Below are positions 1 through 64,000 of a DNA stretch of 64,000 nt, piece after piece (positions within the stretch are counted from its first letter, which is position 1; every line of letters starts with the position of its first letter). A program made the position numbers and the translations under genes. The stretch comes from Comamonadaceae bacterium. GTDB taxonomy: Bacteria; Pseudomonadota; Gammaproteobacteria; Burkholderiales; Burkholderiaceae_C. The stretch spans positions 1 to 64,000 of the forward strand of contig JAIYBZ010000037.1 of NCBI GenBank assembly GCA_027488255.1. Direction: 5' to 3'. The notes below the pieces were generated by a model that was not told where the DNA came from, did no database searches, and saw only the letters and a list, made by a program, of their open reading frames with translations.

Positions 1-96
1 ACCACGACGCTGTGGAGAGTTTTGCATCGCAGGGCTTTTGGACTTGATCGTTTCGACCTCGCGCCCCTGACGCACCAATTGATTGATGGTTGGCAT
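1..96 (-). CDS. rpsL: 30S ribosomal protein S12, N-terminal part (cut by window edge)
   Basis: The minus strand from 96 reads [20 protein letters not shown] and continues with [12 protein letters not shown]. This is the conserved N-terminus of ribosomal protein S12, the decoding-centre protein of the 30S subunit. Only the first 32 codons are inside the window; the rest lies beyond position 1. In Burkholderiales rpsL opens the str operon (rpsL-rpsG-fusA-tufA), and the strong promoter just upstream fits that. The ATG at 94-96 is the only sensible start. Confidence 0.95.
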
Positions 97-168
97 TGTT
101 TGTAACGTCCCTAAACGTTTGAATTTGACAAAAGAAACTTCTCCGCCCCAAAAGCGGAAAAGCCCGCC

Positions 169-197
169 AGTATAACCGCCCTGCGCTGGCATGGCAA
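169..197 (-). promoter_or_regulatory. sigma70 promoter of rpsL
   Basis: On the minus strand TTGCCA (192-197) and TATACT (169-174) are separated by exactly 17 bp. Transcription should start near 162, leaving a leader of about 65 nt before the rpsL ATG at 96. The two hexamers and ideal spacing are seen directly; activity is inferred. Confidence 0.75.
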
Positions 198-233
198 GTT
201 ATCCACAAACTCAAGCGTTCCTAATGCCAAAGT

Positions 234-1403
234 TCACTTGATCCAAAGGCGAATCGCGTCCCAAGCTCGGCCCAAAACACCCGCTTGCTCCACCGACTCC
301 AAGACCACCAAGGGCACATCAAACAAGGCTTGGTCCCCGCGGAACACCCGCAGAGTGCCGAGTGGCTGCCCTTGCACAAAAGGGGCTACCAGAGGGTCTG
401 GTCGAGTGACCTGGGTTTTGATCTGCGCGGCGGAGCCAGAGGGGACCGCCACCACCAAGGGCTGAATTGCACCCAGTTTCAAAACCGACTTTTTGCCTTT
501 CCAGACGGCAGGGCTGATCACCGGGGTACCGGCCTCAAACAACTTGAGGGCATCAAAAGCGGTGTAACCCCAATTCAACAGCTTCTGACTTTCGTTGGCA
601 CGGGCATTTTCAGAGTCGGCGCCCAACACGATGACCAATAATCGACGCGCGCCTACGTTGGGGAAATTGCGTTTGGCCGTGGCCACTTGGCAATAACCGG
701 CGGTTTGGGTGTGCCCCGTTTTCAAGCCATCGACCGAAGGATCACGGAACAACAACAAATTTCGGTTGCTGTCATTGGCCTCAGGGGTACCGGGGTAGCG
801 GTACTTTTTGATCGCGTAGTAGGCCATGTCGTCCGGAAAGTCCCGCATCAACCGAGACGCCAAGATGCCCAGGTCTCGTGCGGTCGTGGTGTGCCCCGGC
901 TCGGTCAACCCTTCTGGGTTGAGGTATTGGGTGTTTTTCATGCCCAGCGCTTGGGCTTGCTGGTTCATCAATCGAACAAAATTTTCAACGCTGCCCGCCA
1001 CACCTTCGGCAAGTGCCACCGTCGCATCGTTGCCCGATTGAACCACCATGCCCTTGATCAAATCTTCCACGGGCACCCGCATTTTGGGGTCGATGAACAT
1101 GCGGGAACCGGGCATTTTCCAGGCCCGCTCAGAGACGGAAAAGTTTTGTTTGAGATCGATTTTTCGCGATTTGAGGGCATCAAAAACCAAATAAGCCGTC
1201 ATCAACTTGGTCAACGAGGCGGGCTCGACCAACAGATCGGGGTCTTTCGCGGCCAAGACCTGATTGGCCGTGACGTCCATCAGCAAATAAGACTTGGCGG
1301 CCACCTCAGGGGGCTGAGGCATTTGCGCCTGCACGCTCAAGGCGAGAGCGGCTAAGCCAGCCGCAGCCCAACGCAGGGTGATTGACGTCACAGAGAATTT
1401 CAT
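234..1403 (-). CDS. dacC: D-alanyl-D-alanine carboxypeptidase (PBP5/6 family)
   Basis: This serine DD-carboxypeptidase removes the terminal D-Ala from peptidoglycan pentapeptides in the periplasm. The 389-residue product has a signal peptide (about residues 1-27, ending VQAQ). All three penicillin-binding motifs are present: SLTK with nucleophile Ser63, SGN at 123-125 and KTG at 228-230. A C-terminal beta-rich PBP5-type domain follows, and the protein ends in an amphipathic segment (AWDAIRLWIK) typical of the membrane anchor. I chose the ATG at 1403 over one 11 codons upstream because the signal peptide begins directly there. It sits upstream of rpsL on the same strand, but rpsL has its own promoter. 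Confidence 0.92.
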   Translation of the reverse strand: MKFSVTSITLRWAAAGLAALALSVQAQMPQPPEVAAKSYLLMDVTANQVLAAKDPDLLVEPASLTKLMTAYLVFDALKSRKIDLKQNFSVSERAWKMPGSRMFIDPKMRVPVEDLIKGMVVQSGNDATVALAEGVAGSVENFVRLMNQQAQALGMKNTQYLNPEGLTEPGHTTTARDLGILASRLMRDFPDDMAYYAIKKYRYPGTPEANDSNRNLLLFRDPSVDGLKTGHTQTAGYCQVATAKRNFPNVGARRLLVIVLGADSENARANESQKLLNWGYTAFDALKLFEAGTPVISPAVWKGKKSVLKLGAIQPLVVAVPSGSAAQIKTQVTRPDPLVAPFVQGQPLGTLRVFRGDQALFDVPLVVLESVEQAGVLGRAWDAIRLWIK

Positions 1404-1439
1404 GGCGGGTGGGTTTCCCCTTTGCAGGGGCCTCAAACT

Positions 1440-2066
1440 TCAGGCGGCCAAGTGGCGCGCCACCAAACTTTTCAACAAGGGCAATTGTCCGTGAAAGAAA
1501 TGTTCCACCCCCGGTATCACCACAACGGGCAGGGATTGCGGACGCGCCCAGTCCATCACACTGGACAAAGCCACGGTGTCGTCTTGTTCGCCGTGCAAGA
1601 CCAAGGTCTTGTCGTGCAACTCTGGTGCAATGGGCGCCACCGAAAACCGCGAAGCCGCAGTGCCCACCAACACCAATTTTTCGGGGCTGCGCAGGGGGTT
1701 CAATGTCTGGCACACCTGGCTGGTGACAAAAGCGCCAAATGAGAAACCAGCCAAGGCCAACGGGCCTTGTGGCGCAAGCCGCTCAATCACCGCCAACATG
1801 TCTTGGGCCTCCCCTCGCCCCTCGTCGTAAGTGCCCGCACTGGTACCGACCCCACGAAAATTAAAGCGCACCGCTTGCCAACCGCACTGAACAAACGCCC
1901 GCGCCAAGGTCTGCACCACTTTGTTTTGCATGGTGCCGCCGAAAAGCGGGTGCGGGTGGGCAATGACCGCGGTGCCTCGCGCCTGGCCATCCACCGGCGT
2001 GTCCAACAAAGCCTCAATCTGCCCGGCTGGGCCGGGCAGTGTCACGGCTTGAGTGGCGGCATTCAT
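1440..2066 (-). CDS. alpha/beta hydrolase
   Basis: A 208-residue serine hydrolase of the small alpha/beta-fold type. Visible features are an early HPHPLFGG segment (the oxyanion-hole region), the nucleophile elbow GFSFG with Ser109, an acidic residue in HGEQDD and a C-terminal His in GVEHFF. Substrate unknown. Its ATG overlaps the stop of the upstream ferredoxin-like gene (TGATG), so the two are probably translationally coupled. No signal peptide, so cytoplasmic. Confidence 0.8.
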   Translation of the reverse strand: MNAATQAVTLPGPAGQIEALLDTPVDGQARGTAVIAHPHPLFGGTMQNKVVQTLARAFVQCGWQAVRFNFRGVGTSAGTYDEGRGEAQDMLAVIERLAPQGPLALAGFSFGAFVTSQVCQTLNPLRSPEKLVLVGTAASRFSVAPIAPELHDKTLVLHGEQDDTVALSSVMDWARPQSLPVVVIPGVEHFFHGQLPLLKSLVARHLAA

Positions 2067-2410
2067 CAGCGCCCCAAATGAGCAGGGGTGACCAGCCGCG
2101 CCACCACTTGACCATTTTTCAGGTGGCTTTCGACGATTTCATCGATATCGGCTTTGTCCACATAGGAATACCAAACGCCCTCGGGATACACCACCGCCAC
2201 AGGGCCTGCCGAGCAACGGTCTAAGCAGCCGGCCTTGTTGACACGCACTTGGCCAGGGCCTGACAAACCCAGTTCTTTGACGCGACTTTTGCAATGGTCG
2301 AAGGCCTGTTGCGCGCCGTGTTGGGCACAGCAGGCTTCGTTGTTGCTGCGCTCATTGAGGCAAAAAAAGATGTGGCGCTTGAAATAAGCTGGGGTGTTTT
2401 CTGAGGTCAT
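2066..2410 (-). CDS. (2Fe-2S) thioredoxin-like ferredoxin
   Basis: A 114-residue protein of the thioredoxin-fold [2Fe-2S] ferredoxin type, similar to the C-terminal cluster domain of NuoE/HoxE. Candidate cluster ligands are Cys in FFCLNE, the pair in ACCAQHG, and NKAGCLDRCSAGP with the CxxxC spacing of the family. The segment VAVVYPEGVWY then matches the usual strand after the second ligand pair. It is first in a two-gene unit with the hydrolase. The electron-transfer partner is unknown. Confidence 0.8.
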   Translation of the reverse strand: MTSENTPAYFKRHIFFCLNERSNNEACCAQHGAQQAFDHCKSRVKELGLSGPGQVRVNKAGCLDRCSAGPVAVVYPEGVWYSYVDKADIDEIVESHLKNGQVVARLVTPAHLGR

Positions 2411-2436
2411 GTCCCAATTTTAGGCCGGCTCTGACG

Positions 2437-2471
2437 CAGGGCTCAGGGCTCAGGGCTCAGGGTTCAGGGTT
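2437..2471. repeat. heptanucleotide tandem repeat CAGGGYT x5
   Basis: Five head-to-tail 7-mers: CAGGGCT three times (2437-2457), then CAGGGTT twice (2458-2471). The array covers the last codons and stop of the VanZ-like gene, giving its C-terminus NPEP. The same unit recurs at 31585-31610. It is too short-period for CRISPR; slipped-strand changes in copy number are possible. Confidence 0.85.
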
Positions 2472-3572
2472 TTGCGCTGAAGACGACAAACGATTCACCA
2501 AGTACAGCAAAGTGGCATAGGGCCACAGCCAACCCAACCACTGAATCAGGCCATGGAAACGGATGAAACGCCCTTGCTCCCAGGTTTGCAAGGTCAAGGC
2601 GAAATAAGCGTCTGCCGAAGCGTTGTTGAGCAAGCTGAGTTGCCAAACCAGCGCCGCCAAGGCCAACACCCAACACACCCGTGCCGGACTGAAAGACAAA
2701 GCGGCCATGCCCACCACGGCGAGCAACAAGCCCGTCATGACTTCGCCGCTGATCCAGTCCCAAGCATGTGAGGGGCCATAGGTGAGCGCCGCCGACAAGC
2801 CGCTGGTCAAGAATCCCACCCACACCACCAGCATCGCCACCACCACGCGCTGACGCCATTCGCGCAGCACCCCATAGGCCAGCAGACAGGGCATGAGCAA
2901 GCCAATCGCCACACACAATATTTCACTGATGGGCAAGAGGGGCTGCAACTCGACCTCCCGCAAAGGCAGCCATTCCCGCATCGCCGAGTCTTCCAAGAGA
3001 TGCGCCAAGGCCAACTCGACCCGCTCGAGCACTTGGCCCAAGCCAAATGTCACCGGCACCGGAAACAACAAGGCCAAAGGCCAAACGGCCAGCAAAGCCA
3101 TGCCTCCGCTGGCGTCGTGCACAAACCAGCGATCACGAAAACGACTCCAGCGGTCGAGCAAACCCACCCACTCCAGCGCCCGCGCGGTGATGGCGCCGGC
3201 CAGGGCGCCCAAGGTGTTCAGCGCCGCGTCGACGTTGGAGGGCACGCGAACGGGCAAGAACATTTGCATGGACTCGAGCATCAAAGACAACAGCGCCGCC
3301 ATGAGGGTGGTCAACACAATGGCGGGCCAATGCCGCCGCGTTCTGTGCAAGGCCATAGCCAGCAAAAAGCCAAAGGGCGCGTAACCCACCACGTTGGACA
3401 ACACGTCAAACCCCGTCCAGTACTGCGGCAGCGGGGCAGTCAAAAAGGCCCAAGGGGCTATGCCTTGAACGCGCCAGTTTTCAAAGGGATAGAGGCTCGC
3501 GTAAACAATCAGCAGGGTGTAAATCCACACCAAGGGCCAGGCCAGCGTTTTGCGCGAGGGGTAGGTGCGCAC
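2457..3572 (-). CDS. VanZ-like membrane protein
   Basis: A 371-residue integral membrane protein. The first half (about residues 10-135) fits the VanZ-like family: an early YPFENWR segment, then DVLSNVVGYAPFGFLLA, and an SMQMFLP...SNVDAALNTLGA stretch with the conserved acidic/Asn residues. The second half adds roughly five more hydrophobic helices. VanZ-family proteins are linked to teicoplanin resistance and cell-envelope functions; the role here is unknown. The start is GTG at 3572, 9 bp after the hemJ stop, so the gene is probably co-transcribed with hemJ. Its stop lies inside a heptamer repeat. Confidence 0.75.
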   Translation of the reverse strand: MRTYPSRKTLAWPLVWIYTLLIVYASLYPFENWRVQGIAPWAFLTAPLPQYWTGFDVLSNVVGYAPFGFLLAMALHRTRRHWPAIVLTTLMAALLSLMLESMQMFLPVRVPSNVDAALNTLGALAGAITARALEWVGLLDRWSRFRDRWFVHDASGGMALLAVWPLALLFPVPVTFGLGQVLERVELALAHLLEDSAMREWLPLREVELQPLLPISEILCVAIGLLMPCLLAYGVLREWRQRVVVAMLVVWVGFLTSGLSAALTYGPSHAWDWISGEVMTGLLLAVVGMAALSFSPARVCWVLALAALVWQLSLLNNASADAYFALTLQTWEQGRFIRFHGLIQWLGWLWPYATLLYLVNRLSSSAQNPEP

Positions 3573-3581
3573 GTCAGACCC

Positions 3582-4010
3582 TTAAAAAGGTTTAACCACC
3601 ACCAAAATCACCGCCGCCAACATCAAGACGACCGGCACCTCGTTGAACCAGCGAAACCAAATGTGGCTGCGCTTCATCTGGCCTTGGCTGAATTTTCTAA
3701 GCATGACCCCGCAGCTGTGGTGGTAGCCCAGCAAGGCCAGCACGATGGCCAATTTGGCGTGCATCCAACCCTGGCCCGGGCCCCGTCCGATGCCATAAAC
3801 CCCCCACAGCCACAAACCAAAGACCAAAGCAGGAACGGCCAATATCGTCATGAATCGGTAAAGCTTGCGCGCCATCAACAGCAAGCGTTCGCGCTCCGCC
3901 ACCGAGTCGGGCTCGACCATCGCCAAATTGACAAAAATGCGCGGCAGATAAAACAAGCCGGCAAACCAGCTGGCAATGAAAACGATGTGAAGGGCTTTGA
4001 TCCAGAGCAT
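3582..4010 (-). CDS. hemJ: protoporphyrinogen IX oxidase HemJ (CopD/HemJ family)
   Basis: A 142-residue, four-helix membrane protein with the HemJ start pattern LWIKALHIVFIASWFAGLFY followed by LPR, including the conserved His. Later conserved segments are KLYRFM, GWMHAKL and FRWFNEVP. HemJ oxidises protoporphyrinogen IX to protoporphyrin IX, the penultimate step of haem synthesis. The ATG at 4010 is chosen because the family begins there; an in-frame start 18 codons earlier would run toward the small-RNA terminator. Lying close to hemB (divergent) supports the assignment. Confidence 0.85.
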   Translation of the reverse strand: MLWIKALHIVFIASWFAGLFYLPRIFVNLAMVEPDSVAERERLLLMARKLYRFMTILAVPALVFGLWLWGVYGIGRGPGQGWMHAKLAIVLALLGYHHSCGVMLRKFSQGQMKRSHIWFRWFNEVPVVLMLAAVILVVVKPF

Positions 4011-4062
4011 GTCACAAGTGTAGTCAGAGATGACCGGGCCGATGCCCGTGGCGCGTGCAGAC

Positions 4063-4090
4063 AAAAAAAACCCTCGGCCAAGGCCGAGGG
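4063..4090 (-). terminator. rho-independent terminator of the anti-hemB RNA
   Basis: Inverted repeat CCCTCGGCC (4071-4079) / GGCCGAGGG (4082-4090) with a 2-nt loop. On the minus strand it is followed by eight T (4063-4070). On the plus strand there is no U-tract directly after the stem, so it acts for minus-strand transcripts. It lies 53 bp before the hemJ start, so read-through could feed hemJ. Confidence 0.9.
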
Positions 4091-4163
4091 TGGTAAGCCT
4101 TTTTGCGTTGCCGCGTCCAGGCCCCGCTCAGGGAGGAAAAGCGGGAGGCAGAGAACTGCCTGC
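4063..4163 (-). ncRNA. small RNA opposite the hemB promoter (anti-hemB / Betaproteobacteria toxic sRNA type)
   Basis: On the minus strand a promoter-like pair (4169-4197) is followed by about 100 nt with no plausible reading frame, ending in a perfect intrinsic terminator. The RNA contains the hairpin CCCGC (4141-4145) / GCGGG (4123-4127). Its 13-nt loop is UUUUCCUCCCUGA, complementary to Shine-Dalgarno sequences. Position, orientation and terminator match the family known in Burkholderiales as anti-hemB (Betaproteobacteria toxic small RNA). I assign it from memory of that family's location, not from a covariance-model match. The 5' end is estimated from the promoter. Confidence 0.75.
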
Positions 4164-4168
4164 TTTGA

Positions 4169-4197
4169 AATTTATCAAATAACAAAATCATTAACAA
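4169..4197 (-). promoter_or_regulatory. putative sigma70 promoter of the anti-hemB RNA
   Basis: Minus-strand TTGTTA (4192-4197) and TAAATT (4169-4174) with a 17-bp spacer in an AT-rich patch. Each hexamer matches four of six consensus positions. Predicted start is near 4163. Confidence 0.55.
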
Positions 4198-4294
4198 GGC
4201 TAATTTCCGTATTTATGTTGTTTTTACCAATACTGAGTCTTGGGCGCCACGGCCGGTCTGGAACTGCGCGACTTGGAGTCCAAGCAAGACTTGA

Positions 4295-5314
<1,020 letters not shown>

Positions 5315-5322
5315 GCCCCTGC

Positions 5323-6444
5323 ATGCGGGTCCTCACCATTGCAGGCGCACAGGTCCACGACGGACTGGCGTTGCCCCAGCAACTGCCTGACCAAGGCTAT
5401 GTCTGGATTTCTTGCTCGCGCGAGACCTTTCAATCTCAACTGACGCTGATCCAAGCCACCCTTGAGCGGATCACCGGCCAGCCCTTGGTGGATTTGCATG
5501 TGTCAGATCTGCTGAATGCCCAGCTGCCCTCGCGCTTTGACTTCAGCTCGCATTACGACCTGATGGTGTTTCGGCGTTTGGCCCCAAGCAATTCGAATGG
5601 GTCCCACCAAGGTTTGGCCCTGCAAGGCAAGCGGCCCGGCCCGCCAGTGCTGCAACGCATTGACACCAGCCCGGTTGGGTTTGCGGTGTTTGACCGGGTC
5701 TTGCTCAGTGTTCACCCGACAGAATGTGCGGTACAAGACGCCTATGCCAGCAGGCTGTTGGCCAGCAGCTCGCTGGCGACACCGCCTCTGGAATCGGCGG
5801 ACTTGCGTTCGGCCGGCGCGCGCGGGGTGCCTGCCAGTCCCGCCGACATGATGTTGCGCATCGTCAACCACATGGTCGACAGCTACCTCGATTTGCGCCG
5901 AGAGCTCACGCGCCAACTGGAGCACTGGCAAACCGAATTGCTGAACCCGCGCGCCAGATTCAACCGCTGGGAAGGCTTGATGCAGGCGCGTGTGGCCCTG
6001 CACCAACTGGAATCTCTCTGTGACGATCAACACACCGCTGTCCAAACCTGGACCGAGTCGCTGGAAAACTGGGGGGTGTCGCAAGACAGCGCAGAGGCGC
6101 GTGAGCATGAACTGCTCAAAATCAGAAGTCGCGATGTGCTGGAACACATCGATCGGGTGATGCAACACGTGCGCCGGCTGGAGCACAACACCGAAACCGC
6201 GGTGCAAATGCATTTCAATTTGCAAGGCAACCGCACCAACGACATCATGCGCACCCTGACCGCGCTGACGGCCATCTTTTTGCCTCTCAATCTGATTGCC
6301 GCCGTTTTTGGCATGAACTTCGAATTCATGCCATGGTTGCACCAAGCCAGCGCCTTTTGGTGGACCTTGGGCGGCATGGCTTTGATCGCGACGGTCATGG
6401 GCCTGGTATTTTGGCGCAAGCGCTACCTGGCCCGCACGGGCTGA
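5323..6444 (+). CDS. corA: CorA-family divalent cation transporter
   Basis: A 373-residue CorA/ZntB-family channel for Mg2+ (or Zn2+/Co2+). It has a large soluble N-terminal funnel with long helices (about residues 170-300), then TM1 ending in the signature GMN at about residues 330-332 (AAVFGMNFEFMPW), and TM2 near the C-terminus followed by a basic tail (WRKRYLARTG). It starts 8 bp after the hemB stop and is probably co-transcribed, which is of interest because HemB here looks Mg-dependent. Substrate specificity cannot be read from sequence. Confidence 0.88.
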   Translation: MRVLTIAGAQVHDGLALPQQLPDQGYVWISCSRETFQSQLTLIQATLERITGQPLVDLHVSDLLNAQLPSRFDFSSHYDLMVFRRLAPSNSNGSHQGLALQGKRPGPPVLQRIDTSPVGFAVFDRVLLSVHPTECAVQDAYASRLLASSSLATPPLESADLRSAGARGVPASPADMMLRIVNHMVDSYLDLRRELTRQLEHWQTELLNPRARFNRWEGLMQARVALHQLESLCDDQHTAVQTWTESLENWGVSQDSAEAREHELLKIRSRDVLEHIDRVMQHVRRLEHNTETAVQMHFNLQGNRTNDIMRTLTALTAIFLPLNLIAAVFGMNFEFMPWLHQASAFWWTLGGMALIATVMGLVFWRKRYLARTG

Positions 6445-6477
6445 AGCCCTCCATCAACCCGCTCTTGCGTGGCCAAA

Positions 6478-7167
6478 TCAGCCCAAGTGCTGTGCAAAAA
6501 ACGCCAAGGTACGAGAGCGAGCCAACTGTGCCGAAGGCGCATGCCAAGATCCTCGCTGGTCGCAATTGAAGCCATGGTGCGCCGGGTAAGTCCACACCGT
6601 GACTTCGGGGTGCGCCTGCTTGAATGCGGTCACCGAGGGCATGGGAATCCAATGGTCTTCCTCGGCAAAATGGGCCAGCACGGGCACGCTCGTTTGGCGC
6701 GCGATTTCAGCCTCGGTCGTGACTCCGCCTCCGTAATAAGGCACCGCCGCACTCAAGCCCTGCAAGGTAGACGCGGCGCGCCACGTCAGCAGGCCACCCC
6801 AGCAATACCCCACGATGCCGACTTTGCCGCCCGACAAGTTGGCCGCATGGTCGATGGCCGCTTGAATGTCTGGCATCACGCCCGGTGCAGGCAAAGCCTC
6901 GACGGCCGTTTTATAGCCAAAGCCCACGCCCATATCGGCCTCTGAATAACCCAACGCCACCTCCGGCTGAACCCGGTGAAAGGTGGCAGGCGCGACGGCC
7001 ACATAGCCCTCGGCAGCGTAGCCATCGGCCACTTCGCGAATGTGGCTGTTCACGCCAAAAATTTCTTGCAAAACCACCACGGCGCCGCGCGGCGCCCCCG
7101 TGGGTTGCGCCACATAAGCCGGCACCACGCCGCCATCGGCTGAGATCAAGCTCACCATCTTTCCCAT
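6478..7167 (-). CDS. dienelactone hydrolase family protein
   Basis: A 229-residue alpha/beta hydrolase of the dienelactone hydrolase family, cytoplasmic. The family's Cys nucleophile is in VGYCWGG and the catalytic His in PAHHGFNCD; LQEIFGVN near residue 33 is the conserved oxyanion/Glu segment. Classical members hydrolyse dienelactone to maleylacetate, but many relatives have unknown substrates and no chlorocatechol genes are nearby. A strong AGGAG lies just before the ATG at 7167. It follows an HCCA-isomerase-like gene with a 30-bp gap. Confidence 0.85.
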   Translation of the reverse strand: MGKMVSLISADGGVVPAYVAQPTGAPRGAVVVLQEIFGVNSHIREVADGYAAEGYVAVAPATFHRVQPEVALGYSEADMGVGFGYKTAVEALPAPGVMPDIQAAIDHAANLSGGKVGIVGYCWGGLLTWRAASTLQGLSAAVPYYGGGVTTEAEIARQTSVPVLAHFAEEDHWIPMPSVTAFKQAHPEVTVWTYPAHHGFNCDQRGSWHAPSAQLARSRTLAFFAQHLG

Positions 7168-7197
7168 TTCAGTCTCCTGCTCACCGCTTGCACTTCA

Positions 7198-7797
7198 TCA
7201 CGCCAAGGCCCGCTCTACAAAATCGAGTCGGTCTTGGCCCCAAAAAATTTCGCCATTCACCACATAGCTGGGCGCACCAAACACGCCCGCATCAATGGCG
7301 GACTGGGTGTAGCTTTCATAGCGCACCTGCACCGCTTGGCTGTGCGACTGCTCCAACAAACTGGCCGGCAACTGTTGCTCTTGCAGCAATTCAGCCAGCA
7401 CTTTGTCGTCGGCCATGTTGCGCTCTTGTGCCCAACAGGCGGCCAAAATAGCGCCGCTTATCGCCATCGCTGCAGCAGCCCCGTGCGCCAAATCGGCTGC
7501 AATGATCAAGCGCGCCGCATCGTCGCCGCCGACCGGAAAATATTTGGGCTTCACATTCAAAGGCACATTCAGAAACTGGCTGTAGCGCTGCAACTCCACC
7601 AACCGGTAGGCCTGTCGCTGTGGAGCGCGTTGGCCCAAGGGCAAGCCCCCAGAAATGGGAAACACCTTGCCCCCCAAATCAATCGGCATCACGCGAACCG
7701 TGGCGCCCGTTCGCTGAACAATCTCTGCCAATCGCTGGTGTCCCAAATAAGCCCATGGGCTTTGTGGGGCGAAGTAATAGTCCACTGTGCGACCCAT
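7198..7797 (-). CDS. 2-hydroxychromene-2-carboxylate isomerase (DsbA-fold, GST kappa-like)
   Basis: A 199-residue protein with the HCCA isomerase signature: N-terminal VDYYFAPQSPWAYLGHQRL with Ser in the glutathione-contacting position, KPKYFPV in the middle and C-terminal GVFGAPSYVVNGEIFWGQDRLDF. The family uses glutathione to isomerise hydroxychromene carboxylate in naphthalene catabolism, but most homologues have no proven substrate. AAGGAG precedes the ATG. Divergent from the SDR gene across a 69-bp AT-rich spacer that must hold both promoters. Confidence 0.85.
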   Translation of the reverse strand: MGRTVDYYFAPQSPWAYLGHQRLAEIVQRTGATVRVMPIDLGGKVFPISGGLPLGQRAPQRQAYRLVELQRYSQFLNVPLNVKPKYFPVGGDDAARLIIAADLAHGAAAAMAISGAILAACWAQERNMADDKVLAELLQEQQLPASLLEQSHSQAVQVRYESYTQSAIDAGVFGAPSYVVNGEIFWGQDRLDFVERALA

Positions 7798-7866
7798 AGA
7801 GGCTCCTTCTCTGTTGTGTAATCTTTGTACATTTATATCGGCCTTTTATTTTGCAGGAGACAAAGC

Positions 7867-8613
7867 ATGAGCAAGGTCTTGTTGGTGACCGGCGGCAGCC
7901 GGGGGATCGGCGCCGCCAGCGCCCTTTTGGCGGCACAACAAGGATGGGCCGTGGCGGTGAATTACACCGCCAACTCTTTGGCAGCCGATGAGGTGGTGCG
8001 TCAGATTCGTGCCTCGGGCGGACAAGCCATGGCCATCCAAGCCGATGTGGCCGACGAAGCGCAGGTGCTGCGCATGTTCGAGCACATCGATGCCAAGCTG
8101 GGGCGACTGCAAGGCTTGGTCAACAACGCGGGCGTGGTGGACATGACGGCCCGGGTTGACGAGATGAGCGTCGCGCGGTGGAAGCGCATGTTCGACATCA
8201 ACGTGATCGGCAGTTTGATTTGCGCGCGTGAAGCGGTGCGCCGCATGAGCACCCGGCATGGTGGCGAGGGCGGCAGCATCGTCAATGTCTCCAGCGCCGC
8301 CGCTCGACTGGGCGCACCTGGTCAATATGTGGACTATGCGGCCGCCAAAGGCGCGATCGACGCCTTCACCATCGGCTTGGCCAAAGAAGTGGCGGCAGAA
8401 GGCATTCGCGTCAACGCGGTGCGTCCCGGCCTGATCGAAACGGAGATCCACGCTTCGGGCGGCTTGCCCAACCGCGTGAAAGACTTGCAGCATTTGGTGC
8501 CCGCGCAACGCGGCGGCAGCGCGCAAGAGGTGGCCGAAGGCATCGTCTGGCTGCTGAGCGAGCAAGCCAGTTACACCACCATGAGCTTTTTAGACATCTC
8601 TGGAGGTCGGTGA
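7867..8613 (+). CDS. SDR family NAD(P)-dependent oxidoreductase
   Basis: A 248-residue short-chain dehydrogenase, glucose-dehydrogenase/FabG-like. It has the cofactor motif TGGSRGIG (residues 8-15), NNAGV, catalytic Ser in VSSAAARLG, and YxxxK as YAAAKGAID. The C-terminus LDISGGR is the family's tetramer-contact end. The ATG at 7867 has the Shine-Dalgarno AGGAG. Its TGA overlaps the ATG of the MaoC-like gene, suggesting the two enzymes act on related acyl/hydroxyacyl substrates. Confidence 0.88.
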   Translation: MSKVLLVTGGSRGIGAASALLAAQQGWAVAVNYTANSLAADEVVRQIRASGGQAMAIQADVADEAQVLRMFEHIDAKLGRLQGLVNNAGVVDMTARVDEMSVARWKRMFDINVIGSLICAREAVRRMSTRHGGEGGSIVNVSSAAARLGAPGQYVDYAAAKGAIDAFTIGLAKEVAAEGIRVNAVRPGLIETEIHASGGLPNRVKDLQHLVPAQRGGSAQEVAEGIVWLLSEQASYTTMSFLDISGGR

Positions 8614-9074
8614 TGGCCACCATCAAATACTACTGGGAAGACTTTGCCGTGGGCCAAGTGCGTGACTTGGGCACCATCACCCCGACGCGCGAAGAAATAC
8701 TGGCCTTTGCCCAACAGTTCGACCCGCAACCCTTTCACCTGGACGACGAGGCGGCCAAAGCCTCGGTGTTTGGCGCGCTCTCGGCCAGCGGATGGCACAC
8801 CTGCGCCATGGCCATGCGCTTGATGGTCACGAATTTTCTATGCGAAACATCCAGCCTTGGCTCGCCAGGCTTGGACAGCGTCAAATGGCTCAAGCCGGTT
8901 TATCCCGGCGACACCTTGCGATTGCAAAGCACCTTGGTCGAGACCAAGCCCATGAGCAAGCGCCCCGATGTGGGCATGACGCGCAACCTTTGGGAAATGT
9001 TCAACCAACATGGAGACAAGGTGCTGCACATGGACGGCTGGAGCATGTTCAGAAGACGCCACCCGGCGGCCTGA
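8613..9074 (+). CDS. MaoC-like hot-dog dehydratase
   Basis: A 153-residue hot-dog protein of the MaoC family (R-specific enoyl-CoA hydratase-like). It shows the expected YYWEDFAVGQ start, and PTREEILAFAQQFDPQPFHLDDEAA carries the Asp/His hydratase motif, followed by GWHTCAMAMRL. It is coupled to the SDR gene by TGATG. I prefer the ATG at 8613 over the GTG one codon earlier because of the clean overlap and the TGGAGG ribosome site. Likely role: hydration/dehydration of an enoyl-CoA, with the SDR as partner dehydrogenase. Confidence 0.85.
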   Translation: MATIKYYWEDFAVGQVRDLGTITPTREEILAFAQQFDPQPFHLDDEAAKASVFGALSASGWHTCAMAMRLMVTNFLCETSSLGSPGLDSVKWLKPVYPGDTLRLQSTLVETKPMSKRPDVGMTRNLWEMFNQHGDKVLHMDGWSMFRRRHPAA

Positions 9075-9093
9075 GCGTTGCACAATCCCCCCC

Positions 9094-9729
9094 ATGGATT
9101 TCAAACCGCTCATCACCCTGTTGGCCATCGTCAACCCCTTGGCCATCGTGCCCTTTTTCATTCACTACACCCAAGGCTTCAGCCGGGCGCAACGCCAACG
9201 CACCATCTGGGTCTCGTCCTTCTCCGCGTTTGTGGTGATCGCCGCCAGTGCTTTGCTGGGCCTGCAGATATTGGAGTTTTTCGGCATCTCGCTGGCCAGC
9301 TTTCAAGTCGGAGGGGGCTTGTTGCTGCTGACGGCGGCTTTGTCGATGTTGAATGCACAGCCCGCCGAAGCCCGCGCCAATGCCGATGAAGTGCATGACG
9401 CCGAAGCCAAAGCGGCCATGGGCGCGAGCATTGCCGTGGTGCCATTGACGATTCCGCTGCTCACCGGCCCAGCCACCATGTCCACGGTGGTGATTTATGC
9501 TGAAAAAGCCAAAAATTTCGCTCAGTTGGGCAGCTTGGTCGGCTATGGCGTGGTGATTGCGTTGGCCACCGCCTTGTGCTTTTCTTTGGCCACACCGATC
9601 GCCCGCATTTTGGGCAAAACGGGCATCAATGTGATGACCCGTTTGATGGGCCTGATCTTGGCGGCGCTGGCCGTCGAAGTGATGGCCGACGGGTTGCACA
9701 AACTGTTTCCGATATTGGCGGGACGCTGA
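9094..9729 (+). CDS. MarC family integral membrane protein
   Basis: A 211-residue membrane protein with about six hydrophobic helices. It matches the MarC/UPF0056 family: IVNPLAIVPFFIHYTQGFS at the start, AVVPLTIPLLTGPATMSTV in the middle, and INVMTRLMGLILAALAVEVMADGL at the end. The family was once tied to multiple antibiotic resistance, but that role was withdrawn; function unknown. The ATG at 9094 has no Shine-Dalgarno but has a CACAAT box ending 7 nt upstream, as in hemB and the TauE gene. It lies 19 bp after the MaoC stop. Confidence 0.88.
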   Translation: MDFKPLITLLAIVNPLAIVPFFIHYTQGFSRAQRQRTIWVSSFSAFVVIAASALLGLQILEFFGISLASFQVGGGLLLLTAALSMLNAQPAEARANADEVHDAEAKAAMGASIAVVPLTIPLLTGPATMSTVVIYAEKAKNFAQLGSLVGYGVVIALATALCFSLATPIARILGKTGINVMTRLMGLILAALAVEVMADGLHKLFPILAGR

Positions 9730-9768
9730 AAGCGGCCGCAATACCGCTCGCGAGACTCCGTCAACGAC

Positions 9769-9852
9769 TCAGCCACTGACTTAGCCGCTGTCTTGGCCGC
9801 CGACTTGGCCGCGTTCTTGGCCGCGTTCTTGGCCGCCGAATTAGCCGACAAC
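9769..9852. repeat. 12-bp imperfect tandem repeat, seven copies
   Basis: Seven 12-bp units in register from 9769 to 9852. The core units are TTGGCCGCGTTC (9805-9816 and 9817-9828), flanked by variants such as TTGGCCGCCGAC and TTAGCCGCTGTC. The minus strand would encode an (S/N/T)AAK tetrapeptide repeat resembling histone-H1-like tails, but that frame has no credible gene. It lies between the ends of MarC and the LysR gene. Confidence 0.8.
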
Positions 9853-9884
9853 CCGACCTGCCAAAAGCGGTCCGCTGGTTCGCC

Positions 9885-10829
9885 TCAAAGTGAAATCGAA
9901 AACCCCGGCGCCAAGGCCGCTTTCAAATGGCTCACCAAGGCCGTCACGGCCCGGGGCACATGCGGCGCATAGGGCCTGATGGCGTAAATGGTTTCGGCAA
10001 ACGCCCCGACCGGCTTCCAGTCGGGCAGCACGCGCACCAATTTGCCCTGGCGCATGGCGGCTTGTGCGCTGAAATCGGGCAACAAAGCAATACCGGCGCC
10101 GGTCAAGGCCGCTTCACGCAACGCTTCGCTGTTGTTGGCCGACAAATTGCCCGCAACGGGCACGGTGACACGCTCTTTGTGGTGACGAAGTTGGCGCGGT
10201 TCAAACGTCCATGCCGGGATTTCTTGCGCCCGCGGGTAATGCAAACAATTGTGCGCTTGCAAATCGGTCGGGCTGTGCGGCTGGCCCTGTTTGCGCAAAT
10301 ACGCGCGGCTGGCCACCAACACCGATTCGGTGCTGCACAGGGCCCAAGCCACATGGGTGTCGGGTGGGCGTGCGGTGTGGCGAATGGCCAGGTCAAAGCC
10401 CTCGGTCGCCAATGCACTCAAGCGGTCAGACATGTCCAACTCGATCCTCACCTCGGGGTGGTCTCTCAAAAAATGGGCCAATAAGGGCAGCAGTTGTTGG
10501 CGTGCCAAGGCGACCGGCGCGGTGACGCGCACCAAGCCGCTGGGTTGTTCAGCCAAATCACGCACTTGGGCAAAGCTTTGTTCGATCAGCTCAAACGAGC
10601 TGCGGGTGTCGTCCACCAGCTTTTGTCCCGCCTCGGTCAACCTCAAGCTGCGCGTGGTGCGCTGCACCAAGGTGACTTTGGCTGCGCGTTCCAGTTCTGC
10701 AATGCGCAGGCTCATGGCCGCTTTGCTGACGCCCAATCGCGCTGCTGCTGCCGTGTAACTGCCTTGTTGCGCCAGCACGCTCAACCAGTGCAAATGGGTC
10801 CAGAGGGTGTTGATTTTTTGCTCATTCAT
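9885..10829 (-). CDS. LysR family transcriptional regulator (likely regulator of mmsA)
   Basis: A 314-residue LysR-type regulator. Its N-terminal winged helix-turn-helix (about residues 10-68) contains [20 protein letters not shown], followed by a linker and a substrate-binding co-inducer domain ([19 protein letters not shown], then [17 protein letters not shown]). It belongs to the CrgA/AaeR-like branch by the DLAIR segment. I chose the ATG at 10829 because an upstream in-frame start at 10856 lies inside the palindromic operator. It is divergent from mmsA; the operator at 10836-10857 probably serves both activation of mmsA and autoregulation. Confidence 0.88.
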
Positions 10830-10835
10830 GCCCAC

Positions 10836-10857
10836 ATTGTTCACTATATTGAACAAT
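10836..10857. promoter_or_regulatory. palindromic LysR operator between the regulator and mmsA
   Basis: Perfect inverted repeat ATTGTTCA (10836-10843) / TGAACAAT (10850-10857) with a 6-bp centre. It contains the T-N11-A core expected of LysR sites. Its centre is about 64 bp upstream of the predicted mmsA start (near 10911), the standard position of a LysR recognition site. Confidence 0.75.
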
Positions 10858-10875
10858 CAATTCAAGATTACGGTC

Positions 10876-10904
10876 TTGTGAGGGCCGCCCGCGTTACCTA
10901 CACT
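10876..10904 (+). promoter_or_regulatory. putative mmsA promoter
   Basis: TTGTGA (10876-10881) and TACACT (10899-10904) with a 17-bp spacer, each matching four of six consensus positions. Predicted start is about 10911, giving a leader of about 48 nt to the mmsA ATG. Confidence 0.5.
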
Positions 10905-10958
10905 GACTTTTTTTATCGCTTTGTGCGAACCATCGCACCAGCCCATCAGGAACGACAC

Positions 10959-12470
10959 ATGAGCATTTCCAACATCGGCCACTACATCCAAGGCCAAGTG
11001 GCCGCAGGCACCTCGGGCCGCAGCCAAGCCGTGACCAACCCCGCCACTGGTGCCGTCACTGGCAACGTGGCATTGGCCAACCGCCAAGAAGTGGGCCAAG
11101 CTGTGGCCGCGGCACAAGCCGCTTTTCCGGCATGGGCCGACACCCCGCCGCTGCGCCGGGCGCGGGTGATGTTCAAGTTTCTGGAGTTGCTGAACACGCA
11201 CAAAGACACCCTTGCGCACATGATCACGGCCGAGCACGGCAAGGTCTTCACCGACGCACAAGGCGAAGTGTCGCGCGGCATTGACATCGTAGAGTTCGCC
11301 ACCGGCATCCCCCAATTGCTCAAGGGCGACTTCACCGACCAAGTGTCGACAGGCATTGACAACTGGACGCTGCGCCAGCCCCTGGGCGTGGTGGCCGGCA
11401 TCACACCTTTCAATTTTCCAGTGATGGTGCCGATGTGGATGTTCCCCGTGGCGATTGCGGCCGGCAACACCTTCATCTTGAAACCCAGCCCGACCGACCC
11501 AACGCCCTCATTGTTCATCGCCGATTTGCTCAAGCAAGCGGGTTTGCCAGACGGCGTGTTCAACGTGGTGCAAGGCGACAAAGAAGCCGTGGATGCATTG
11601 CTGGAACACCCCGATGTGAAGGCCATCAGCTTTGTGGGCTCGACCCCCATTGCCAATTACATCTATGAAACCGGCGCCCACCACGGCAAGCGCGTGCAGG
11701 CCTTGGGCGGTGCCAAAAACCACTTGGTGGTGATGCCCGACGCCGACATCGATCAGACCGTGGACGCCTTGATTGGTGCCGGTTACGGCTCGGCGGGCGA
11801 ACGCTGCATGGCCATCAGCGTGGCCGTTTTGGTGGGTGATGTGGCCGAGAAAATCATGCCGAAATTGGTGGCGCGCACTCGGTCTTTGCAAGTGCTGGAC
11901 GGTGAGAACTTGGCCGCCGAAATGGGCCCCATCGTGACGGATGCGGCTCGCCAGCGCATCAAAGGCTATATCGATGCAGGCGTCGCCGAAGGCGCTCAAT
12001 TGCTGGTGGATGGCCGCCAATTTGACGGCGCCAAGGCAGGTGCTGGCTGCGACAACGGCTTTTGGTTGGGCGGCACGTTGTTTGACCACGTGACCACCGA
12101 CATGAAGATTTACAAAGAAGAAATTTTTGGCCCGGTGCTGTCGTGTGTGCGCGTGCCTGACTTTGCGACCGCCGTGCAAATCATCAACGACCACGAGTTT
12201 GGCAACGGCGTCAGTTGCTTCACCCGCGACGGCAACGTGGCGCGCGAGTTTGCCCGCCGCATTCAGGTGGGCATGGTGGGCATCAATGTGCCGATTCCGG
12301 TGCCGATGGCCTGGCACGGCTTTGGCGGCTGGAAGCGCAGCTTGTTTGGCGACATGCATGCCTATGGCGAAGAGGGCGTGCGCTTCTATACCAAGCAAAA
12401 ATCGATCATGCAGCGTTGGCCCGAGAGCATCGGCAAAGGCGCAGAGTTTGTGATGCCAACGGCCAAATAA
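10959..12470 (+). CDS. mmsA: CoA-acylating methylmalonate-semialdehyde dehydrogenase
   Basis: Converts (methyl)malonate semialdehyde plus CoA and NAD+ to propionyl-CoA/acetyl-CoA in valine, thymine, myo-inositol or beta-alanine breakdown. The 503 residues show the aldehyde-dehydrogenase fold with the MmsA-specific patterns: [24 protein letters not shown] for the cofactor loop, [16 protein letters not shown], and catalytic Cys283 in [13 protein letters not shown]. The C-terminal [14 protein letters not shown] is characteristic. The start at ATG 10959 follows AGGAA. Transcribed divergently from a LysR gene; a GMC oxidoreductase follows after 115 bp. Confidence 0.93.
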
Positions 12471-12522
12471 GCAGCTTGGTTCGTCCCATCGGGTCAACAG
12501 GCCAGCCCGACTCACGGATGTC

Positions 12523-12556
12523 GTGCCCGCGGAATTGTTTCAAAATCCGCAGGCAC
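12523..12556. repeat. imperfect inverted repeat between mmsA and the GMC gene
   Basis: Arms of 14 bp (12523-12536 and 12543-12556) pair at 12 positions around a 6-bp loop; the arms start GTGCC and end GGCAC. There is no T-tract after it, so it is not a clear intrinsic terminator. It could be an operator or an mRNA hairpin before the downstream gene. Confidence 0.5.
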
Positions 12557-12585
12557 AATCGATCCCTCTCGAGACCGGGTAATTC

Positions 12586-14310
12586 ATGAACGACAACACC
12601 TTTGACTACATCATCATCGGCGGCGGCACTGCGGGCTGTTTGTTGGCCAACCGCCTGAGTGCCGACGCCAGCAAACGCGTGTTGCTGATCGAGGCCGGCA
12701 AAAAAGACGATTACCACTGGATTCACATTCCAGTGGGCTATCTGTATTGCATTGGCAACCCCCGCACAGACTGGCTGTACCAAACCGAGCCCACGGCGGG
12801 CTTGAACGGGCGCAGTCTGCGCTACCCGCGCGGCAAAGTGCTGGGCGGTTGCTCCAGCATCAACGGCATGATTTACATGCGCGGTCAATCGCGCGATTAC
12901 GACCAATGGGCGCAGATCACAGGCAATGACGAATGGCGCTGGGCGCAAACCTTGCCTTACTTCAAATTGCACGAAGACCACTACAAGGGCGGCAATGAAT
13001 TTCACGGCGCCAAGGGGGTCAAATCTGAATTGCTGGCACCTTCTGATTTGCCCAAGGGCAGCTACTTGCACACCTTGCGGGGCCGCCAGACTGGCGGTGA
13101 ATGGCGCATCGAAAAGCAGCGCCTGCGCTGGGATGTGCTGGACGCGTTTGCACAAGCGGCGCAGCAGGCCGGCATTCCCGCTACCGACGACTTCAATCGC
13201 GGCGACAACGAAGGCGTGGCCTACTTTGAGGTGAACCAAAAAGACGGTTGGCGTTGGAACACGGCGAAAGCTTTTTTGCGTCCCACTTGCTACTCACGGC
13301 CCAACTTTGAGCTGTGGAACAAGGCGCAAGTGAGCCGGCTGATCATCGAGACCGACAGCAAGGGCAGCAAACGCTGCACCGGGGCGCAGGTGTGGACGGG
13401 CCTAGAAATGGTCGACGTCAAGGCCACAGGCGAAGTGATCTTGAGCGCGGGCAGCATTGGCTCAGCGCAAATTTTGCAACTCTCGGGCATTGGCCCTGCG
13501 GCCTTGTTGCAAGACAAAGGCGTTGAGGTGCAACACGACTTGCCGGGCGTGGGGGCCAATTTGCAAGACCATTTGCAAATCCGCTCGGTCTACAAAGTCA
13601 AAGGGGCAAAAACCCTGAACACCTTGGCCAACAGCCTGCTGGGCAAGGCCTTGATTGGCCTCGAGTACGCCTTCAAACGGACAGGCCCCATGAGCATGGC
13701 CCCGAGCCAATTGGGTGCGTTCACCAAGAGCGATCCCAGCCAGCCGCATGCCAATTTGGAGTACCACGTGCAGCCCCTCAGCTTGGACGCATTTGGCGAA
13801 CCCTTGCACAACTTCCCGGCCATCACCGCCAGCGTGTGCAACCTCAACCCCACCAGCCGCGGCACCGTGAACATCACCAGCCCTCGGTTCGAAGACGCCC
13901 CCGCCATTGCCCCCAACTACTTGGCCACCGACGAAGACCGCAAAGTGGCTGCTGACAGCTTGCGCGTGACGCGTCGCATCATGTCGCAACCCGCAATGGC
14001 GCCTTTTGCACCTGAAGAATTCAAGCCCGGCGCGCAATACCAAACCGACGCAGAACTGGCCAAGTTGGCGGGCGACATTGCCAGCACCATCTTCCACCCC
14101 GTGGGCACTACACGCATGGGGCGCGAGGACGATCCGATGGCCGTGGTGAATGGGCGTTTGCAGGTGCGCGGTGTGGCCGGGCTGCGCGTGGTGGATGCCG
14201 GCGTCATGCCCACCATCACCAGTGGCAACACGAACAGCCCCACACTGATGATTGCCGAAAAAGCAGCGCAGTGGATTGCCGAAGACGCCGCGCTGCGGCC
14301 TGTGGCTTGA
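12586..14310 (+). CDS. GMC family FAD-dependent oxidoreductase (choline dehydrogenase-like)
   Basis: A 574-residue glucose-methanol-choline oxidoreductase. FAD-binding GGGTAG (residues 12-17) and LLIEAG come first, then the GMC signature 1 region RGKVLGGCSSINGMIYMRG, and signature 2 as LSAGSIGSAQILQLSGIGP. The catalytic His is in TIFHPVGTTRMG and a C-terminal Asn in TSGNTNSPTLMIAEKAA. It oxidises an alcohol to an aldehyde; the actual substrate is unknown. Next to mmsA it may feed an aldehyde into the same catabolic path, but the gap with an inverted repeat leaves co-transcription open. Confidence 0.88.
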   Translation: MNDNTFDYIIIGGGTAGCLLANRLSADASKRVLLIEAGKKDDYHWIHIPVGYLYCIGNPRTDWLYQTEPTAGLNGRSLRYPRGKVLGGCSSINGMIYMRGQSRDYDQWAQITGNDEWRWAQTLPYFKLHEDHYKGGNEFHGAKGVKSELLAPSDLPKGSYLHTLRGRQTGGEWRIEKQRLRWDVLDAFAQAAQQAGIPATDDFNRGDNEGVAYFEVNQKDGWRWNTAKAFLRPTCYSRPNFELWNKAQVSRLIIETDSKGSKRCTGAQVWTGLEMVDVKATGEVILSAGSIGSAQILQLSGIGPAALLQDKGVEVQHDLPGVGANLQDHLQIRSVYKVKGAKTLNTLANSLLGKALIGLEYAFKRTGPMSMAPSQLGAFTKSDPSQPHANLEYHVQPLSLDAFGEPLHNFPAITASVCNLNPTSRGTVNITSPRFEDAPAIAPNYLATDEDRKVAADSLRVTRRIMSQPAMAPFAPEEFKPGAQYQTDAELAKLAGDIASTIFHPVGTTRMGREDDPMAVVNGRLQVRGVAGLRVVDAGVMPTITSGNTNSPTLMIAEKAAQWIAEDAALRPVA

Positions 14311-14349
14311 TCGCACAGGCGTACAAAATCATTCCTTTCTCAATGGCCT

Positions 14350-14551
14350 CACCCCTTATGGGGCGGGGATTTCACCAAAATGGGGAAATCCCTGAGAAAG
14401 TCGTGCGCTTTGTTCACTTACATTTCACCCACTCGATGCAAAGCAGTATCTGCATCTTGAGGGCCGAGGAGACAACTCAAGTCCAAGAACACGAACCAAC
14501 ATCCCAACGAGGTGTACTTTTCTGAGCGTCGCGCAAGCGGCGCTTTTTTTT
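14350..14551 (+). ncRNA. candidate structured RNA with four hairpins and a terminator
   Basis: After the GMC stop no gene is seen for 279 bp, but perfect inverted repeats follow in series: CCCC/GGGG around TTAT (14352-14363), GGGATTTC/GAAATCCC (14366-14392), GATGCA/TGCATC (14435-14456), CTTGAG/CTCAAG (14456-14481) and an intrinsic terminator (14525-14551). The loop of the fourth hairpin carries GAGGAGA. This may be a small RNA or a long structured 3' UTR of the GMC mRNA. I see no convincing promoter and recognise no known family. Confidence 0.45.
14525..14551 (+). terminator. rho-independent terminator
   Basis: Stem AGCGTCGC (14525-14532) / GCGGCGCT (14537-14544), eight pairs with one G-U, closed by the tetraloop GCAA and followed by an eight-T run (14544-14551). 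It ends the transcript upstream of the TauE gene. Confidence 0.88.
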
Positions 14552-14589
14552 GTCTGTTCGTCACGCTCACGAGTGCCACAATCTTCGCT

Positions 14590-15351
14590 ATGGAATTACT
14601 GATTGTTTCGCTCGCCTCTTTATTGGCGGGCATGGTGGACGCGATTGTGGGCGGGGGCGGCTTGATTTTGCTGCCCGCCTTGTTTGCGACTTTTCCCGGC
14701 GCCGCACCCGCCACCTTGTTTGGCACCAACAAAAGCGCCTCGATTTGGGGCACCGCATTTGCCACCTACCAATACAGCCGCAAAGTGGAAATGCCTTGGC
14801 GCTCATTGCTGCCCGCTGCGGGCGCGGGCTTGCTGGGTTCGTTGGCCGGCGCATGGGTCGTCACCGAAGTCGACCCCGCCTTGTTTAGAAAATTCTTGCC
14901 CGCACTGTTGACTGCGCTGTTGATTTACACCTTGGTCAAAAAAGACCTGGGCCGCAGCCACGCCCCGCGCTTTGCCGGTCGGCAAGAGGCCGCAGTGGCT
15001 GCAGGCATTGGCTTGGTGATTGGTTTTTACGACGGCTTTTTTGGGCCGGGCACGGGCAGCTTTTTGGTGTTTGCCTACGTGCGCTTGCTGGGCTATGACT
15101 TTTTGAACGCCTCGGCCGCCGCCAAGATGATCAATGTCGCCACCAATTTATCGGCCTTGATGCTGTTCACGTTCAAGGGCCATGTCTGGTGGCATTTGGC
15201 GCTGGCCATGGGCGCGGCCAACATCGTGGGCAGTTTGATTGGCACTCGCCTGGCCTTGAAACACGGCGCTGGCTTTGTGCGACATGTCTTCATCGTGGTG
15301 GTGCTGGCGCTGATTTGCAAAACCGCCTACGACACTTGGCTCAAAGCCTGA
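14590..15351 (+). CDS. sulfite exporter TauE/SafE family protein (TSUP)
   Basis: A 253-residue membrane protein with about eight helices. It has the TSUP repeats typical of TauE/SafE: MVDAIVGGGGLILLPAL near the N-terminus and, in the second half, GFYDGFFGPGTGSFLVFAYV. The family moves sulfite, sulfoacetate or other organosulfur anions; the substrate here is unknown. I chose the ATG at 14590 because the membrane protein begins there; upstream in-frame codons lie in the terminator. CACAAT ends 7 nt before the ATG and no Shine-Dalgarno is seen. Convergent with an EamA gene. Confidence 0.88.
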   Translation: MELLIVSLASLLAGMVDAIVGGGGLILLPALFATFPGAAPATLFGTNKSASIWGTAFATYQYSRKVEMPWRSLLPAAGAGLLGSLAGAWVVTEVDPALFRKFLPALLTALLIYTLVKKDLGRSHAPRFAGRQEAAVAAGIGLVIGFYDGFFGPGTGSFLVFAYVRLLGYDFLNASAAAKMINVATNLSALMLFTFKGHVWWHLALAMGAANIVGSLIGTRLALKHGAGFVRHVFIVVVLALICKTAYDTWLKA

Positions 15352-15369
15352 TGAGATTCACAGAGTCCC

Positions 15370-16293
15370 TCAGCGCAGACGCCATTTGATTTGACCGGCG
15401 TATTGGGCCAACGCCACGCCCGCCAAAGTCACCCCCGCCCCAGCGATTTTGATCCAGCTGTAGTGCTCACCCGACAAGGCCCAAGCGAACACGCCCGCCG
15501 CCGGGGGCATGAGATACATCAAGGGGGCGGTTCGGGCCACCCCGCGAACGGTGTTGATCCAGCCCCACGCCAGCCACCCTGCGAAGGCCGACACCATGAT
15601 GGCCCAAAACAGGCCGGCCCAAGCCCAGAAATCGAGCAAGTGCCATTCCGATTGCAAGCCCGCAGGCATGGACAACAACAACACGGGTACGCCACCCAAC
15701 AAGGTGGCATAGCCCATGGTCAAGACCGGGCCATGGCGCTCCATGACGGGCTTCACGGCGACGGTGTAATAAGAGAAGAAACCGGCTGCGATCAGCAAAA
15801 TCAAGTCGCCACCCCCCGCACGCCACTGGCCCCCGAGCAGCTTGTCGGAGAGAAACATCAAGACCCCACACAGGGCCAACAGCACGCCCGCTTTTTGCGG
15901 CCAGCTGATGCGCTCAAAACCCTGCAAACGCAAAATCAGCAGGGTGAAAATGGGTCCACAAGCCAAGATCACGGAACTCGAAAAAGCGGTCGACCAGTGG
16001 ATGCCATAGGTCACCAAGCCCACGTGCATGGAATGGCCAATAAAGCCCAACCACGCCATGTGCCACACATCTTGGCGAGGCAACGGGGGCAACCAACGCC
16101 CCAATCGCCAACGCATCAAAAACAGCGCACAGGCGGGCATGATCAGGTAACGCGCCCACAGAAAACCCCCCGGCGAAATCAGGCCAAAGAGATACTTTTG
16201 CAGGGTGAAATTGGCGCCCCAGATGACCACCAACACAAAGGCCACGATCAAGGCCTGTTGGTCATGTCGATGCAAGGGACTGGGCTGGACCAT
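15370..16293 (-). CDS. DMT superfamily (EamA) transporter
   Basis: A 307-residue, ten-helix drug/metabolite transporter with two EamA repeats. The first opens VVIWGANFTLQKYLFG and the second runs from about residue 155. The C-terminus is basic (GQIKWRLR). Substrate unknown. I chose the start at 16293, just after the alr stop at 16301, because the alternative at 16326 would overlap alr. Probably transcribed with alr. Confidence 0.82.
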   Translation of the reverse strand: MVQPSPLHRHDQQALIVAFVLVVIWGANFTLQKYLFGLISPGGFLWARYLIMPACALFLMRWRLGRWLPPLPRQDVWHMAWLGFIGHSMHVGLVTYGIHWSTAFSSSVILACGPIFTLLILRLQGFERISWPQKAGVLLALCGVLMFLSDKLLGGQWRAGGGDLILLIAAGFFSYYTVAVKPVMERHGPVLTMGYATLLGGVPVLLLSMPAGLQSEWHLLDFWAWAGLFWAIMVSAFAGWLAWGWINTVRGVARTAPLMYLMPPAAGVFAWALSGEHYSWIKIAGAGVTLAGVALAQYAGQIKWRLR

Positions 16294-16300
16294 CCGCGCT

Positions 16301-17398
16301 TCAGTCTTCGACCATGACCGGCACACGTTGCGCCAGCGCGCACATCAGTTCATACCCCACCGTGCCTGCGGCTTGTGCCACCTCATCGATGCTGAGCACG
16401 GTACCTTGCGCCGACTGGCCCCACAAAGTCACCCCGCTGCCCATGCCCGCTTGGGGCAAATCGGTCAAGTCAACCACCAGCATGTCCATGCTGACTCGCC
16501 CCAATGTGCGGCTGCGAGCACCCTCCACCAACACGGGCGTGCCGGTGGGGCAAAGGCGCGGATAACCGTCGGCATAGCCGCAAGCCACGATACCCACGCG
16601 CATGGCCTTGTTGGCGACAAATGCAGAGCCATAACCCACGCTGTCACCGACGGCCAAAGACTGCGTGGCAATGATCTTGGCGTTCAGGCTCATGGCCGGC
16701 CGCAAGCCCCAATGCGCGGCGCTGTGCTCGGGAAAGTCTGGCGCGCTGCCATACACCGCGATGCCCGGACGAACCCAATCGGCCTTCACCGAAGCGGCAT
16801 GTGCATGGCGCAAGGTGGCGGCACTGTTGCAGACGCTGCGCTCGCCGGGCAAATCGCGGGTGGCTTCTTCAAAGCGCGCCATTTGTTGGGCAATGCCTTT
16901 GGGCCCATCGGCATCGCTGAAATGGGTCATCAATGAAATTTCATCGACCTGCGGCAAAGCGTTCAAGCGTGTCCAAGCAGAGCGAAAACGCTGCGGGGAA
17001 AAACCCAAGCGGTTCATGCCCGAATTCATTTTGAGAAAGATCCGGTGCGGCTCTTGCGTCTTGTGCTGCGCCAGCATGTCGATTTGCTCGTCACAGTGCA
17101 CCGTGTGCCACAGGTTCAGACGGGAACACAGCTCCAGATCACGCGGCTCAAAAACGCCCTCCAGCAACAAAATAGGCCCGCGCCAGCCCAAGGCCCTGAC
17201 CCGCTCGGCCTCGTTCAAATCCAGCAGCGCAAAACCATCCGCCCCGCGCAGACCCTCAAACGCCCGTTCTATGCCATGCCCATAAGCATTGGCCTTGACC
17301 ACGGCCCAAACCTGTGCATCGGGTGCGGCCAGGCGAGCGGTTGCCAGGTTGTGGCGCAGCGCAGCGGTATGGATGGTGGCTTGTATCGGGCGGGGCAT
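16301..17398 (-). CDS. alr: alanine racemase
   Basis: PLP enzyme interconverting L- and D-alanine for peptidoglycan. The 365 residues include the PLP lysine in [11 protein letters not shown] (about residue 35), the RMN-type segment [12 protein letters not shown], a mid-protein [26 protein letters not shown], and the catalytic Tyr in [12 protein letters not shown]. Length and motifs match Alr/DadX. No dad genes are next to it, although a DadA-like gene lies at the far end of the window. An EamA transporter follows 7 bp downstream. Confidence 0.93.
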
Positions 17399-17600
17399 GA
17401 GGACAAACGGGTTAAAAAGGGCTCAACAAGTATGCCAGCTTCGGGGCTCAAAAGGGGCTTGAGTCAAGGCCAGCTGCCCCTGCAACTTGGCCAGACTCCC
17501 TGCGGCAAAAGGGGCTTGTAAATGAATTACACTGGCCCGCTGCTTCTTAACCCCGCGCATTTCGCCTGAACCATTCAGGCACTGGCTGAACCTGTAATCC

Positions 17601-18236
17601 ATGGAAGTTTTTCAGTTTTTAATGCCCATCTTTACCGAATACGGCTATTTGGCTGTTTTCGTGATGCTGCTGATCTGTGGTTTCGGAGTTCCCATTCCTG
17701 AAGACGTCACGTTGGTCACCGGCGGTGTGATTGCCGGTCTTGGCCATGCCGATGTGCACACCATGTTTGCCGTGGGCATGGCGGGCGTGATGATTGGCGA
17801 CGGCCTGATGTTCACCTTGGGCCGTTTGTATGGCCAGCGCATTGCGCAGCTGCCGGGCTTTCGCAAAATCCTCACCCCTGAGCGCTTTGCCAGTGCGCAA
17901 GAAGCTTTTCAAAAATACGGCAAATGGGTCATGTTTGTCGCCCGCTTTTTACCCGGCCTGCGCACCCCCGTCTTCTTTTCTGCAGGCATGAGCCACCGAG
18001 TGAGCTTTGCCACTTGGTTTTTTATGGACGGCTTTGCCGCCCTGATCAGTGTGCCCATCTGGGTCTATCTGGGTTACTTTGGCGCGCAAAACTGGGACTG
18101 GATGTTCTCGGTGTTGCGCCAATTCCAGCACGGCATCTTTGCCCTGTTGGGCATCGGCGTCGTCTGGTTGGGCTGGCGCTGGTGGCGCAAGCGCCAAAGC
18201 CGTACCGCAGCCAACACGCCCAACGATCCGTCCTGA
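17601..18236 (+). CDS. DedA family membrane protein
   Basis: A 211-residue VTT/DedA protein. It has the family pattern GFGVPIPEDVTLVTGGVIAG, FTLGRLYG, and the conserved FQKYGKWVMFVARFLPGLRTPVFFSAGMS with its Arg-rich reentrant region. DedA proteins act in membrane lipid homeostasis; undecaprenyl-phosphate and phosphatidylethanolamine flipping are the best supported roles. The ATG at 17601 is preceded by a 200-bp spacer from alr. An EamA gene follows after 14 bp. Confidence 0.88.
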   Translation: MEVFQFLMPIFTEYGYLAVFVMLLICGFGVPIPEDVTLVTGGVIAGLGHADVHTMFAVGMAGVMIGDGLMFTLGRLYGQRIAQLPGFRKILTPERFASAQEAFQKYGKWVMFVARFLPGLRTPVFFSAGMSHRVSFATWFFMDGFAALISVPIWVYLGYFGAQNWDWMFSVLRQFQHGIFALLGIGVVWLGWRWWRKRQSRTAANTPNDPS

Positions 18237-18250
18237 GACCGATTCCCTGA

Positions 18251-19147
18251 ATGGGTGCCACCTCTTCTAAAAGCTTGGCGGTGGCTGGGCTGCTGCTCAA
18301 TGCCTTCGCATGGGGCGTGTGTTGGTGGCCGTTTAAACAACTCGAAGCACTGGGCCTGCATCCGCTGTGGGCCACCGCCTGTGTCTATGCCTTTGTTTTC
18401 GTGTCCATCGCCTTGTGGCTGTGGAAAACAGACCGCCTGATCAGTTGGCGCCAACACCCTGGCTTGTGGGTGCTCATGCTGGCTTCAGGGCTGACCAATG
18501 TGGGATTCAACTGGGCGGTCACGGTGGGCGATGTGGTCCGCGTGGTCTTGCTGTTTTACCTGATGCCCGCATGGTCGGTGCTGGTGGCTTGGTGGCTGCT
18601 GGACGAAAAACCCAGCCGCATGGCGCTTTTGAGATTGCTCATCGCGCTGACCGGATTGTTCATCGTGCTCAAAACGCCAGAGACCCCTTGGCCTGTGCCC
18701 GAAAGTCTGTCGGATGTGCTGGCGCTGATCAGTGGCTTCACCTTCGCCTTGACCAACACCTTGCTGCTCAAGCTCAAAGACACGCCCAGTTCGTCGCGCA
18801 CCTTGGCCATGTTTGGTGGAGGTGCGGCCATGGCCACCTTGGCGGCTTTGGTCGGACTGAGCCTTGGCGTTGTTGCAACGGGGCAAGCACCCAATGCCTC
18901 TTGGCTGCCTTACATCGCTCTTTTGTGTGTGTCATTTTTATTGGGCAACTTGGCGCTGCAATACGGGGCTGCCCGCCTGACGGCGCAAACCACGGCCTTG
19001 GTCATGTTGTCTGAAGTGCTGTTTGCCAGCGTGTCCTCGGTCATGCTGGGCGCATCCGACTGGGACCAACGCACCCTGATCGGCGGTGGCCTGATCTTGC
19101 TGGCAGCACTGTTGGCCATCACCGGGTCCAGACCCCAAGCTGACTAA
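18251..19147 (+). CDS. DMT superfamily (EamA) transporter
   Basis: A 298-residue transporter with ten predicted helices in two EamA halves. The N-terminus reads LLLNAFAWGVCWWPFKQLEALG; the second half begins around residue 155 (LSDVLALISGFTFALTNTLLLK) and ends GGGLILLAALLAITG. Substrate unknown. It is not close to the other EamA protein (15370-16293) in its N-terminal signature. Probably co-transcribed with dedA. Confidence 0.8.
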   Translation: MGATSSKSLAVAGLLLNAFAWGVCWWPFKQLEALGLHPLWATACVYAFVFVSIALWLWKTDRLISWRQHPGLWVLMLASGLTNVGFNWAVTVGDVVRVVLLFYLMPAWSVLVAWWLLDEKPSRMALLRLLIALTGLFIVLKTPETPWPVPESLSDVLALISGFTFALTNTLLLKLKDTPSSSRTLAMFGGGAAMATLAALVGLSLGVVATGQAPNASWLPYIALLCVSFLLGNLALQYGAARLTAQTTALVMLSEVLFASVSSVMLGASDWDQRTLIGGGLILLAALLAITGSRPQAD

Positions 19148-19250
19148 GGTGTTTCAGTGGTCTTTTGGCGTAAGCGATAAAGTGACAGCGTGAAGCACAC
19201 AGAGATCGTTTATTTCGTTCTGTTTTTTTAGCCCTGTTGAAAGCCACCCC

Positions 19251-19736
19251 ATGAGCCTGTACGACTTAGAAGCCCTGAGCATCGACCAACACACTGTGCC
19301 CTTGTCGCGCTACAAGGGGCAAGTGATGTTGATCGTGAACACCGCCAGCGCATGCGGTTTCACGCCGCAATTTGCCGGTTTGGAAAAATTGCACCAAAGC
19401 TATGGCGACCAAGGCTTGGTGGTGCTGGGTTTCCCATGCAACCAATTTGCCAACCAAGATCCGGCAGATGACGCGCAAATTGCCAGTTTTTGCCAAAAGA
19501 ACTACGGCGTGAGCTTTCAGATGATGGGCAAAGTCAAGGTGAACGGCAGCGATGCGCACCCGCTTTACCAATGGCTGACCGCCGAAGCGCCCGGCATTCT
19601 GGGCAGCAAAGCCATCAAGTGGAACTTCACCAAATTTTTGGTGGGGCGCAATGGCCAAGTGCTCAAGCGCTATGCGCCGCAGGATGCGCCCGCCAAAATC
19701 GCGCAAGACATTGAGGCGGCGCTGGCCTCGGCCTGA
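19251..19736 (+). CDS. glutathione peroxidase family protein
   Basis: A 161-residue thiol peroxidase of the glutathione peroxidase family that reduces hydroperoxides in the cytoplasm. The catalytic residue is Cys35 (NTASACGFTPQF) rather than selenocysteine, with GFPCNQF (Gln65) and KWNFTKFLVG supplying the Gln/Trp/Asn tetrad. Although a SelD fusion is encoded elsewhere in the window, there is no UGA codon here. It stands alone between an EamA gene and a convergent DUF4287 gene. Confidence 0.92.
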   Translation: MSLYDLEALSIDQHTVPLSRYKGQVMLIVNTASACGFTPQFAGLEKLHQSYGDQGLVVLGFPCNQFANQDPADDAQIASFCQKNYGVSFQMMGKVKVNGSDAHPLYQWLTAEAPGILGSKAIKWNFTKFLVGRNGQVLKRYAPQDAPAKIAQDIEAALASA

Positions 19737-19768
19737 TCGGCAGACTGGCCGGTCTTTCTGTCCTGTGC

Positions 19769-19993
19769 TCAGGGCGATTTGTCGGTCGCCTGAGCGCGAT
19801 GGTAGGCCACCAAGGCGTTGGCATGACCATGCCCCAGCCCATGCGATGTCTTCAAGATCGCCACCTGCTCCATGTGCTTTTTGTCGGCCATGCCATGCAA
19901 CAATTTGAGCCAGTGGGCGATGGGCTGCCCGTAGGTTTTTTCAATCGACGGGAAATACGAGGCCGGTCCCTGCGCTTTGCCAGTGGTCGCCAT
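19769..19993 (-). CDS. DUF4287-type small protein
   Basis: A 74-residue protein whose core (SYFPSIEKTYGQPIAHWLKL, then KKHMEQVAILKTSHGLGHGHANALV) matches the DUF4287 domain, seen in many bacteria without known function. The ATG at 19993 follows a strong GAGGAG; a longer upstream frame is discarded because the domain starts right after this ATG. It is the last gene behind glcE-glcF, 28 bp after the glcF stop. Confidence 0.75.
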   Translation of the reverse strand: MATTGKAQGPASYFPSIEKTYGQPIAHWLKLLHGMADKKHMEQVAILKTSHGLGHGHANALVAYHRAQATDKSP

Positions 19994-20021
19994 GGAGCAC
20001 TCCTCAAGGTTCTGCAAAAAG

Positions 20022-21257
20022 TCAGCGGATCGCTTCGTCCAGCAACTCAACCCAATGCCGCACGGGCTGTCCGCTGCCGCTTTGCAAGTGGGTGATACAG
20101 CCAATATTGGCACTCAAAACGCCTTGCGGTTGCAGTGCGTTCAAGTGGCCCAATTTGCGGTCGCGCAATTGCTTGGACAAGTCGGGGTTGAGCACGCTGT
20201 AAGTGCCCGCAGAGCCGCAGCACAAGTGCGATTCATTGGCCGTGACTTTGATCTGAAAACCCAATTCGGCCAACTGCTTTTCCACGCCGCCCTTGAGTTG
20301 CTGGCCATGCTGCAAAGTGCATGGCGGGTGGTAGGCCTGCAAACCGGCCGTCTGCAAGGCTTCGGGTTTGATTTTGGTTTTCAAAAGTGGCACCCAATCT
20401 GGCAGCAACTCACTCAAGTCGCGCGTCAAGGCGGCAATGCGGGCCGCTTTTTCAGCGTAGGCCGGGTCGTCTTTCAGCACGTGGCCATAGTCTTTCACCA
20501 TCACCCCGCAACCTGATGCGTTCATGACAATCGCTTCCACTTCTCCCGACTCGACCCAAGGCCACCACGCGTCGATGTTGGCCCGCATGTGGTCTTTGCC
20601 GCCGTCATGGTCGTTCAGGTGAAACTTCAGGGCGCCGCAGCAACCGGCTTTGTCGGCCGTCACGGCTTGAATGCCTGCGGCATCCATCACCCGGGCGGTG
20701 GCGGTGTTGATGTTGGGGCTCATGCTGGGTTGCACGCAGCCCGTCAGCATCAGTACTTTTCTTGCGTGAGTTGCGGTGGGCCAAGCGCCGGCCGGCTTCG
20801 GCGCAGGCACTTTGGCTTTCAGGCTGTCGGGCAACAGGCCACGCACGCTTTGGCCCAGCTTCATGGCGGGCGCAAACAAGGGGGAAGGCAAGCCTTCTTT
20901 GAGGGCCCAGCGCAACAGTTTTTCACCGGTGGGGCGCGCCACTTTGGCATCGACCAACTTGCGCCCAATGTCGACCAAATGGCCGTATTGCACGCCGCTG
21001 GGGCACGTGCTCTCGCAGTTGCGGCAAGTCAGGCAACGGTCCAAATGCATTTGGGTTTTGCGTGTGGGGGTCTCGCCTTCCAACACCTGTTTCATCAAGT
21101 AGATGCGCCCGCGTGGGCCGTCCAACTCGTCACCCAATAATTGGTACGTGGGGCATGTGGCGGTGCAAAAACCGCAATGCACACACTTGCGCAAAATGGC
21201 TTCGGCTTCGATGCCTTCCGGGGTGTTTTTGTATTCGGGAGCGAGGTTCGTTTGCAT
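20022..21257 (-). CDS. glcF: glycolate oxidase iron-sulfur subunit
   Basis: Iron-sulfur subunit of membrane-associated glycolate oxidase (GlcDEF), which oxidises glycolate to glyoxylate. The 411 residues carry two 4Fe-4S motifs, CVHCGFCTATCP and CLTCRNCESTCP, followed by two CCG-type repeats, the first with KAGCCGALKFH, the second with HLCCGSAGTYS. I took the ATG at 21257 because GlcF begins shortly before the first cluster. It lies 16 bp after glcE on the same strand. No glcD is present in this window. Confidence 0.92.
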   Translation of the reverse strand: MQTNLAPEYKNTPEGIEAEAILRKCVHCGFCTATCPTYQLLGDELDGPRGRIYLMKQVLEGETPTRKTQMHLDRCLTCRNCESTCPSGVQYGHLVDIGRKLVDAKVARPTGEKLLRWALKEGLPSPLFAPAMKLGQSVRGLLPDSLKAKVPAPKPAGAWPTATHARKVLMLTGCVQPSMSPNINTATARVMDAAGIQAVTADKAGCCGALKFHLNDHDGGKDHMRANIDAWWPWVESGEVEAIVMNASGCGVMVKDYGHVLKDDPAYAEKAARIAALTRDLSELLPDWVPLLKTKIKPEALQTAGLQAYHPPCTLQHGQQLKGGVEKQLAELGFQIKVTANESHLCCGSAGTYSVLNPDLSKQLRDRKLGHLNALQPQGVLSANIGCITHLQSGSGQPVRHWVELLDEAIR

Positions 21258-21273
21258 GGCTGTCGTCCCGCTT

Positions 21274-22431
21274 TCAGCGTGGGTAAATGCGTCCGGTGGC
21301 GAACACGCCTTTGGGATCAAATTGTTGTTGCAGTTGCTGCTGGATGCGCGCTTGCACGGCATCGAGTGGGGTGTTCACACCCACAGCTTTGTCGGTCTGG
21401 CCCTGCGCTGCGCTGGCGCGGAACAACGTGGCGTGACCACCGACCGATTGGGCCCATTGGCGCAGGGCTTTGCCTGCATCTGCGGGCGCCCAGCACCAAC
21501 GCTGCGCCCCTTGCCACTCCAAGTAAGGCGATGAAAAACTTTGACCGGGCACATCCAGCACCGGCGCCGTTTGCGGCACCGACAAACGCCACAAACAAAC
21601 GTTGGGGTTTGGCGGGTCAAAAAACGGCAGAGACTGGTCGCCGCTGGCGCGCCAGTCTTTTGCCGCTGAAGCGTTGTCCATCGCCTGCACCTGGGCGCCC
21701 AAGGCCATCACATCGGCACCCATTTTGGTCACGGCCGATTGCACCGCCGCCACGGCCCCACGCAAGCGCACAAACAAATAATCGGCCACCGGTTCGGCCG
21801 TGGTGTCGCGCACCCAAGCGCTGGCATTCAAGGGCAAGGGTTGCCCGCCCCAGCGGTGCAACAGCTCGAGTGCGGCCTTTTGTGAAACACCGGCACACAT
21901 GAGCGTGGCTTCTGCCGGGGGCATGGGCAAGACCTTCAAGCTGACTTCCGTGATCAGTCCCAAGGTGCCCCAACTGCCGGCCATCAAGCGACTGACGTCG
22001 TAGCCGGCGACGTTTTTCATGACTTGTCCGCCAAAGGTCAAGTGTTCGCCCAGGCCATTGATGAACCGTGCGCCCAACACATAGTCGCGCACGGCACCTG
22101 CAGTGGCGCGCGCAGGGCCGCTCAAGCCAGCGGCCAGCATGCCGCCAACTGTGCCATTGGCTCCAAAATGGGGCGGCTCGAACGCCAGAAACTGGCCTTT
22201 TTCTGCCAAAGTGGCCTCTAACTCGGCCATCGGGGTGCCACAGCGCACCGTCACCACCAACTCGCTGGGCTCATAGCTCACGATGCCTTGGTAAGCGCGG
22301 GTGTCGAGCACGTCACCTGACAGGCTTTGCCCCCAAAAATCTTTGCTGCCACCGCCGCGCAAACGCAGCGTTCGGCCTTCTGCACCGGCCTGGCGAACGG
22401 CTTCGATGAGGGAATTGAGTTGAGCGTCCAT
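21274..22431 (-). CDS. glcE: glycolate oxidase FAD-binding subunit
   Basis: A 385-residue protein of the FAD-linked oxidase fold (FAD_binding_4), smaller than GlcD and consistent with GlcE. It shows the FAD motif RLRGGGSKDFWG near residue 24, ANGTVGGMLAAGLSGPARATAG, and GGQVMKNVAGYDVSRLMAGSWGTLGLITEVSLKV in the family order (given here in parts). GlcE supports GlcD/GlcF in glycolate oxidation during photorespiratory-type salvage of algal glycolate. First in glcE-glcF-DUF4287; glcD must be elsewhere. Confidence 0.88.
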   Translation of the reverse strand: MDAQLNSLIEAVRQAGAEGRTLRLRGGGSKDFWGQSLSGDVLDTRAYQGIVSYEPSELVVTVRCGTPMAELEATLAEKGQFLAFEPPHFGANGTVGGMLAAGLSGPARATAGAVRDYVLGARFINGLGEHLTFGGQVMKNVAGYDVSRLMAGSWGTLGLITEVSLKVLPMPPAEATLMCAGVSQKAALELLHRWGGQPLPLNASAWVRDTTAEPVADYLFVRLRGAVAAVQSAVTKMGADVMALGAQVQAMDNASAAKDWRASGDQSLPFFDPPNPNVCLWRLSVPQTAPVLDVPGQSFSSPYLEWQGAQRWCWAPADAGKALRQWAQSVGGHATLFRASAAQGQTDKAVGVNTPLDAVQARIQQQLQQQFDPKGVFATGRIYPR

Positions 22432-22504
22432 GGGGCAAGATGGTAACGCCCGGCTTTGAGGGGCAGATTGAATTTTTTGAACGAAAGACTTGCCGGAAAT
22501 TGGG

Positions 22505-23476
22505 CTAAGCGCCCTGAAAGAAATTCACAGGCAGGCCTGCCACCTCCACCCGCGTAGCAAAAATACAGCCCGATTGCGGATACAGCGCCAGCTCTGCCGC
22601 ACTGCGCCCCTGCCGTGAGCTGGTGACAAACAAGGTTTTCAGATCTTCCCCACCAAAGCACGGCATGGTTGGGCATGGCACCGGCGTCTCGATGACCGCC
22701 AACACCTGGCCTGTGGGCGACAAACGAACCAATCGCTTGCCTTCGTATTGGGCCGACCAATAAGCGCCCTCGCTGTCCACAGCCGCGCCATCGGGGCGTC
22801 CCCCATAAGCGGCCTGGTCAATCGGGGCATGGGCGAGTGCTTCGCTCCAAACCCACCCCGCAGGCTTCTGTGGAAACTGATGAAACACGCGCTCTTGGGA
22901 CAGTTGCGCCGTGAGGGGGTCAAAGTCCCACGCCCGCACGCCATGCGAAAGAGTGTCGGACCAATACAGCGTGCGCCCATCGGGCGACCACGCCAAGCCA
23001 TTGGCGGTGGTGGCGCCGTGCGCTTTTTCAATCAGGCCGCCGTTTTGCAGGGCGTACAACACCCCCAAGGCCTGATCGCGGGGCTCGTACATGCTGCCCG
23101 CCCAGAAACGCCCTTGCGGATCACACTTGCCATCGTTGAATCGCAAGCGCGTGCTGTCATAAGGAGCCGCCGCCAATGCTTGCAGTGCCCCACCCCACTC
23201 GCGCGCCCAGTAAAGGCCATCGCGCAAGGCCATGACTAGACCGCCGTTTTGCGCTGGGGTTTGCACGGGCGCAATGCAGCCGGGCTCTTGTGCCAAAGGC
23301 CAATATTCAACCGGGCCCTGCGCTTGCAGGCCTTCGATCGCCACACGGGCGAGACGCCGGCCGGGAATGTCCACCCAATAGAGCCGCTTTTCTTGGGGAT
23401 GCCAAAAAGGGGACTCACTCAATCCATCGGGTTCGGTGGTGATGGGGGTCCATTGCGGCATTGATTGGTGTTGCAT
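22505..23476 (-). CDS. SMP-30/gluconolactonase family protein
   Basis: A six-bladed beta-propeller of the SMP-30/gluconolactonase/LRE family, 323 residues from the ATG at 23476. Metal-ligand segments typical of the fold are visible: the N-terminal LSESPFWHPQEKRLYWVDIPG (Glu), RFNDGKCDPQGRFWAGSM (Asn/Asp) and NGLAWSPDGRTLYWSDT. It probably hydrolyses a sugar lactone; substrate unknown. No clear ribosome site: another ATG at 23461 is equally possible. It precedes glcE by 73 bp on the same strand. Confidence 0.82.
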   Translation of the reverse strand: MQHQSMPQWTPITTEPDGLSESPFWHPQEKRLYWVDIPGRRLARVAIEGLQAQGPVEYWPLAQEPGCIAPVQTPAQNGGLVMALRDGLYWAREWGGALQALAAAPYDSTRLRFNDGKCDPQGRFWAGSMYEPRDQALGVLYALQNGGLIEKAHGATTANGLAWSPDGRTLYWSDTLSHGVRAWDFDPLTAQLSQERVFHQFPQKPAGWVWSEALAHAPIDQAAYGGRPDGAAVDSEGAYWSAQYEGKRLVRLSPTGQVLAVIETPVPCPTMPCFGGEDLKTLFVTSSRQGRSAAELALYPQSGCIFATRVEVAGLPVNFFQGA

Positions 23477-23636
23477 AAGTGAAGGGGTGACGAGCCATCG
23501 GGTGCGTTGATTTTGCATCTGCAAAAGCCCGATCCCTCTGCAACATGGCCGATGTAACCCAAAAGAACCCGCAACCCTTCTCTGGCGGGTCTGGCTAATC
23601 AATCGCACCACGGCCATCCCGCAGCATCACCCACAA

Positions 23637-23662
23637 AAAAGGCCCGCATCTGCGGGCCTTTT
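23637..23662 (-). terminator. rho-independent terminator after amt (bidirectional in form)
   Basis: Stem AAAAGGCCCGCA (23637-23648) / TGCGGGCCTTTT (23651-23662), 12 pairs with a 2-nt loop and T-rich ends on both strands. It closes the torF-glnK-amt operon, 41 bp after the amt stop, and insulates the SMP-30 gene. Confidence 0.9.
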
Positions 23663-23703
23663 GTGAGCAAGCACCGGATGCCTCGGCACCCGGTGGGTCG
23701 TCA

Positions 23704-25236
23704 TCAGCCGTGGTAGGCCGACTCGCCGTGCGAAGAGATGTCCAAGCCTTCGCGCTCTTCTTCTTCGGTGACACGCAAACCAATCACGATGTCAACCAGT
23801 TTGAAGGCCACGATCGAGACCACACCCGACCACACCACGGTCAGCAACACGGCCTTGGCCTGTGTCCACACTTGGGCGGCAATCGAGTACGCGTCTGGGG
23901 TGATCATGGTCACGGTGACCCAGTCGCCCACGGCGCTGGGGCCACCCAATGCGGGGGAGTTGAAGACACCGGTCAACAAGGCGCCGACGATACCGCCCAC
24001 ACCGTGCACGCCGAACACATCCAACGAGTCGTCTGCACCCAGCATTTTCTTCAGGCCATTGACGCCCCACAAGCAAGCAAAGCCCGCGATGAAACCAATG
24101 ATCAAGGCACCGCCCAGACCGACGTTACCGGCGGCAGGGGTGATGGCCACCAAACCGGCCACCGCACCTGAGGCGGCACCCAACATCGAGGCTTTGCCAC
24201 GCATCAGAGCTTCACCCACGCACCAGGCCAGCACGGCTGCGGCTGTGGCGATCAAGGTGTTGATGAAGGCCAGGGCGGCGAAACCGTTTGCTTCGAGGGC
24301 CGAACCGGCGTTGAAACCGAACCAACCCACCCACAGCAAAGAGGCGCCGACCATGGTCAAAGTCAGGCTGTGAGGGGCCATCGATTCACGGCCGTAACCC
24401 ACACGTTTGCCCACCATGAAGGCACCCACCAAGCCCGCCACAGCGGCGTTGATGTGCACCACTGTGCCGCCAGCGAAGTCCAACGCACCCCACTGCCACA
24501 ACAAACCGGCTTTGCTGGTCATTTCTTCGGCCACTTCTTTCGAAGCGTAGGCATCAGGGCCCATCCAGAACCAGACCATGTGGGCCACAGGCAAATAGCT
24601 GAAGGTGAACCACAAGACCATGAAAGCGAGCACGGCAGAAAACTTGATGCGTTCAGCAAATGCGCCCACGATCAGCGCGCAAGTGATGCCCGCAAAGGTG
24701 GCTTGGAAAGCAGCGAATGTGATCTCTGGGATGTACACGCCTTTGCTGAAGGTGGCCGCATTGGCGAATGTCCCGGTGACGTTGTCCCAAATGCCCTTCA
24801 TGAAGAGGCGATCAAAACCACCAATGAACGCATTGCCTTCTGTGAACGCCAAGCTGTAGCCATAAATGAACCACAGCACGGTGATCATGGAGAAGGTGAC
24901 GACCACTTGCATCAGCACCGACAGCATGTTTTTGCTGCGCACCAAACCCCCGTAGAACAAGGCGAGGCCGGGAATGACCATCAAGATCACCAAAATGGTG
25001 GAGAGCATCATCCAACCGGTGTCGGCTTTGTTGGGCACTGGAACCGGCGCGGTTTCTGCCGCTGCGGGTGCCGCAGGGGCTGGGGCCGCTGCAGGGGCCG
25101 CGGCGTCGGCGGGTTTGGCTTCGGCAGAGGCTGCAACGGCAGCTGGGGCAGTTTGTGCGGTGGCCACAGAGGCGGTACCAAAAACACCCCATCCCAAACT
25201 CAGGCCCAAGGCCAAGGTGGCGAGTAATTTTTTCAT
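23704..25236 (-). CDS. amt: ammonium transporter
   Basis: AmtB/Rh-family trimeric ammonium channel, 510 residues. A cleavable signal peptide (about 1-27) is followed by an Ala/Pro-rich linker before the first helix, an extension common in Burkholderiales Amt. Eleven helices follow, with the ammonium-site region LFYGGLVRSKNMLSVLMQ, PVAHMVWFW, DFAGGTVVHINAAVAGLV (first pore His) and DVFGVHGVGGIVGALLTGVF (second pore His). It ends in a cytosolic tail that can take GlnK. ATG 25236 is used because it starts the signal peptide. Third gene of the operon, 23 bp after glnK. Confidence 0.93.
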   Translation of the reverse strand: MKKLLATLALGLSLGWGVFGTASVATAQTAPAAVAASAEAKPADAAAPAAAPAPAAPAAAETAPVPVPNKADTGWMMLSTILVILMVIPGLALFYGGLVRSKNMLSVLMQVVVTFSMITVLWFIYGYSLAFTEGNAFIGGFDRLFMKGIWDNVTGTFANAATFSKGVYIPEITFAAFQATFAGITCALIVGAFAERIKFSAVLAFMVLWFTFSYLPVAHMVWFWMGPDAYASKEVAEEMTSKAGLLWQWGALDFAGGTVVHINAAVAGLVGAFMVGKRVGYGRESMAPHSLTLTMVGASLLWVGWFGFNAGSALEANGFAALAFINTLIATAAAVLAWCVGEALMRGKASMLGAASGAVAGLVAITPAAGNVGLGGALIIGFIAGFACLWGVNGLKKMLGADDSLDVFGVHGVGGIVGALLTGVFNSPALGGPSAVGDWVTVTMITPDAYSIAAQVWTQAKAVLLTVVWSGVVSIVAFKLVDIVIGLRVTEEEEREGLDISSHGESAYHG

Positions 25237-25259
25237 TTTTTGACTCTCTTTCTGGTCAA

Positions 25260-26380
<1,121 letters not shown>

Positions 26381-26418
26381 GCGGAACTCCATAAACAAAA
26401 TAAAAGGACAGAACCTTT

Positions 26419-26436
26419 ATGCACGGAACATGCCAA
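26419..26436 (-). promoter_or_regulatory. sigma54 (-24/-12) promoter of torF-glnK-amt
   Basis: On the minus strand TTGGCATGTTCCGTGCAT has GG and GC separated by 10 bp, the defining sigma54 pattern. Transcription would start near 26409, about 28 nt before the torF ATG. This fits nitrogen (NtrC) control of the operon. Confidence 0.8.
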
Positions 26437-26552
26437 CCCCTTGTTAAGGTGGTTTCCAAGGGCATCTCCCCGTGCTTTCTCTCTCTGTACATGGTTGAAT
26501 GGCGCATTAACAGGTTCAACTCCCTTCAACCGGGTGTCCGGACGCACGTCAC

Positions 26553-26567
26553 GCACCAAAATAGTGC
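26553..26567. promoter_or_regulatory. NtrC-like binding site
   Basis: GCAC (26553-26556), seven bases, GTGC (26564-26567): the dyad of NtrC enhancer sites. It lies about 150 bp upstream of the sigma54 start and 12 bp before the divergent yifB ATG. Confidence 0.6.
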
Positions 26568-26578
26568 AGGGAGTAAAA

Positions 26579-28111
26579 ATGAGTCTCAGTTTGGTGCGCA
26601 GTCGGGCCCTGATCGGCCTGCAAGCGCCGGCGGTCACCGTTGAGGTGCATTTGGCCAACGGCCTGCCCAGCTTCACGCTGGTGGGTCTGGCCGATGTCGA
26701 GGTGAAAGAAGCGCGCGAACGGGTGCGCTCCGCTTTGCAAAACAGCGGTTTGGACTTTCCGCACAACCAACGCATCACCGTCAATTTGGCTCCGGCTGAC
26801 TTGCCCAAAGACTCCGGTCGGCTCGATTTGCCCATCGCACTGGGCATCTTGGCGGCCAGCGGCCAAATCGATGCCCAGCAGTTGTCGCACTACGAGTTTG
26901 CGGGCGAACTGTCTTTGTCTGGCGAGTTGCGGCCCATTCGCGGCGCATTGGCCATGAGCTTGGTGCTGCGCCAACACCAAGTGCGCACCCGATTGGTGCT
27001 GCCACCCGGCAGTGCCGAAGAGGCGGCGCTGGTACCCGATACCGAGGTTTTTCGTGCTCGGCATCTGCTGGATGTGGTGCAGCAGTTTTTACCCGCCACC
27101 CAAAACCCCCCGGCCGAGCCTCGCGACGGCTGGGTGCGCATGGACTCCAGCGCACCTTCACAACCGCCTCATTACGCTGATTTGGCCGATGTCAAAGGCC
27201 AAGTGGGGGTGAAAAGGGTGCTGGAGATCGCGGCGGCAGGCGGCCATTCCTTGTTGATGGTTGGCCCCCCTGGTTCGGGCAAATCCATGCTGGCCCAACG
27301 CTTTGCCGGTTTGTTGCCGCCCATGAACACCGAAGAGGCGCTGGAGTCTGCGGCCATCGCCAGTCTGGCGGGGCGATTTGATTTGTCGCGCTGGGCGCAA
27401 CGCCCCACAGGCCAGCCGCACCACTCAGCCAGTGCGGTCGCGCTGGTGGGCGGCGGTTCGCCGCCCCGGCCCGGCGAAATTTCTTTGGCGCACCATGGCG
27501 TGCTGTTTTTAGACGAGTTGCCCGAGTTCCCCCGCGCCGCGCTAGAGGCACTGCGCGAGCCCCTCGAAACCGGCAGCATCACCATCGCCAGAGCCGCACG
27601 CCGGGCTGAGTTTCCAGCGCGTTTTCAACTGATTGCGGCGATGAACCCCTGCCCTTGCGGCTATCTGGGCAGCGCCACCCGGCGCTGCCGCTGCACGCCC
27701 GACCAAATCAGCCGCTACCAAAGCAAGCTCAGTGGGCCCTTGCTGGACCGCATCGATCTGCACATCGAGGTGCCCAGCTTGCCCGCCCACGAATTGCTGC
27801 ACGCGCCGCCGGGCGAGAGCACGCAAGCCATCGCCGCACGCAGCGCACAGGCACGCGAACGCGCCATGGCTCGCCAAGCCTGCGTCAACGCCCATCTGCA
27901 AGGCCAAGCCATTGACGCACAGGCGCACTTGAGTGACAAGGCCGCTGCTTTGCTGCAAAAAGCAGCCACGCAACTTGGCTGGAGTGGCCGCAGCGTGCAC
28001 CGCAGCTTGAAAGTCGCCCGCACCATTGCCGACCTCGCAGGCAGCGTCACGGTTGAAGCGCAACACATGGCCGAGGCGGTGCAATACCGACGGGTGCTGC
28101 AAGAACATTAA
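26579..28111 (+). CDS. comM: YifB/ComM family Mg-chelatase-like AAA+ ATPase
   Basis: A 510-residue protein with three parts: an N-terminal S5-like domain (LVRSRALIGLQAPAVTVEVH, DLPKDSGRLDLPIALGIL), a central AAA+ domain with Walker A GPPGSGKS and Walker B LFLDELPEF, and a C-terminal Mg-chelatase helical domain (SGPLLDRIDLHIEVP, SGRSVHRSLKVARTIADL). ComM is a hexameric branch-migration helicase that aids integration of heterologous DNA in natural transformation. The ATG at 26579 has a GGGAG site. Divergent from torF. Confidence 0.92.
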   Translation: MSLSLVRSRALIGLQAPAVTVEVHLANGLPSFTLVGLADVEVKEARERVRSALQNSGLDFPHNQRITVNLAPADLPKDSGRLDLPIALGILAASGQIDAQQLSHYEFAGELSLSGELRPIRGALAMSLVLRQHQVRTRLVLPPGSAEEAALVPDTEVFRARHLLDVVQQFLPATQNPPAEPRDGWVRMDSSAPSQPPHYADLADVKGQVGVKRVLEIAAAGGHSLLMVGPPGSGKSMLAQRFAGLLPPMNTEEALESAAIASLAGRFDLSRWAQRPTGQPHHSASAVALVGGGSPPRPGEISLAHHGVLFLDELPEFPRAALEALREPLETGSITIARAARRAEFPARFQLIAAMNPCPCGYLGSATRRCRCTPDQISRYQSKLSGPLLDRIDLHIEVPSLPAHELLHAPPGESTQAIAARSAQARERAMARQACVNAHLQGQAIDAQAHLSDKAAALLQKAATQLGWSGRSVHRSLKVARTIADLAGSVTVEAQHMAEAVQYRRVLQEH

Positions 28112-28242
28112 GCAGCCCTGTCTTTCCCCGCAACCCGCCAGCACACAGCCGTTATGCTCTTGGCCATGCGCCTTTCTTGCGCCTTGCGCCCCCACTTCAG
28201 CCCACCCCGAAGCCCCCGCGCTGTGTTGAAAGAGCCGGTGCT

Positions 28243-29076
28243 GTGACCTCCCCTCGCCTTGGCCATTTCAGCTTTTGGCTGTCACTGCCCCAGCTGATCA
28301 CGTGGGGCAGCGTGTTTTACACCTTCTCTTTGCTGATGACGCCTTTGGAGGCCGAGTTGGGCATGAGCCGCGCCCAGTCTTCACTGGCCTTCAGCTTGGC
28401 CTTGCTGGCCGAAGGAGCGATGGCCTATGCGGTGGGACGCTGGATTGATGCCGGGCACGAGCGCCGCGTCATGGCCTTGGGCTCTCTGTGGGTGGGCTTG
28501 GGTTTGTGGGGGCACAGCGAGGTGCGCAGCCTTGCCGGGTTTTATGCCGCTTGGATTTGGCCGGGCATGGGCATGGCCGCCACCCTGTACACCCCGGCTT
28601 TTGCCGTGGTGACACGCCGGTTTCCCATGGACTTTCGGCGCGCCATCATCACGATCACTTTTTTAGGGGGCTTGGCCAGCACGGTTTTTATTCCGCTTTT
28701 TTCTTGGTGCATGGCGCAATGGGGTTGGCGGCAGGCCCTGTGGCTCTTGGCCGCCTTGCAGTGGGGCGTGTGTTGGCCCTTGCACCATTGGCTTTTGAAA
28801 GACGCGCCCCAACCCGGCGACCTGAGCCGCATTGCCCCTTTGCCAAACACCGCGCTGGCGCCTCCCCGCACGCTGCAGGCACACCTGCGGAACAGCCCGT
28901 TTTGGTTGCTGGCCCTGTTCATGGTGCTGATGATGGCGGTCACCCCGGCCTTGCCCGCCCACATGATTGCTTTGCTGCAAGAGTCGGGCCTTTCCCCGCT
29001 TTGGGTGATCGCCATTCCGGCGGCCATTGGGGCTTTGTGGGTGGCGCAAAATCAAGCCCTCAAGGCGGGCACTTGA
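28243..29076 (+). pseudogene. MFS transporter, C-terminally truncated
   Basis: About 277 residues of an MFS protein. It has an N-terminal bundle (LITWGSVFYTFSLLMTPLEAELGMSR; MYTPAF-like segment TLYTPAFAVVTRRFP), the central loop and roughly the first two helices of the second bundle. It then ends GALWVAQNQALKAGT, where normal members continue for about 100 residues and four helices. No continuation is found in the other frames, so a deletion rather than a simple frameshift is likely. The start is uncertain: GTG 28243 with AAAGAG upstream is preferred over a TTG at 28177. Probably non-functional. Confidence 0.6.
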
Positions 29077-29208
29077 ACGCAGTGGACGGCGTGGCAATGC
29101 CCCCTTCATGTATAAATCTCGCATGCACAATTCTCTCTTGCAGCAATCACCCCCCATGGCCGAACTCGCCACTTTGTACGCTGACCTGCAAACCCCCGGG
29201 ACACCTTG

Positions 29209-31575
29209 ATGAAACCCTCAGCTCACCCCGTATTGCGCGACTTGGTGCTGGTCGGCGGCGGCCACAGCCATGTGGGCGTGTTGCGCAGGTTCGCCATGAA
29301 CCCCGAGCCCGGCTTGCGCATCACTGTGATCTGCACCGACATCGAAACGCCTTATTCCGGCATGTTGCCCGGCTACATCTCAGGCCATTACAGCTTTGAA
29401 GAAGTGCACATCGATCTGGGGCGTTTGTGTGCCTTTATGGGCGCGCGCCTGATCCACGATGCCGTGATCGGCCTTGACCGCAAAAACCAAAAAGTCATTT
29501 GCCGCGACAGACAAGGGGTCGCCTATGACCTGCTGTCGATCAACATCGGCTCTACCCCGCAAGTCCAACAAATAGAAGGCGCCCAGGCGCTGGCAATCCC
29601 CGTCAAACCGATTGCGCAGTTCAACCAACGCTGGCTGGCCTTGCTGGACAAAGCCCGCCACTGGCCCAGCCACCGGGGTCGCATGACCATTGCTGTGGTG
29701 GGCGGTGGTGCCGGCGGCGTCGAGCTGTTGCTGTCCATGCAATACCGTTTGCGCAACGAATTCAAAGCCCTGGGGCGCAGCCGCGAAGACCTGAAGTTTG
29801 TGCTGGTGACCGCGGGCGAAACCATTTTGCCCACGCACAACGCGCGGGTTCGGGCGCGATTCAGCAAAGTGCTGGAAGAACGCAACGTCGATGTGCACAC
29901 CCACGCCGAAGTGGTGCAGGTGTCGCCTGGCTGTTTACACACCCGCGATGGCCGCACTTTTGATGCCGATGAAACCATGTGGGTCACACAGGCCGGAGGG
30001 CCAGCGTGGTTGCAAAGCACCGGCTTGGCGCTCGATCCGCAAGGCTTTATTTTGGTCAACGCGCAATTGCAATCGGTGAACGACCCCTTGGTGTTTGCGG
30101 CCGGCGACATTGCCTCTTACCTCAGCCGACCGCTGGAAAAAGCGGGCGTCTTCGCGGTGCGCATGGGCAAGCCTTTGGCCGCCAATTTGCGCCGCAGTTT
30201 GCGAGGCCAAAAATTATTGACCTACCGCCCGCAACGCCAATGGCTCGCCTTGATCTCCACCGGCAACCGTTTTGCAGTGGGCTCACGCGGCCCCATTGGT
30301 TTTGCAGGTGAATGGGTGTGGCGCTGGAAAGACCACATCGACCGCCGTTTCATGCAGCGCTTCAACGGCTTGCCCGACACCGCTCTAGAGCCCGGCTTGC
30401 ATCAAGTGCTGCCCGCCCTCAGGCAGACGGCTCGTGCGCTGGGGCACTCCTTCAATCGCCTCAAGGCCCCCGGTACTGCGGCTGCAAGCCCGATGGCCTT
30501 GACCCCCGATGAGACCTTGCAGGCCCTTTCGGCGCTGGCCATGCGCTGCGGCGGCTGCGGCGCCAAAGTGGGCGCGACCGTATTGTCACGCGCACTCGCT
30601 CAGTTGAAACCTTTGGACAAAGCGGATGTGTTGATCGGGCTCCAGTCCCCCGACGATGCCGCCGTGGTGCGCGTGCCTCCGGGCAAGGCGTTGGTGCAGA
30701 GCGTCGACTTTTTCAGAGCCTTCATTGACGACCCTTATCTGTTGGGCAAAATCGCCGCCCACCACGCTTTGGGAGATATTTTCGCCATGGGTGCCGAGGC
30801 CCAAACCGCCATGGCCGTGACCACCGTGCCGCCAGGGCTGGAAAGCAAAGTCGAGGACGAATTGATCCAAATGATGGCCGGTGCGATCGAAGTGCTCAAT
30901 GCCGCCGGCTGCGCCTTGGTGGGTGGCCACAGCGGTGAAGGCCAAGAACTGGCGCTGGGTTTTGCCATCAACGGCCTCATCAACGAAGACATGCAAGGGC
31001 TCATGCGCAAACAAGGCATGAAGCCGGGCGATGTGTTGGTGCTGACCAAAGCCATTGGCACCGGCACCCTGTTTGCGGCCCATGCCCGTTTTGCGGCCAA
31101 GGGCCGCTGGATCGATGGTGCTTTGCAGTCGATGTTGCAGTCCAACCAATCGGGCGCGCACATCTTGCGCGCGCACGGCGTGACGGCTTGCACCGACGTG
31201 ACGGGCTTTGGCTTGCTGGGCCATTTGACAGAGATGACGCGCCCCTCTGGCGTCGATGTGGAGTTGCACATGAGCGCCTTGCCCCTGCTGGAGGGCACGG
31301 TCGAGTGCGTGCGGGCGGGCATGGTGAGTTCTTTGCAAGCCGCCAATGTGCGCTTGCGCCGCGCCCTGCGCAATGCCGACGAATTCATCAACGATGCGCG
31401 CTACCCGCTGCTTTTTGATCCACAAACCTCGGGCGGTTTGTTGGCCAGCGTCCCAGCGGAGCAAGCCGCCAACTGCTTACAAGCCTTGCACGCCGCCGGA
31501 TATCTGCAAGCCTGCGTCATTGGGCGCGTCACGGCGCAAGGCGAGTCGGTGGAACCGGTGTTGCTGAAAACTTGA
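29209..31575 (+). CDS. selD: fused NAD(P)/FAD oxidoreductase - selenide, water dikinase (SelD)
   Basis: A 788-residue two-domain protein. Residues 1 to about 390 form a pyridine-nucleotide-disulfide-type flavoprotein (LVLVGGGHSHVGVLRRF for FAD; AVVGGGAGGVELLLSM for the second nucleotide; FAAGDIASY), the domain known to occur N-terminal to SelD. Residues about 435-788 are SelD, which makes selenophosphate from selenide and ATP. The catalytic residue is Cys450 in CGGCGAKVG (Cys, not Sec; Ala replaces the second Cys of E. coli SelD), with Lys453, DDAAVV, ALGDIFAMG, GGHSGEG and DPQTSGGLL. ATG 29209 is used rather than the TTG just before. No selA/B/C or mnmH in the window. Confidence 0.92.
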   Translation: MKPSAHPVLRDLVLVGGGHSHVGVLRRFAMNPEPGLRITVICTDIETPYSGMLPGYISGHYSFEEVHIDLGRLCAFMGARLIHDAVIGLDRKNQKVICRDRQGVAYDLLSINIGSTPQVQQIEGAQALAIPVKPIAQFNQRWLALLDKARHWPSHRGRMTIAVVGGGAGGVELLLSMQYRLRNEFKALGRSREDLKFVLVTAGETILPTHNARVRARFSKVLEERNVDVHTHAEVVQVSPGCLHTRDGRTFDADETMWVTQAGGPAWLQSTGLALDPQGFILVNAQLQSVNDPLVFAAGDIASYLSRPLEKAGVFAVRMGKPLAANLRRSLRGQKLLTYRPQRQWLALISTGNRFAVGSRGPIGFAGEWVWRWKDHIDRRFMQRFNGLPDTALEPGLHQVLPALRQTARALGHSFNRLKAPGTAAASPMALTPDETLQALSALAMRCGGCGAKVGATVLSRALAQLKPLDKADVLIGLQSPDDAAVVRVPPGKALVQSVDFFRAFIDDPYLLGKIAAHHALGDIFAMGAEAQTAMAVTTVPPGLESKVEDELIQMMAGAIEVLNAAGCALVGGHSGEGQELALGFAINGLINEDMQGLMRKQGMKPGDVLVLTKAIGTGTLFAAHARFAAKGRWIDGALQSMLQSNQSGAHILRAHGVTACTDVTGFGLLGHLTEMTRPSGVDVELHMSALPLLEGTVECVRAGMVSSLQAANVRLRRALRNADEFINDARYPLLFDPQTSGGLLASVPAEQAANCLQALHAAGYLQACVIGRVTAQGESVEPVLLKT

Positions 31576-31584
31576 TCTGGCCCT

Positions 31585-31610
31585 CAGGGTTCAGGGTTCA
31601 GGGTTCAGGG
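31585..31610. repeat. heptanucleotide tandem repeat CAGGGTT x3.7
   Basis: Three full CAGGGTT units plus CAGGG, the same unit as the array at 2437-2471. It spans the stop codon and last residues (GPEP) of the DUF3047 gene. Confidence 0.85.
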
Positions 31611-32383
31611 CCGCCATTGGGCCTCCACTGCACCGACTGGACCCAGCCCACACTGCGTGCCCCGGTGTTGTCGCTGTCGGCCCCAATCAACACGGCACGC
31701 ACGGAGGGTGGTTCTGCACCTGGGGACCATTCGTCGGCAAACAGGCGCGCAAAATCTTGGGCCACGTCACGCGCTTCAGACTGCCATTGCCCCAAAGGGC
31801 TGCCCAGACCTTGCAGGCTGATGAACCGCACACGCCGTGAATAAGGGTTGGCGCCTTGCAGACCCGCCGCTTGGGCGCTGTCCCAAACATAACAAACGGT
31901 GGCGGCAGGCAAGTCTTCGCCACTCACGCGGCTCGCCAAACGCAGCACCGTCCGCTCGACAAAAGGCACGCGGTCCAAGGCATGCTCAAACAGCACGCAG
32001 ACCTTGAGTGCGGCATCGTCACCATTTTTGCTGAGCAGATCAGGCACGCGGTGCCCTCCAGTGAGCGGCAAGTCCAGAAGCCAGCGCCATTGCAATTTGG
32101 TTGGCTTGACTTGGGGCAAGTCGTGCACCCAGGTGCCATACGAAGACGCGGTGCTGACCTTCAGCGCGCGCTCTCCTTGGTGTGTGGCCCACTCAAAGCG
32201 CGTCACGGGGATAGCCGCTTTGGATGGGGGAAGCCCGACAAAACGCCATGTTGTGGGGGCTCCGGCGTGAGGTGGCGACAAGGGAGACAGCGGCGACGGG
32301 GGCGACAACTCTTGTGCGGCAATCGCGGTAGCGCCCAAGCTAAATGCCGCCAGCAACCATGCGCTTCGAAGAATGCCGGTCAT
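31598..32383 (-). CDS. DUF3047 family exported protein
   Basis: A 261-residue protein with a signal peptide (MTGILRSAWLLAAFSLGATA, cut after about residue 23), then a short Ser/Pro repeat (SPPSPLSPLSPP) and a beta-rich domain matching DUF3047 (LQWRWLLDLPLTGGHRVPDL, ALKVCVLFE, TVCYVWDS, RVRFISLQGL, DEWSPGAEPPSVRAVLIGADSDNT). It is likely periplasmic and lectin-like in fold; function unknown. ATG 32383 overlaps the upstream flavoprotein stop (TGATG), so it is coupled to that gene. Its 3' end lies in a heptamer repeat. Confidence 0.75.
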   Translation of the reverse strand: MTGILRSAWLLAAFSLGATAIAAQELSPPSPLSPLSPPHAGAPTTWRFVGLPPSKAAIPVTRFEWATHQGERALKVSTASSYGTWVHDLPQVKPTKLQWRWLLDLPLTGGHRVPDLLSKNGDDAALKVCVLFEHALDRVPFVERTVLRLASRVSGEDLPAATVCYVWDSAQAAGLQGANPYSRRVRFISLQGLGSPLGQWQSEARDVAQDFARLFADEWSPGAEPPSVRAVLIGADSDNTGARSVGWVQSVQWRPNGGPEP

Positions 32384-34542
32384 CCGCGACGCCACGCGTG
32401 GTAGTTTTCAAGCCAGGCCAGCACTTTTTTCGGCGCATGGGCACGCTTCCATTCACCCGCCACATATTTGTTGGCCTCGGCCATGGTGGGGTAAAGGTGC
32501 ACGGTGCCCAAAATTTTGTTCAAGCCCAAGCCGTGCTTCATGGCCAAGACAAACTCGGCCAACATATCCGACGCATGGGCCCCCACCACCGTGACCCCCA
32601 AGATTCGGTCTTTGCCGGGCACCGTCAAGACCTTCACAAAACCATGGGCCTCGCTGTCGGCTATGGCGCGGTCCAGATCATCGATGCCATAACGGGTGAC
32701 TTCATAAGCCACCCCTTGCGACAAGGCTTCTTGTTCATTCAAGCCCACACGGGCCACCTCGGGGTCGATGAAGGTGGCCGATGGGATGGCGCGGTAATCG
32801 ACCTTGAATGATTTGACCTCGCCAAACAAAGCATTCACCGCCGCGTACCACGCTTGGTGCGCCGCGGTGTGGGTGAACTGGTAAGGCCCGGCAACATCGC
32901 CTGCGGCATAAATGTGGGGGTACAACGTTTGCAAATAGTCATTGGTCTGCACCGTGTGTTGCGTCGGCAAGCCGATGTCTTCGAGGCCATAGCCTTGCAA
33001 ACGCGCCTCACGTCCTACAGCGCACACCAAAACATCAAACGCCAACTCGACTTCTTGGCCCTGCACATGGGCGACCAAGATTTTTTCCGCGCCCCGGCGC
33101 TCACAACGCAGCACTTGGTGCCCCGTCAACACTTGCACGCCGTCGGCTTGCAAAGTGTTGCGCACCCACGAAGAAACCTCTTCGTCCTCGCGCGCCATCA
33201 GACGATCGCCTTTTTCCACTTGCGTCACTTGGGCCCCCAAGCGGGCAAAGCATTGGGACAGCTCGCAGCCGATCGGGCCGCCCCCCAACACCAGCATGCG
33301 CTGTGGAATTTCATCGCACTGGGCCAAGGCGTCCCACAGCGTGTCGCTGGTGACAAAGCCCACCTCGTGCAAGCCAGGAATAGGCGGCACCACCGGGCGC
33401 GCACCCGCCGCAATGACGATGCTGCGCGCGCTCAGGCGTTGCACCTGACCGTTGTGCAAACTGACCTCAACAGTCCAAGGATTGATCAACTTGGCGGTGC
33501 CCTGCAAGACCTCAACGCCCAAAGCGGTGTAGCGCTCAACGCTGTCGTGCGGCGCCACCGCCGCGATGATGTTGTTCACGCGCTGCATCACCGCTTTGAA
33601 ACTGAAGTGGGGCAGCGTGTCGCGCAAACCATACTGCCCGGCGTGGCGCATCTGGTGCGCCAACTTGGCGCTTTTGATCAAGGCCTTGCTGGGAACGCAA
33701 CCGGTGTTCAAGCAATCACCGCCCATTTTGTGCGCTTCGATCAAGGTCACTTTGGCTTTCACGGCGGCCGCAATGTATGCCGTGACCAGCCCAGCGGCAC
33801 CTGCGCCAATGACGATGAGATTGCGGTCAAACTGGGTAGGCCGCACGCTGGCCCATCGGGCATAGACCTTGCGCTTTTGCAAGGCGTGCACCGCTCGCCT
33901 TGCCAACAAGGGAAAAACACTCAACAACAGCAAACTGCCCAACAGCATGGGGCTGAAGATGCCTTGCGCCGAATCAAGCTGGGCCAATTGGGTGCCCGCA
34001 TTCACCACCACCGCCGTGCCGGCCAACATGCCCACTTGGCTGACCCAGTAGTAGGTCCAAGTTTTCATGCGGGTGAGGCCCATCAAGAGGTTGATCAAGA
34101 AAAACGGCACCACAGGCATCAAACGCAAAGTCAACAAGTAATAAGCGCCTTCTTTGTCGACCCCCGCTTGGATCTCGGCAAGGCGCTCACCCCAACGCGA
34201 TTCCACCCAGTCACGCAACAAAAACCGCGAGACCCAAAAAGCCAGCGTAGCCCCCAAGGTCGAGGCAAAGGACACGATCAACAAGCCCCAGCCAAAGCCA
34301 AACACCGCACCCCCCGCCAAGGTGATGATGAGCGCGCCCGGCACCGACAAAGCGGTGGCCAGCACATAGCCCGCAAAGTACAGCGCGGCCGCAGTCAGTG
34401 GTTGCTGCAGGCGCCAAGCGGTCAATTCGGCTTGGTGCGCCTTGAGTTGCTCAAAGCCAATGAATCGCCCCAGATCAAGCGACCACAACACGCCGAAGGA
34501 CAGTGCCAACAACAGCGCTACAAAAACTTGACGTTGACGCAT
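32380..34542 (-). CDS. VTT-domain membrane protein fused to FAD-dependent disulfide reductase
   Basis: A 720-residue fusion. Residues 1 to about 235 form a TVP38/TMEM64 (VTT, DedA-like) membrane domain with ALSVPGALIITLAGGAVFGFG and RLMPVVPFFLINLLMGLTRM. Residues about 240-720 form a mercuric-reductase/lipoamide-dehydrogenase-like flavoprotein: FAD motif VIGAGAAGLVTAY, redox pair GGDCLNTGCVPSK, second nucleotide site VLGGGPIGCELSQ, AAGDV and a C-terminal dimerisation domain (HLYPTMAEANKYVA). The HgR C-terminal Cys pair is missing, so mercury reduction is unlikely. Its membrane attachment suggests redox work on a lipid or quinone. Confidence 0.9.
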   Translation of the reverse strand: MRQRQVFVALLLALSFGVLWSLDLGRFIGFEQLKAHQAELTAWRLQQPLTAAALYFAGYVLATALSVPGALIITLAGGAVFGFGWGLLIVSFASTLGATLAFWVSRFLLRDWVESRWGERLAEIQAGVDKEGAYYLLTLRLMPVVPFFLINLLMGLTRMKTWTYYWVSQVGMLAGTAVVVNAGTQLAQLDSAQGIFSPMLLGSLLLLSVFPLLARRAVHALQKRKVYARWASVRPTQFDRNLIVIGAGAAGLVTAYIAAAVKAKVTLIEAHKMGGDCLNTGCVPSKALIKSAKLAHQMRHAGQYGLRDTLPHFSFKAVMQRVNNIIAAVAPHDSVERYTALGVEVLQGTAKLINPWTVEVSLHNGQVQRLSARSIVIAAGARPVVPPIPGLHEVGFVTSDTLWDALAQCDEIPQRMLVLGGGPIGCELSQCFARLGAQVTQVEKGDRLMAREDEEVSSWVRNTLQADGVQVLTGHQVLRCERRGAEKILVAHVQGQEVELAFDVLVCAVGREARLQGYGLEDIGLPTQHTVQTNDYLQTLYPHIYAAGDVAGPYQFTHTAAHQAWYAAVNALFGEVKSFKVDYRAIPSATFIDPEVARVGLNEQEALSQGVAYEVTRYGIDDLDRAIADSEAHGFVKVLTVPGKDRILGVTVVGAHASDMLAEFVLAMKHGLGLNKILGTVHLYPTMAEANKYVAGEWKRAHAPKKVLAWLENYHAWRRG

Positions 34543-34600
34543 ACATCTCCCGTGGGGTGCCAGCGGCCGAAACGGGCTCTCGCTGACCGTCGCTTATTCA

Positions 34601-34675
34601 CGTTCATCCGAATCACACTTTTCCGTCTCACATTCTTCCGTCTCACGATCATCCGTCTCACGTTCATCGGATGAC
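34601..34675. repeat. 15-bp imperfect tandem repeat, five copies
   Basis: Five 15-bp units in register; the three central ones (34616-34660) all end CCGTCTCA. The array fills about half of the 142-bp gap between the CDP-alcohol phosphotransferase and the VTT fusion gene. It does not code for anything credible and could serve as a spacer or binding array. Confidence 0.8.
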
Positions 34676-34684
34676 TCGCGTCTC

Positions 34685-35311
34685 TTAACGTTCAGTTGAA
34701 GGCAAAGCTTTCAGCTTTTGATAGCCCCACACCACGCGCAGCACGGTGGTGATGGCGCACAAAACTGAAAAGCCATAAGCCAGTATCGCAAAGTGTTGCG
34801 GCCACCAACACATGGCCACAAAAACCGCAAGGGTCTCCGTGGCCTCGGTCAGGCCCCCTAAAAAATAAAAGCTTTTGCCCGGCATTGCGGTATCGCTCAA
34901 TTGCCGTTTTTCAGCCAACACGGCAAAGGCCAAAAAGCTGCTGCCTGTGCCGACAAAACTGGCCAACAGCACCGCTGCGGGCAAGGCGTTGGCGACGGGG
35001 TCGGCCACGGCAAAAGCCAAGGGAATGGCCGCATAAAACAAAAAGTCGAGCGCGATGTCCAAAAAGCCGCCGGCATCGGTGGGGCGCGTCAGTCTGGCCA
35101 AAGCACCGTCTAAACCATCGAGCCATCGCGACGCCAACAACAAGCCCAAACCCCAAGCCCAAGATTGATGGGCAATCGCCACCGCAGCGGCCATGCCCAA
35201 GACAAAGCCCAAGGCCGTGATGACATCGGCACCCAAGCCCAAACGCAGCAGCACACGGCTGTTGGCTTGCAAGACAGGCTGCAAAATTTTTTGTACCGCC
35301 CGGTCAAGCAT
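34685..35311 (-). CDS. ynjF: CDP-alcohol phosphatidyltransferase family protein (YnjF-like)
   Basis: A 208-residue membrane enzyme with the family signature DG-x2-AR-x8-G-x3-D-x3-D, seen as DGALARLTRPTDAGGFLDIALD within residues about 65-90, and six hydrophobic helices. Such enzymes transfer a phosphatidyl group from CDP-diacylglycerol to an alcohol. Length and neighbourhood match E. coli YnjF, whose acceptor is unknown. It overlaps the ATPase gene by 8 bp, so it belongs to the ABC transporter operon. Confidence 0.82.
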   Translation of the reverse strand: MLDRAVQKILQPVLQANSRVLLRLGLGADVITALGFVLGMAAAVAIAHQSWAWGLGLLLASRWLDGLDGALARLTRPTDAGGFLDIALDFLFYAAIPLAFAVADPVANALPAAVLLASFVGTGSSFLAFAVLAEKRQLSDTAMPGKSFYFLGGLTEATETLAVFVAMCWWPQHFAILAYGFSVLCAITTVLRVVWGYQKLKALPSTER

Positions 35312-35984
35312 GTCCCGCTCCTGAAACTAAAGGCGCTGGCAGATGCACCACCCGTTCAGCGTCGGCAATGTCTTGCGGATCGTGCGTGACCAAGACCACC
35401 GGAATGTGGCGCTCGCGCACATGGGCAAACACCCAAGGTCGCAGCTGCGCCCGCAAGGTCGCATCTAACTTTGAAAACGGTTCATCCAAAAGCAAGGCCT
35501 GTGGCTTGGCCAGCAAGGCGCGCATCAGCGCCACTCTGGCGCGCTGCCCGCCCGACAAAGTCGACGGGTCGCGCGGCCCCATGCCCGCCAGATCGGCCTC
35601 TTGCAAAGCCAGCTGCACTTGCGCCTGCCGCTCAGCCGAGCGCAAGTTGCGCGGCACCGCAAAGAGCAGGTTTTCTGCCACGCTCATGTGGGGAAACAAA
35701 AGCGCGTCTTGAAAGACCAGACCAATGCCCCGCTGGTGGGTGGCTTGTTGCGTGAGATCGCGCGGGCCCAGTTGCACACGGCCGCTGAACTGCAGGGGCG
35801 ACAAGCCTTCTGAGACATTGCCCAAAGTGCCCGCAATGGCGGCCAAGATCGCGCTTTTTCCACAACCGCTGGGGCCCATGAGCGTCAAAATTTCTCCTGC
35901 CGGAACCTGCAGGCGCAAGCCCTGCACCAGCGCATGGTGGGCGGTCCCCAAGCGGTCAATGTCAACTAGTAATGCGTGGTTCAT
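35304..35984 (-). CDS. ynjD: ABC transporter ATP-binding protein (YnjD-like)
   Basis: A 226-residue ABC ATPase with Walker A GPSGCGKS (followed by Ala where Thr is usual), Q-loop LVFQDALLFPHM, signature LSGGQRARVAL, Walker B ALLLDEPFSKLD and H-loop VVLVTHD. It resembles the ThiQ/PotA type and fits E. coli YnjD in size. Stop and start overlaps of 4 bp with the permease and 8 bp with the phosphotransferase show one transcript. Confidence 0.85.
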   Translation of the reverse strand: MNHALLVDIDRLGTAHHALVQGLRLQVPAGEILTLMGPSGCGKSAILAAIAGTLGNVSEGLSPLQFSGRVQLGPRDLTQQATHQRGIGLVFQDALLFPHMSVAENLLFAVPRNLRSAERQAQVQLALQEADLAGMGPRDPSTLSGGQRARVALMRALLAKPQALLLDEPFSKLDATLRAQLRPWVFAHVRERHIPVVLVTHDPQDIADAERVVHLPAPLVSGAGHA

Positions 35985-37609
35985 GCGGCGATTTTTTCAA
36001 ATGAACGTGGGCGCCCGAAGGCGCTGGCCCATGCAAACGCCAGCAGCGGCAACACCATTTGCAGCACCGCGTAGGCGCTCATCAACGAGCGCTGGCCCCC
36101 CGAGGCGAGCGTGACAGCTTCGGTGGTGACGGTGGCAAAGCGGCCCGCCCCAACAAACAGCGTGGGCAAATACTGCGCCACACTGACGGCAAATGCAACG
36201 GCCCAAGCCGAAGCGATGGCGCGCCGAAGCAACGGCCATTTGATGCTCAGCAAATACCGCCAACGTCCCTGCCCTAAGCTGGCCACCACAGCAGATTGGC
36301 GGGGGTCGACCGCGCCATATGCGGGCTCTAACGCCAGCAAGGTGTAGGGCAACACCATCACCCCATGCGCGATCAACAACCCCAACCACTGGCCCTCCAG
36401 CCGCCATTGCAAGGCCACACTGTAAAGACCGACCACCCACAAAATGGCGGGCAACATCAAGGGCAACAACCACCAAGGTCGCAACGCGCGTTGCCAACGC
36501 AAAGGCGCCCATTCCAGCCACGCCATCGACCAGCACACACCCACGCTGGCCGAGACCAGTGCCAAAACCAGCGTGCGCCAAACCGTGCTGCCGCTGGCCC
36601 AGACTTGCGACCATGCATCGAATGTCCAGGCCGAGGGCCACAACTGCGGAAACGGCCAAACCCCAATGACGCTGCCCAAGGCCAAGGCCAGCCAAATGGC
36701 CCCATAGGCCGGAGTAAAAATCCAGCCCAGCCCGCCCGCCCAGATGCCCTCTTTGGACACCTTGTCATTGAGCCCCAGCCGAGTGGTTTGAAAGACAGCC
36801 ATGGCCCTGAAGGCGGCGAGCCCGCACATGCCCAAGCCCAGCACCGTGAGCGTCAGCGCACCAGCGGCAGCGGCGCCCTGCGCTTGCATCGCCACATCGG
36901 CATCGGCCAACCATTGCCATGTCAACACCGCCAAGGTGGGCGGCGCGGCTGGGCCCACGATCAAAGCCATGTCGACCACCGTCAAGCCATAGGCCAACAC
37001 CGCCAACAAAGGCCAACGCAAAAGGGGCGCCCACTGTGGCCACACCCCTTGGGCAAAGGCCTGCTGCGGGCTGTGGCCGAGTGTTTGCGCCAAAGCAAAT
37101 TCAGCCTGCCAGCGGCGACGCACATCTTCGCGCTGCAGCTGGGTGGCCGCCACCCACAGCAAAAATGGCACCTCTTTCAACCACAGCGCCACGATCAGGC
37201 CCAGTCCCCAAGGGTCTTGTGTCGTGGCCCAAGGTGGGGGTGACTCAAAGCCCGTCAGGCCCGGCGACACCATGCGCAAGGCCCAGCCACTGGGCGACAA
37301 GCACAATACCAGACCGATGGCCAGCGCCACGTGTGGCGTGGCCAACCAAGCCGGCAAGCGATCCACCCAGCGCATCAGGGTTTGGCGAATGAAGCCTCTG
37401 GCAAGCAGATGGGCCACGGTGTACCAAGTCAGCAACGTCGAGGCCAGTCCGGTCCACAGGGTCAAGCCCCAAGCGCGTGTGGTTTGGGGGTCGCTCCAAA
37501 ATGCTTGCCAAGCCGATGCGTCCAGCATCTGCGACACGGCAGCCTGCAGCGCCAAGGCCAGTGGCAGTCCCGCCAGCAAGGCCAACAAGCCGGGCCAAGC
37601 CCAGCTCAT
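35981..37609 (-). CDS. ynjC: ABC transporter permease, two-domain (YnjC-like)
   Basis: A 542-residue permease with about twelve helices and two inner-membrane transport domains, as in ThiP and E. coli YnjC. The EAA-like loops fit ATPase contact: the first around LAQTLGHSPQQAFAQGVWPQ, the second around VVASLGQGRWRYLLSIKWPL. ATG 37609 forms an ATGA overlap with the binding-protein stop; the longer frame from 37654 is rejected for that reason. Substrate unknown. Confidence 0.85.
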   Translation of the reverse strand: MSWAWPGLLALLAGLPLALALQAAVSQMLDASAWQAFWSDPQTTRAWGLTLWTGLASTLLTWYTVAHLLARGFIRQTLMRWVDRLPAWLATPHVALAIGLVLCLSPSGWALRMVSPGLTGFESPPPWATTQDPWGLGLIVALWLKEVPFLLWVAATQLQREDVRRRWQAEFALAQTLGHSPQQAFAQGVWPQWAPLLRWPLLAVLAYGLTVVDMALIVGPAAPPTLAVLTWQWLADADVAMQAQGAAAAGALTLTVLGLGMCGLAAFRAMAVFQTTRLGLNDKVSKEGIWAGGLGWIFTPAYGAIWLALALGSVIGVWPFPQLWPSAWTFDAWSQVWASGSTVWRTLVLALVSASVGVCWSMAWLEWAPLRWQRALRPWWLLPLMLPAILWVVGLYSVALQWRLEGQWLGLLIAHGVMVLPYTLLALEPAYGAVDPRQSAVVASLGQGRWRYLLSIKWPLLRRAIASAWAVAFAVSVAQYLPTLFVGAGRFATVTTEAVTLASGGQRSLMSAYAVLQMVLPLLAFAWASAFGRPRSFEKIAA

Positions 37610-38829
37610 GCGCCGTAACGGCGCACCCATTCTTTTTCCAGCGCCTCCACCCAAGACGCATGCGGCTCGGGCAAGGTCGGTGCCGTTTGCGTGAGTTGCC
37701 CCGGAAGGCTGGTGGCCTGAAAGCGCGCCCGATCAGCCGCAGGCAGGCGGGGCACATCGAGCACCGTCGGATCGCCCCACACGTCAATGTTGGCCTTGCG
37801 CGCTTGCGCGGCGGGCGACAACAAAAAGTTGGCCACCACTTGCGCGCCGGCCTTGCTGTGGGCGTTGTAGGGAATGGCCAAAAAGTGCGTGTTGCCAATC
37901 GTGCCCTTGGCAAACTGCCAGCTGTACACCGAGGCGGCCAAACGCTTGGCCGCTATTTCATTGGCCGCTTCATTGGGGTTGAAGGTGAAGGACATCAGCA
38001 ACTCCCCATCGGACATCATCTGGGTCATCGCCGCGGCATTCAATGGAAACTGCTTGCCACCACGCCAGAGATGCGGATGCAAGGCGTCTAAAAATCGCCA
38101 CAAAGGTGCGGCTTGAACTTCCAGCGCCGCAGGCGTGACCGCTTGCGCCAAGGCTTTGGGGTCTGTGGCCAACTCGAGCAGGGCTTGCTTGAGGAAAGTG
38201 GTGCCATGAAAGTTGGGTGGACGGGGGTAGGTCAGGCGGCCATGTTGTGCGCGCGACAAAGCCAACAGGTCGGCCATGCTCTGCGGCGGTTTGGGCAAGC
38301 GCTGACGGTCGGCAAAAAATGTCAGCTGGGCCATGCCCCAAGGCGACTCCAGCCCCTCGGTGGGCACCGAAAAATCAATCAACGTGGTGGGCTTGCCCAC
38401 GGTGTCCACCCACTGAAAGTGGGGCAAGCCTTGGGCAAAGGGTGCCGACAACAAGCCCTCACGTTTCATGGCGGCAAAGTTTTCGCCATTGATCCAAACC
38501 AAATCCACGGTGCCCTCGGTGCCTTTGCGTCCGGCCTGTTTTTCAGCGCGGATGCGCTTGACCACTTCAGCGGCATCGCTGATCTTGACGTGTTGCAACT
38601 TGACCCCATGGTCACGCAACAGTTCGGCGGCGGCCCATTGGATATAGGCGTTGATGCTGTCACTGCCCGCCCACGCGTTGAAGTACACGGTCTGCCCTTG
38701 AGCGGCGCGCTCGATGTCTTGCCAAGCCGCCAGAGACAGCGCATGGCCCGTCGTTGCCCAGGGGGCCAAGGCCACAGCACCTGCCACCGACAAAGCGTGC
38801 CGACGCCGAAGAGAAAATGAAGCATTCAT
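37606..38829 (-). CDS. ynjB: ABC transporter substrate-binding protein (YnjB-like)
   Basis: A 407-residue exported binding protein. The N-terminus SLRRRHALSVAGAVALAPWA has a twin-arginine-like signal. The mature part carries QGQTVYFNAWAGSDSINAYI, VDLVWINGENFAAMKREGLL and a C-terminal PHASWVEALEKEWVRRYGA, the pattern of YnjB (COG4134). The ligand is unknown even in E. coli; the fold is that of thiamine/polyamine/iron binding proteins. First gene of the operon, behind a 139-bp spacer. Confidence 0.85.
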   Translation of the reverse strand: MNASFSLRRRHALSVAGAVALAPWATTGHALSLAAWQDIERAAQGQTVYFNAWAGSDSINAYIQWAAAELLRDHGVKLQHVKISDAAEVVKRIRAEKQAGRKGTEGTVDLVWINGENFAAMKREGLLSAPFAQGLPHFQWVDTVGKPTTLIDFSVPTEGLESPWGMAQLTFFADRQRLPKPPQSMADLLALSRAQHGRLTYPRPPNFHGTTFLKQALLELATDPKALAQAVTPAALEVQAAPLWRFLDALHPHLWRGGKQFPLNAAAMTQMMSDGELLMSFTFNPNEAANEIAAKRLAASVYSWQFAKGTIGNTHFLAIPYNAHSKAGAQVVANFLLSPAAQARKANIDVWGDPTVLDVPRLPAADRARFQATSLPGQLTQTAPTLPEPHASWVEALEKEWVRRYGA

Positions 38830-38968
38830 AGTGCGGGGGTCCGATAGATCTGAGCCAAGAGGGTCAAATGCAGTCCAAAGATTCTATTTTGGCAGGCGCC
38901 CGTTGCCAGCCAATGGCGGCGCGTCAACCCTCGTGGGCTGAGGAATTAAGTCCGCTGGCCACGCCGAC

Positions 38969-40039
38969 TCAAAGCGTTGTGCTCAGGGGCAAGTTGAGCA
39001 ACAGGTTTTGCGGCTTGAGTTTGAGCAGGCCTTGCGCGTTCATGGCCAAGCCCAAATACACCGGCTTGCCTTGCACATCGGCACGCATGTCTTGGGCATT
39101 TTCAAAGCGCAGCTTGAACAGGCTGATCAGCTGCTGCTGACGCGCGGCCTCCAGCTCCTGGCCTTGGTACAAATCATTGAGCAAGGCCGTGGCTGTGACA
39201 TCCAGCCCCACATGCCAGCGCCAAGCGGGGTCGTCCACTTTTTGCACCGGTTCGATCTGCACCGAGACGCTCAAAAAGTGGCGCACCCAGCGGGCCAAAA
39301 CGACCGCCAACGCTTTGAGGCCTGAGCGCGCGTTGACCATTTTCAAGACCAAGCCGTGCGGCAATTCGTTCTGGATTTCGTGCGTCAGGTCGAGCAAGAA
39401 AGAATAGCGGCCCAAGCCTTCGCGCTGCGCCAAATAACGCTCCTCGTTGTCCTTGTGCAGCACTTTCACATCGACCGCCTTGAGGGCTGCGCCGCCTTCC
39501 AGCAACAAACGGCCCACTTCGCCCAAGCCCCCGGTGGCTTGCAAGGTGTCGAGGGTGTCGCTGTCGCCCGACAACACGCGGCCATCGCGCAAGGTGATGC
39601 GTTGGCGCCTGAACAGCAGCTCGGCCGCACGCCACACCCAGGCATCGTCCTCGCCACTCAACACATTGCAAACAATCGCCTGCACCACCAGATCGATGAA
39701 CAGGGGGGGCAGCTGGATGTTGCCGCTTTGGATCCATCCCATGTAGGCCGCTTCGAGTGAGCCTGCGGCCTCCACCTCATCGCGAAAACGCAAAAACAGC
39801 TTGTAGTTTTCACGGACGTCGTCGTCCTTGAAATATTTGTAGTCTGCAGGCGTGACTTGCAGGTTGGGCGTCGCCATCAAGGCGGCATGCAAACGTTTTT
39901 CAGCCTTGCAGGATTCGGCAACCAAGGCCATTTCGGGGCGCTGCAACCACAGCCGCCAGTAGTCTGGGCTGGCCACCAGCCAACCCCGCTCGTTGCGCGT
40001 CAGGTATTGGTGGCCACAGGCGGTCCAAAAAGGGGACAT
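38969..40039 (-). CDS. DUF6352 family protein
   Basis: A 356-residue soluble protein without a signal peptide. It begins SPFWTACGHQYLTRNERGWL, has LPPLFIDLVVQAIVCNVL and ends in a Leu-rich stretch (LKLKPQNLLLNLPLSTTL). I match it to DUF6352, a beta-proteobacterial family of unknown function, from memory. It begins 6 bp after the metH stop on the same strand, so it may be expressed with methionine synthase. Confidence 0.65.
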   Translation of the reverse strand: MSPFWTACGHQYLTRNERGWLVASPDYWRLWLQRPEMALVAESCKAEKRLHAALMATPNLQVTPADYKYFKDDDVRENYKLFLRFRDEVEAAGSLEAAYMGWIQSGNIQLPPLFIDLVVQAIVCNVLSGEDDAWVWRAAELLFRRQRITLRDGRVLSGDSDTLDTLQATGGLGEVGRLLLEGGAALKAVDVKVLHKDNEERYLAQREGLGRYSFLLDLTHEIQNELPHGLVLKMVNARSGLKALAVVLARWVRHFLSVSVQIEPVQKVDDPAWRWHVGLDVTATALLNDLYQGQELEAARQQQLISLFKLRFENAQDMRADVQGKPVYLGLAMNAQGLLKLKPQNLLLNLPLSTTL

Positions 40040-40045
40040 CAGGCG

Positions 40046-42796
40046 CTAAAGATTGGGGGCCAGCAAGCGTTGCAAGTCTTTCACCTGCACGCCACTGCGG
40101 TGCGCGAGGTCTTGCACTTGGTCCTCGCCCACTTTGCCGACGCTGAAGTACTGCGCCTCAGGGTGAGCCAGGTAAAAACCGCTGACGCTGGCCGCAGGTG
40201 TCATGGCCAAGCTTTCGGTCAGGCCCATGCCAATGTCTTCGCATTGCAACAAGTCGAACAAGGCTTTTTTAGCGCTGTGGTCGGGGCAGGCGGGGTAGCC
40301 CGGCGCGGGGCGAATGCCTTGGTATTGCTCGGCGATCAAGGCTTCGTTGCTGAGCGACTCGGCCGGGGCATAGCCCCACAAATCGGTGCGCACTTTTTTG
40401 TGCAAGCACTCGGCCAGGGCTTCGGCCAAACGGTCGGCCAACGACTTGAGCATGATGGCGCTGTAGTCGTCGTGCGCCGCTTCAAAAGCGGCCGCGCGCT
40501 TCTCGGCGCCAATGCCGGCCGTGACGGCGAACAAGCCCACATGGTCGTTGCCCTCGCCGCGCGGCGCAACAAAATCGGCCAAGCAACGGCTGGGGCGCAT
40601 GACGCCCTCGATCTGCTGTTTTTCGGTTTGTTGACGCAGGCCATGCCATGTCATCGCCACTTGTTGGCGAGACTCGTCGGTGTAAAGCGCAATGTCGTCG
40701 TCGTTCACGCTGTTAGCGGGGTACAGGCCCAACACCGCATTGGCCGTGACCCAGCGGCCATCGATGATTTTTTGCAACATGGCCTGGCCATCGGCATACA
40801 CCTTGCGCGCCTGCTCGCCCACCACCGCGTCGTCCAAGATGGCGGGGAAGGGGCCGGCCAAATCCCAGGTTTGAAAGAAAGGACCCCAGTCGATGTACTG
40901 CGCGATCTCCGCCAAGTCGAAGTTTTTAAAGACGCGCCGACCTGTGAACTTGGGCGCTGCAGGCACGCCTTGCGCCCAATCGATCGGCGTTTTGTTGGCA
41001 CGGGCTTGCGCCAAGGTCCACATGGGGGTTTGTTTTTTGTTGGCGTGTTGCTCACGCACTTTGGCGTAGTCGGTGTTCAAGTCGGCAATGAACTGGGACG
41101 CTTGCTCAGACAACAAACCTTGGGCCACGCCCACGCTGCGCGAGGCATCGGGCACATACACCACGGGGCCTGTGTAATGCGGCGCAATTTTCACGGCGGT
41201 GTGCACGCGGCTGCAGGTGGCGCCGCCAATCAGCAAGGGGGTTTGGCGCTCGCGGAAAAAAGGGTCTTTTTCCATCTCGGCCGCCACGTACTGCATTTCT
41301 TCTAGGCTGGGCGTGATCAAGCCCGACAAGCCAATGATGTCGGCGTTTTCTTCTTTGGCTTTGGCCAAAATTTCGTGGCAGGGCACCATCACGCCCATGT
41401 TCACTACTTCAAAGTTGTTGCACTGCAAGACCACCGTGACAATGTTTTTGCCAATGTCGTGCACATCGCCCTTCACGGTGGCGATCACGATCTTGCCTTT
41501 GGCCTTCACGTCTTGGCCTGCCGCTTCTTGCGCCAGTTTTTCGGCTTCGATGTAGGGCAGCAAATGCGCCACGGCCTGCTTCATCACGCGCGCGCTCTTG
41601 ACCACTTGCGGCAAAAACATCTTGCCTTGGCCAAACAAATCGCCCACCACATTCATGCCATCCATCAGCGGGCCTTCGATGACGTGCAAAGGTCTTCCGC
41701 CTTGCTTCAACACGTCTTGGTAGGCGGCTTCGGTGTCTTCGTTGATGAAGTCGGTGATGCCATGAACCAAGGCGTGCGACAGGCGTTGCGCCACGCTCAC
41801 GGGTGACTCTGGCGTGCCACGCCAAGCCAGCTTGGTGCTCTCGTCTTTGGCCGCGCCCTTGGCGCTGTCGGCAATCTCAACCAAGCGCTCACCGGCATCG
41901 GGGCGGCGGTTCAAGACCACGTCTTCGACCCGCTCGCGCAGAGTGGGCTCGAGGTCGTCGTACACGCCCACCATGCCGGCGTTGACGATGCCCATGTCCA
42001 TGCCGGCTTGAATGGCGTGGTACAAAAATACGGTGTGAATTGCTTCGCGCACCGGGTCGTTGCCACGGAAGCTGAACGACACATTGGACACACCGCCCGA
42101 CACTTTGGCACCCGGCAAGTGCTGCTTGATCCAGCGCGTGGCGTTGATGAAGTCGACCGCGTAGTTGTTGTGCTCTTCGATGCCGGTGGCAATGGCGAAA
42201 ATGTTCGGGTCAAAAATGATGTCTTCGGGTGGGAAATCCACCTCGTCGACCAGCACGCGGTAAGCGCGCTCGCAAATCTCGATTTTTCGTTCGTAGGTAT
42301 CGGCCTGGCCTTTTTCATCAAACGCCATGACCACGGCCGCGGCGCCATAACGCTTGACCAATTTGGCTTGGCGCTTGAACTCGTCCAAGCCCTCTTTCAT
42401 GCTGATCGAGTTGACGATGCCCTTGCCCTGGATGCAACGCAAGCCCGCCTCGATCACGCTCCACTTGGACGAGTCGACCATCACGGGGACTCGGGCGATG
42501 TCGGGTTCGCCGGCCATCAGGTTCAAAAAGCGCACCATGGCCGCCTGGCTGTCCAGCATGGCTTCGTCCATGTTCACATCAATGATCTGCGCGCCGTTTT
42601 CCACTTGCTGGCGCGCCACAGCCAGAGCCTGCTCGTACTCGCCGTTCAAAATCATGCGGGCAAAGGCCTTGGAACCGGTCACGTTGGTGCGCTCGCCCAC
42701 GTTGACAAAGGTCGCACTGGGGGACAGACCTTCAGCTTTGTCCCCTTCTGAATAGGTCACGCCGATGGAGACCGGCTCCAGACCGGACAATTTCAT
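40046..42796 (-). CDS. metH: methionine synthase, folate/cobalamin/activation part (MetH C-terminal portion)
   Basis: About 916 residues covering three of the four MetH modules: the pterin-binding domain ([35 protein letters not shown]), cap and cobalamin domain with the axial His in [10 protein letters not shown], and the SAM-dependent activation domain ([15 protein letters not shown]). It uses methyltetrahydrofolate to remake methylcobalamin. The homocysteine/zinc module is a separate gene at 43801-44847. ATG 42796 is used; an in-frame TTG at 42883 would add 29 residues. No cobalamin riboswitch was recognised upstream. Confidence 0.93.
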
Positions 42797-43048
42797 GGGG
42801 GGAACAGACACGATTTCGGACGCGACAACAGACACAGGCTCACCTTGGGCTATCAGGTGAGCGTCGTTGTGCAAAACATTCAAGAATTGAAGGCCCCAAG
42901 CCTGACCTGCGGCGCCTAGACGGCGGCGGGCTGCAACGCTCCTTGGGAGGTGCGTATTTTAGCGGCAACACCATGCAGGGCTTGGCTTGCGGGTGACAGA
43001 CTTTTGCCACGGCATCGGCACAATCGGGTTTTCTACATTGAGATACCG

Positions 43049-43789
43049 ATGCCACCTGCAGTCACTGGGCCCCTTGAAGGCGCTTCCAACTTCCGCGATC
43101 TCGGCGGCTATCCCACGGCCCAGGGGCAACGGGTGCGGCGCGGCCTGGTGTTTCGCTCCGACCATTTGGGGTGGCTGACACCCAATGATGTGGCGCACAT
43201 TCGTCGCTTGGGCATTGGCCACAGTCTCGATTTTCGCGGCGTGACAGAGGCCGCCGCCACGCCTTACGCGATTCCCGATGTGCAGCGGGTGCCGCTGTCG
43301 ATTGAGCCCACCGTGATCGCCCGCATGAAGGCGCTGGTGGCGCAAGGGGTGGTGCCCACTGAAGATGAAACGGTGGATTTGATGCGCGAGACCTACCGCG
43401 ACTTTGTGAACCACAACGCCGCCACGTTTGGGCGGTTTTTAAAGCACCTGCTCGAAGTGCCCACGCCGCAGGTGTTCCATTGCACCGCGGGGAAAGACCG
43501 CACCGGATTTGCCGCGGCCCTGCTGTTGTCGGCGCTGGGCGTCGAGCGGGAAACGATCACCCACGACTATTTGTTGACCAACCAGCTGTATCGGCGCGAC
43601 CCGGCCATGGAGGGCAAAGGCCCCGCGCATGTGATGCAGGTGTTGTGGCAAGTGCAGCCGGCCTTTTTGCAGGCGGCGTTTGACACGGTGGAAACCCAAC
43701 ACGGCGGCATGCACGCGTATTTGCAAGGCGCGATTGGCCTGCAGTCTGCGGAGCTGGCCGAGTTGCGTCAGCGGTTTTTAGAGAACTGA
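43049..43789 (+). CDS. tyrosine phosphatase (dual-specificity-like)
   Basis: A 246-residue protein of the bacterial tyrosine-protein phosphatase family (PF13350-type). It has NFRDLGGYPTAQGQRVRRG at the start, LDFRG, and the phosphatase loop HCTAGKDRTG with the CX5R motif (Cys about residue 150). Related proteins dephosphorylate phosphotyrosine or phosphoinositides. It is encoded on the opposite strand between the two metH genes; no functional link is evident. A CACAAT box lies 24 nt before the ATG. Confidence 0.85.
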   Translation: MPPAVTGPLEGASNFRDLGGYPTAQGQRVRRGLVFRSDHLGWLTPNDVAHIRRLGIGHSLDFRGVTEAAATPYAIPDVQRVPLSIEPTVIARMKALVAQGVVPTEDETVDLMRETYRDFVNHNAATFGRFLKHLLEVPTPQVFHCTAGKDRTGFAAALLLSALGVERETITHDYLLTNQLYRRDPAMEGKGPAHVMQVLWQVQPAFLQAAFDTVETQHGGMHAYLQGAIGLQSAELAELRQRFLEN

Positions 43790-43800
43790 GCCCGCGCGGC

Positions 43801-44847
43801 TCAGGCCGCTTCTTTGTAAAAGAAACCGCTGTGCACATGGCGGGGCGCGAGCGGCCCCACGGCACGGCCAATCGCGCCAATGTGGTCGGGCGTGGTGCCG
43901 CAGCAACCGCCCACGATGTTGACCAAGCCCTCGGCGGCAAACTCGTGAATCAATCGGCTGGTGACCTCGGGGGTTTCGTCAAAACCGGTGTCGCTCATGG
44001 GGTTGGGCAAGCCGGCATTGGGGTAGCAGCTGATGAAGGTGTCGCCCGCGACTTTGTTGAGCTCTTGGATGTAAGGGCGCATCAGGGTGGCGCCCAAAGC
44101 GCAGTTCAGGCCGATGGCCAGCGGATGCGCATGGCGCACGCTGTGCCAGAAAGCGGTGACGGTCTGGCCGCTCAAGATGCGGCCCGAAGCATCGGTCACG
44201 GTGCCGCTGATGATGAGGGGCAGGCGCTCGCCGCTTTGCTCAAAAAACTCTTCGATGGCAAACAGCGCGGCTTTGGCGTTCAGGGTGTCAAAAATGGTTT
44301 CGACCAACAGCACATCTGAGCCGCCTTCGACCAAGGCTTCGACTTGCTCGTAATAAGCTACGCGCAGTTCTTCAAAGGTCACATTGCGTGCACCCGCATC
44401 GTTCACATCGGGGCTGATGCTGGCGGTTTTGGGTGTGGGACCCAAGGCGCCGACCACATAACGGGGCTTGTCGGGGGTAGAAAACTTGTCGCAAGCAGCG
44501 CGGGCCAATTGGGCCGATTGGAGGTTCATCTCGCGCACCAAGTGCTGCATGTCGTAGTCGGCCTGGGCCACCGTGGTGGCGCCAAAGGTGTTGGTCTCGA
44601 TCAGGTCGGCGCCTGCCGCCAAGTAGCCTTCATGGATGTCGCGGATCACATCGGGCCGGGTCAGGCTGAGCAACTCGTTGTTGCCTTTGACGTCTTTGGG
44701 AAAGTCTTTGAAACGCTCACCCCGGTAATCGGCCTCGCCCAATTTAAAGCGCTGAATCATGGTGCCCATCGCCCCGTCCAAGATGGCGATGCGGGTTTTC
44801 AGGATCTCGGGCAGCGCTTGGGCGCGGGTGTAAGCAAGGGTCTTCAT
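43801..44847 (-). CDS. metH: methionine synthase, homocysteine-binding part (MetH N-terminal portion)
   Basis: A 348-residue homocysteine S-methyltransferase module: [25 protein letters not shown], and the zinc ligands Cys in IGLNCALGA and the pair in [12 protein letters not shown]. It supplies the homocysteine half-reaction of cobalamin-dependent methionine synthase, working with the product of 40046-42796. Its length equals the first module of single-chain MetH, so it is complete rather than broken. ATG 44847 (MKTLAYTR) is preferred over a frame running 44 codons further upstream. Confidence 0.92.
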
Positions 44848-44905
44848 AAGCGCTATTGTAAAAGTGCGCCAAGACAGCGGCTTCTGTAGGGGCCCTGCTT
44901 TAACC

Positions 44906-45631
44906 TTATATTGAACCTTGCTTATAGCGCGCGAACCCCGCTGCACGCAGCTGACAGGCCGGGCATTGGCCACAGCCATAACCCCAGTCGTGCCGTTGGG
45001 TGCGCTCGCCCAAATAGCAGGTGTGGCTGTGCTCCACGATCACATCGACCAGCGCTTGACCGCCTTGCGCGGCATCGGCTTGTTGGCCCAGCGCGTGCGC
45101 CAGTTGCCAGGTTTGGGCCTTGTCGATCCACATCAAGGGGGTGTCGATCAAGAGTTTGCGGTCCATGCCCAAAGACAGCGCCACTTGCATGGCCTTCATG
45201 GTGTCGTCGCGGCAGTCGGGGTAGCCCGAAAAATCGGTTTCACACACGCCCGTCACGATGACCTGCAAGCCCCGCCGATAAGCCAAAGCCGCCGCCAGCG
45301 TGAGGAACAACAAATTGCGACCCGGCACAAAGGTGTTGGGCAAGCCCGAGCTTTCCATCGCTATGGCGGTGTCGCGGGTCAAGGCGGTCTCGCTGATTTG
45401 CCCCAATACGCCGGCGTCGAGCAGATGGTCTTCGCCCATCTTGGGTGCCCAAGCCGGAAAACGGGCTTTGATCGCCGCCAACACATTCAAGCGGGCTTGC
45501 AACTCCACTTTGTGGCGCTGGCCATAGTCGAAGGCCAAGGTTTCAACCCGTTCATAACGGCTCAAGGCATGGGCCAGACAGGTGGTGGAGTCTTGGCCAC
45601 CCGAAAAAAGGACAAGTGCGGAGGTGTGCAT
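44906..45631 (-). CDS. queC: 7-cyano-7-deazaguanine synthase
   Basis: QueC turns 7-carboxy-7-deazaguanine into preQ0 with ATP and ammonia on the way to queuosine. The 241 residues have the PP-loop SGGQDSTT (residues 10-17), LAFDYGQRH and [16 protein letters not shown], and the zinc site [10 protein letters not shown] plus an upstream Cys (CYLGERTQ). ATG 45631 matches the family start. No other que genes are in this window. Confidence 0.94.
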
Positions 45632-45771
45632 GGGCTGGGATGGTAACGCGGTCTTTGCCCTGCGCAGGTAGGGGCTGAATCGCACTCGCCCCACTTCCCC
45701 GCTACTTCACCGCGTCTTCCTCGCCTCGTCAATAGCGGACAATCAGCGCTTCAAAAGTTGTTCAAACCCCC

Positions 45772-47655
45772 GTGTCCCTTCACCTGCCCATCCTTCGCGA
45801 AGTTTTTGGCTATGACGCCTTTCGCGGCCCACAGCAAGCCATCATTGACCATGTGGCCGCCGGGGGCGATGCGCTGGTGCTGATGCCCACCGGTGGTGGC
45901 AAATCGCTGTGTTACCAAATTCCGGCCATTGCCCGGCAACGTGCGGGGCTGGGCATCACGGTGGTGGTCTCACCGCTGATCGCGCTCATGCACGACCAAG
46001 TGGGCGCGCTGCACGAGGCGGGCGTGAATGCTGCTTTTTTGAACTCGACCCTCAGCAGCGAAGAAGCGAGTGATGTCGAACGCCGATTGTTGCGCGGCGA
46101 AATCACCTTGCTGTATGCCGCCCCTGAGCGCGTGACCCACGCGCGGTTTTTGGCGCAAATGGATTCCTTGCAAGAGCGCGGGATGCTCAGCCTGTTTGCC
46201 ATTGACGAAGCGCATTGCGTGAGCCAGTGGGGACACGACTTCCGCCCCGAATACCGTGGCTTGACGGTGTTGCACGAGCGTTACCCGCGCGTGCCCCGGG
46301 TGGCGCTCACGGCCACGGCCGACGACTTGACCCGAGCGGACATCATCGAGCGTTTGCAATTAGAAAGCGCCGAGCTGTTCATCAGCAGTTTTGACCGGCC
46401 CAATATCCGCTACACCATCGTCGAGAAAAAAGACGCCAGCACGCAGCTCTTGCGCTTCATTGAGCGCGAGCACCCCGATGAGGCGGGTGTGGTGTATTGC
46501 CAATCGCGCAAACGGGTGGAAGAAATCGCCGAGATGCTGGCGCAAGAAGGCGTGCGGGCTTTGCCTTATCACGCAGGGCTAGCGGCCGATGTGCGGCAGC
46601 GCCACCAAAATGAATTTTTGCGCGAAGAAGGTGTGGTGATGGTGGCCACCATTGCCTTTGGCATGGGCATCGACAAACCCGATGTGCGGTTTGTGGCGCA
46701 CTTGGACATGCCTAAAAACATCGAAGGCTATTACCAAGAAACCGGGCGCGCGGGCCGCGACGGCTTAGCCTCTGACGCTTGGATGGCGTATGGCCTGCAA
46801 GATGTGGTGAACCAACGCCGCATGATCGACGAAAGCCCAGCGGGTGAAGAGTTCAAGCAAGTCATGCGCGGCAAATTAGATGCCTTGTTGGGCTTGGCCG
46901 AAGCCACCGATTGCCGCCGCGTGCGCTTGCTGGGCTACTTTGGCGAAAGCTATGCCAAAGCCCCAGAAGACGGCCAAGGCGTTTACATGCCGTATTGCGG
47001 CAACTGCGACAACTGCCTGAACCCGCCTGAAGTGTGGGACGGCACCGATGCCGCGCGCAAGCTGTTGTCCACCGTGTACCGATGCCATCAAAGCAGCGGC
47101 CACAACTTTGGCGCGGGCCACACCATGGACATCGTGCGGGGCAAAAAAACCGAAAAAGTGGTGCAACGCGGGCACGAAAGCATCAGCACCTTTGGCCTCG
47201 GCGCCGACTACACAGAAGCGCAATTGCGCGCGGTGATGCGCCAGTTGATCGCCATCGGCGCACTGCATGTGCACACCGAAGAAGGCTTCAGCACGCTGCA
47301 CCTGACCGAAGGCTCGCGCGCGGTTTTGAAGGGCGATGTGCCGGTACTGTTGCGCGAGTCGACCAGCCAACGCCCCGACAAACGCAGCCGTTCACGCAGC
47401 GCTCCGTCTCCTGCGGCCGCGAATCTGGGACAAGACGCGATGGTGCGCTACATCCACCTCAAGGCCTGGCGAGCCGAAGTGGCCAAAGAGCACAACCTGC
47501 CCGCGTATGTGATTTTTCACGACGCCACGCTGGCAGCCATCGCCGAGGCCGCACCGCAAAACTTGGGCGATCTGCAAGGCATCAGCGGCTTGGGCGTGAA
47601 AAAACTCGAGGCCTACGGCGAGCAAGTGCTGCGGGTGTGCAACGGGGCGGGTTGA
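45772..47655 (+). CDS. recQ: ATP-dependent DNA helicase RecQ
   Basis: A 627-residue 3'-5' helicase for recombination repair. Helicase motifs: [12 protein letters not shown] (motif 0), MPTGGGKS (Walker A), [17 protein letters not shown] (motif II plus aromatic loop), TATA and TGRAGRDG (motif VI). A zinc site ([20 protein letters not shown]), winged helix (RQC) and a C-terminal HRDC domain (about residues 545-620, ending [17 protein letters not shown]) follow. The start is GTG at 45772; there is no upstream ATG in frame near the domain start. Confidence 0.94.
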
Positions 47656-47928
47656 TCACTTGCGCACAGCCGGGCACGGGGACAATAAATTAATTTGGTT
47701 TTTATTTGGTTTTTTCAACACGTATTACATAACCAGAATCCATGCGCGCAGTTGGGTCAGTCAGCGGGTGTAATAGAAGAAGTGGCACAGGGTTTCATTG
47801 GAAATGTATATCTGCAAGAAACAACAACACACAAGCCACAAAACCTTTACGCATTGAAACTTGCACTTCAACAAGGATGTAACCGAGCACTTTGCCGGTT
47901 ACCTTGGTCATTTTCAGGGTGTTCAGGC
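47656..47928. other. AT-rich spacer with no recognisable gene
   Basis: 273 bp between the recQ stop and the end of the next minus-strand gene. Base composition becomes clearly AT-rich right after recQ. An inverted repeat GTAACCG (47879-47885) / CGGTTAC (47896-47902) lies near the 3' end of the minus-strand gene but has no T-run. Short open frames here show no domain or ribosome site. Confidence 0.6.
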
Positions 47929-48513
47929 TCACTTTGACGCGCCAGCCTTGGGAGGCGAAGCTTGCAAACGAGCGTTATCGCCGCGCACGGCTTGCTCTTT
48001 TTTTAGGTTTTCTGCCTCCACACGGATGCGCCAACTTTGCCTGGCCTTTGCCGAAATTTCATCACTGACAACACCGCAATGGTTGACGCCCGGAATACCA
48101 CCAGGTAGCCGCGCTTCAAACCAATCAACCCAAGTAGGCGCCATGTTGAGCACGCAGTCTTCGGGGATGCTTGCGCTCCGAAGATCGGAGGTGTCATCGC
48201 TGTAGCGAATCAAATTTTCTTCAATGGCCATGTAATTCAAGCGGCCTTCTTTGGCGAAAGTACCTCTCCGCCATGCTAATAAATCCCCCTCTTTTGAATA
48301 AATCAAGATCCCGATCTTTCCGCTTTCACTGCCATGGCCTGAACAAATTTCCACGTCCAGCTTTTTTCCTTGAAAGCTACGCTCTTCCACAGGGCACTGG
48401 GGTTTACGAGGCCAACTCCAAAGCACCACACCCAACAAATAAATGGCAATAAAAACAATGGCAATGCGCATTACCCACTTCTTGATAACTTGCCAATTGA
48501 CAGGGTTCATCAT
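47929..48513 (-). CDS. membrane-anchored hypothetical protein next to the DUF6402 gene
   Basis: A 194-residue protein I cannot assign to a family. One N-terminal membrane helix (about residues 10-32, VIKKWVMRIAIVFIAIYLLG) is followed by a soluble domain with four Cys (QCPVEERS, VEICSG, EDCVLN, VNHCGV) that could pair in the periplasm. The tail is Lys/Ala-rich. ATG 48513 is chosen because GAGG lies 7 nt upstream and it forms an ATGA overlap with the DUF6402 stop. Being coupled to a DUF6402 gene in an AT-richer patch, it may be that protein's partner or immunity factor; this is inference. Confidence 0.65.
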   Translation of the reverse strand: MMNPVNWQVIKKWVMRIAIVFIAIYLLGVVLWSWPRKPQCPVEERSFQGKKLDVEICSGHGSESGKIGILIYSKEGDLLAWRRGTFAKEGRLNYMAIEENLIRYSDDTSDLRSASIPEDCVLNMAPTWVDWFEARLPGGIPGVNHCGVVSDEISAKARQSWRIRVEAENLKKEQAVRGDNARLQASPPKAGASK

Positions 48514-49808
48514 CCGCATACCTCAGCCATGTCAAGAACAATGGGTTGATCAAGTCTGACCAATTTGGGTTCAGTCATGATCAAAAAATCTCCTCCTCTT
48601 TTTTTGGACTTGCGCCATTGGCGGTAGTCGCGGTTATGCAAGGGGTAGTACACATCGGCTTCTGCCATTTTTGTGCCAATGTCTACAGGAAAGCGCGCCA
48701 CTTCATTGTTCCAAAACTCCATGCGCTGGTTATTCAACCAGGTCAGGACCTGTTTAACTGGCAAGGGGTAGTCATCACCGCGCACCTCATCCGAAATTTT
48801 TTTCATTCCCACACTGGCCGCCACCGCGACAGGCAGCACGATTACACCTGACTTGTTCCAGTGCCCCAAGTATTGAGAAGACTGGCCGCTATCGTGAAAC
48901 GAGTAACTGTCTTTGGCATAGACCCAGATGTGCGTAACTTGGACGGTGGATTTGCTGCACCGTTGCGTGCCGGTAGGCGTGTTGTAGACGTTGTAGTTCC
49001 GTGATGTGATGCTGGCTTGGGCCACAGCCGCATAAAAGTAGAAATTGGCTATGGCTGCCGTCACATCGGTCATGCCTAGGGTGTCGGTGAGTGTGTCGAG
49101 CATGCTCACCGACTCAAGTTGAAACTGGAACAGCTTGTGCATGGTTTGCCAGTCCCCTTGGCAATGTTCACGGGTGTTCAAGTCGTGACTCCAGTTGGGG
49201 TAGGTGGCGAGGTGGCTTGTGAAAATATCTTGAAGCGCCTTACGAGCCGGTTGCAAATTTAGCTTCCCAAGCAAGGCCTGATACCGCTCTTCGATCTTGG
49301 GCTGGCTCTGCAGCCAACTGAGACTGACGCTGGAGAGGTCTACTTTGTCTGCGGGGTATCTCCGTTCTTTGGCATTGCCGGGCTCGTCGGTGCCATAGGC
49401 GGAGTAGGCAGGTGCATCTAACCACTTTTGCGCGAGTTTGGCGGCCACTTTAAAACCTGCTGTCTTCAACGCCGACGGCATGTCATACAAGTCAAACGGT
49501 TTAGGCAGCTTGGGGGCTGATATACCGAGTTGATCCGAAGTTTCTTCGATTGGCTTTGTTAGCCATTCCAGAAAGACAACCAAGGGGGGTTTGGTTGGCT
49601 CTTTTGCTTTTGGCACTGGAGGTGCAGCGGTGACAGGTGAGGTGTTGGACTTGTGCGAAGGCTTCAGTAACGGCAGCGGAGATTTGTTCATTTGCAGACC
49701 AAACCCGTCGAATCGCACCGCTGTGCAACCTTGCGAATTTTCAAAGAGATGCCATTCCAAGAAGAATGTGCGCTTGAATTCGGGCTTGAGATAGGGAATT
49801 TTGATCAT
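48510..49808 (-). CDS. DUF6402 family protein
   Basis: A 432-residue protein. After an N-terminal stretch (MIKIPYLKPEFKRTFFLEWH) and a Pro/Lys-rich linker (about residues 50-80), it has FDLYDMPSALKTAGFKVAAK with LAQKWLDAPAY, and later THIWVYAKDSYSFHDSGQSS and QYLGHWNKSGVI. I recognise these as DUF6402 signatures. Such proteins often sit in type VI secretion or polymorphic-toxin islands of Gram-negative bacteria, with unknown activity. ATG 49808 has AGGCGG 5 nt upstream. No VgrG, PAAR or T6SS gene is in the window, so this is an isolated pair. Noticeably lower GC than its neighbours. Confidence 0.7.
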   Translation of the reverse strand: MIKIPYLKPEFKRTFFLEWHLFENSQGCTAVRFDGFGLQMNKSPLPLLKPSHKSNTSPVTAAPPVPKAKEPTKPPLVVFLEWLTKPIEETSDQLGISAPKLPKPFDLYDMPSALKTAGFKVAAKLAQKWLDAPAYSAYGTDEPGNAKERRYPADKVDLSSVSLSWLQSQPKIEERYQALLGKLNLQPARKALQDIFTSHLATYPNWSHDLNTREHCQGDWQTMHKLFQFQLESVSMLDTLTDTLGMTDVTAAIANFYFYAAVAQASITSRNYNVYNTPTGTQRCSKSTVQVTHIWVYAKDSYSFHDSGQSSQYLGHWNKSGVIVLPVAVAASVGMKKISDEVRGDDYPLPVKQVLTWLNNQRMEFWNNEVARFPVDIGTKMAEADVYYPLHNRDYRQWRKSKKRGGDFLIMTEPKLVRLDQPIVLDMAEVCG

Positions 49809-50003
49809 GAACCGCCTGGGCATTAATTAATTCAAAAGAATTCAAATTAAAGCATGTCACGAGCTAGATACAGCCCAAACAATTTGCCCATTGGAGTCTG
49901 AAAAATCTCCTTTATCCCGGGATGCGCGCTCTTCCAGCACCTTGCCCGGCAACATTGAATACGTTTTTGATTGCGTGCAATAAGGCGGCTTATTTGCAAA
50001 ATA

Positions 50004-51107
50004 TCAGGCGCCTGAACTGCCCGTAGGCGCCGCGCCCACCTGAATCGCCCCACGCCGAATCTGGTCTCGCTCCAGGCTTTCAAACAGCGCCTTGAAGTTA
50101 CCTTCGCCAAAACCCTCATCGGCCTTGCGCTGAATGAACTCAAAGAACACCGGGCCCAGCAGGGTTTGGCTGAAGATTTGCAGCAGCAAACGCTTCTCGC
50201 CGTTGGCGGTTGAGCCGTCCATCAAAATGCCGCGCGCTTGCAACTCTGGCACCGCCTCGCCATGGCCCGGCAGGCGCTCTTCGAGCATCTCGTAATAGAT
50301 CTCGTTGGGCGCGGTCATGAGTGGAATGCCCGCCATTTGCAGCGCGTCCACGCTTTTCAAAAGGTCGTCCGTCAGCAGTGCGATGTGCTGAATGCCTTCG
50401 CCGCTGAACTGCATCAAAAACTCTTCGATCTGCCCGCCGGTCTTGCCAGACTCTTCGTTCAACGGAATCCGAATCAGCCCATCGGGCGCCGTCATGGCAC
50501 GGCTGGTGAGGCCGGTGTATTCCCCTTTGATGTCGAAGTAGCGGATCTCACGGAAGTTAAAAATCTTCTCGTAAAACTGACCCCAAAAAGCCATCCGGCC
50601 CTTGTACACGTTGTGCGTCAAATGGTCGATGACCTTGAAGCCATGGCCCGGCGGGTGGCGGTCCACGCCCTCAATGAATTCAAAGTCGATGTCGTAAATG
50701 CTTTTGCCGTCTTCGTAACGGTCAATCAAATACAAGGGCGCACCTCCAATACCTTTGATGGCGGGCAGGCGCAGCTCCATGGGGCCCGTGGGCACTTCCA
50801 CGGGTTGCGCACCCATCTCGAGCGCGCGGGCATAGGCCTTGTGCGAGTCTTTCACGCGAAATGCCAAAGCGCAGGCGCAAGGGCCATGCTCGGCAGCAAA
50901 GTAGCCCGCCAAGCTTTTGGGCTCGCGGTTGACAATGAAATTGATGTCGCCCTGGCGGTAAAGCACCACGTCTTTGGACCGGTGGCGGGCCACCAAAGTG
51001 AAGCCCATTTTTTCGAACAGCGGCTCGAGGGTGTGGGCGAGGGGCGAGGCGAACTCGACGAACTCGAAGCCGCACAGGCCCATGGGGTTGTCAAACAAAT
51101 CGGCCAT
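50004..51107 (-). CDS. hppD: 4-hydroxyphenylpyruvate dioxygenase
   Basis: Non-haem iron enzyme converting 4-hydroxyphenylpyruvate to homogentisate in tyrosine breakdown. The 367 residues contain the iron ligands: His in VIDHLTHNV, His in GIQHIALLT, and Glu in [11 protein letters not shown]. Other family marks are [19 protein letters not shown] and [18 protein letters not shown] 51107 is chosen as the family start; the longer frame runs into the 215-bp upstream spacer. No hmgA or other tyrosine genes adjoin it. Confidence 0.94.
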
Positions 51108-51322
51108 GAAAATCTCCAGTGATGAACAAGGCGGCACGCCCAACGGGGCACCACCTGAATTGAAATCGGTAAGCGTACAGAGAGTGCTTAAAAGCCCTGC
51201 GGCGGCGCGCAAGGCTTGCCTCGCGTGCTGCGCGCGAGGTGGATACCGATGATCAATATCTGGATGGACATGGGCCGATGGTCGATGCCTGACGCTCAAA
51301 AGTCAAGCATCGACGCGATCCC

Positions 51323-52303
51323 TTATTGCGGCTCGATGCCGACTTTTTTCACCAAAGCCGCATAGCGTGTCATCTCGCTTCGAAAGGCTTTTTGGGCGTG
51401 CTCTGTGCTGCTGATGTTGATGGTGTTGCCCTGCTTGGCCATGGTGTCTTTGACGGTGGCGTCGTTGAAAGCGGCAACCACGGCATCGTGCACTTTTTTC
51501 ACCTGGGCTGGGGCCATGCCCTTGGGGCCCACCACCGCAAACCAGGCCTCCATGTTGTAGCCGGTGAGGCCTTGCTCGACAAAGGTTGGGATTTCAGGAG
51601 CGGCCGCGGTGCGTTTGTCCGCGCACATGCCAATGGCGCGCAAAGCACCGGTTTTGATGTGCTGCGCCACGCTGGGCAAAGCGACCACAGCAAAATCAAT
51701 TTGTCCGCCCAACAAATCGGTGACCATAGGGCCCACGCCTTTGTAGGGAATGTGGCGCGCCTTGACGCCGGCTTCATCGATGAACATTTCGCCGGCCAAA
51801 TGCAAGATGGTGCCCGTTCCGCCAGAGCCAAAGTTGTAGCCATCCGGTTTGGCTTTCAATGCGGCGATGAATTCGCGGCTGTTGGTGGCCGTGACCTTTT
51901 GTGGGTTGACCACCAGCACCATGGGCGTGCTGCCCACCACCGCAATCGGTGTGAAGTCGCCGGGCATGTCAAACGGCAAGTTTTTGATCACGCTCGGAAA
52001 AATCACCACGTTGTTGGACACCACCGAGAGGGTGAAACCATCGGGTGGGTTTTTGGCCAGGGCCTGCAGGCCAATCACGCCGCTCGCACCGGCTTGGTTT
52101 TCGACCACCACCGAGGTGCCCAAGGCCTTGCCCAGGGCGGGTGCGGCGGCGCGTGTGATCGCGTCCACGCCCGAGCCGGTGGCGTTGGGCAAGATGAACT
52201 TGACGGGGCGGTCTGCTTGCGCCACAGCCCAGCCCGGCAGGGCCATCGACGAGGCAGCGGCCAGTACCGTCAACACGGTGCGGCGAGATGCGAAATGTTT
52301 CAT
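51323..52303 (-). CDS. Bug family tripartite tricarboxylate transporter substrate-binding protein
   Basis: A 326-residue periplasmic binding protein with signal peptide (SRRTVLTVLAAASSMALPGWAVAQ, given in part). It shows the Bug pattern: VKFILPNATGSGVDAITRAAAPAL, VVENQAGASGVIGLQALAKN, and FGSGGTGTILHLAGEMF. Bug proteins bind dicarboxylates and similar small anions for TctAB-type permeases or as orphan sensors; no TctAB is in the window. It is third in a run after a CoA-transferase and an HMG-CoA-lyase-like gene, so its ligand is likely the substrate of that pathway. Confidence 0.88.
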   Translation of the reverse strand: MKHFASRRTVLTVLAAASSMALPGWAVAQADRPVKFILPNATGSGVDAITRAAAPALGKALGTSVVVENQAGASGVIGLQALAKNPPDGFTLSVVSNNVVIFPSVIKNLPFDMPGDFTPIAVVGSTPMVLVVNPQKVTATNSREFIAALKAKPDGYNFGSGGTGTILHLAGEMFIDEAGVKARHIPYKGVGPMVTDLLGGQIDFAVVALPSVAQHIKTGALRAIGMCADKRTAAAPEIPTFVEQGLTGYNMEAWFAVVGPKGMAPAQVKKVHDAVVAAFNDATVKDTMAKQGNTINISSTEHAQKAFRSEMTRYAALVKKVGIEPQ

Positions 52304-52342
52304 GGTGTGTCTCTTTCTTTTTGAAGGGTGGTGGGAAATTTA

Positions 52343-53542
52343 TCAGGCAACAGCTTTTTGCGCTCGCAAATGCTCAATTTCTACCGGGCTCAAACCCAGG
52401 CTTTGCAACAGCTCGTCGGTGTTCTCGCCTTGCTTGGGGGGCTGGTGGCGTACCCCCAGCCGCTGACCGTCCATGGTGAACGGAAACAGCGCGGCGCGTG
52501 CGGTTTGACCCGCTTTGGGGCCATCGGTCAAACGCACTTCAGCCAAGCCGCCCGTGGCATTCAGGTGCGGGTCGTCAAACAGTTCTTCGGGTTTGGCAAT
52601 GGGTGCAAAAGGCAATCCGGCTTTTTCAAAAATTACCGCCAACTCAGCGGCACTGAAAGCCTCTAGGCGACGGCGTAACTCGGGCAACAACACGCTGCGC
52701 ATCGACACACGGGCATTGTTGTCGGGGTAGCGTGGGTCGGCTTTCAGGTCGGCAAAGCCCAGCACCTCACAAAACAAAGCCCACTGCGCATCGCTCACCG
52801 CCGCCAAGAAAATTTGCTCGCCGTTTTTAACGGTGAACACGTCGTACACCGCCCATGCCGAAATGCGGTTGGGCATGGGCTCGGCGGCATGCCCCGTGAT
52901 GGCGTACTGCAGCATGTGCTGGCCCACCAAGAACACATTGTTTTCAAACAGTGCCGATTGGATTTCTTGTCCGCGCCCGGTGATGCCCCGCTGGATCAAA
53001 GCGCCCAACACGCCTATGGCGCCAAACATGCCACCCATGATGTCGTTCACGCTGGTGCCGGCGCGCAAAGGGTCGCCCGGGCGGCCGGTCATGTAGGCCA
53101 AGCCGCCCATCATCTGTACCACCTCGTCGAGCGCGGTGCGGTGGTCGTAAGGACCCGGCAAAAAGCCCTTCAGGCTGGCGTAAATCAGCTTGGGGTGGTG
53201 CGCCGACAAGCTGGCGTAGTCGAGCCCGTACTTGGCCATCGAGCCGGGCTTGAAATTCTCGGCCACCACATCGGCGGTGGCACACAAACGCCTTGCCACT
53301 GCCGCGCCTTCGGGGTTTTGCAGATTGAGCTGAATGCTTTTTTTGTTGCGGTTGAACATGGGGAAAAACCCCGCGCCCGAACCCAACAAATGGCGTGTGC
53401 GGTCGCCCTCAATGGGCTCTACTTTGATGACCTCGGCCCCCATGTCGGCCAACACCATGCCGCAAGTCGGGCCCATCACCATGTGCGTGAACTCAACCAC
53501 GCGCAGGCCTTCAAGGGGGAGTTTTTTATCTAAAGCGTTCAT
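52343..53542 (-). CDS. CaiB/BaiF (class III) CoA-transferase
   Basis: A 399-residue class III CoA-transferase. Visible marks are GLRVVEFTHMVMGPTCGMVLADMGAEVIKVEP, the catalytic Asp region VVAENFKPGSMAKYGLDY, GLAYMTGRPGDPLRAGTSVNDIMGGMFGA and LPFAPIAKPEELFDDPHL (shown in parts). Relatives move CoA between succinyl-CoA and a carboxylate such as citramalate, itaconate, glutarate or HMG. ATG 53542 gives an ATGA overlap with the lyase gene, so the product is probably the lyase's substrate. Confidence 0.9.
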   Translation of the reverse strand: MNALDKKLPLEGLRVVEFTHMVMGPTCGMVLADMGAEVIKVEPIEGDRTRHLLGSGAGFFPMFNRNKKSIQLNLQNPEGAAVARRLCATADVVAENFKPGSMAKYGLDYASLSAHHPKLIYASLKGFLPGPYDHRTALDEVVQMMGGLAYMTGRPGDPLRAGTSVNDIMGGMFGAIGVLGALIQRGITGRGQEIQSALFENNVFLVGQHMLQYAITGHAAEPMPNRISAWAVYDVFTVKNGEQIFLAAVSDAQWALFCEVLGFADLKADPRYPDNNARVSMRSVLLPELRRRLEAFSAAELAVIFEKAGLPFAPIAKPEELFDDPHLNATGGLAEVRLTDGPKAGQTARAALFPFTMDGQRLGVRHQPPKQGENTDELLQSLGLSPVEIEHLRAQKAVA

Positions 53543-54483
53543 GCCATCAAGGGGGTGGGGCGCAAGGTTTTGGGCAATCCCGCCTGCGCAATCGCGCCAT
53601 GCAGACATTCACCCGTGAGCCACTGCGCCACAGAGTTGCGCAAAGCCATGAGCTTATCGAAATCAATGCCGGTTTCAATGCCCATGCTGGCCATCAAATA
53701 CACCACATCTTCGGTGGCCACATTGCCACTGGCGCCTGGCGCATGGGGGCAGCCGCCGATACCTGCCAAACAAGCGTCAAAACGGGTCTCACCCGCCTGC
53801 AAAGCGGCCATCAAATTGGCCAGGCCCAAGCCCCGCGTGTCGTGAAAGTGGCCACAGCCCAAACGAGGCCCCGCCACTTGACGGGCCTGCGCAAACAATG
53901 CGCCCACTTGGCGCGGATCGGCATAGCCCACCGTGTCGGCCAGCCCCACTCGGTCGACGCCCAGCGCCAGCACCGCATTGAGCAAGCGCAGCACCTCGTC
54001 GGCCTCAACCCGCCCTTGCAGGGTGCAACCAAATGCAGTGCTGATGCCGACTTCGATCTGAATGGCCGAGCCCCTCAACCTGCGCGCCTCGACCATCGCC
54101 GCAATGTCTGCCAACACCTCGTCAGGGGTTTTGCGCAAATTGGCCAAGCTGTGGGCATGGCTGGCCGAAAGCGGCAACAGCATCCCATCGGCACCACTGT
54201 CCATGGCCCGCTCGGCCCCTTTCAAATTGGGCACCAAAACCGTGACACACAGGCCCGGCAAGGTTTTGGCAAATGCCACCAAGTCGTGCGTGTCGGCCAG
54301 CTGCGGCAACAGTTTGGGCGGCACAAAAGAGCCCACCTCGATCTCGCGCACGCCTGCGTCGTAGGCCGCTTGAATCCACTGCAACTTTTGCGCCGTGGGC
54401 AGGGTGCGGGCCAGACTTTGCAGCCCGTCACGCAGGCCCACTTCTCGAACCGTGACCCGCTCGGGCCATTGAGATGCGTTCAT
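53539..54483 (-). CDS. HMG-CoA lyase-like aldolase (HMG-CoA or citramalyl-CoA lyase)
   Basis: A 314-residue TIM-barrel lyase. It has REVGLRDGLQ at the start (metal Asp and catalytic Arg), EVGSFVPPK, GHFHDTRGLGLAN (metal His pair) and the flexible-loop Cys in GGCPHAPGASGN. Family members cleave HMG-CoA to acetoacetate plus acetyl-CoA; a branch including the Chloroflexus enzyme cleaves (R)-citramalyl-CoA to pyruvate plus acetyl-CoA. The context (CoA-transferase, aconitase-type dehydratase, Bug protein) makes citramalyl-CoA or HMG-CoA both possible. First gene of the leftward operon. Confidence 0.88.
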   Translation of the reverse strand: MNASQWPERVTVREVGLRDGLQSLARTLPTAQKLQWIQAAYDAGVREIEVGSFVPPKLLPQLADTHDLVAFAKTLPGLCVTVLVPNLKGAERAMDSGADGMLLPLSASHAHSLANLRKTPDEVLADIAAMVEARRLRGSAIQIEVGISTAFGCTLQGRVEADEVLRLLNAVLALGVDRVGLADTVGYADPRQVGALFAQARQVAGPRLGCGHFHDTRGLGLANLMAALQAGETRFDACLAGIGGCPHAPGASGNVATEDVVYLMASMGIETGIDFDKLMALRNSVAQWLTGECLHGAIAQAGLPKTLRPTPLMA

Positions 54484-54547
54484 GCCAACCGTCTTTCTGT
54501 CGATGGACCCCGAGTTTAATGTTTCCGTTTGGTCATAAAATTCAATT

Positions 54548-54575
54548 ATGGAAATAGTTTTGTTCCATTTTGGAA
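54548..54575. promoter_or_regulatory. overlapping palindromes, likely LysR operator
   Basis: In the 99-bp divergent spacer, ATGGAA (54548-54553) pairs with TTCCAT (54563-54568), and TTCCA (54563-54567) with TGGAA (54571-54575), so the two dyads share an arm. This suits a LysR regulator binding both sides of the region. The end abuts the LysR start codon at 54583. Confidence 0.6.
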
Positions 54576-54582
54576 TATCTAA

Positions 54583-55500
54583 ATGCGTGATCTCGACCTG
54601 ACCTCACTGCGCTTGTTTGTGACCGTCTGCGACACCGGCAACATGAGCCGCGCCGCAGAAAAGGCCAATATGGTGGCCTCGGCCGTGAGCAAGCGGCTGG
54701 CGCAACTGGAGGCCACCGTCGGCGCCAGCCTGCTGGTGCGGCGCAAACACGGGGTGCTGCCCACGCCCGCCGGTGAAACGTTGCTCGAGCATGCGCGCAG
54801 CATTTTGTTGAGCACCAGCCGCATCGAGCGCGACATGGCCAGCCACGCCGCAGGCATCCAAGGCCGGGTGAATGTGTTGGCCACCGCCTCGGTGATGGCC
54901 GAAACCTTGGCCGATGAAATCGCCGAATTTTTAAAACAAGCCGAACACCAGAACATCCAAATTGATTTGGAAGAACGCATCAGCCCGGACGTGGTGCGCG
55001 GCATTCACGAAGGCGTCGCCTCCATTGGCATTTGCTGGGATGCCGCTGAAACGGGTTTGCTGCACACCCGCACCTACCGATACGACCACCTGTGTGTGGC
55101 CGTGCCCAAGGGGCACCCCTTGTGCCAACGGGCGCAAGTGCGTTATGCAGACACCCTCGACTTTGAGCACGTGATCATGCCGGTGAACTCGGCAGTGGAA
55201 GTGATGCTGCAACGCGAAGCGGGTTTGTTGGGCAAGCGCCTGCATCACCGCGTGATCGTGACCAACTTTGAGGCCGCCTTGCGCGTGGTGCGGGCCGGGC
55301 TGGCGATAGCCTTGGTGCCGCGTGAAGTGACACCGGTGTACGCCAAGGCCTACGGCTTGGAAATTTTGCCCTTGCAAGAAGCATGGTCGCGCCGTCGTTT
55401 TGTGCTGTGCCACCGTGGCGAAGAGGTGCTGACACCGGCCGCTCAATTGCTGCTGAACTATCTCACGCAAGGCCCCGGCGCCGATACCGCAGCCCCATGA
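54583..55500 (+). CDS. LysR family transcriptional regulator of the dicarboxylate cluster
   Basis: A 305-residue LysR-type regulator. Its HTH segment NMSRAAEKANMVASAVSKRL and VRRKHGVLPTPAGETLLEHA are followed by a co-inducer domain (GRVNVLATASVMAETLADEI; DVVRGIHEGVASIGICWD). It is divergent from the lyase/CoA-transferase/Bug operon, and its TGA overlaps the ATG of the aconitase-like gene. It therefore probably controls both arms in response to the cluster's substrate. Confidence 0.88.
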   Translation: MRDLDLTSLRLFVTVCDTGNMSRAAEKANMVASAVSKRLAQLEATVGASLLVRRKHGVLPTPAGETLLEHARSILLSTSRIERDMASHAAGIQGRVNVLATASVMAETLADEIAEFLKQAEHQNIQIDLEERISPDVVRGIHEGVASIGICWDAAETGLLHTRTYRYDHLCVAVPKGHPLCQRAQVRYADTLDFEHVIMPVNSAVEVMLQREAGLLGKRLHHRVIVTNFEAALRVVRAGLAIALVPREVTPVYAKAYGLEILPLQEAWSRRRFVLCHRGEEVLTPAAQLLLNYLTQGPGADTAAP

Positions 55501-57563
55501 ACAGCAGCCCCCGCATGTCCCTCTTTGATGCCCACGCCCGGCCGCTCAAGGTGCTGTACCTGAGCCAAGACCCAGCGATGATTCGCCGTCAATTGGCGGG
55601 CGAGAGCTTGACACGGGCTCAAGCCGGTGCGCTGCGCGACGATGTGTCGACCGATGAAATCACGCCCGTGCATATCTTGAGCCATTACGACCATCGTCTA
55701 GGCGACTTTGCACACACCGGTCTGCGCTGCCAAGACGAGCGCCCCATCGCTCAGCAAGCCCTTCGACAATCCGGTTATCGCATCTTGGTGGCGGGGCGTC
55801 GCTATGGCAAAGGCTCTTCGCGCGAGCACAGCCCCACCGCCGAAAAACTGGCAGGCATTGAGGTCGTTTTTGCCGAAAGTTTTGAACGCATTTACCGGCA
55901 AAACGCCGACAACATCGGCTTGTTCACCAGCACCGATTTCAACTTGCTGGCGCGCTTGGAGCGTGGCGAGGGGCTGACCTTGGCCGACCTGCTGAAGGAG
56001 CGCGAAGGGTTGGCCGCTGGTGTTTTGCAAGCGGGTGGTTTGCTGCGCTGGGGCCAGCAACACTTGCGCCCGGACAAGGGCGGTCCAGCGCAGCACACCG
56101 ATTTTTCCTCCGACTCGGAGCCCGATGCAGGGGGGCGGCCACAGCACTTGTTTGAAAAAATCTTGCAGCGCCATCGCTGGCCAACACCCCACACGCCTGA
56201 ACGACCGCATGTCGGAGACGGGCTTTTCGTGCATACCGATTGGCGCTTTATTCACGAGTACTACACCGGCATGGCCGACACCTTGCTCACGCAAGCGCTG
56301 GGGCCGCAGATCACGCTGCACCGTCCAGAGCAGATCGTGGTGTTCGAAGACCACACCTCGTATGTCGAAGAAAGCCCCGCGCATGTGCGAGGGGGATTGG
56401 TGCCACAAATGCACGCCATGCGCCAAGCGCAACGCGATTTCGCGCAACGCCATGGCCTGCGCATGCACCGCACCTTGACAGAAGCCGAAGCCAAAGCGGA
56501 GGCCTTGCGCGAGAGTACAGCGCATGCGGCCGGCATCTCACACGCCATGGTGGCCGAACACTTTGCAATGCCCGGCCAGGTGGTGGTGGGGACCGATTCA
56601 CACACCCCGCACAGCGGGGCTTTGGGGTGCGTGGCTTTTGGCGTGGGCACCACCGACATGGCCAATGCCTTCGTCACCGGGGCGGTGCGCTTGGCCATAC
56701 CCGAGTGCGTGCGCGTCACGTTAAAGGGAGCACTGCACCCTGGCGTGACCGCCAAAGACCTGATGCTGCACCTGTTGGCGACGCCCTGGATTCGGGCTGG
56801 CCATGGGGTCGGCAAAGTGTTTGAGTTTGCTGGTGAAGGCATTGCCCACTTGCGCACCGATGAACGCGCCACCCTCACCAACATGTGTGCCGAGTTGGGC
56901 GGCCTGACAGGCATCGTCGCCCCCGACCCAGAGACCTGTCGGTTTTTGAAGGAACGTCGGGGCATCGATTTTGAAATCGAGGCCTGGATGCACAGCGATG
57001 CAGATGCCCCGTTTGTACACACCATTGAGGTGGATCTTTCTCGCCTGAGCCCCATGGTGGCCCGACCCGGTGACCCGGGTCTGGGTTTGGCCTTGTCCGA
57101 TTTGCAAGAGCGAGTGCCCATTGACATGGCTTACGGCGGCTCTTGCACAGCAGGCAAACGCGAAGACTTTGACCATTACCACGAAGTGCTGGCTTGGGGG
57201 CTGAAGCAGGGCTTGACGCTGCCAGCAGGGGTGCAGGTGTTTTTGCAGTACGGCACCACCGCTGTGCGCGACTACTGCGCAGCGCGGGGCTATGACACCA
57301 CCTTTGCGGCCATGGGCGTGCGCATTTTGCAGCCCTCGTGTGGGGCCTGCGCCAACTGCGGTCCCGGCTCGTCCACCGAGGCCAAGCAAGTGACAGTGAG
57401 CGCCATCAACCGCAATTTCCCAGGCCGCTCCGGGCCGGGGCAAGTTTGGCTGGCCAGTCCGCCTACCGTGATGGCGAGTGCGCTGGCGGGCGAGCTGATT
57501 TCATTTGAAGCCTTGCAGCAGCGCAGCACCCTGGCAGTCCTGCGCGACAAAACTCATCGGTAA
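55497..57563 (+). CDS. aconitase/isopropylmalate isomerase superfamily dehydratase, swivel domain first
   Basis: A 688-residue fusion of small and large subunits of the LeuCD/aconitase type. Residues about 1-200 are the swivel (LeuD-like) domain: DEITPVHILSHY and YGKGSSREHSPTAEKLAGI. Residues about 250-680 are the catalytic (LeuC-like) part: VVVGTDSHTPHSGALGC, AYGGSCTAGKREDF and PSCGACANCGPGSS, which provide the 4Fe-4S cysteines. Ordinary aconitases have the swivel at the C-terminus. It likely hydrates/dehydrates a branched dicarboxylate such as citraconate-citramalate. ATGA overlap with the LysR gene; a second Met at residue 7 is also possible. Confidence 0.85.
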   Translation: MNSSPRMSLFDAHARPLKVLYLSQDPAMIRRQLAGESLTRAQAGALRDDVSTDEITPVHILSHYDHRLGDFAHTGLRCQDERPIAQQALRQSGYRILVAGRRYGKGSSREHSPTAEKLAGIEVVFAESFERIYRQNADNIGLFTSTDFNLLARLERGEGLTLADLLKEREGLAAGVLQAGGLLRWGQQHLRPDKGGPAQHTDFSSDSEPDAGGRPQHLFEKILQRHRWPTPHTPERPHVGDGLFVHTDWRFIHEYYTGMADTLLTQALGPQITLHRPEQIVVFEDHTSYVEESPAHVRGGLVPQMHAMRQAQRDFAQRHGLRMHRTLTEAEAKAEALRESTAHAAGISHAMVAEHFAMPGQVVVGTDSHTPHSGALGCVAFGVGTTDMANAFVTGAVRLAIPECVRVTLKGALHPGVTAKDLMLHLLATPWIRAGHGVGKVFEFAGEGIAHLRTDERATLTNMCAELGGLTGIVAPDPETCRFLKERRGIDFEIEAWMHSDADAPFVHTIEVDLSRLSPMVARPGDPGLGLALSDLQERVPIDMAYGGSCTAGKREDFDHYHEVLAWGLKQGLTLPAGVQVFLQYGTTAVRDYCAARGYDTTFAAMGVRILQPSCGACANCGPGSSTEAKQVTVSAINRNFPGRSGPGQVWLASPPTVMASALAGELISFEALQQRSTLAVLRDKTHR

Positions 57564-57850
57564 AACGCTTCGACTTGGCCTTTGAGTTTGATCAACAGCG
57601 GCTGACCTTTGCGGTCCAGTGTCTTGCCAGCGGGCACGCGCACCCAACCTTCGCTGATGCAGTACTCCTCGACATCGTTACGGTCTTTGCCATTGAAGCG
57701 AATGCCGATGTCGTGCTCAAACACGGCGCGCACATGAAAGGGGCTTCGGGTGTCGATGGACAAACGGTCGGGCAAGGCGGGGCGAGCGACTGTCGGGGCC
57801 GTGGCGGCAGAGGAGGCAGCGGCTTGTGCAGGGTTTTGGGCTTCGGTCAT
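57554..57850 (-). CDS. DUF3297 family protein
   Basis: A 98-residue protein. The Ala-rich N-terminus (about 1-25) is followed by the conserved DUF3297 core LPDRLSIDTRSPFHV, DIGIRFNGKDRNDVEEYC and GWVRVPAGKTLDRKGQPL. Function unknown; the family is common in Proteobacteria. Its end overlaps the tail of the dehydratase gene by 10 bp on the opposite strand. Confidence 0.82.
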   Translation of the reverse strand: MTEAQNPAQAAASSAATAPTVARPALPDRLSIDTRSPFHVRAVFEHDIGIRFNGKDRNDVEEYCISEGWVRVPAGKTLDRKGQPLLIKLKGQVEAFYR

Positions 57851-57956
57851 GAAAGATCAACACGGTATTGAAACAGCCGGGTATTTTCACCGATCGGGCC
57901 GTCGCTGATCAGGCCCTCGCTGAATCGCTATGGCCTTTCAGTCGCGGCATGGCCAG

Positions 57957-57988
57957 AAAAAAGCCACTCAGGTTGCGCCTGAGTGGCT
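57957..57988 (-). terminator. rho-independent terminator of icd
   Basis: Stem AGCCACTCAGG (57962-57972) / CCTGAGTGGCT (57978-57988), 11 perfect pairs with a 5-nt loop; on the minus strand it is followed by a six-T run (57957-57962). It lies 37 bp after the icd stop. Confidence 0.9.
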
Positions 57989-58025
57989 GTGTGTCAGCCC
58001 GTCTTGACGGGCGCGGTCAAGTGGC

Positions 58026-60263
58026 TCAGGCCTTCACGGCCGCCAAAGCGGCATTGAAGGTGGCACTGGGGCGCATGATGGCGGCCAACTTGGCTTGGTC
58101 AGGCATGTAATAGCCGCCAATATCCACCGGCTTGCCTTGCACCGCATTGAGTTCGCCGACGATCTTTTGCTCGCCCTCGGTCAATTGCTTGGCCAAGGGT
58201 GCAAACTGCGTGGCCAAAGCCGCGTCTTCGGTTTGCGCGGTCAATTCTTGCGCCCAATACAGGGCCAAGTAGAACTGGCTGCCGCGGTTGTCCAGCTGAC
58301 CGGTCTTGGGCGAGGGGTTTTTGTTGTTGTCGAGCAGTTTGCCGGTGGCGGCATCCAGCGTCTTGGCCAACACCACGGCTTTCTTGTTGCCGGTTTTCAG
58401 ACCCAGGTCTTCCAACGACACGGCCAAGGCCAAAAACTCGCCCAACGAATCCCAGCGCAAGTGGTTTTCTTCCACCAACTGTTGCACGTGCTTGGGCGCA
58501 GAGCCGCCGGCACCGGTTTCGTACATGCCGCCGCCGGCCATCAATGGCACCACCGACAACATCTTGGCCGAGGTGCCCAGCTCCATGATGGGGAACAAGT
58601 CGGTCAAGTAGTCGCGCAAGATGTTGCCCGTGGCACTGATGGTGTCCAAGCCGCGGATCACGCGCTCGAGGGTGTAACGCATGGCGCGCACTTGGCTCAT
58701 GATCTGGATTTCCAGACCGGCGGTGTTGTGCTCGTGCAGGTACATCTTGACCTTGGTGATCAATTGCGCCTCGTGAGGGCGGTACTGGTCGAGCCAGAAC
58801 ACCACGGGCATGCCAGAGTTGCGCGCACGGGTGACGGCCAGCTTGACCCAGTCGCGGATCGCGGCGTCTTTCACTTGGCACATGCGCCAGATGTCGCCGG
58901 TCTCGACGTTTTGCGACAACAGCACTTCACCGGTGTTGATGTCGGTGATGTTGGCCACGCCGTCTTCAGAAATTTCAAACGTCTTGTCGTGCGAGCCGTA
59001 CTCTTCGGCTTGCTGTGCCATCAAGCCCACGTTGGGCACGGTGCCCATGGTCTTGGGGTCGAAGGCGCCATGCCATTTGCAGAAGTTGATCATCTCTTGG
59101 TAGATGCGCGCAAATGTCGATTCGGGCATCACGGCCTTGACGTCTTTCAGTCGGCCGTTAGCATCCCACATCTTGCCGCCGTTGCGGATCATGGCGGGCA
59201 TCGATGCGTCCACGATCACGTCGTTGGGCGAATGGAAGTTGGTGATGCCTTTGGCCGAGTCGACCATCGCCAACTCGGGACGGTGCTCGTGGCAAGCGTG
59301 CAAGTCGCGCTTGATTTCTTCTTGCTTGGACTGTGGCAGTGAGGTGATCTTGTTGTACAGATCGGCCATGCCGTTGTTCACGTTCACGCCCAATTCGTCG
59401 AACAGTTTGGCGTGCTTGGCGAACGCTTCTTTGTAAAAAATCCTGACGCAGTGACCGAACACGATGGGGTGCGAGACCTTCATCATGGTGGCCTTGACGT
59501 GCAGCGAGAACATCACGCCGGTCTTGCGGGCGTCTTCGATTTCTTTTTCGTAAAACTCCAACAGCGCTTTCTTGCTCATGAACATGCTGTCGATGACTTC
59601 ACGGTCGAGCAAGGCCACTTTGGGTTTCAAGACAATGGTTTTGCCGCTCTTGGTGATCAGCTCCATCTTGACTTCACGTGGGCGGTCCATGGTCATGGAC
59701 TTTTCGCCATGGTAAAAGTCACCGGCGTGCATGTGCGAGACGTGCGAGCGCGAAGCTTGGCTCCACTCGGCCATGCTGTGTGGGTTTTTGCGCGCAAACT
59801 CTTTCACGGCACGAGGGGCGCGGCGGTCTGAGTTGCCTTCGCGCAGCACTGGGTTGACGGCCGAGCCGGTGCACTTGGCATAGCGCGCCTTGATGGCTTT
59901 TTCTTCGTCGGTTTTGGGGTTTTCGGGGTAGTCGGGCAGGGCATAACCCTTGGACTGCAATTCTTTGATGGCGGCGGTCAACTGGCCCACCGAAGCGCTG
60001 ATGTTGGGCAGCTTGATGATGTTGGCCGATGGCTGCAAGGTCAACTTGCCCAATTCGGCCAGGTTGTTGGGGGCGCGCTGGTCAGCGGGCAGCAAATCAG
60101 AGAATTCACCCAAAATTCGGGCGGCCACAGAAATGTCGCTCTCGGCCACTTCAATGCCGGCAGGAGCGGTGAAGGTGCGAATGATCGGCAAAAACGACGC
60201 GGTGGCCAACAAAGGCGCTTCGTCAGTCAGGGTGTAAATGATCTTGGATTTGTCTGCAGCCAT
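58026..60263 (-). CDS. icd: NADP-dependent isocitrate dehydrogenase, monomeric type
   Basis: A 745-residue single-chain isocitrate dehydrogenase, about twice the size of the dimeric form and unrelated in length to it. Characteristic segments: [40 protein letters not shown], the substrate Ser/Asn region [15 protein letters not shown], and [21 protein letters not shown] (shown in part). It oxidises isocitrate to 2-oxoglutarate in the TCA cycle, making NADPH. ATG 60263 is the family start. Monocistronic, with its own terminator and a 293-bp upstream spacer. Confidence 0.95.
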
Positions 60264-60300
60264 GGGTACTCTCGTTATGGGTGTGTCAAAAGGCCTAGGT

Positions 60301-60352
60301 CGTTCGGTGGTGCATCGAACGCATTCGGAAAACCACCCTTTTAAGGTGGTTT
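60301..60352. repeat. two inverted repeats in the icd-yebC spacer
   Basis: CGTTCG (60301-60306) / CGAACG (60316-60321), then AAACCACC (60330-60337) / GGTGGTTT (60345-60352). Neither is followed by a T-run on either strand, so they look more like operators than terminators. The rest of the 60264-60556 spacer shows nothing I can name; it must contain the divergent promoters of icd and yebC. Confidence 0.5.
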
Positions 60353-60556
60353 AGCCCGTGACTTTATCTCAAATGGCCCCCTTTTTTGCTTACGCCCAAG
60401 GCCATTCGAGTCTCGAAAAGCAGGAAATCCAGCATCCCCTCACAGGGCGATTAAACTCACGCCCACCTCAATCCCGGCCGCTCTCTCGCGCCGGCGACCC
60501 GCCACCCGGCCAGCGTCCTTTCCTTAGACGCGGCCAAGCCACAAGGAAAACACCCC

Positions 60557-61270
60557 ATGGGCGCGCAATGGAAAGCCAAAGGCAAAGCACAAGCCGCAGA
60601 TGCCCGCGGCAAATTGTTTGGCCGTTTGGCCAAAGACATCATGATCGCTGCCCGCAACGGGGCCGACCCTGCCGCCAACGCGCGTTTGCGCTTGGTGGTG
60701 GAGCAGGCCCGCAAGGTGTCGATGCCCAAAGAAACGCTGGAACGCGCCATCAAAAAAGGCGCCGGCCTGTTGGGCGATGCGGTGAGTTTTGAGCGCGTCA
60801 TTTACGAAGGCTTTGCGCCGCACCAAGTGCCCGTGATGATCGAAGTGCTGACCGACAACGTGAACCGCAGCGCCTCTGAAATGCGGGTGTTGTTTCGCAA
60901 GGGTCAACAGGGCACTTCGGGCTCGGTGTCGTGGGACTTTGACCATGTGGGTTTCATCGAGGCCGAGCCCAGCGAAGCCGGCGCCGACCCCGAGTTGGCC
61001 GCCATCGAGGCGGGTGCGCAAGACTTTGAGCCGGCCGACGAAGACGGCGTGTCTGTGTTCATCACTGAAGCGACCGACCTCGATTTGGTCAGCCGCGCCC
61101 TGCCGGCGCACGGCTTCACGGTGGTCTCGGCCAAGTTGGGCTACAAGCCCAAAAACCCTGTCGATCCGGCCAACCTGAGCGCGGAACAACTGGAAGAAGT
61201 CGAGGCTTTTTTAGGCGCCATCGACAACAACGACGACGTGCAAAACGTGTTTGTCGGGCTGGCGGGCTGA
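60557..61270 (+). CDS. yebC: YebC/PmpR family DNA-binding protein
   Basis: A 237-residue YebC protein: [24 protein letters not shown] at the start (family start MAGHSKW is varied here; shown in part), [43 protein letters not shown] and DHVGFIEAE. YebC proteins act as transcription regulators, and recent work links some to relief of ribosome stalling at proline stretches. AAGGAAA precedes the ATG at 60557. It lies convergent and directly abutting aroG. Confidence 0.92.
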
Positions 61271-62338
61271 TCACCCACGGCGCTTTTGCACCGCCTGCGC
61301 CAGCGCCTCCAGCACGGGCAAGGTCTGCTCAAAACTGATGCAGGCATCGGTGACCGACACACCATAGGCCAGGGGCTGACCTTCCTTCAGGTCTTGTCGG
61401 CCTTCGTTCAGATGGCTCTCGATCATCAAGCCCATGATGCGGCGGTCGCCTGCGGCCACTTGCGCCGCCACGTCATGCGCCACGTCAATTTGTCGGCGGT
61501 GCTGTTTGCTGCTGTTGGCGTGCGACACGTCCACCATGACCTGCGGCTCGATGCCCGAGGCCTCTAGCGCTTTGCAGGCCGCATCGACATCGGCGGCCGA
61601 ATAGTTGGGTTGCTTGCCGCCCCGCAAAATGATGTGCACGTCTTGGTTGCCCCGGGTTTCAAAAATGGCGGCCTGCCCCATCTTGGTCATGCCCATGAAG
61701 GCGTGCGGCGCGCGCGCGGCCACCACCGCATCGGCGGCCACTTTGACACCGCCATCGGTGCCGTTTTTAAAGCCCACCGGACACGACAGCCCGCTGGCCA
61801 ACTGGCGGTGGCTTTGGCTTTCGGTGGTGCGGGCGCCGATCGCGCCCCAAGTCACCAAATCGCTGATGAATTGGGGACTGAGCAAATCTAAAAACTCGGT
61901 GGCCACGGGCAAGCCCCGGTCCAAGATGTCCAACAGCAGCTGGCGCGCCATCTGCAAGCCTTGGTTCATGGCAAAGCTGCCGTCCAGATGGGGGTCGTTG
62001 ATGTAGCCCTTCCAGCCCACGGTGGTGCGGGGTTTCTCAAAATAAACACGCATCACGATGAGCAAATCTTTTGCGTATTGGTCGGCCGCCGCCTTGAGCA
62101 AATCGGCATAGGCCAAGGCTTGGTCATGGTCGTGAATCGAGCAGGGGCCCACCACGATCACCAGCCGGTCGTCTTGGCCTTGCAGCACCCGCGAGAGGTC
62201 TTGACGCGAGCGCTCCACCAGCGCCAAGTGCGCGGGCTTGGCCGGCAATTGCTCTTCGAGCAAAGCGGGCGTCATGAGAGGGCGCACCGAGGCAATGCGG
62301 GTGTCGTCGATGCGGGTTTTGTCTTGGGTCGAAAGCAT
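61271..62338 (-). CDS. aroG: 3-deoxy-7-phosphoheptulonate (DAHP) synthase, class I
   Basis: First enzyme of the shikimate pathway: joins phosphoenolpyruvate and erythrose 4-phosphate. The 355 residues match the AroF/G/H type: VVGPCSIHDHDQALAYADLL, MRVYFEKPRTTVGWKGYIND, ARTTESQSHRQLASGLSCPVGFKNGTDG, IMGLMIESHLNEGRQ (given in parts). Which amino acid feeds back on it cannot be read from the sequence. Its TGA directly abuts the yebC stop. Confidence 0.94.
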   Translation of the reverse strand: MLSTQDKTRIDDTRIASVRPLMTPALLEEQLPAKPAHLALVERSRQDLSRVLQGQDDRLVIVVGPCSIHDHDQALAYADLLKAAADQYAKDLLIVMRVYFEKPRTTVGWKGYINDPHLDGSFAMNQGLQMARQLLLDILDRGLPVATEFLDLLSPQFISDLVTWGAIGARTTESQSHRQLASGLSCPVGFKNGTDGGVKVAADAVVAARAPHAFMGMTKMGQAAIFETRGNQDVHIILRGGKQPNYSAADVDAACKALEASGIEPQVMVDVSHANSSKQHRRQIDVAHDVAAQVAAGDRRIMGLMIESHLNEGRQDLKEGQPLAYGVSVTDACISFEQTLPVLEALAQAVQKRRG

Positions 62339-62380
62339 GCGGGTTACCAGATAATGAGCAGCCAGTTTAAAGGCTCACCC

Positions 62381-62881
62381 ATGTCCTCTTTGCCTCTCAA
62401 CACCCCGCCGCTCACCACCTTGCCCGCCCCGCGCCTGGAACACCTGTGTGATTTGGCCGTGACCATTGCCCCGCCTGTTGAAGTGGGCACCACGCCGGCC
62501 GGCTTGCGCCGCATGATTCCGATCACCGGCGGTACCGTGAGCGGCCCCAAAGTGAATGGCCGGGTGTTGGCCGGTGGCGCTGACTTTCAGCTCATCTTGC
62601 AAGGGGGCACGCAAGCCCATTTAGACGCTCGCTATGTGATCGAGTTGGACGATGGCTGTCGGGTGTTTGTGCAAAACACCGCTCTGCGGGTGGCCTCGTT
62701 GGAAAACTCGCAACGCATCATGCAAGGCCAGCCTGTGAATCCAGACGAGGTGTACTTCAGGTGCCAACCCAAACTCGAGGCCACGGCCCCGCAATGGGCT
62801 TGGCTAAGCGAGAGCCAGTTTGTCGGCACCGGAAGGCGCGCGCCAGATGGCGTGTTTTTGAGTTTTTACCGGGTACTTTGA
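62381..62881 (+). CDS. DUF3237 (UPF0311) family protein
   Basis: A 166-residue protein with the DUF3237 pattern: LEHLCDLAVTIAPPVEVGTT, GLRRMIPITGGTVSGPKVNG, VLAGGADFQLILQGGTQAHL and a C-terminal GVFLSFYRVL. The family has no established enzymatic role, though members sit near aromatic-acid degradation genes. ATG 62381 is set by homology of the N-terminus; a longer frame that runs antisense through aroG is rejected. Confidence 0.82.
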   Translation: MSSLPLNTPPLTTLPAPRLEHLCDLAVTIAPPVEVGTTPAGLRRMIPITGGTVSGPKVNGRVLAGGADFQLILQGGTQAHLDARYVIELDDGCRVFVQNTALRVASLENSQRIMQGQPVNPDEVYFRCQPKLEATAPQWAWLSESQFVGTGRRAPDGVFLSFYRVL

Positions 62882-62904
62882 AGGCCTCTGCCGGGCCAAC
62901 GGCC

Positions 62905-64000
62905 TCACATCAAACGCTGCGGCAAAAACGGTGCGGGGTCCACCCACGGGGTCTCGCCCAATATCATCTCGGCCAACAACCGGCCCGCCACCGGCCCCAG
63001 CGTGAAACCTTGGTGCGCGTGGCCAAAGTTGAACCACAAACCCGGGTGCCGGGGCGCTGGCCCCATCACCGGCAACATGTCGGCCGTGCAAGGGCGCGCG
63101 CCCAACCAAGGCGGCTCGGGCATGGCCTCGCCCAAAGCCAGCCACTCGCGCGCCAGCGCCTCGGCTTTGGCCAGTTGCACCGGCGTGGGTGGCGCCGACA
63201 AGGGCGCAAATTCGGCCCCGGTGGTCAGTCGCAAACCTTGCTGCATGGGGGCCAACACATAGCCGCGCTCGGCATCAAGCAGGGGCTGATTCAGCGTTGC
63301 CGGTGAACGGTAGTGCTGGTGGTAACCGCGCTTGAGGAACAGCGGCAACCGATAACCCAGCGGCCGGATAAATTCGTCTGCCCACGGCCCCAGCGCCAGC
63401 ACCACCTGCGCGGCCTCACAACGGCCCTCGTGGGTGTGCACCGACCAGCCCGCGCCTTGCGCTTGCAACGTGTGGGCATCTCCGCGCACCACACGCCCGC
63501 CACGCGCGACCAACAGATCGGCATAGCGCTGCACCAAGACGCCGGGGTTTTGCACCGCCCAAGGGTCCAGCCAATGCAGCGCACCGGCCAAGGGCAGACG
63601 CAAAGCGGGTTCGGCCTGCGCCAGTTGGGCCGTGTCTTCAGCTTGGTAGCGCACGCCAAATTGCGTGTGCAAGCGGGCCGCCCGTTGCACCGCTTCGTCC
63701 CAGGCTTGGGCCGTGCGAAAGACAAAGCGAAACCCTTCGCGCCGCACCAAGTCTTGTGCGCCAGCGGCATCGATCAACAGACCATGCTCGTCGGTGCAAT
63801 GGGCAATCAAGCGGCTGTAGGCCTGTGTGGCGCGCTGGTGTGCTTCGGGGTGTGAGTGCTGAAAATAACGCAGCAGCGGCCCGGCCATTTGCCACAGACC
63901 CCGGGCGTGCCAGTTGACCTCGGCGCCCCGGCCCAAAGCCGCGTTCAACACAAAGCCGGCTTCACGCGGAAAGGCATAAGGCTCTACCGCCTCACGCTGA
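62905..64000 (-). CDS. DadA-like FAD-dependent oxidoreductase, 5' end beyond window
   Basis: The open frame runs off the right edge (the codons at 63952-64000 continue it without a stop), so the N-terminal FAD Rossmann motif is missing. The visible 365 residues show the DAO/DadA fold: PREAGFVLNAALGRGAEVNW, GLWQMAGPLLRYF, VVLALGPWADEF, a TTGAEF strand and the C-terminal LWFNFGHAHQGFTLGPVAGRLL. Such enzymes deaminate D-amino acids (often D-alanine) or related amines into the quinone pool. The start is outside; the GTG at 63951 is not the true start. Confidence 0.85.
   Translation of the reverse strand, partial: QREAVEPYAFPREAGFVLNAALGRGAEVNWHARGLWQMAGPLLRYFQHSHPEAHQRATQAYSRLIAHCTDEHGLLIDAAGAQDLVRREGFRFVFRTAQAWDEAVQRAARLHTQFGVRYQAEDTAQLAQAEPALRLPLAGALHWLDPWAVQNPGVLVQRYADLLVARGGRVVRGDAHTLQAQGAGWSVHTHEGRCEAAQVVLALGPWADEFIRPLGYRLPLFLKRGYHQHYRSPATLNQPLLDAERGYVLAPMQQGLRLTTGAEFAPLSAPPTPVQLAKAEALAREWLALGEAMPEPPWLGARPCTADMLPVMGPAPRHPGLWFNFGHAHQGFTLGPVAGRLLAEMILGETPWVDPAPFLPQRLM

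Follow-up and report, generated by a model that had tools for sequence, protein, structure and literature searches.

Several described systems come close to the gene cluster considered here. In Chloroflexus a class III citramalate CoA-transferase is followed by an HMGL-like R-citramalyl-CoA lyase, a succession that, compared by description, the cluster has in common with it; to our knowledge this precedent includes no dehydratase, Bug protein or 4-hydroxyphenylpyruvate dioxygenase (HPPD). The itaconate and branched dicarboxylate cluster of Pseudomonas, PA0878-0886, likewise places a CoA-transferase before citramalyl-CoA cleavage, which is the order proposed below, and its lyase, Ccl, belongs to another family. 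The homogentisate pathway of tyrosine degradation (HPPD, HmgA and FahA) touches the locus in that hppD and, in relatives, hmgA/fahA-like genes adjoin the module; we know of no lyase and transferase modules in the classical pathway. HphA is presumably a DRE-TIM-type enzyme, as is the cluster lyase. According to the accessible part of one report, HphA is the 2-benzylmalate synthase and HphCD the 3-benzylmalate dehydratase of homophenylalanine and homotyrosine biosynthesis, the natural substrates of HphA being phenylpyruvate and 4-hydroxyphenylpyruvate (PMC12961565). Judged by description, the cluster differs from HphA/HphCD in its proposed catabolic direction and in carrying a class III CoA-transferase, Bug/MFS uptake and HPPD. 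The original prediction held the exact gene set to be undescribed as far as known, and our search of the citraconate/citramalate, homogentisate, eucomic/piscidic acid and benzylmalate literature found no published description of it among the matches listed. On eucomic and piscidic acid catabolism, the 15 matches listed out of 372 dealt with neither acid, and the accessible parts of PMC9007349 and PMC6562525 make no mention of the gene set.

The window, that is, the whole stretch of 64,000 nucleotides that was analysed, comes from a Limnohabitans host (Burkholderiales) and contains the following features:

50007-51107, minus strand: 4-hydroxyphenylpyruvate dioxygenase (HPPD, hppD), full-length match to a solved HPPD
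51323-52303, minus strand: Bug/TctC-type periplasmic carboxylate-binding protein (PF03401, 214.5 bits)
52343-53542, minus strand: class III CoA-transferase (PF02515, 372.4 bits, residues 10-375, full length)
53539-54483, minus strand: HMGL-like (DRE-TIM) lyase (PF00682, 157.5 bits)
54550-54575: GGAA-N9-TTCC-N5-GGAA, a putative operator for LysR, within the divergent promoter region
54583-55500, plus strand: LysR-type regulator (PF00126 and PF03466)
55497-57563, plus strand: fused aconitase-type dehydratase/isomerase, PF00694 (swivel) first, then PF00330 (Fe-S), 290.7 bits

The five genes from Bug to dehydratase lie where they had been predicted, and their domain matches agree with the families named. 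Both ATGA couplings claimed for them are present in the sequence: the lyase stop overlaps the transferase start at 53539-53542 on the minus strand, and the LysR stop overlaps the dehydratase start at 55497-55500. The longest dehydratase reading frame opens at 55383, the ATGA-coupled start being at 55497. The earlier five-gene description omitted the neighbouring hppD and the conserved operator pattern. The hppD gene lies on the same strand as the Bug gene and 215 bases downstream of it (211-372 bases in the other Limnohabitans measured), a distance at which it may have its own promoter. Its product matches the solved enzymes 9qmf (637 bits, residues 2-356) and 1cjx (618 bits).

Lyase, class III CoA-transferase, Bug, LysR and fused dehydratase recur as a set in Ramlibacter, Caenimonas, Azohydromonas, Polaromonas and one genome outside the family, arranged in either of two gene orders. 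Since the genes recur at roughly 56-93% identity (41-91% for LysR), their association by chance is not credible. A single Roseomonas protein combines lyase and transferase. Genomes with the dehydratase tend to have the lyase as well, linked or not (20/23 against 52/276 genomes, kinship being ignored). Beyond the five genes, no additional cluster was common to more than 5 of the 18 non-Limnohabitans loci with the simple ORF caller used. The recurrent set and the Roseomonas fusion make a general logic of uptake, hydration or isomerization, CoA transfer and cleavage well supported. Conservation, fusion and co-occurrence thus uphold the one-pathway claim as regards uptake, aconitase-type (de)hydration, transfer of CoA and cleavage of a C-C bond; the C5 substrate attached to it is not supported as worded.

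Among Limnohabitans-type loci whose transferase is at least 90% identical, 13 of 14 have hppD next to the cluster. Of 299 sampled genomes, 38 hold both lyase-A and HPPD, and in 13 of these the two are no more than 8 kb apart; for comparison, a tier-B lyase is near HPPD in 2/31 among the matches listed. Simple co-occurrence of lyase-A and HPPD is modest (fourfold counts 38, 34, 79 and 148 over 299 genomes; p 0.005, kinship ignored). At 11 loci hppD overlaps, or starts 2-83 bases after, a lyase, transferase or Bug gene: the offset is -8 in two Limnohabitans genomes with a related lyase (L187, L189), -4 in L145, +2 in L138 and 26-83 bases in L124, L127, L135, L136, L137, L139 and L142. An hmgA and/or fahA-like gene occurs in the same stretch at L135, L137, L138 and L141, hmgA at L172, and hppD, hmgA and transferase stand together at L146. 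On plasmid pPT365 of Paraburkholderia terrae a single run reads lyase-transferase-hppD-MFS-dehydratase, the MFS protein having its best match in the aromatic acid/H+ symport family, with a score under the cut-off of that model; Caballeronia Sq4a has the same order, its hppD being seen by tblastn only, over about 240 residues and with no listed gene. In the lyase tree, HPPD-linked members are scattered over at least four positions: clade A2 (11/14 rows), Limnohabitans, L135 and the tier-B pair L143/L144. A chance neighbourhood was rejected on genome counts that ignore kinship and genome size. Other activities of HPPD, on 4-methyl-2-oxoglutarate (to give citramalate) or on ketoisocaproate (to give 3-hydroxy-3-methylbutyrate), were set aside, the enzyme matching canonical HPPD. 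In Limnohabitans lacking HmgA, hppD stays with lyase and/or transferase in 14/20 loci, which points to a role of the module upstream of HPPD; a role downstream of ring cleavage was set aside on that ground. Against the proposal made below, the remaining 6/20 Limnohabitans hppD loci show neither a lyase nor a transferase of this kind; outside Limnohabitans, 22 loci have dehydratase and lyase no more than 8 kb apart, and just two of them also hold HPPD (L124, partial, and L127), a count that leaves out L098 because its lyase shares only 41% identity; and of the 72 genomes with lyase-A, 13 lack HmgA as well as a close HPPD.

Taken with hppD, the five-gene cluster looks like an undescribed catabolic route for a branched aromatic acid, with a known chain-lengthening reaction reversed. 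We propose, with a probability of about one half, that it imports and cleaves an acid of the 2-(arylmethyl)malate type, foremost 2-(4-hydroxybenzyl)malate (eucomate), and delivers the product to HPPD. This reading was put forward because neither citramalate nor HMG explains the HPPD linkage. After uptake via Bug, the fused aconitase-type enzyme would convert the 3-isomer or the dehydrated acid into the 2-(4-hydroxybenzyl)malate form; the class III transferase would put CoA, probably from succinyl-CoA, on the CH2-carboxylate. The lyase would then split 2-(4-hydroxybenzyl)malyl-CoA into acetyl-CoA and 4-hydroxyphenylpyruvate, a catabolic mirror of HphA/HphCD to which we give even odds. As the last step encoded at this locus, HPPD would turn 4-hydroxyphenylpyruvate into homogentisate, with ring cleavage via HmgA/FahA encoded elsewhere or, in Limnohabitans, perhaps via an HmgA-less monooxygenase/VOC/FahA operon. 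Overall, HphA and HphCD chain lengthening would run in reverse with CoA pre-activation; in this scheme we infer every substrate and every direction. The whole route for 2- and 3-(4-hydroxybenzyl)malates, feeding in freshwater Limnohabitans an HmgA-less homogentisate pathway of FAD monooxygenase, VOC dioxygenase and FahA, is more tentative, and we rate it somewhat below even. The host genome gave no HmgA match, which counts against the eucomate proposal, the fate of homogentisate in the host being putative. Possible sources under such a route are plant eucomate and its kin and acids of the cyanobacterial homotyrosine pathway. If the proposal is true, the genes that plasmid records annotate as hydroxymethylglutaryl-CoA lyase and as aconitase family protein are parts of a separate pathway for aromatic acids, one by which a class of plant acids could be degraded. 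The survey also exposes a gap: of the 117 sampled genomes in which a close HPPD was present, 71 gave no match to HmgA.

The lyase sequence bears on a further reading, in which HMG or 3-methylglutaconate yields acetoacetate and acetyl-CoA, with acetoacetate as the end product shared with the homogentisate genes. The lyase passes the PRK05692 cut-off (277.6 against 246 bits), and when 75 lyases are aligned to four HMG-CoA lyases of solved structure, it is seen to have RD, HxHDT, GGCP and GN, which we take to be the catalytic residues of HMG-CoA lyase. The transferase, too, resembles succinate--glutarate/HMG CoA-transferases, this being its best NCBIfam model (succinate--glutarate, 259.7 bits, cut-off 750); it falls far under the cut-off of all seven models among the matches listed, the acceptors considered for it being mesaconate, glutarate, citramalate and benzylsuccinate. 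However, S-L-A, PLSASH and CTLQG replace the NEK, FGAASE/FAAASE and CPYEG/CPYDG of the human and P. aeruginosa enzymes, motifs that are a guide and no proof, as the solved HMG-CoA lyases 1ydo and 6nds also vary at some of them. The host genome already has a canonical HMG-CoA lyase elsewhere (L131, G000:C20:26750-27565) with NEK, FGAASE and CPYEG, HMG offers no vicinal dicarboxylate to an aconitase-type enzyme, and the hppD link persists in Limnohabitans without HmgA. This alternative of the original prediction is thereby weakened, and we hold it to be very improbable. A lyase leucine tentatively equated with Ala73 of HphA would disfavour a large side chain, and with it the aromatic proposal, but the mapping is unsure and is no test of it.

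The main rival retains the predicted C5 substrate: citraconate would be hydrated to (R)-citramalate and cleaved, as citramalyl-CoA, to pyruvate and acetyl-CoA, with HPPD an unrelated neighbour. The five-gene unit stands self-contained in Ramlibacter and others, and 3 of the 6 sampled non-Limnohabitans genomes with adjacent dehydratase and lyase (G408, G490, G563) lack HmgA as well as a close HPPD, which also counts against the eucomate proposal. Aconitase-type enzymes require a vicinal dicarboxylate; in homoaconitase the small-subunit loop is YLRT, its Arg recognizing the distal carboxylate. The closest solved relatives of the dehydratase are isopropylmalate/citramalate isomerase subunits; its Fe-S ligand motifs SCT, PSC and AC align to 4kp1 (PSCxxC), and GSSRE and RNFxGR are invariant in 95 aligned rows. 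The specificity-loop position is Ser62 (Ser 45, Thr 41, Val 4, Ala 2, Tyr 2 and Leu 1 in the 95 rows), and none of these rows has a homoaconitase-like Arg; the loop of 2pkp is YLRT-like. The small Ser/Thr would fit a methyl group; the same Ser/Thr, found in 86/95 rows and unlike homoaconitase, was counted for a benzylmalate-type substrate. HphCD is, by description, a comparable isomerase called dehydratase that acts on benzyl- and 4-hydroxybenzylmalates. Maleate was considered as a further possible substrate of the cluster dehydratase. A route for these C5 acids is also wanting: according to the accessible part of PMC9875883, PA0878-0886 does not enable growth on (R)-citramalate or citraconate, P. 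putida given the P. aeruginosa cluster using neither. If this reading alone were true, the cluster would supply such a route. It fits the many loci lacking HPPD, but it leaves unexplained why hppD is repeatedly linked to the module and overlaps it, the HmgA/FahA-like links and the aromatic-acid-type MFS of P. terrae, and we consider it unlikely.

Equally doubtful, in our estimate, is that the substrate is another 2-substituted malate (phenyl, alkyl or tartrate-like), lyase-A members yielding different 2-oxo acids and 4-hydroxyphenylpyruvate arising only from the HPPD-linked and not from the Ramlibacter-type ones. Lyase-A clades do differ in neighbours and transferase subtype (A2 56-61%, others 69-93%), and the stand-alone modules examined, which had been picked for lacking HPPD, carry neither HPPD nor HmgA beside the lyase, except L172 with hmgA. 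What speaks against such diversity is the regulatory region. TTCC-N5-GGAA, half of the pattern, is present once in the 64-kb window where 0.9 is expected by chance, so that the window alone is no proof of an operator. Across relatives, 39 of the 55 regions between divergent lyase and LysR genes contain GGAA-N8-13-TTCC-N5-GGAA, where resampled sequences give a mean of 0.005. The pattern, also counted in favour of the eucomate proposal, is common to dehydratase-linked, stand-alone and HPPD-linked modules, and together with a LysR of the same family across the clades it argues for a common inducer class.

The five open reading frames of the original prediction, which fall between 51323 and 57563, are borne out by the window sequence in coordinates and families, and both of the ATGA overlaps claimed for them are found there. 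The dehydratase is a single chain whose LeuD-like swivel domain lies N-terminal to the Fe-S domain. Directly downstream of the gene for Bug, a TctC-type periplasmic carboxylate-binding protein, and outside the original five genes, lies hppD, encoding 4-hydroxyphenylpyruvate dioxygenase (HPPD).

50007-51107 (-), hppD, 215 bases from the Bug gene
51323-57563, cluster: lyase, class III CoA-transferase and Bug (-); LysR and dehydratase (+)
55497 (+), coupled start of the dehydratase
58026-60263 (-), large gene resembling, by eye, a monomeric NADP isocitrate dehydrogenase, convergent with the dehydratase

The isocitrate-dehydrogenase-like gene also occurs in loci L149, L183 and L188, and was not seen in the 16-kb stretch of L036. 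The host belongs to Limnohabitans, and its assembly (2.6 Mb, 38 contigs) contains three aconitase-family genes: a LeuC-like and an AcnB-like gene, both named from length and domain match, and the cluster dehydratase.

Lyases of this superfamily produce a keto compound and an acyl-CoA. The HPPD of the window matches canonical HPPD enzymes (637 bits to structure 9qmf), hence its substrate should be 4-hydroxyphenylpyruvate. The simplest thioester yielding 4-hydroxyphenylpyruvate and acetyl-CoA is 2-(4-hydroxybenzyl)malyl-CoA, the free acid of which is eucomic acid, a plant metabolite. We propose, with a probability of about 0.5, that the cluster degrades a 2-(4-hydroxybenzyl)malate (eucomate)-type acid and feeds HPPD. 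In the model, the lyase would cleave 2-(4-hydroxybenzyl)malyl-CoA to 4-hydroxyphenylpyruvate and acetyl-CoA, the former being taken by HPPD. The matches of the class III CoA-transferase include a benzylsuccinate CoA-transferase subunit (9fn0), so the class accepts benzylsuccinate-type acids. The chemistry proposed for lyase and dehydratase is the reverse of that known for HphA and HphCD: one account describes HphA as a 2-benzylmalate synthase whose natural substrates are phenylpyruvate and 4-hydroxyphenylpyruvate, and HphCD as a 3-benzylmalate dehydratase (isomerase) (PMC12961565). The cluster pair would thus be an HphA/HphCD pair working catabolically. No description of the gene set was found in the open papers searched, an absence that is weak evidence.

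The cluster lyase keeps the RD, HxHDT, GGCP and GN motifs and lacks NEK, FGAASE and CPYEG, three motifs found in the human and P. aeruginosa HMG-CoA lyases; all three are present in a separate HMG-CoA lyase copy of the host genome (L131, G000:C20:26750-27565); as far as motifs tell, it would not be a second HMG-CoA lyase. The closest solved relatives of the dehydratase are isopropylmalate/citramalate isomerase subunits. Its specificity loop carries Ser or Thr in 86 of 95 rows and Arg in none, a position at which the small subunit has Arg in homoaconitase and Val in isopropylmalate/citramalate isomerase; this speaks against homoaconitate as the substrate. The loop residue does not choose between a methyl and a hydroxybenzyl group. 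Citramalate and another 2-substituted malate are rival substrates, each given the same low probability. It is reported that (R)-citramalate and citraconate were not metabolised by P. putida equipped with PA0878-0883 of P. aeruginosa (PMC9875883). The distribution of HPPD counts against the eucomate-type reading. Neither close HPPD nor HmgA (a homogentisate-pathway protein) was found in G408, G490 and G563, three of the six sampled non-Limnohabitans genomes with adjacent dehydratase and lyase; there the 2-oxo product would need another fate or be another acid. Among 22 non-Limnohabitans loci in which dehydratase and lyase are at most 8 kb apart, 2 contain HPPD, one of them partial (with variable flanks; L098 is omitted, its lyase match being 41%), and 13 of 72 genomes with the cluster-type lyase (lyase A) have neither HPPD nor HmgA. 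These scarce HPPD-bearing loci, the genomes devoid of both proteins and the 215-base gap hold the eucomate-type reading at even odds.

Associations were counted in a sample of 299 genomes from the GTDB family of the host (dehydratase, E ≤1e-100; lyase A, at least 61% identity; HPPD, E ≤1e-150). The dehydratase occurs in 23, lyase A in 72 and HPPD in 117. Lyase A is present in 20 of the 23 dehydratase genomes versus 52 of the 276 others (Fisher p 4e-11, uncorrected for kinship and genome size). Of the 20 genomes having both, 9 have them within 8 kb of each other, so they associate even when unlinked. The more distant tier-B lyase (50-56%), among the matches listed, is within 8 kb of the dehydratase in 0 of 10. 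Of the 38 genomes having both lyase A and HPPD, 13 have the two less than 8 kb apart, compared with 2 of 31 for tier B (matches listed). Genome-level co-occurrence of lyase A and HPPD is modest (p 0.005, 299 genomes). The HPPD-linked lyases occupy four or more positions in a lyase tree made by a quick method, in which 31 of the 72 inner branches are open; one clade, A2 (14 rows), has HPPD nearby in 11, hmgA only in one and neither in two.

Gene orders extend this linkage. The run lyase-transferase-Bug-hppD-fahA-like is found in L138, and lyase-transferase-Bug-hexapeptide protein-hppD in L141, followed further on by hmgA, fahA-like and maiA-like genes (by eye). L135 holds lyase, hppD, hmgA, transferase and Bug, and the same stretch includes a fahA-like gene; L172 holds lyase, transferase, Bug and hmgA. 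On the Paraburkholderia terrae plasmid pPT365 the annotated genes follow one another as lyase, CoA-transferase, hppD, MFS and aconitase family protein, spaced by 10-82 bases, and LysR is divergent; the highest-scoring family for the MFS protein is aromatic acid/H+ symport (181.5 bits, below the 418.55 cut-off). Caballeronia Sq4a has the same order, and its hppD may be broken, as a tblastn match covers about 240 of 367 residues and no gene is listed there. Among 14 Limnohabitans-type loci with a transferase of at least 90% (L036 and L051 being one genome), hppD lies beside the cluster in 13. At the exception, L049, no hppD was found; a partial lyase match of 36% (7532-7957) is flanked there by a transferase of 90% and a dehydratase of 75%. 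A second Limnohabitans set comprised 20 of 26 near-full-length hppD rows from 19 genomes, some contigs being shared with the first. The full cluster accompanies hppD in seven of these loci, the cluster without dehydratase in one, Bug-transferase-hppD in one and transferase-hppD in three; in two, a lyase of another subtype (65%), without cluster-type transferase, overlaps hppD by 8 bases, and six have neither cluster-type lyase nor transferase.

Downstream of HPPD, a search for HmgA (PF04209) in 30 Limnohabitans genomes, including 17 with at least 90% completeness and little contamination, gave no match in any; a protein search of the four Limnohabitans in the family sample gave none either. 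A fumarylacetoacetase N-domain gene is present in 13 of the 30, including the host. There, L203 7598-11977 (G000:C25, about 21.6-26.0 kb) encodes a MarR-type regulator, an FAD monooxygenase, a VOC/extradiol-type protein (252 bits to 9u42, a close solved relative) and FahA (531.8 bits against a cut-off of 375.3). Parts of the run recur in L198-L202 and L204; VOC was called in L199, L201 and L203, and the FAD monooxygenase was not called in L202. In L187, L189 and L193, hppD is followed by a VOC protein that looks similar by eye and belongs to the same Pfam family (L187 scanned). The run is a candidate HmgA-less homogentisate route. In the family sample, HmgA (E ≤1e-60) had no match in 71 of the 117 genomes with close HPPD; for many Burkholderiales the step that opens the homogentisate ring is not accounted for.

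The pattern GGAA-N8-13-TTCC-N5-GGAA is found in 39 of 55 lyase-LysR divergent regions (two duplicates dropped; many are close kin, so the count overstates independence) versus a mean of 0.005 in resampled sequences. It occurs in 6 of 13 regions of HPPD-linked clade A2, and also in dehydratase-linked and stand-alone modules; we read this common pattern as pointing to one regulator family and one inducer class.

The 85 loci compared, made up of the best 80 of 296 dehydratase relatives from a contig scan and five further loci, are mainly of two kinds. Lyase, transferase and Bug accompany the dehydratase in Limnohabitans, Ramlibacter, Caenimonas, Polaromonas and others, usually with an intervening LysR gene. 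A unidirectional lyase-transferase-Bug-dehydratase run with a divergent LysR is found in Azohydromonas (L077), in L151 and in L038, which belongs to another family of the order and whose dehydratase is 56% identical. A Roseomonas gilardii plasmid (L123 6716-8983) carries a lyase-transferase fusion of 755 aa, both domains found by domain scan, whose gene shares 4 bases with that of the dehydratase. On an R. mucosa plasmid (L197 3728-5983), one gene of similar length in the same place is a putative fusion, judged by length and position. In loci of Achromobacter, Bordetella, Cupriavidus, Variovorax and Acidovorax the dehydratase comes with Bug and another LysR, of about 29-38% identity, and has no cluster-type lyase or transferase beside it; some include an RraA-like gene. 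In L122, L126, L121, L103, L111 and L120 the dehydratase is followed by Bug and an RraA-like gene, whose product may be an aldolase or a decarboxylase. A few Limnohabitans-type loci (L056-L058) have only dehydratase and Bug. A tier-B lyase (50-56%) or a transferase/lyase module lies near a malate synthase G-like gene, by eye, in L157, L160-L162, L146 and L170.
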